A stretch of 13,861 nt of DNA. It comes from Pirellulaceae bacterium. GTDB lineage: Bacteria > Planctomycetota > Planctomycetia > Pirellulales > Pirellulaceae. A program made the position numbers and the translations under genes. Every line of letters begins with the position of its first letter. The stretch's first letter is position 1. Under the pieces are notes generated by a model. It was not told where the DNA came from, searched no databases, and was given only the letters and a program-made list of their open reading frames with translations. Shown in pieces: positions 1 to 13,861 of this stretch. Where the stretch lies: positions 1 to 13,861 of the forward strand of contig JADLDX010000377.1 of the NCBI GenBank assembly GCA_020846515.1, read 5' to 3'.

Positions 1-223
1 AATCGGGGCGGATCTTGGCAATGACGATCGCCACGGGAATATGGTATGTGTAAGGAATGAAGTCCTTACCACCGGCAATCACCAATTCTTGGCGAAACTT
101 GGCCAAGGCATCTTCGGGCGACAAGTTCTCCCCGGCATATCGTGATGTGGCGACGAGCGCGCCCTCGGCGACGCTTTCCACATCAAATAGCAGATATTGA
201 ACTTCGCGGGTTACTGCGGCCAT
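1..223 (-). CDS. Predicted 3'-5' exonuclease (PolB-exonuclease-like), 5' part only
   Basis: Only the first 74 codons are inside the window; the gene runs off the left edge. The N-terminus reads MAAVTREVQYLLFDVESVAE. The hydrophobic strand followed by D14-V-E16 is the Exo I (DxE) motif of the DnaQ-like fold, whose acidic residues bind the catalytic metals. The following part, with LSPEDALAKF and then DFIPYTYHIPVAIVIAKI, resembles the predicted 3'-5' exonucleases related to the PolB exonuclease domain. The ATG at 221-223 is preceded by GGGAG four bases upstream, which supports this start. The likely role is removal of nucleotides from DNA 3' ends in the cytoplasm, but the substrate is unknown and the remaining catalytic motifs lie outside the window. 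The family call is from memory of related sequences. Confidence 0.72.
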   Translation of the reverse strand, partial: MAAVTREVQYLLFDVESVAEGALVATSRYAGENLSPEDALAKFRQELVIAGGKDFIPYTYHIPVAIVIAKIRPD

Positions 224-515
224 TGGCTCCCAACCTTTTTAAGGCACCCTACACTATTTTGTAGACGAATCGCTCCGCGACTCGTCATTCACCCAACATC
301 ATTCACCCACATCACGAACGTAAACGCATCGCTCGGCCACCTGCCCTTGCACAGCGATCACCGCCCGCAGCGCAGCCAGGAGAGGTGAGGTCATGCCATG
401 CCTGTCTTGTCGGCGGTGCTGAGTATGGACTTATTAATCGAGAAGTTCAACCCAGCCACACCCGGGCGTCTGGCGTACTGTGAATATCCAGAGTGCCTCT
501 AACGCCGTGCGTGCG
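224..515. other. Intergenic spacer with two hairpins
   Basis: This 292-base spacer lies between the SulP gene end and the exonuclease start, both on the minus strand. It holds a strong hairpin at 264-286, an imperfect 14-bp direct duplication (ATTCACCCAACATC at 287-300, ATTCACCCACATCA at 301-314) and a second inverted repeat at 498-520 overlapping the SulP stop. No convincing coding sequence or consensus promoter was seen; short open frames here have no recognisable protein features. Confidence 0.6.
264..286 (-). promoter_or_regulatory. Strong hairpin upstream of the exonuclease gene
   Basis: Plus-strand arms GACGAATCGC (264-273) and GCGACTCGTC (277-286) pair over all ten positions except one G-T wobble, with a 3-base loop. 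The element lies about 40 bases upstream of the exonuclease start. It has no T-tract on either side, so a simple intrinsic terminator is unlikely. It could be a 5' leader structure, an operator or an intergenic repeat; the sequence alone does not decide. Confidence 0.5.
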
Positions 516-520
516 TTAGA
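498..520 (-). terminator. Inverted repeat over the SulP stop codon, weak terminator candidate
   Basis: The arms TCTAACGC (498-505) and GCGTTAGA (513-520) are a perfect 8-bp inverted repeat with a 7-base loop, and the SulP stop codon (516-518) lies in one arm. The minus-strand sequence beyond it lacks a T-run, so factor-independent termination would be weak; a 3' mRNA-stabilising hairpin is an alternative. Confidence 0.4.
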
Positions 521-2465
521 TCATAAACGACCAGTCGTCGGCGGGTTGGATCGGGCCGGCGGCGCGGGGGCATTGGGCACAGCGATGTTCACCCAAGTGC
601 GCGTAGGCATATTGAATGGCTTTAAAGGTGCTCGACCAGAGTTCGGGTACTTCGCGGAAGACGCGTTCCTCGCCAATTTCGGCCACGATTCCCACGTTCT
701 TAAACGACTTGTAGGCTTCATCGCGGACGCCGCTGAGCAGTACGACGTGCCCGGCCGCTTGCATGCGCTCAATGAAATCATGGAGCACATGCAGGCATAC
801 GGCGTCCCAATTGCGTACGTATCGCAGTCGCAGGATAACGACCGCGGCTGGCAGCGCTGCTTGTACGGCTGACTGCTGGTCAGACAACGCTGAAGATGGC
901 TGTGAAGCTTTGCTTAGGCCAACCGCGCTGGGCGTCAAAGTCTCCTCTTCGATGCGTTCGAGCGCCTCTTCGAAAGCTGGCGAAGCGCCAAAGAAAAGCT
1001 CGCCTTCAAAGTTCTCGATTCGCACTCGATCGCACTGAGGATCGTTTTCCAAGCGTTCGCGTACGTTGCCTTGTTTGGTCACTGTTAGCTGGGAGACTTC
1101 GATACGGGCGGCCTTGGGGACGTAGAACATGAACGAGAGTAACACGCCGACCAGGATGCAAAATTCAACTGAGACAACGATGGCAGCCAGGGCTGTGGCG
1201 GTGACGATTAGCGCATCAAAGCGCGTGGCTTTGAAATGATATCGCAAGGCTTCAGGGTCCGTCATGCGAATCGCCGTTAGCATCAACACTCCAGACAAGG
1301 CAGCGCGGGGGATGTACTGTGCCAGAGGTGCAAACAACAACACCGTCAGCGCGACTGCGCCGGCAGCAAAGATACCGGACCACTCGGTCGCCGCGCCGGC
1401 TTGATAGTTGATGTAGGAACGGGTTAATGAACCGGAGCCTGGAAAGCAACGAAAGAAACTGCCCGCCAGATTGGCCAGTCCTTCGCTGAGGCACTGTTGG
1501 TTAATATCTAACTTTTGCCGAGTCTTAAGCGCAATCGACTTGGCCATAGCGATCGCCTCCAGCAAGCCGAGCAGCGCGATGGCCAGCGCCGATGGGGCGA
1601 GCTCGCGCACCAATACCCAATCCCAATCGGGCGCTTGAAACGTAGGTAAGGAGCGAGGAATATTTTCGACCAGCTTGACGCCCCAACGCGGGCTGCCTAA
1701 ATCCAGCCACCACGTCGCCAGGCCGGCGGCCACGATCGCCAGCAATAACTCCGGCAATCGCCAGCCCAATGCTTTGCTGATTCGGCGGACCAGCAAAGCC
1801 ACGATGACCGTGCCGATCGCCACATAAAGCGTTGGCCAATGAACTGGCCCGCCTTGGGTCATCGTCAAATAAAACCGCGTCAAAAAGTGATCGTGATGTC
1901 CGCCTTGGGCTTTGAAACCGAACACATTTTTCAGTTGGTCCAGCACCAGCAATATACTGGCGCCGACAGTGAACCCCACGACGACCGCATGCGAAATGAA
2001 ACGCGATAGATCTCCCAGTCGCAGCAGCGTAATACCGGTTTGAATGATACCGATCAGAGCGGCCATCAAGATGGCGGCCGATACCCGTTCTTCGGCCGGT
2101 ACGAAGGCCAGCGCGCTCAGCATGGCAATCGAAATGGCATTGGTCGGACCATTGATCAACTGCTTGCTCGAGGCGAACAGTGCGCCGACCGCGGTCATCA
2201 CAATGGCAGTGTATAGACCAAGTTCTACCGGCATGCCAAAGATACTGGCGTATGCCATGGCTTGCGGCACGGCCACAGCCGCCACGGTCAGACCAGCGAT
2301 CAAGTCGCGTCGAAAGTAGCTGCCCGAATAAGTTGTCAATGAATGAAACGCAGGCACCAGAGAGAGCACTCGACCGATCGGGTGCCGGACGCTCTCGCTT
2401 GCGTTGTTGCGCGGGCCGTTACGGGAACTATTGCGTGGGTTACTACGAGGACTATTGGCAGGCAT
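516..2465 (-). CDS. SulP-family anion transporter with STAS domain
   Basis: This 649-residue inner-membrane protein belongs to the SulP (SLC26-related) family, which carries anions such as sulfate or bicarbonate; the substrate cannot be read here. Residues 52-72 contain the family signature region (RRDLIAGLTVAAVAVPQAMAY), and a core of many hydrophobic helices runs to about residue 450. INGPTNA (104-110) and the stretch around residues 328-350 are also SulP-like. A cytoplasmic STAS domain follows at about 480-620, with the conserved-looking NWDAVCLHVL at 552-561. It is interrupted by a low-complexity Ser/Ala/Gln insert at about 508-540, where STAS loops often vary. The first 27 residues are an unusual Arg/Asn/Ser-rich tail, and the C-terminus carries a CAQC pair (629-632). 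The gene is last in a three-gene unit, 12 bases after the methyltransferase stop. No strong Shine-Dalgarno precedes the ATG, consistent with translational coupling. Confidence 0.9.
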   Translation of the reverse strand: MPANSPRSNPRNSSRNGPRNNASESVRHPIGRVLSLVPAFHSLTTYSGSYFRRDLIAGLTVAAVAVPQAMAYASIFGMPVELGLYTAIVMTAVGALFASSKQLINGPTNAISIAMLSALAFVPAEERVSAAILMAALIGIIQTGITLLRLGDLSRFISHAVVVGFTVGASILLVLDQLKNVFGFKAQGGHHDHFLTRFYLTMTQGGPVHWPTLYVAIGTVIVALLVRRISKALGWRLPELLLAIVAAGLATWWLDLGSPRWGVKLVENIPRSLPTFQAPDWDWVLVRELAPSALAIALLGLLEAIAMAKSIALKTRQKLDINQQCLSEGLANLAGSFFRCFPGSGSLTRSYINYQAGAATEWSGIFAAGAVALTVLLFAPLAQYIPRAALSGVLMLTAIRMTDPEALRYHFKATRFDALIVTATALAAIVVSVEFCILVGVLLSFMFYVPKAARIEVSQLTVTKQGNVRERLENDPQCDRVRIENFEGELFFGASPAFEEALERIEEETLTPSAVGLSKASQPSSALSDQQSAVQAALPAAVVILRLRYVRNWDAVCLHVLHDFIERMQAAGHVVLLSGVRDEAYKSFKNVGIVAEIGEERVFREVPELWSSTFKAIQYAYAHLGEHRCAQCPRAAGPIQPADDWSFMI

Positions 2466-2477
2466 GGAGATCGTTCA

Positions 2478-3296
2478 TCAGAATGTGATCAATCGTGGAG
2501 TGGTAGCGGAACCGAGACGCCGAGCTTTGATGCGCAGATACGGAGCGATAAAGTAGCAACGATGACCAAAGCTGCCGGGCAATGCGTCACTCTTGCCGTA
2601 CGAGGGTTCGGAGACATCTTCGATGACGAAGCCGGATCGACAGATCCCTCCCAGGAGATCATTCCAACTGTGGACAAACTCTTGGGTACCGGGTTCACGC
2701 AGCAGATTGGGCGTTACCGCCGGTGGCACGGGACGCCGGTCGTAGTAGGCATGTTCGATGGCATAATGACCGGTGTATGTATCCAGCGAGGCCTGTAGGT
2801 TAGCCGGTTGCTTGTGCTGGCTGATATATATTCCCTGCGGCTTGGTCACTCGCGCCACTTCAGGAAATAGTGCGTCGAGCGTGGGCAAGTAACAACTGCT
2901 CACCGGTTGCACGACCAAATCAAACATGGCGGAGGGCAACATGTCCAACTGGTCCATGCTGGTTTGGATCGTGTTGACCTGCAAGCCATGCTCGGCAGCC
3001 ACCTGGCGATCGCGTTCGAGCATCACTGGGCTCAAGTCAACCACCGTCACTTCAGCACCGGCAGAGGCGTACAGCGGACCGTGTCGACCACCACCGGCGG
3101 CCAGACAGAGGACTTTCCAACTACGAATACCGCCAGGTAACCAACCCAACCCGTCGATCACTTTTAACGAATTAGCCAGTTCGCTTTTGGTCGCAGGCGC
3201 TGTCAGTTTATGTCCTGCGCGAGCCATGCGATCCCAAGCTTGCTGGTTATTGCGCCGCGAATCGTCTAGGGGTTGATGGGTAGGTTCAAACTCCAT
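2478..3296 (-). CDS. Class I SAM-dependent methyltransferase
   Basis: A 272-residue cytoplasmic protein with a Rossmann-type methyltransferase core. Motif I is VLCLAAGGGRHG at about 62-72, the glycine-rich S-adenosylmethionine loop. The acidic residue ending strand 2 is D87 in VTVVDLSPVML. A motif IV-like strand MFDLVVQPVSSCY follows at about 124-136, then a post-motif strand with TKPQGIYISQHK. The N-terminal NNQQAWDRMA is typical of small-molecule methyltransferases of this class. The C-terminal third (YYDRRPVPP and onward) probably shapes the substrate pocket, and the substrate is unknown. It starts 9 bases after the small unknown gene ends and is followed by the SulP gene after 12 bases, so the three are probably co-transcribed. 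The context does not identify a pathway. Confidence 0.85.
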   Translation of the reverse strand: MEFEPTHQPLDDSRRNNQQAWDRMARAGHKLTAPATKSELANSLKVIDGLGWLPGGIRSWKVLCLAAGGGRHGPLYASAGAEVTVVDLSPVMLERDRQVAAEHGLQVNTIQTSMDQLDMLPSAMFDLVVQPVSSCYLPTLDALFPEVARVTKPQGIYISQHKQPANLQASLDTYTGHYAIEHAYYDRRPVPPAVTPNLLREPGTQEFVHSWNDLLGGICRSGFVIEDVSEPSYGKSDALPGSFGHRCYFIAPYLRIKARRLGSATTPRLITF

Positions 3297-3305
3297 GGGT
3301 ATGGT

Positions 3306-3686
3306 TTAACTTTCTGCGCGCAGGGCGGCGGCGAGCCAATGGCCATCGACCACTTGGCTCTCATCCAGCAATTCGACGGAGATGCTGTGCCAATCCGTTT
3401 CGAGTGCTTGGAGAAAGCCAAGCCAATTGGCAGGCGGACAATTGCCTACCAATTCGATGCGTCGAACGACTTGCCCGTCATCAAACAGTGTGCCTTCCAG
3501 TTGCCAAGGGCCAACCCGTTCGTCGTGACCGCTCCACAAAAACGAGCCGTCTGGCTCGGCGAACATGCGAGGCAACAACTCCAGGTTCGCCAAAGCGCGT
3601 TCCCAGGAAATGCTCAGCGGCACGCCGGCTTGCGGCGGCTGCTCTACACGTCGGCCATAAAGGCGGAATCGAATGGTGGCACTCAT
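3306..3686 (-). CDS. Small conserved-looking protein of unknown function
   Basis: A 126-residue soluble protein starting MSATIRFRLYGRR, with no signal peptide or membrane segment. I do not recognise a named family, although similar short proteins with LLPRMF-EPDGSF-W patterns seem familiar from planctomycete genomes. Tryptophans and aromatic residues (PDGSFLWSG, GPWQLEGTLFDDGQ) suggest a small beta-rich fold. A longer reading frame begins at 3737, but its first 17 residues (Leu/Arg-rich) look like leader sequence. The ATG at 3684-3686 begins the more protein-like part, and a small inverted repeat (3706-3717) falls in the leader rather than the gene. It is first in the three-gene unit with the methyltransferase and SulP genes. 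No function is proposed. Confidence 0.6.
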   Translation of the reverse strand: MSATIRFRLYGRRVEQPPQAGVPLSISWERALANLELLPRMFAEPDGSFLWSGHDERVGPWQLEGTLFDDGQVVRRIELVGNCPPANWLGFLQALETDWHSISVELLDESQVVDGHWLAAALRAES

Positions 3687-3895
3687 GCTGCGAATTCTAG
3701 CCAGCCAGCGCAAGCTGCGTAACACCAACTCTAGCACCCCCCTCTTTGCGGTGTGCCGAATTGTCCTGGGGCTGATGCAACTTGGGCGTTGATATTTTGT
3801 GGTGGAGAGTTGGCGGGAGCCGCCAATCGTAACCTAGAGTTTATATAGCCGTGCTTGTTTTCTGGACACTTCAACTTATAGGTTTTGAGCAGCAA
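3687..3895. promoter_or_regulatory. Divergent intergenic region between the SulP unit and the flagellar locus
   Basis: This 209-base region separates the minus-strand unit from fliL, so promoters for both directions are expected here. It holds a perfect inverted repeat at 3810-3826, an AT-rich stretch TTTATATAG at 3840-3848 downstream of it that could serve as a -10 region for fliL, and a CAGC-GCAA-GCTG hairpin at 3706-3717. I found no clear sigma-28 or sigma-54 consensus. A GTG at 3851 is in frame with fliL but adds 15 residues unlike FliL N-termini. Confidence 0.45.
3810..3826. promoter_or_regulatory. Perfect inverted repeat upstream of fliL, operator candidate
   Basis: TTGGCGG and CCGCCAA flank a 3-base centre (GAG). 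The element lies about 70 bases before the fliL ATG and just before an AT-rich stretch. The symmetry and position fit a regulator-binding site near the start of the flagellar operon, but a short RNA hairpin fits equally well. Confidence 0.4.
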
Positions 3896-4450
3896 ATGTC
3901 GGATCATGCAGCAGTTGAGGCTCCGGCCAGCGATGCTCCCAAGAGCTCGATCCTCCCCAAAATTCTCGTCAGCGGATTCATCGCGAGCGTGATTGTGGTG
4001 GAAACAGTGCTGTTTTTTCTATTTGTTCCATCGGCCGATGATGTCGCGGCCTTGGCAGAGGCCAACCTAATTAAAAAGGTCCAGGCCCACATGGAAGAAG
4101 AAGGCGAACCGACCGTTGAAGATGAAAACAAAGCCGTCGAGTTTCCGTTGGGCGATCACTCGGCGACCTTCACTCCGCCGGGTGCGGATCGTACCTATCG
4201 CGTTGAGTTCCGATTGTTCGGCACCGTCAAGGCGAAAGATCTCGAACATGTTGAAGGGCTGTACATGGAACGCGAAGGCCGCTTCCGTCATCGGCTGATG
4301 TTGGAAATCCGCAATGCCACGATGGACGAGCTGAATGAGAACCAATTGGGCTTGATTCAGCGACGGATACTTGCGACAAGTAATGAGATTCTGGAAGAAC
4401 CTATCCTGCTGGGAGTCGGTTTCCAGGATTATCAAGTGATTGAAGAGTAG
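3896..4450 (+). CDS. fliL: Flagellar basal body-associated protein FliL
   Basis: This 184-residue protein has a short cytoplasmic N-terminus, one membrane segment at about 22-44 (PKILVSGFIASVIVVETVLF) and a periplasmic domain, the layout of FliL. The C-terminal part (MLEIRNATMDELNENQLGLI, then ILATSNEILEEPILLGVGF) fits the family pattern of an Ile/Arg-rich helix followed by a final strand. FliL binds the stator around the motor. A glutamate (E36) sits inside the membrane segment, which is uncommon. I chose the ATG at 3896 rather than the in-frame GTG at 3851 because the extra residues are hydrophobic and unlike the family. It is the first plus-strand gene and precedes fliN by 48 bases. The call leans on both sequence and context, since FliL is poorly conserved. 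Confidence 0.75.
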   Translation: MSDHAAVEAPASDAPKSSILPKILVSGFIASVIVVETVLFFLFVPSADDVAALAEANLIKKVQAHMEEEGEPTVEDENKAVEFPLGDHSATFTPPGADRTYRVEFRLFGTVKAKDLEHVEGLYMEREGRFRHRLMLEIRNATMDELNENQLGLIQRRILATSNEILEEPILLGVGFQDYQVIEE

Positions 4451-4498
4451 TCAGCCGGTTCTTAGGACTGGGATGAAAAACACAGGGATGGAAACAGC

Positions 4499-4954
4499 AT
4501 GAGCGATCCAGGCTCGGAAGCCGTTCAAGCCAGTCAGGGCACCCCCCAAGGCACGAAATCCAGCAGCAGTGAGAGCGCAGAAGCCCATGCTGCGCGCCTA
4601 CTGGAAGAGGCTGAGAACGCTCTGCATGGTATCGATCGACCAGCTCCCAAAGCAATTCAGCTCGAGGAGTTGATTGGCTCGGGAGGCCCGCCTGAGAAAT
4701 GTTCCTTGGAACTGCTCAGCGACGTCGACCTGGATTTGAAGATCGAACTCGGTCGCACGCATATGCAATTGGAAGAAGTGCTCAAGTTACGGCGTGGTTC
4801 GGTCATTACGCTCGACAAACTTGCCGGCGATCCCGTGGATATCTATGCCAACGGTCGCATGGTCGCGCGTGGTGAAGTGCTGGTGCTCAATGACAATTTT
4901 TGCGTCCGCGTGGCTCAATTGCTGGGCTCGGACTCGCTAGCTGACAAGGTTTAA
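4499..4954 (+). CDS. fliN: Flagellar motor switch protein FliN
   Basis: A 151-residue protein with a textbook SpoA (FliN/FliM C-terminal) domain at about 69-142. [17 protein letters not shown] is followed by a hydrophobic helix and [20 protein letters not shown], then [20 protein letters not shown]. FliN forms the lower C-ring, taking part in rotor switching and docking of FliH/export cargo. The first 65 residues are Ser/Gln/Glu-rich and probably flexible, longer than many FliN N-termini. The ATG at 4499 follows an imperfect 15-bp tandem duplication (4470-4484 and 4485-4499), each copy beginning GGGATG, of which the second supplies a weak Shine-Dalgarno. The stop codon lies inside the first unit of a heptamer repeat array. 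No fliM is present between fliL and this gene. Confidence 0.93.
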
Positions 4955-4978
4955 CAGTTAACAGTTAACGGTTAACAG
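4951..4978 (+). repeat. Heptamer tandem repeat, four copies, after fliN
   Basis: Four units in exact 7-base phase: TTAACAG, TTAACAG, TTAACGG, TTAACAG. The array starts inside the last codons of fliN, whose TAA stop is part of the first unit. In the frame GYTAAMA it resembles the four-unit array at 8177-8204 in the same locus. Confidence 0.85.
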
Positions 4979-5046
4979 TGGCAGGTGGCTTATCGGCTCT
5001 TCCCGCGAGCTGGCGAGCATGCTTGACGACTGACTTTATTTAAGAC

Positions 5047-5065
5047 ATCGAACGCCGCGTTCGAT
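5047..5065. promoter_or_regulatory. 19-bp perfect palindrome in the fliO leader
   Basis: ATCGAACGC and GCGTTCGAT flank a single central C. The palindrome ends 16 bases before the fliO Shine-Dalgarno (AAGGAAG, 5082-5088). As DNA it is a candidate operator; as RNA it would form an 8-bp hairpin with a 3-base loop. No T-run follows, so termination is unlikely. It could adjust fliO translation relative to fliN. Confidence 0.5.
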
Positions 5066-5094
5066 AGCCAGCGTGAACGACAAGGAAGTCGCTC

Positions 5095-6042
5095 ATGGGA
5101 CCCAAGTTTCTTGCAGGCTGTGTCGTGACCGTTTGGTCACTGACACTGGCTGATGCCGACGCACAGGTGGGCCCCCGCCATTCGGTCTCACCTACAACCA
5201 ACTCATCGCCTGCGACAGGGATGCGCGAAGCCAGCATCATCACTCGGGCTGCACAACTGCCTGAAGTGCCTGGCCGCGCTGATAGTGCTCTAGCTGATAA
5301 TGGCCAGAGAGATTCAGGCCAATTAAATGCCGGCCAGATGAATACGGGTCTGAGCGATCGGGCCTGGACGGCCTCGCCGGCTCTGCCAGCGATTGCCCCG
5401 CCACTCGAGTCAGGCTCGGCATCTGTGGCGCAATTGCAAACTAATGTTCAAACTCCCCAGCGCGTCGGTTCCTTCGTCACTCAGGCTCAATATACTAGTC
5501 CTGAATCTGAGGCAGCAGATCGGCTGCCCCAAAACACCGGCCGGGCACTCAGGTCCAGCAGCGCGGTCTCGGTAGAGTCTAACTCGGCTGGTGTGGATTC
5601 TGGTGGGGCGACGAAAGCCTCCGAACCGCGAGCCCTCAAGCCGCAGTCAGCCAGTGACGGTAAGACGCCTGAGAAACGTTCCACCGGCACGGTGCAAATG
5701 TTCATTAGCGTGTTGTCAAGCCTGGCAATCGTTATGGGTTTGTTGTTGGGAGCCGCCTGGTGCTATCGCCGCGCGTCGCCGACGATGTCCGGTGGATTAC
5801 CGAAGCAAGTTGTGCAGGTGCTGGGGCGTACTCCCCTGGCTCCTCGTCAACAACTGGTCTTGTTGCGTTTCGGGCACAAGCTGATTTTGGTCAGCAATCT
5901 GCATGGTGAAGTGCGGACCATCAGTGAGATCACGGATCCACTAGAAGTCGATCGCATGGCTGGATTGTGTGAAAGCGCGCAACCAGGCAGCATCTCCGAA
6001 TCGTTCCGTTCCGTGCTGCACAACATCGGAAGGAATGGCTGA
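5095..6042 (+). CDS. fliO: Flagellar export/assembly protein FliO, long form
   Basis: A 315-residue protein that matches FliO by layout, C-terminal sequence and position directly before fliP. Residues 1-23 look like a signal peptide ending ADADA-Q. Residues 24-198 are a Ser/Ala/Gln-rich, probably disordered periplasmic stretch containing a short pentapeptide repeat GQxNx three times (70-84). A membrane helix lies at about 201-224 ([20 protein letters not shown]). The small cytoplasmic domain ([20 protein letters not shown], then [13 protein letters not shown]) is the FliO core. FliO helps assemble the FliP ring of the export gate. Typical FliO proteins are about 100-150 residues, so the linker is unusually long. 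AAGGAAG six bases upstream supports the ATG. Its TGA overlaps the fliP ATG by one base. Confidence 0.83.
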
Positions 6043-7040
6043 TGCTTACCAATCCGCATACCGCTTCGCACAAGACGACCTGTGGGACTACTAGCGTCCA
6101 CCGCGTACCATCGCTGAGTAAATTCGTGGGCATGGCATGCCTGGCCATGATGGTCTTGGCTCTTGCGTCCGATCCTGTAGTGGCACAGCCGCCGGTTTCG
6201 CAAGCTCAGGCACTCGAACAAGGGCTCCGCGATATCTTCTCCGGTCAAAACGCCAATCAACCGGCCGAGGTTGCCGCGCCAGGCAGTGCTAAGGTTGAGT
6301 CTGCTGGCGATTCCGGGGCGGGCAACGGAACAGCACAGAATTTTTTGTTGAGCGGACCAGAGAGATGGACTAGTCGCGAAGGCTTGTCCAGCAGCCTGCA
6401 AATTGTGTTGCTCTTGACGGTCATCAGTTTGGCCCCTGCCATCTTGCTGATGACTACTTGCTATGTGCGGATCATTGTCGTCTTTGGCTTGTTGCGGCAA
6501 GCGTTGGGTACCGGTCAACTGCCGCCCAGCCAGGTGGTGACTTCGATCGCCTTGTTCATGACCATGTTTGTCATGGCACCGGTTTGGAACAAAGTCTATA
6601 CCGATGCCATTGCTCCATACACGGCGGCCGGCTCGCAGTTGGGGTTAGAAGAAGCCTGGAACTTGGGGGTAAAGCCGGTACGTGAGTTTATGAGTCAGCA
6701 GATCGATATGGCTGGCAATCATGATGATGTCTACTTGTTCTACAAGCACTACGCGCCCGATGCACCTTCGCCCAAGTTCTTTGATGATGTGCCGCTGCGC
6801 GTGTTATTGCCGGCCTATATGCTCAGCGAACTAAAGACGGCGTTTCTCATGGGGTTTCAGATTTTTTTGCCGTTCTTGTTAATCGACCTAGTGGTCGCTG
6901 CCATCACGATATCGATGGGCATGATGATGTTGCCTCCGGCGATGATCTCGTTGCCTTTCAAGTTACTGTTGTTTGTGCTGATCGATGGTTGGCATTTAGT
7001 GGTGGAAATGTTGCTGGCAAGTTTTGGAACAGTGAGTTAA
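6042..7040 (+). CDS. fliP: Flagellar export gate protein FliP
   Basis: This 332-residue protein matches FliP strongly from about residue 117: [40 protein letters not shown], then a periplasmic loop, and a C-terminal segment with [20 protein letters not shown] and [20 protein letters not shown]. FliP forms the core of the FliPQR export gate in the inner membrane. FliP is made with a cleavable signal peptide in Salmonella, and here a hydrophobic segment at about 28-48 ending VVAQ fits one, though with a long leading part. The roughly 65-residue Gly/Ala-rich stretch before the core makes the protein longer than the usual 245 or so. The TGATG overlap with fliO supports the start; an internal ATG at 6132 would leave a shorter signal peptide. 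Confidence 0.95.
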
Positions 7041-7044
7041 CACA

Positions 7045-7317
7045 ATGCAACCTGAAGACGCAGTGGATTTAGTTCGCCATGCAGTGGTCACCGCGACGTT
7101 AATCGGCGCACCGCTGCTGTTGGTCGGCATGGTCGTAGGCTTGGTGGTCAGCTTGATTCAGGCTTTGACCCAGATTCAAGATCAGACGCTCAATGCAGTG
7201 CCCAAGATTATTGCCATGGTGGTGGCTTTGATTTATTGCTTGCCCTGGATCGCTGATCGCATGATCGATTACTCGCGCGGCGTGTACGAAAACATTCCCG
7301 CCGTCGTCAGTCGATGA
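7045..7317 (+). CDS. fliQ: Flagellar export gate protein FliQ
   Basis: A 90-residue protein of normal FliQ length with two membrane helices, at about 15-38 and 48-68. Family hallmarks are APLLLVGMVVGLVVSLIQAL and the following TQIQDQTLNAVPKIIAM. FliQ packs around FliP and FliR in the export gate. It begins four bases after the fliP stop with no clear Shine-Dalgarno, so translational coupling to fliP is likely. Confidence 0.95.
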   Translation: MQPEDAVDLVRHAVVTATLIGAPLLLVGMVVGLVVSLIQALTQIQDQTLNAVPKIIAMVVALIYCLPWIADRMIDYSRGVYENIPAVVSR

Positions 7318-7357
7318 GAATGTGCCTTAATCCCAAATCGGACGTGTCGACGTGCAT

Positions 7358-7363
7358 AGGAAG
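7358..7363 (+). promoter_or_regulatory. Shine-Dalgarno-like AGGAAG before fliR
   Basis: AGGAAG lies 19 bases before the TTG at 7383, too far for a usual ribosome binding site. It is 7 bases before an in-frame ATC at 7371 and 4 before another at 7368. An in-frame TAA at 7365-7367 rules out any start further upstream. This makes the true fliR start uncertain. Confidence 0.45.
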
Positions 7364-7382
7364 TTAAATCATCACTGACGCG

Positions 7383-8153
7383 TTGACCAATTTGCTCACC
7401 GCGCCTCTATGGGTTTTCATGGCGGTGCTGGCGCGAGTCAGTCCAGTGTTGATGTTGGCACCGCCAACGCGTTCGGCAGGTGTACCAGCCCGCGTACGAG
7501 CCGGGCTAGCCATTGCCATGGCAGCGATGATGACCCCAATCGCCCTCCCTCACGCCGCACCGATGCCGACCGATCTGCTCAACGTGCTGATCTGTTTGGC
7601 GGCCGAAGTACTTTTGGGACTAGTCATCGGTTCCGTGATCTTGATGGCCGTTAGCGCCTTGCAATTGGCTGGGCAAGCCATAGGGCACCTGGCTGGCTTT
7701 GACGTGGCGGAAGCGATGGATCCAACGACTGACGAAAGCATGTCAATCTTGGCCAGTATCATGGGCTGGATGGCCATTGGTTTGGTGTTAACGGTAGGTG
7801 GACATCGTCAAGTCATCGATAGTTGCCTGGAAAGCTGTACCGTCTACCCGGCCGGAGGTGTCCAACCCGATGCCGGTTGGTTGAGCGAACTGGATGATTT
7901 GATGCAGCATACCTTGCGTGTCGGCATTCGCGCCGCGGCGCCGATCGCCACGGCGCTACTCATGGCCAACCTCTTGACTGCGCTAATCGCGCGCACGCTG
8001 CCGCAATTGAGTGTGTTGGCGGTGGGATTCAATATCAATGCCTTCGTGATGCTGCTGTTGTTGATCCTGTCGACCAGCGGCATGGCTTGGGTCTTCCAGA
8101 TTGAGTTGTCGGTGTGGCTGGACAGCTGTCGTCACATGGCGACCAGTCAGTGA
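7383..8153 (+). CDS. fliR: Flagellar export gate protein FliR
   Basis: A 256-residue polytopic membrane protein of normal FliR size, directly after fliQ. Features include LARVSPVLMLAPPTRSAGVP near the N-terminus, ALQLAGQAIGHLAGFDVAEA in the middle and a C-terminal stretch ending LPQLSVLAVGFNINAF, all FliR-like. FliR completes the FliPQR gate and contacts FlhB. No ATG or GTG is available at the N-terminus. The first conventional initiator after the upstream in-frame stop is TTG at 7383, while the best-placed Shine-Dalgarno points to an ATC codon at 7371, which would add four residues. The stop is followed by a 52-base spacer holding a heptamer array before flhB. Confidence 0.93.
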   Translation: MTNLLTAPLWVFMAVLARVSPVLMLAPPTRSAGVPARVRAGLAIAMAAMMTPIALPHAAPMPTDLLNVLICLAAEVLLGLVIGSVILMAVSALQLAGQAIGHLAGFDVAEAMDPTTDESMSILASIMGWMAIGLVLTVGGHRQVIDSCLESCTVYPAGGVQPDAGWLSELDDLMQHTLRVGIRAAAPIATALLMANLLTALIARTLPQLSVLAVGFNINAFVMLLLLILSTSGMAWVFQIELSVWLDSCRHMATSQ

Positions 8154-8176
8154 AGTTTGCAGGTGTAATGTATAAG

Positions 8177-8204
8177 GCTAAAAGCTAACAGCTAAAAGCT
8201 AATC
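8177..8204 (+). repeat. Heptamer tandem repeat, four copies, directly before flhB
   Basis: Four units in 7-base phase: GCTAAAA, GCTAACA, GCTAAAA, GCTAATC. The array ends one base before the flhB ATG, in the place where a Shine-Dalgarno would be, and none is visible there. Aligned in frame, it differs from the array at 4951-4978 mainly by C versus T at position 2. Confidence 0.82.
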
Positions 8205-8205
8205 T

Positions 8206-9282
8206 ATGGCTGAAGGTGGAGATAAAAAACACGAAGCTACGCCCTATCGCCGCCAGAAAGCGCGCGAAGAAGGGCAACTTGCGCGCAGTCAGGACTTGGG
8301 ATCGGCGGTGGTGTTGCTGGGCGCGATCGGAACGTTGATGACCTGGGGGCCGGGCATTCTGGAGTTTCTGGCCGGCTTTATGGTGCGCAGTCTGACAGGC
8401 CATGATTTTTGGGACAATTCCACCGATCGGTCAGTGGCTTGGGTTGCGGGAACATTTTGGGGTTGCTTGATGGTACTGCTACCATTGTTTATGGCAGCGA
8501 TGGCCATTGCCTGGTTAGCCAGTTGGGTGCAAATTGGTTTCTTGTTTCTGCCAGGCAAATTGCAACTGAATTGGTCTCATGTGAATCCGCTCAGCGGATT
8601 GCAACGCATTTTTTCGATTCGCAATGTAACGCGAGTAGCCTTCGGCATAGCAAAGATCATGTTGGTTGCGGCCGTTGCCAGCATCGGCCTCTGGGGACGC
8701 TGGGGGATCATCATGAATTCGTCCAGCCTGGATGCCGGTGAAGTTGGTCAGTTGGTTTGGACGACGACGATCGATATGTGTTTTCGTACTGCGCTGGTGT
8801 TGCTGATCCTGGCGGTGTTCGATTACGGATTTCAACGTTGGCGTCATGAAGAAGACCTCAAGATGACCGACGAAGAGGTGCGAGAAGAAATGAAGATGAT
8901 GAACGGTGACCCGCAAATTGCGGCACGACGCAAAGCGGTTCATCGTCAGTTGTTGGCCAATCGCATGGTCTCGTCGATTCCCAAAGCTGACGTCGTGATC
9001 ACCAACCCGACCGAGTTAGCAATTGCCATCCAGTTTGATCCCAAAACGATGCCAGCGCCTGTTGTTGTGGCCAAAGGATCGGGCAGCGTGGCGGCTCGCA
9101 TTCGTAAGATTGCACTGGAGCATGGCGTGCCGGTACTGGAGCGAAAGCCGCTTGCGCAGGCACTGTTTAAATCGGTTGAAGTCGGACAGATCATTCCGCT
9201 GGAGCAATACAACGCGGTGGCCGAAGTACTGCGGTACGTCTATCAATTGCAGGGCAAGAAGCTGCCGGATGTCGCGGCCTAA
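8206..9282 (+). CDS. flhB: Flagellar export apparatus protein FlhB with NPTE site
   Basis: A 358-residue protein with the FlhB layout. The N-terminus KKHEATPYRRQKAREEGQLA is characteristic. Four membrane helices lie between about 33 and 213, with the NPLSGLQRIFS loop at 127-137, followed by a cytoplasmic domain with GDPQIAARRKAVHR (234-247). FlhB sets export specificity by cutting itself at the NPTH motif between Asn and Pro. Here the motif is N267-P268-T269-E270: the Asn-Pro bond is kept but His is replaced by Glu. The C-terminus (ERKPLAQALF, VEVGQIIPLEQYNAVAEVL) is typical. No Shine-Dalgarno is visible before the ATG, which directly follows a heptamer repeat. The call is firm; the effect of NPTE is inference. 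Confidence 0.96.
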   Translation: MAEGGDKKHEATPYRRQKAREEGQLARSQDLGSAVVLLGAIGTLMTWGPGILEFLAGFMVRSLTGHDFWDNSTDRSVAWVAGTFWGCLMVLLPLFMAAMAIAWLASWVQIGFLFLPGKLQLNWSHVNPLSGLQRIFSIRNVTRVAFGIAKIMLVAAVASIGLWGRWGIIMNSSSLDAGEVGQLVWTTTIDMCFRTALVLLILAVFDYGFQRWRHEEDLKMTDEEVREEMKMMNGDPQIAARRKAVHRQLLANRMVSSIPKADVVITNPTELAIAIQFDPKTMPAPVVVAKGSGSVAARIRKIALEHGVPVLERKPLAQALFKSVEVGQIIPLEQYNAVAEVLRYVYQLQGKKLPDVAA

Positions 9283-9310
9283 GGGCGCTTAAGCTCAATA
9301 CCGTTCAAAC

Positions 9311-9438
9311 GGAAGCGGTGCAGCGCAAGCTGCCCGGTTCTTCGCCTTTTCAAATGGAAGCGGAGCAGCGCAAGCTGCCCAGTGTTTCGCCGAGAAAATA
9401 TAGGCCGAACCGGGCGACTCGCGCCGATTCCGCTTTCA
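9311..9438. repeat. Palindromic GNRA-hairpin repeat cluster, three copies
   Basis: Copies 1 (9311-9340) and 2 (9356-9385) are direct, 45 bp apart, each with the core GCAGC-GCAA-GCTGC (9320-9333 and 9365-9378) flanked by GGAAGCGG on the left and CCGG or CCAG on the right. Copy 3 (9407-9438) is inverted; its minus-strand core is CGGC-GCGA-GTCG, a stem with one G-U pair and a GCGA loop, with GAAAGCGG on its left. The cluster lies between flhB and the MFS gene, together with a small hairpin GGCTA-TCAT-TAGCC at 9503-9516. The remainder of the 282-base spacer has no convincing gene or promoter. The cluster belongs to the same family as 11041-11270. Confidence 0.85.
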
Positions 9439-9564
9439 GTCGATCAATGGTCCGTGAAACGGCCAACCTGCGAAGTCGATACTGTCGCCGGGCTGGGACT
9501 TTGGCTATCATTAGCCTGCTGATTCTTGCCGCTTCTCCCCTCCTACCCCAGATGCTGATCCATT

Positions 9565-11022
9565 ATGAGTTCATCGGACGCCTATAGTTCACCCGCAGGG
9601 TCAGGTGGCCCAGCAGAATCCACTCCTACGTCCTGGTGGCAGCACTTGACCAGTTACCACTGGTTCGTGTTCTCCATGGCCGCCTTGGCCTGGCTGTTTG
9701 ACTGCTTTGACCAGCAGATTTTCATCTTGTTTCGCGATAGTGCGCTCAGTCAATTGAAGTTACCCGAAGGGGCCAACGTCAAGGCTTACGGCGGCTATGC
9801 CACGTCGATCTTTGTGGCCGGCTGGGCGACGGGAGGACTGATCTTTGGTTCGGTAGGTGATCGGATTGGCCGAGCCAAGACGTTGACGATTACGGTGTTG
9901 TTGTATTCGTTGTTTACTGGCCTGTCGGCACTGGCCGTGTCATGGGTGGATTTTGCCATCTATCGATTTATCACCGGATTGGGCGTAGGTGGTGTGTTCG
10001 GATTGGCGGTCGCTCTGATTGCCGATACGCTGCCCGATAAGGCTCGACCTGGTGCGCTCGGAATGTTGCAAGCCCTGTCAGCTTTGGGAAATATTTCCGC
10101 TGGCTTGGTTAGCATGCTGATGGCCAACTTGATTACCAATAAAGTGGTGGCTCCCGAAGGCGCCTGGCGTTACGCATTTTTGATTGGCGCTATCCCAGCC
10201 TTTCTGTGCGTGTTCATTCAGTTTCGATTGAAGGAACCGGAAAAATGGGTCAAGGCGCGTGCGGCCGGGAAGCTGAGCGGAGTAAAGTTCGGGTCGTACG
10301 CAGAACTTTTGGGCGCCGGACGCTGGCGCCGACCAGCCCTGTTGGGCATGATGCTGTCGATCACGGGTGTAGTTGGTTTGTGGGGCATCGGGTTCTTCTC
10401 TCCCGAACTGGTCAGCGAAGTTATCAAGACCTCGCTCAAGGCCAAAGGTGTTGGCGAAACGGAAATCGCCAGCCAGGCGGCCTTCTATCGCGGTTTGAAT
10501 GGGATCATCCAAAATGCGGGCGCTTTCGCGGGTATGTTGGCCTTCTCCTTTCTAACCCAGCGAACCAGTCGTCGCTTTGCGTTCATGATTGCTTTCATTG
10601 GCGCCCTGGCATCGACGGTCATGTTCTTCAGAATGTTTGATAGCATGGACAAGATGTGGATGAGTGCCGTGATGGGCTTCTTCCAACTGGCCCTGTTTGC
10701 TGGTTTCGCCATCTATTTACCGGAACTCTTTCCGACTCGCCTGCGCAGTACCGGCACCAGCTTTTGCTACAACGTGGGCCGTTTCTTGGCCGCCACCGGA
10801 CCGTTTACCTTGGGCAAGTTGCAGCAGATGTTGGGTGAAAAGGCGGTGGCTGGGATCGCCAAAGAAGATGTGGTAGCACAAGCAGCAGCCAGGTTAGAGG
10901 CCTTCCGCGAAGCTGCCCAGTGGATGAGCTTGATCTTCGTGTTGGGGTTGGTCGTCGTCTACTTCATACCAGAGACGCAAGGCAAACCGATGCCCGAAGA
11001 CAGCGATACACCCGGTCAATAG
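9565..11022 (+). CDS. MFS transporter (metabolite or sugar symporter type)
   Basis: A 485-residue inner-membrane protein with about twelve hydrophobic segments. The MFS motif A between helices 2 and 3 is GSVGDRIGRAKT (95-106), and a helix 4-5 region GLGVGGVFGLAVALIADTLP follows. The second half has LPELFPTRLRSTGTSFCYNV (385-404), and the C-terminus PETQGKPMPED (469-479) is close to the PETKG-type ending of sugar porters. Aspartates D46 and D49 lie in helix 1 (LFDCFDQQ), as in proton-coupled metabolite symporters. The substrate is unknown, with sugar acids, aromatic acids or other small carboxylates all possible. The gene has no flagellar role known to me. It is bracketed by palindromic repeat clusters within a flagellar locus and has no visible Shine-Dalgarno; only a pyrimidine-rich stretch precedes it. 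Confidence 0.88.
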   Translation: MSSSDAYSSPAGSGGPAESTPTSWWQHLTSYHWFVFSMAALAWLFDCFDQQIFILFRDSALSQLKLPEGANVKAYGGYATSIFVAGWATGGLIFGSVGDRIGRAKTLTITVLLYSLFTGLSALAVSWVDFAIYRFITGLGVGGVFGLAVALIADTLPDKARPGALGMLQALSALGNISAGLVSMLMANLITNKVVAPEGAWRYAFLIGAIPAFLCVFIQFRLKEPEKWVKARAAGKLSGVKFGSYAELLGAGRWRRPALLGMMLSITGVVGLWGIGFFSPELVSEVIKTSLKAKGVGETEIASQAAFYRGLNGIIQNAGAFAGMLAFSFLTQRTSRRFAFMIAFIGALASTVMFFRMFDSMDKMWMSAVMGFFQLALFAGFAIYLPELFPTRLRSTGTSFCYNVGRFLAATGPFTLGKLQQMLGEKAVAGIAKEDVVAQAAARLEAFREAAQWMSLIFVLGLVVVYFIPETQGKPMPEDSDTPGQ

Positions 11023-11040
11023 CCGCACCCATGCAATTGT

Positions 11041-11116
11041 AAGCGGAGCAGCGCAAGCTGCCCGGTGTTTCACCATGCAATTGAAAGCGGAGCAGCGCAA
11101 GCTGCCCGGTGTTTCA
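11041..11116 (+). repeat. Palindromic GNRA-hairpin repeat, two direct copies
   Basis: Two nearly identical units start at 11041 and 11085, a period of 44 bp. Each has AAGCGGA, then GCAGC-GCAA-GCTGC (11048-11061 and 11092-11105), then CCGGTGTTTCAC. The stem can be extended by three more pairs (CGG with CCG) around one bulged A. They follow the MFS stop by 18 bases and face the inverted copies at 11133-11270. Confidence 0.9.
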
Positions 11117-11132
11117 CAATATAAATAATGGC

Positions 11133-11270
11133 GGAACCGGACGGCTTGCGCCGGTACCGCTACCATTGGCAGTGGGAACCGGACGGCTTGCGCCGGTACC
11201 GCTTTCATTGGCAGTGGGAACCGGACGGCTTGCGCCGGTAGCGCTACAATGCACGGACAGCTCGCGCCGA
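11133..11270 (-). repeat. Palindromic GNRA-hairpin repeat, three inverted copies plus a degenerate fourth
   Basis: Units start at 11133, 11175 and 11217, an exact 42-bp period, with cores at 11142-11153, 11184-11195 and 11226-11237. On the minus strand the core reads CGGC-GCAA-GCCG, so the stem differs from the direct copies (GCAGC/GCTGC) yet still pairs. A fourth, degenerate copy has core 11258-11269, reading CGGC-GCGA-GCTG on the minus strand. Linkers between the units are also conserved (for example CATTGGCAGTGG), unlike CRISPR spacers. Open frames through this array are probably repeat-derived and not genes. Confidence 0.88.
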
Positions 11271-11325
11271 TTCTGGAGAAATCGGCCTACGAAATTTCGC
11301 CTGAATTTAGTACATATACCCAATT

Positions 11326-11330
11326 GAGGA
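11326..11330 (+). promoter_or_regulatory. Shine-Dalgarno GAGGA deciding the GTG start of the FliG-like gene
   Basis: GAGGA ends nine bases before the GTG at 11340. It is the best ribosome binding site in the region and supports the non-ATG start. Confidence 0.6.
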
Positions 11331-11339
11331 ACTGGGTTT

Positions 11340-12971
11340 GTGGGCGAGGTTGGACAAACGAGCAGGGATGCGGTGAATCGGATGGCTGGCGGCGAAGTGG
11401 TGAATACGGACGGTCTGAACGCCCAAGTGCGGCGCATAGCCATCTTGGTGACTAGTCTCGATGCGACCGCCGGCCGGCAATTGCTGATGGCCATGCCCAG
11501 CGAGTTGGCTCGACAAGTCCGCCGCGCCATGACGCAACTGACCAGCATCGATCCCGAAGAACAACGCCAAATTCTGGCCGAGTTTCGTCTGCAAGCCATG
11601 ACGGCCAACCAGGCCGCCCGTCACGGCTCTCCAAACCATGACACATCGCGCACTGACACATCGCGGAACGACCATATAGAGAGCGACACAGCACGCAGCG
11701 ACACCGTACGCAGCGATGCCCATGATCACCAGCGGGATACCCGGCCATCGGCGATGGCACCGCATTATCAACCGTCCGACTCGACGCGTCATACTAGATC
11801 CGGTCGCGACCGTTGGGACGATTCGAATGACCAGGTGGATGAAGGCGACGCGTTTCGGGCTCACACCGCCCCGCCCCGCGATCCATCGCGTTCACATGCA
11901 AGTAACACGTCATCGGTTGCGGATCCCCACAGACCGTGGCAGCGACTGGATGTGGCGGCACTGACGGACTTGTTGCGTGGCGAGCGCGCCTTGGTGATCG
12001 CAGTGGTGATCAGTCAACTGGAGCCCAGACAGGCGGCTGGATTGCTGGAGCAATTGCCACGAACTCAACAGCGTGATGTCATCGCCAATCTATCCAAGCT
12101 TGGTCAGATCGATCCCGAGGCGATGGCGGCGATCGATGATCATCTAGCGCTGCGCATCTCTGACTACCAGCATCGTCGCGACAGCGAGACTGAATCACTC
12201 GGTCGCATCCAGGATTTGTTGGCCGCCGCCTCGCCCGAGATGCGCGGTGATTGGCAGACCATCATTCAAGAAACCGATCAGCAGTTGGCCCATCGCTTGG
12301 GCTTGCCGCCGGCTCACGTTCGAAGCGCAGGCGTACCGGTCCGAGGTTGGGTTCAAGAAGCCAATCGCGCTGTTGCTCCAACCAGAGAATCGCAGTCTGA
12401 AAAGACTGGGCAGGCTAGCCGCGCGATGAACCAGGCAGCGATGAACCAGTCAGCGATGAACCAGCCAGCGATGAACCAGCCAGCGATGGGCCGGGCGCGC
12501 ATGGCTGATTTGCTGGCCAACAATGTGCTCACGACGGCGGATGCCAACTTGCCTCCTGTGGGCATGGATTCATTGTCTCATGTGGTCTCCAGCGATTCTC
12601 AAGACGATTCGCCGGTGGTATTGCCCTTCCCTGGCGTCTCATCCAGACCGGTGCATACCGAACGAAACGATCTAATGCGTTTTGAGCAGATTCTGGATTT
12701 GCCAGCCGATCAGATTGGTCAGGTACTGGCAGCAGCCGATAGCGAAGTTGTGTTGCTCGCTCTGGCCGGTGCGTCGCCTGCCTTTATGAAACGCTTCACA
12801 TCCATGCTCGAGAAACACGATGCGCGCGCTCTGCAGGTTCGGCTGCGACAACTGCGATCGATCAACTTGCAAGATGTCGATGAAGCTCAACGTCGACTGT
12901 GTGAATTGGCTTCACAGCTAGTAATGGAAACTCGAGCCGCCCAGTCCAGTTTGCTAAATGTAGCTGCATAA
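11340..12971 (+). CDS. fliG: Divergent FliG-like flagellar motor switch protein
   Basis: A 543-residue protein with three segments resembling FliG, which is normally about 330-350 residues. Segment 1 (26-86, QVRRIAILVTSLDATAGRQL) matches the FliF-binding N-domain. Segment 2 (201-321, LEPRQAAGLLEQLPRTQQRD) matches the middle domain. Segment 3 (446-530, RFEQILDLPADQIGQVLAAA, later DVDEAQRRLCELA) matches the C-domain facing the stator. A His/Asp/Arg/Ser-rich disordered insert (about 90-200) separates the first two, and a second linker (322-443) holds AMNQ pentapeptide repeats. The middle-domain EHPQT motif reads ERALV. By hand alignment the E. coli torque residues K264, R281, D288, D289 and R297 appear as A, K, V, R and N. 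It lies before fliH/fliI, the usual fliG position, but with no adjacent fliF. It may be a diverged second FliG, so the symbol is tentative. Confidence 0.68.
   Translation: MGEVGQTSRDAVNRMAGGEVVNTDGLNAQVRRIAILVTSLDATAGRQLLMAMPSELARQVRRAMTQLTSIDPEEQRQILAEFRLQAMTANQAARHGSPNHDTSRTDTSRNDHIESDTARSDTVRSDAHDHQRDTRPSAMAPHYQPSDSTRHTRSGRDRWDDSNDQVDEGDAFRAHTAPPRDPSRSHASNTSSVADPHRPWQRLDVAALTDLLRGERALVIAVVISQLEPRQAAGLLEQLPRTQQRDVIANLSKLGQIDPEAMAAIDDHLALRISDYQHRRDSETESLGRIQDLLAAASPEMRGDWQTIIQETDQQLAHRLGLPPAHVRSAGVPVRGWVQEANRAVAPTRESQSEKTGQASRAMNQAAMNQSAMNQPAMNQPAMGRARMADLLANNVLTTADANLPPVGMDSLSHVVSSDSQDDSPVVLPFPGVSSRPVHTERNDLMRFEQILDLPADQIGQVLAAADSEVVLLALAGASPAFMKRFTSMLEKHDARALQVRLRQLRSINLQDVDEAQRRLCELASQLVMETRAAQSSLLNVAA
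12423..12482 (+). repeat. 15-bp in-frame tandem repeat inside the FliG-like gene
   Basis: Four full units, GCGATGAACCAG followed by GCA, TCA, CCA and CCA, then a partial fifth at 12483-12488. They encode AMNQA, AMNQS, AMNQP, AMNQP in the linker at about residues 362-381. In-frame 15-bp units let copy number change without breaking the frame. Confidence 0.9.
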
Positions 12972-13097
12972 ACTCAGATTCAAGCAACTCGGAATAAGCT
13001 CCGTGATGAATTCATGGCCAACAACTTTGGTGGCATATACCTTTTGTGGCACAGCCTTGATTTTCTTGTATAAACGCTAGCCCCATGTAGTCGTTCC

Positions 13098-13772
13098 ATG
13101 GCAACGATCCTTAAAGAGTCAGAATTAAAGCAGTCCGGTGACGCTGCGCGGTTGGTCGCATTTAACATCGACGATGTGCAAGTGCGGGCGCAAGCCTATC
13201 TGGCAGAGGTGCGTCAGCAAGCGGCTGGGATATTGGCTCAAGCACAAAAGGAGGCCGACACGGTGCGGGCCTCTGCCCAGGCCACAGGTCTGGCGATGGC
13301 TCAGCGTGATTTCATGAAGCAAGTCGAAGAGCGCGCCCGTCAGTTGACGGAAGAACGCATTCGCCTGGCCACAGCGGCTTGTCAGCAAGCCGTCGATAAT
13401 CTGACCAACGATACGACGCTGTGGTTACAGCAATGGCGCGATGTCACGGTCGACCTGGCGATTGCCATGGCAGAAAAGTTGATACGTCAATCAATGGAGC
13501 AAGGTGTTGAACCGCTGCGGGTCTGGTTGGAAGAGGCCTTGATGATGATGCGCGACGCACGCGATGTTCATATCCTGGTCCATCCGGATGACTTTACCTG
13601 GGCCGGTCGCTATCTTCAGCAAATGGCCAAGCATGTGCCGCACGCTGGTTCTGCTGAGGTGTTGCCAGACCCTGAGGTCAGCCAGGGTGGTTGCATCGTG
13701 CGCTGCCAGCATGGTGAAATCGACCAACAATTGGAAACCCAGTTGGCTCGTTTGGGAGAGCAACTGCGATGA
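13098..13772 (+). CDS. fliH: Flagellar export ATPase regulator FliH
   Basis: A 224-residue, mostly helical cytoplasmic protein. The N-terminal half (about 28-110) is an Ala/Gln/Glu-rich coiled coil (VRAQAYLAEVRQQAAGILAQ), as expected for the FliH dimer stalk. The C-terminal part (VDLAIAMAEKLIRQSMEQ, then VHILVHPDDFTWAGRYLQQM and VLPDPEVSQGGCIVRCQHGE) fits the FliH/V-ATPase E-subunit-like domain that binds FliI. The QGGC-V near the end matches the family GG-x-x-V-x pattern before the last helix. FliH holds FliI and links it to FliN at the C-ring. No clear Shine-Dalgarno precedes the ATG. The 126-base spacer before it holds only a weak AT-rich promoter-like stretch (TATAAA at 13069-13074). Its stop overlaps the next start as ATGA. 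Confidence 0.85.
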   Translation: MATILKESELKQSGDAARLVAFNIDDVQVRAQAYLAEVRQQAAGILAQAQKEADTVRASAQATGLAMAQRDFMKQVEERARQLTEERIRLATAACQQAVDNLTNDTTLWLQQWRDVTVDLAIAMAEKLIRQSMEQGVEPLRVWLEEALMMMRDARDVHILVHPDDFTWAGRYLQQMAKHVPHAGSAEVLPDPEVSQGGCIVRCQHGEIDQQLETQLARLGEQLR

Positions 13773-13861
13773 GCCCACGGTTGCCCACCTTGCCCGATCG
13801 ACTCAGCCTGGGACGTGCTTTGGATAAAGCGTTTCCGCCAGGGATCACCGGGACAATTTAT
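13769..13861 (+). CDS. fliI: Start of a gene, probably the flagellar ATPase FliI
   Basis: Only 31 codons are present (MSPRLPTLPDRLSLGRALDK, then AFPPGITGTIY) before the window ends. No ATPase motif is included, so the call rests on position: an ATGA overlap with fliH, the usual fliH-fliI order, and an N-terminus that could lead into the beta-barrel of F1-type ATPases. A good Shine-Dalgarno (GGGAG at 13754-13758) lies inside the fliH end. Confidence 0.6.
   Translation, partial: MSPRLPTLPDRLSLGRALDKAFPPGITGTIY

Follow-up and report, generated by a model that had tools for sequence, protein, structure and literature searches.

The window, by which we mean the whole stretch of 13,861 nucleotides that was analysed, belongs to a draft genome of a Pirellulaceae bacterium (6.48 Mb, 80.8% complete, 1089 contigs). 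Two clusters of short palindromic repeats lie in the gaps 9283-9564 and 11023-11339 between co-directional genes. All nine copies of the original prediction were recovered with the stem and loop sequences claimed for them. Four lie on the + strand (starts at 9310, 9355, 11038 and 11082) and five on the - strand (starts at 9406, 11133, 11175, 11217 and 11249), and both the mixed orientation and the spacings of 42, 44 and 45 nt were borne out. Bit scores in the following list refer to R1, a covariance model built from 53 copies after 4 of 57 hits had been discarded as chance.

8206..9282, + strand: ORF, FlhB-like gene (named by eye), upstream of cluster 1
9296..9308, + strand: left terminal inverted repeat CAATACCGTTCAA of a MITE-like shell, cluster 1
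9310..9341, + strand: REP unit, B type (GCAGC-GCAA-GCTGC), 38.6 bits
9355..9386, + strand: REP unit, B type, left half of the 51-nt REPIN doublet 9355-9437, 39.8 bits
9406..9437, - strand: REP unit, A type (CGGC-GCGA-GTCG, with a G-T pair), right half of the doublet 9355-9437, 33.9 bits
9565..11022, + strand: ORF, membrane transporter-like gene (MFS-like by eye), between both clusters
11038..11069, + strand: REP unit, B type, 45.5 bits
11082..11113, + strand: REP unit, B type, left half of the 51-nt REPIN doublet 11082-11164, 46.0 bits
11133..11164, - strand: REP unit, A type (CGGC-GCAA-GCCG), right half of the doublet 11082-11164, 42.7 bits
11175..11206, - strand: REP unit, A type, tandem copy (42-nt period), 42.7 bits
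11217..11248, - strand: REP unit, A type, tandem copy, 39.9 bits
11249..11280, - strand: degenerate REP unit (CGGC-GCGA-GCTG), 22.4 bits, E 0.0007

The last copy is degenerate, as the other eight reach 33.9-46.0 bits. The FlhB-like gene is 60-62% identical to its three best-named relatives, all of them from Pirellulaceae MAGs; in the relatives of this region (L027-L032) zero R1 copies were found at E<=1, and cluster 1 had no match among plasmid records. Elsewhere in the window, a 15-nt tandem repeat, GCGATGAACCAGNCA, was observed at 12423-12497 within the ORF 11340-12971.

In the unit of the family AGCGG is followed by one or two unpaired bases, then by a stem of 5 bp with a GCRA loop, and finally by CCGGT. 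Alignment of the nine window copies distinguished two subtypes, with typical A copies reading AGCGG-WA-YCGGC-GCRA-GCCGT-CCGGT and B copies AGCGG-W-GCAGC-GCAA-GCTGC-CCGGT; the two stems differ by a compensated change of G-C to A-T. Stem types of the family include ACGGC/GCCGT, GCGGC/GCCGC, GCAGC/GCTGC and AGGGC/GCCCT. There is little variation in the outer AGCGG and CCGGT, and in the two units that were folded the CGG of the former can pair with the CCG of the latter, leaving a bulge of one or two bases. A bulge is required by the REP transposase of E. coli (PMC8266576). The foot is AGCGGA in 75 of 121 units, mostly from other genomes, and AGCGGA or GCGGAA in 76 of 116 units of the own genome; the remaining units have mostly CGGT or CGGC. 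In the own-genome alignment (133 rows including repeats from overlapping loci, 82 of them distinct) the loop is GCAA in 83 rows, GCGA in 40 and GCCA in 4, with few others, and over two alignments, in which some places are present twice, GCAA or GCGA was found in 269 of 283 rows. The original prediction that the loop changes within GNRA only therefore holds for the great majority of copies, but not strictly, because GCCA and a few other loops occur.

The strict pattern AGCGGNNNNNGCGCAAGC occurred 24 times in the draft genome and its reversed control 3 times. R1 gave at least 169 matches at E<=1, the best of them at 8e-10, and at least 158 at E<=0.001; these are lower bounds, because scoring covered 150 of the 4544 first-look candidates. 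Short GC-rich palindromes do arise by chance, and the folds of two single units surpassed those of shuffled sequence by only some 3 sd, but the number of copies refutes a chance or compositional origin of the hairpins in GC-rich intergenic DNA, to which we give practically no credence; the covariation described below also speaks against it. In this respect the original prediction was right. The family also extends to related planctomycetes. Matches at E<=0.001 were detected in 40 of 149 Pirellulaceae genomes and 25 of 68 genera in a patchy distribution, the copy numbers per genome being lower bounds since the best candidates were scored. Among the six congeners listed, three had no match and three had 1-3 matches. 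Across the phylum 4 of 392 genomes, including two that do not belong to Pirellulaceae, matched at E<=1e-4 in a search that was insensitive because just 18 candidates were scored per genome.

Stem changes had been predicted to preserve pairing, and this was supported by compensatory changes in both sets of copies. Among 82 distinct copies of the own genome, 47 pair cells were changed on both sides, against 10.1 (sd 3.1) in shuffles; the covariation score was 0.288, compared with 0.143 for shuffles, of which 0 of 500 were as high, and at most 0.102 for slid versions of the alignment. For 108 distinct copies from 25 loci of other genomes the corresponding values were 58 cells against 13.7 (sd 12.8), and a score of 0.280 against 0.141 (0 of 500 as high) and at most 0.103 when slid; here 97.7% of cells pair. 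Two of the five covariation measures lay within the shuffles, namely the number of pairs in which a double change occurs (3 of 5) and that of further pair types (82 and 270 of 500 in the own genome; 48 and 113 of 500 in the other genomes), and in one slid version 78.4% of cells were still paired. Related copies inflate such counts, so that the independent events may be few.

The arrangement of the units was followed in 44 clusters of the own genome (one duplicate place removed), which are stretches picked for strong matches and not a random draw. A head-in inverted doublet, as in REPINs, was present in 42 of the 44. Neighbouring units were head-in in 45 cases, exactly 51 nt apart in 27 of these, and tail-to-tail in 3. 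The order is looser in the 25 loci of other genomes, where 15 of 37 clusters contain a head-in pair and neighbours are head-in in 25, tail-to-tail in 17 and on the same strand in 53 cases. The changes from A to B keep the local hairpin but not the long A-B' hairpin, in which G would stand opposite T, and C opposite A. By crude ORF calls, 42 of the 44 own clusters lie outside ORFs: 19 in co-directional, 13 in convergent and 7 in divergent gaps, and 3 at contig edges. The two clusters inside an ORF are one in the RAYT gene itself, described below, and one at an ambiguous ORF start. High copy number, extragenic position and inverted doublets are thus all found in the own genome, as in REP and REPIN families.

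A Y1 (RAYT) transposase with matching flanks had been suggested as a possible partner. Judged from sequence, the cognate transposase of the repeat is likely a divergent RAYT/Y1 clade with NHCH and Y....Q motifs and a predicted IS200/TnpA-REP fold. R1 repeats stand on both flanks of all 7 clade genes found and are absent beside 99 other Y1 loci (97 places, two counted twice). In 100 aligned homologues Y154 and Q159 of the Y1 motif as well as H87 and H89 of the HuH motif are invariant, and C88 is nearly so. Fold prediction and Pfam profile both agree with a Y1 HUH enzyme; the cut-off of the NCBIfam model for REP-associated tyrosine transposases (NF047646, 80 bits) was not reached, with scores of 21.5, 18.3 and 17.0 bits. 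The tree was calculated with 9 of 25 loci left out, for which the pattern gave no full ORF.

The RAYT of the own genome is an ORF of 230 aa at C466. Compared with the genes of G029 and G096 it contains an extra in-frame stretch built of repeat units of the same family, so that not even the gene for their likely mover is spared by the insertion or copying of units. The units beside this gene belong to the stem subfamilies ACGGC and AGGGC, and those of the window to TCGGC/CCGGC and GCAGC, which weakens the case that the own RAYT moves the window copies now. The 40 R1-positive genomes comprise 7 with the clade, 20 that were scored fully and lack it, and 13 judged from the best 24 candidates. Some genomes without the clade are rich in copies (59 matches in G013, 48 each in G109 and G123), so either copies persist without the RAYT or the gene was missed in the drafts.

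Other Y1 genes were considered as partners and rejected. Neither of the two in the own genome, C184 and C334, has an R1 unit. C184 (L025, about 1050-2100) is a RAYT-like gene adjoined by a different, GTAG-tagged REP (GTAGGCCGGAAC..GTTCCGGC) and looks like a canonical REPtron unrelated to the R1 repeat. Weaker paralogues of the clade had no R1 unit at 16 loci, and at the four of these loci that were inspected other repeats adjoin the gene. The paralogues L169, L171, L175 and L218 carry an NHVH motif. In relatives, the Class 3-like NHVH genes L175, L169 and L218 each have a different array of their own, with spacings of 173-185, 94 and 92-186 nt, respectively, which suggests many cognate pairs.

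In many of 25 aligned 51-nt doublets conservation extends beyond the units to inverted ends, CAATACCGTTC. Allowing up to 2 mismatches, both ends were found in 13 of the 44 own clusters, one end in 13 and none in 18; the end pattern occurred 64 times in the genome and its control once. The shelled elements measure 122-180 bp. At 9 of the 13 two-ended elements the ends are bordered by a 10-bp target duplication with at most 1 mismatch at a TTAA-like target (0 mismatches in 6 elements, 1 in 3 and 3 in 4), and among 156 comparisons of 10-bp flanks between different elements none was perfect and 2 had one mismatch. Several of the shelled elements have a further repeat, approximately AGTACGCCTGCGGCTGACTGTTAA, where they are inserted (flanks of L020, L151, L152 and L266, at the target sites). 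In the window, cluster 1 has an end at 9296-9308 on its left and looks like a decayed shell copy with one end left, because a clear right end was not seen; cluster 2 is a REP array in which no shell end was seen. Among the 37 clusters of other genomes none was two-ended, and a single one matched on one side, with up to 2 mismatches allowed. This shell around many copies, with the inverted ends and target duplication of a MITE, goes beyond the original prediction, whose REP/RAYT part is supported.

IS200/IS605 elements have no terminal inverted repeats and no larger target duplications (PMC2817692). Therefore a different, probably DDE, transposase would have made the shelled insertions. No autonomous IS with the same terminal inverted repeat was found when ends with up to 1 mismatch were paired at distances of 200-4500 bp across 128 loci of the own genome (414 kb out of 6.48 Mb, with overlaps counted in).

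The ends CAATACCGTTC also bound a 124-bp element, of which five full copies have target duplications with 0, 0, 0, 1 and 7 mismatches; the copies at L262 1501-1624, L266 1558-1681 and L269 1501-1624 have 1, 0 and 0. Its interior contains two hairpins in inverted order, and TAG precedes the unit in 22 of 22 rows (TAGCC in 14, TAGGC in 8), the full GTAG being present in the rows inspected for it. This interior is a GTAG-type REPIN unrelated to the R1 repeat. A third array, also GTAG-type, was observed in L294 (G000:C684) at 1210-1460, with units GTAGCCACCGCT-GCCA-AGCGGTGG in both orientations; it begins with a shell end, and a right end was not seen.

The strongest alternative is that the hairpins are RNA elements, such as terminators, protectors of mRNA 3' ends or protein sites with a GNRA loop, and that their spread is incidental. 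The clusters lie mostly downstream of stop codons, as the gap counts above indicate, the GCRA loop is nearly invariable, and doublets folded as RNA are stable (z -4.2 to -6.8 for two window doublets and one other, on both strands). Against this, an inverted doublet gives each orientation once per transcript, Rfam 15 gave no match at E<=1 over positions 9200-11400, and terminator-like sites in the window region numbered 3 with 2.8 expected. Moreover, the family is patchy even among the close relatives and sits at one transposase clade. We consider a primary RNA function improbable; it may exist as a secondary effect. The original prediction had left open whether selection or copying acts on RNA or on single strands, and single-stranded DNA is the better supported of the two, because the inverted pairs of this genome put one unit of each orientation in the transcript, because the units flank a Y1 transposase clade, and because there is neither an Rfam match nor an excess of terminator-like sites.

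According to a second alternative the repeats of this genome are plain MITEs, all copies being made by the DDE shell, with the hairpins as ordinary interior and no link to a RAYT. The terminal inverted repeat on one or both sides of 26 of the 44 clusters and the clean 10-bp duplication at 9 of the 13 two-ended elements speak for it. Set against these are the 18 clusters without terminal repeat, 16 of which contain head-in doublets, the near absence of ends among the clusters of other genomes, the units that flank the RAYT in 7 genomes, and the fact that the same terminal repeat encloses an unrelated GTAG-tagged doublet. We judge it an unlikely account of the family. Copies, covariation and the flanked Y1 clade together support the REP/RAYT concept that had been named as the nearest one, and we concluded that the repeat is very probably a REP/REPIN family and likely a RAYT substrate, many copies of which additionally lie in shells most likely spread by a DDE enzyme.

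According to this REP/REPIN interpretation each unit would fold as a hairpin on one DNA strand and would most likely be bound and cut as a single strand during replication by a RAYT-type Y1 (HUH) transposase encoded elsewhere, with the CGGA or similar tetranucleotide 5' of the hairpin acting as guide. That the RAYT recognises, cuts and copies the units is our inference. A presumed DDE-type transposase, not found in the scan described above, would act on the ends CAATACCGTTC and spread the shelled copies, in which the REPIN would ride as a passenger. It is likely that RAYT-linked REPINs were taken over by a TIR/TSD mini-transposon. A farther-reaching proposal is that the vehicle has changed in this planctomycete lineage, so that a DDE transposase now spreads the REPINs by target-duplicating insertion. 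In such a two-mover hybrid REPINs would be born and copied locally through the RAYT and dispersed by the DDE enzyme. At least two REPIN types that are unrelated, one CGGA-footed and one GTAG-tagged, lie between the ends CAATACCGTTC, which would mean that a DDE transposase spreads hairpins of the single-strand type; we regard the case for this hybrid as evenly balanced.

Descriptions already exist of REPs, REPINs and RAYTs, and of Class 3 REPtrons whose foot is CnGA (PMC3116915, PMC6006769). With the Class 3 TnpA-Y1 REPtrons, as presented in the accessible part of PMC6006769, the family shares the occurrence in Planctomycetes, the Y----Q motif with W and then T, and atypical hairpins in high copy that flank the gene and have CnGA as their foot (in the R1 units mostly CGGA). 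It differs in the NHCH motif of its clade, which is NHVH there, and in a foot that is often CGGT or CGGC; in the same part of that report neither a doublet order nor a terminal-repeat shell is described. The R1 family is thus a new case near Class 3 that differs in NHCH. Inverted REP doublets that are extragenic, of high copy and in clusters adjoining a RAYT are known from REPINs (PMC3116915, as far as that account was available), but here the doublets are asymmetric (A/B), the conserved GTAG/CGTC tag is lacking, the foot being mostly CGGA and also CGGT or CGGC, and the RAYT scores far under the NCBIfam cut-off. The GTAG/CGTC-tagged REPs treated in the available text of PMC3733652, which names R. 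baltica as host of several REP families, are likewise short palindromes with subfamilies differing by complementary stem changes. The CGGA-like foot separates the present units from them, although GTAG overlaps the unit start in some (11133-11164). Our literature search for Rhodopirellula baltica with 'repetitive extragenic' found no paper. Bacterial MITEs, in the descriptions available, resemble the shelled elements in size (about 123 bp), lack of coding sequence, terminal inverted repeats and target-site duplication; different are the REPIN interior, the ends common to two unrelated REPIN types and the parent IS, which was not found. In the open-licence literature we found no report of REPINs within MITEs or with TIR/TSD ends.

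A poorly known class of REPs, with a non-GTAG foot and a Class 3-like transposase, hereby gains a defined substrate and, in seven genomes, a likely partner, so that recognition can be tested directly. RAYTs seem incapable of moving on their own (PMC3116915), and REPINs inside TIR/TSD elements bear on how REPINs disperse under this condition. The two-mover hybrid, if true, would explain how REPINs can be amplified or persist where a working RAYT is doubtful.
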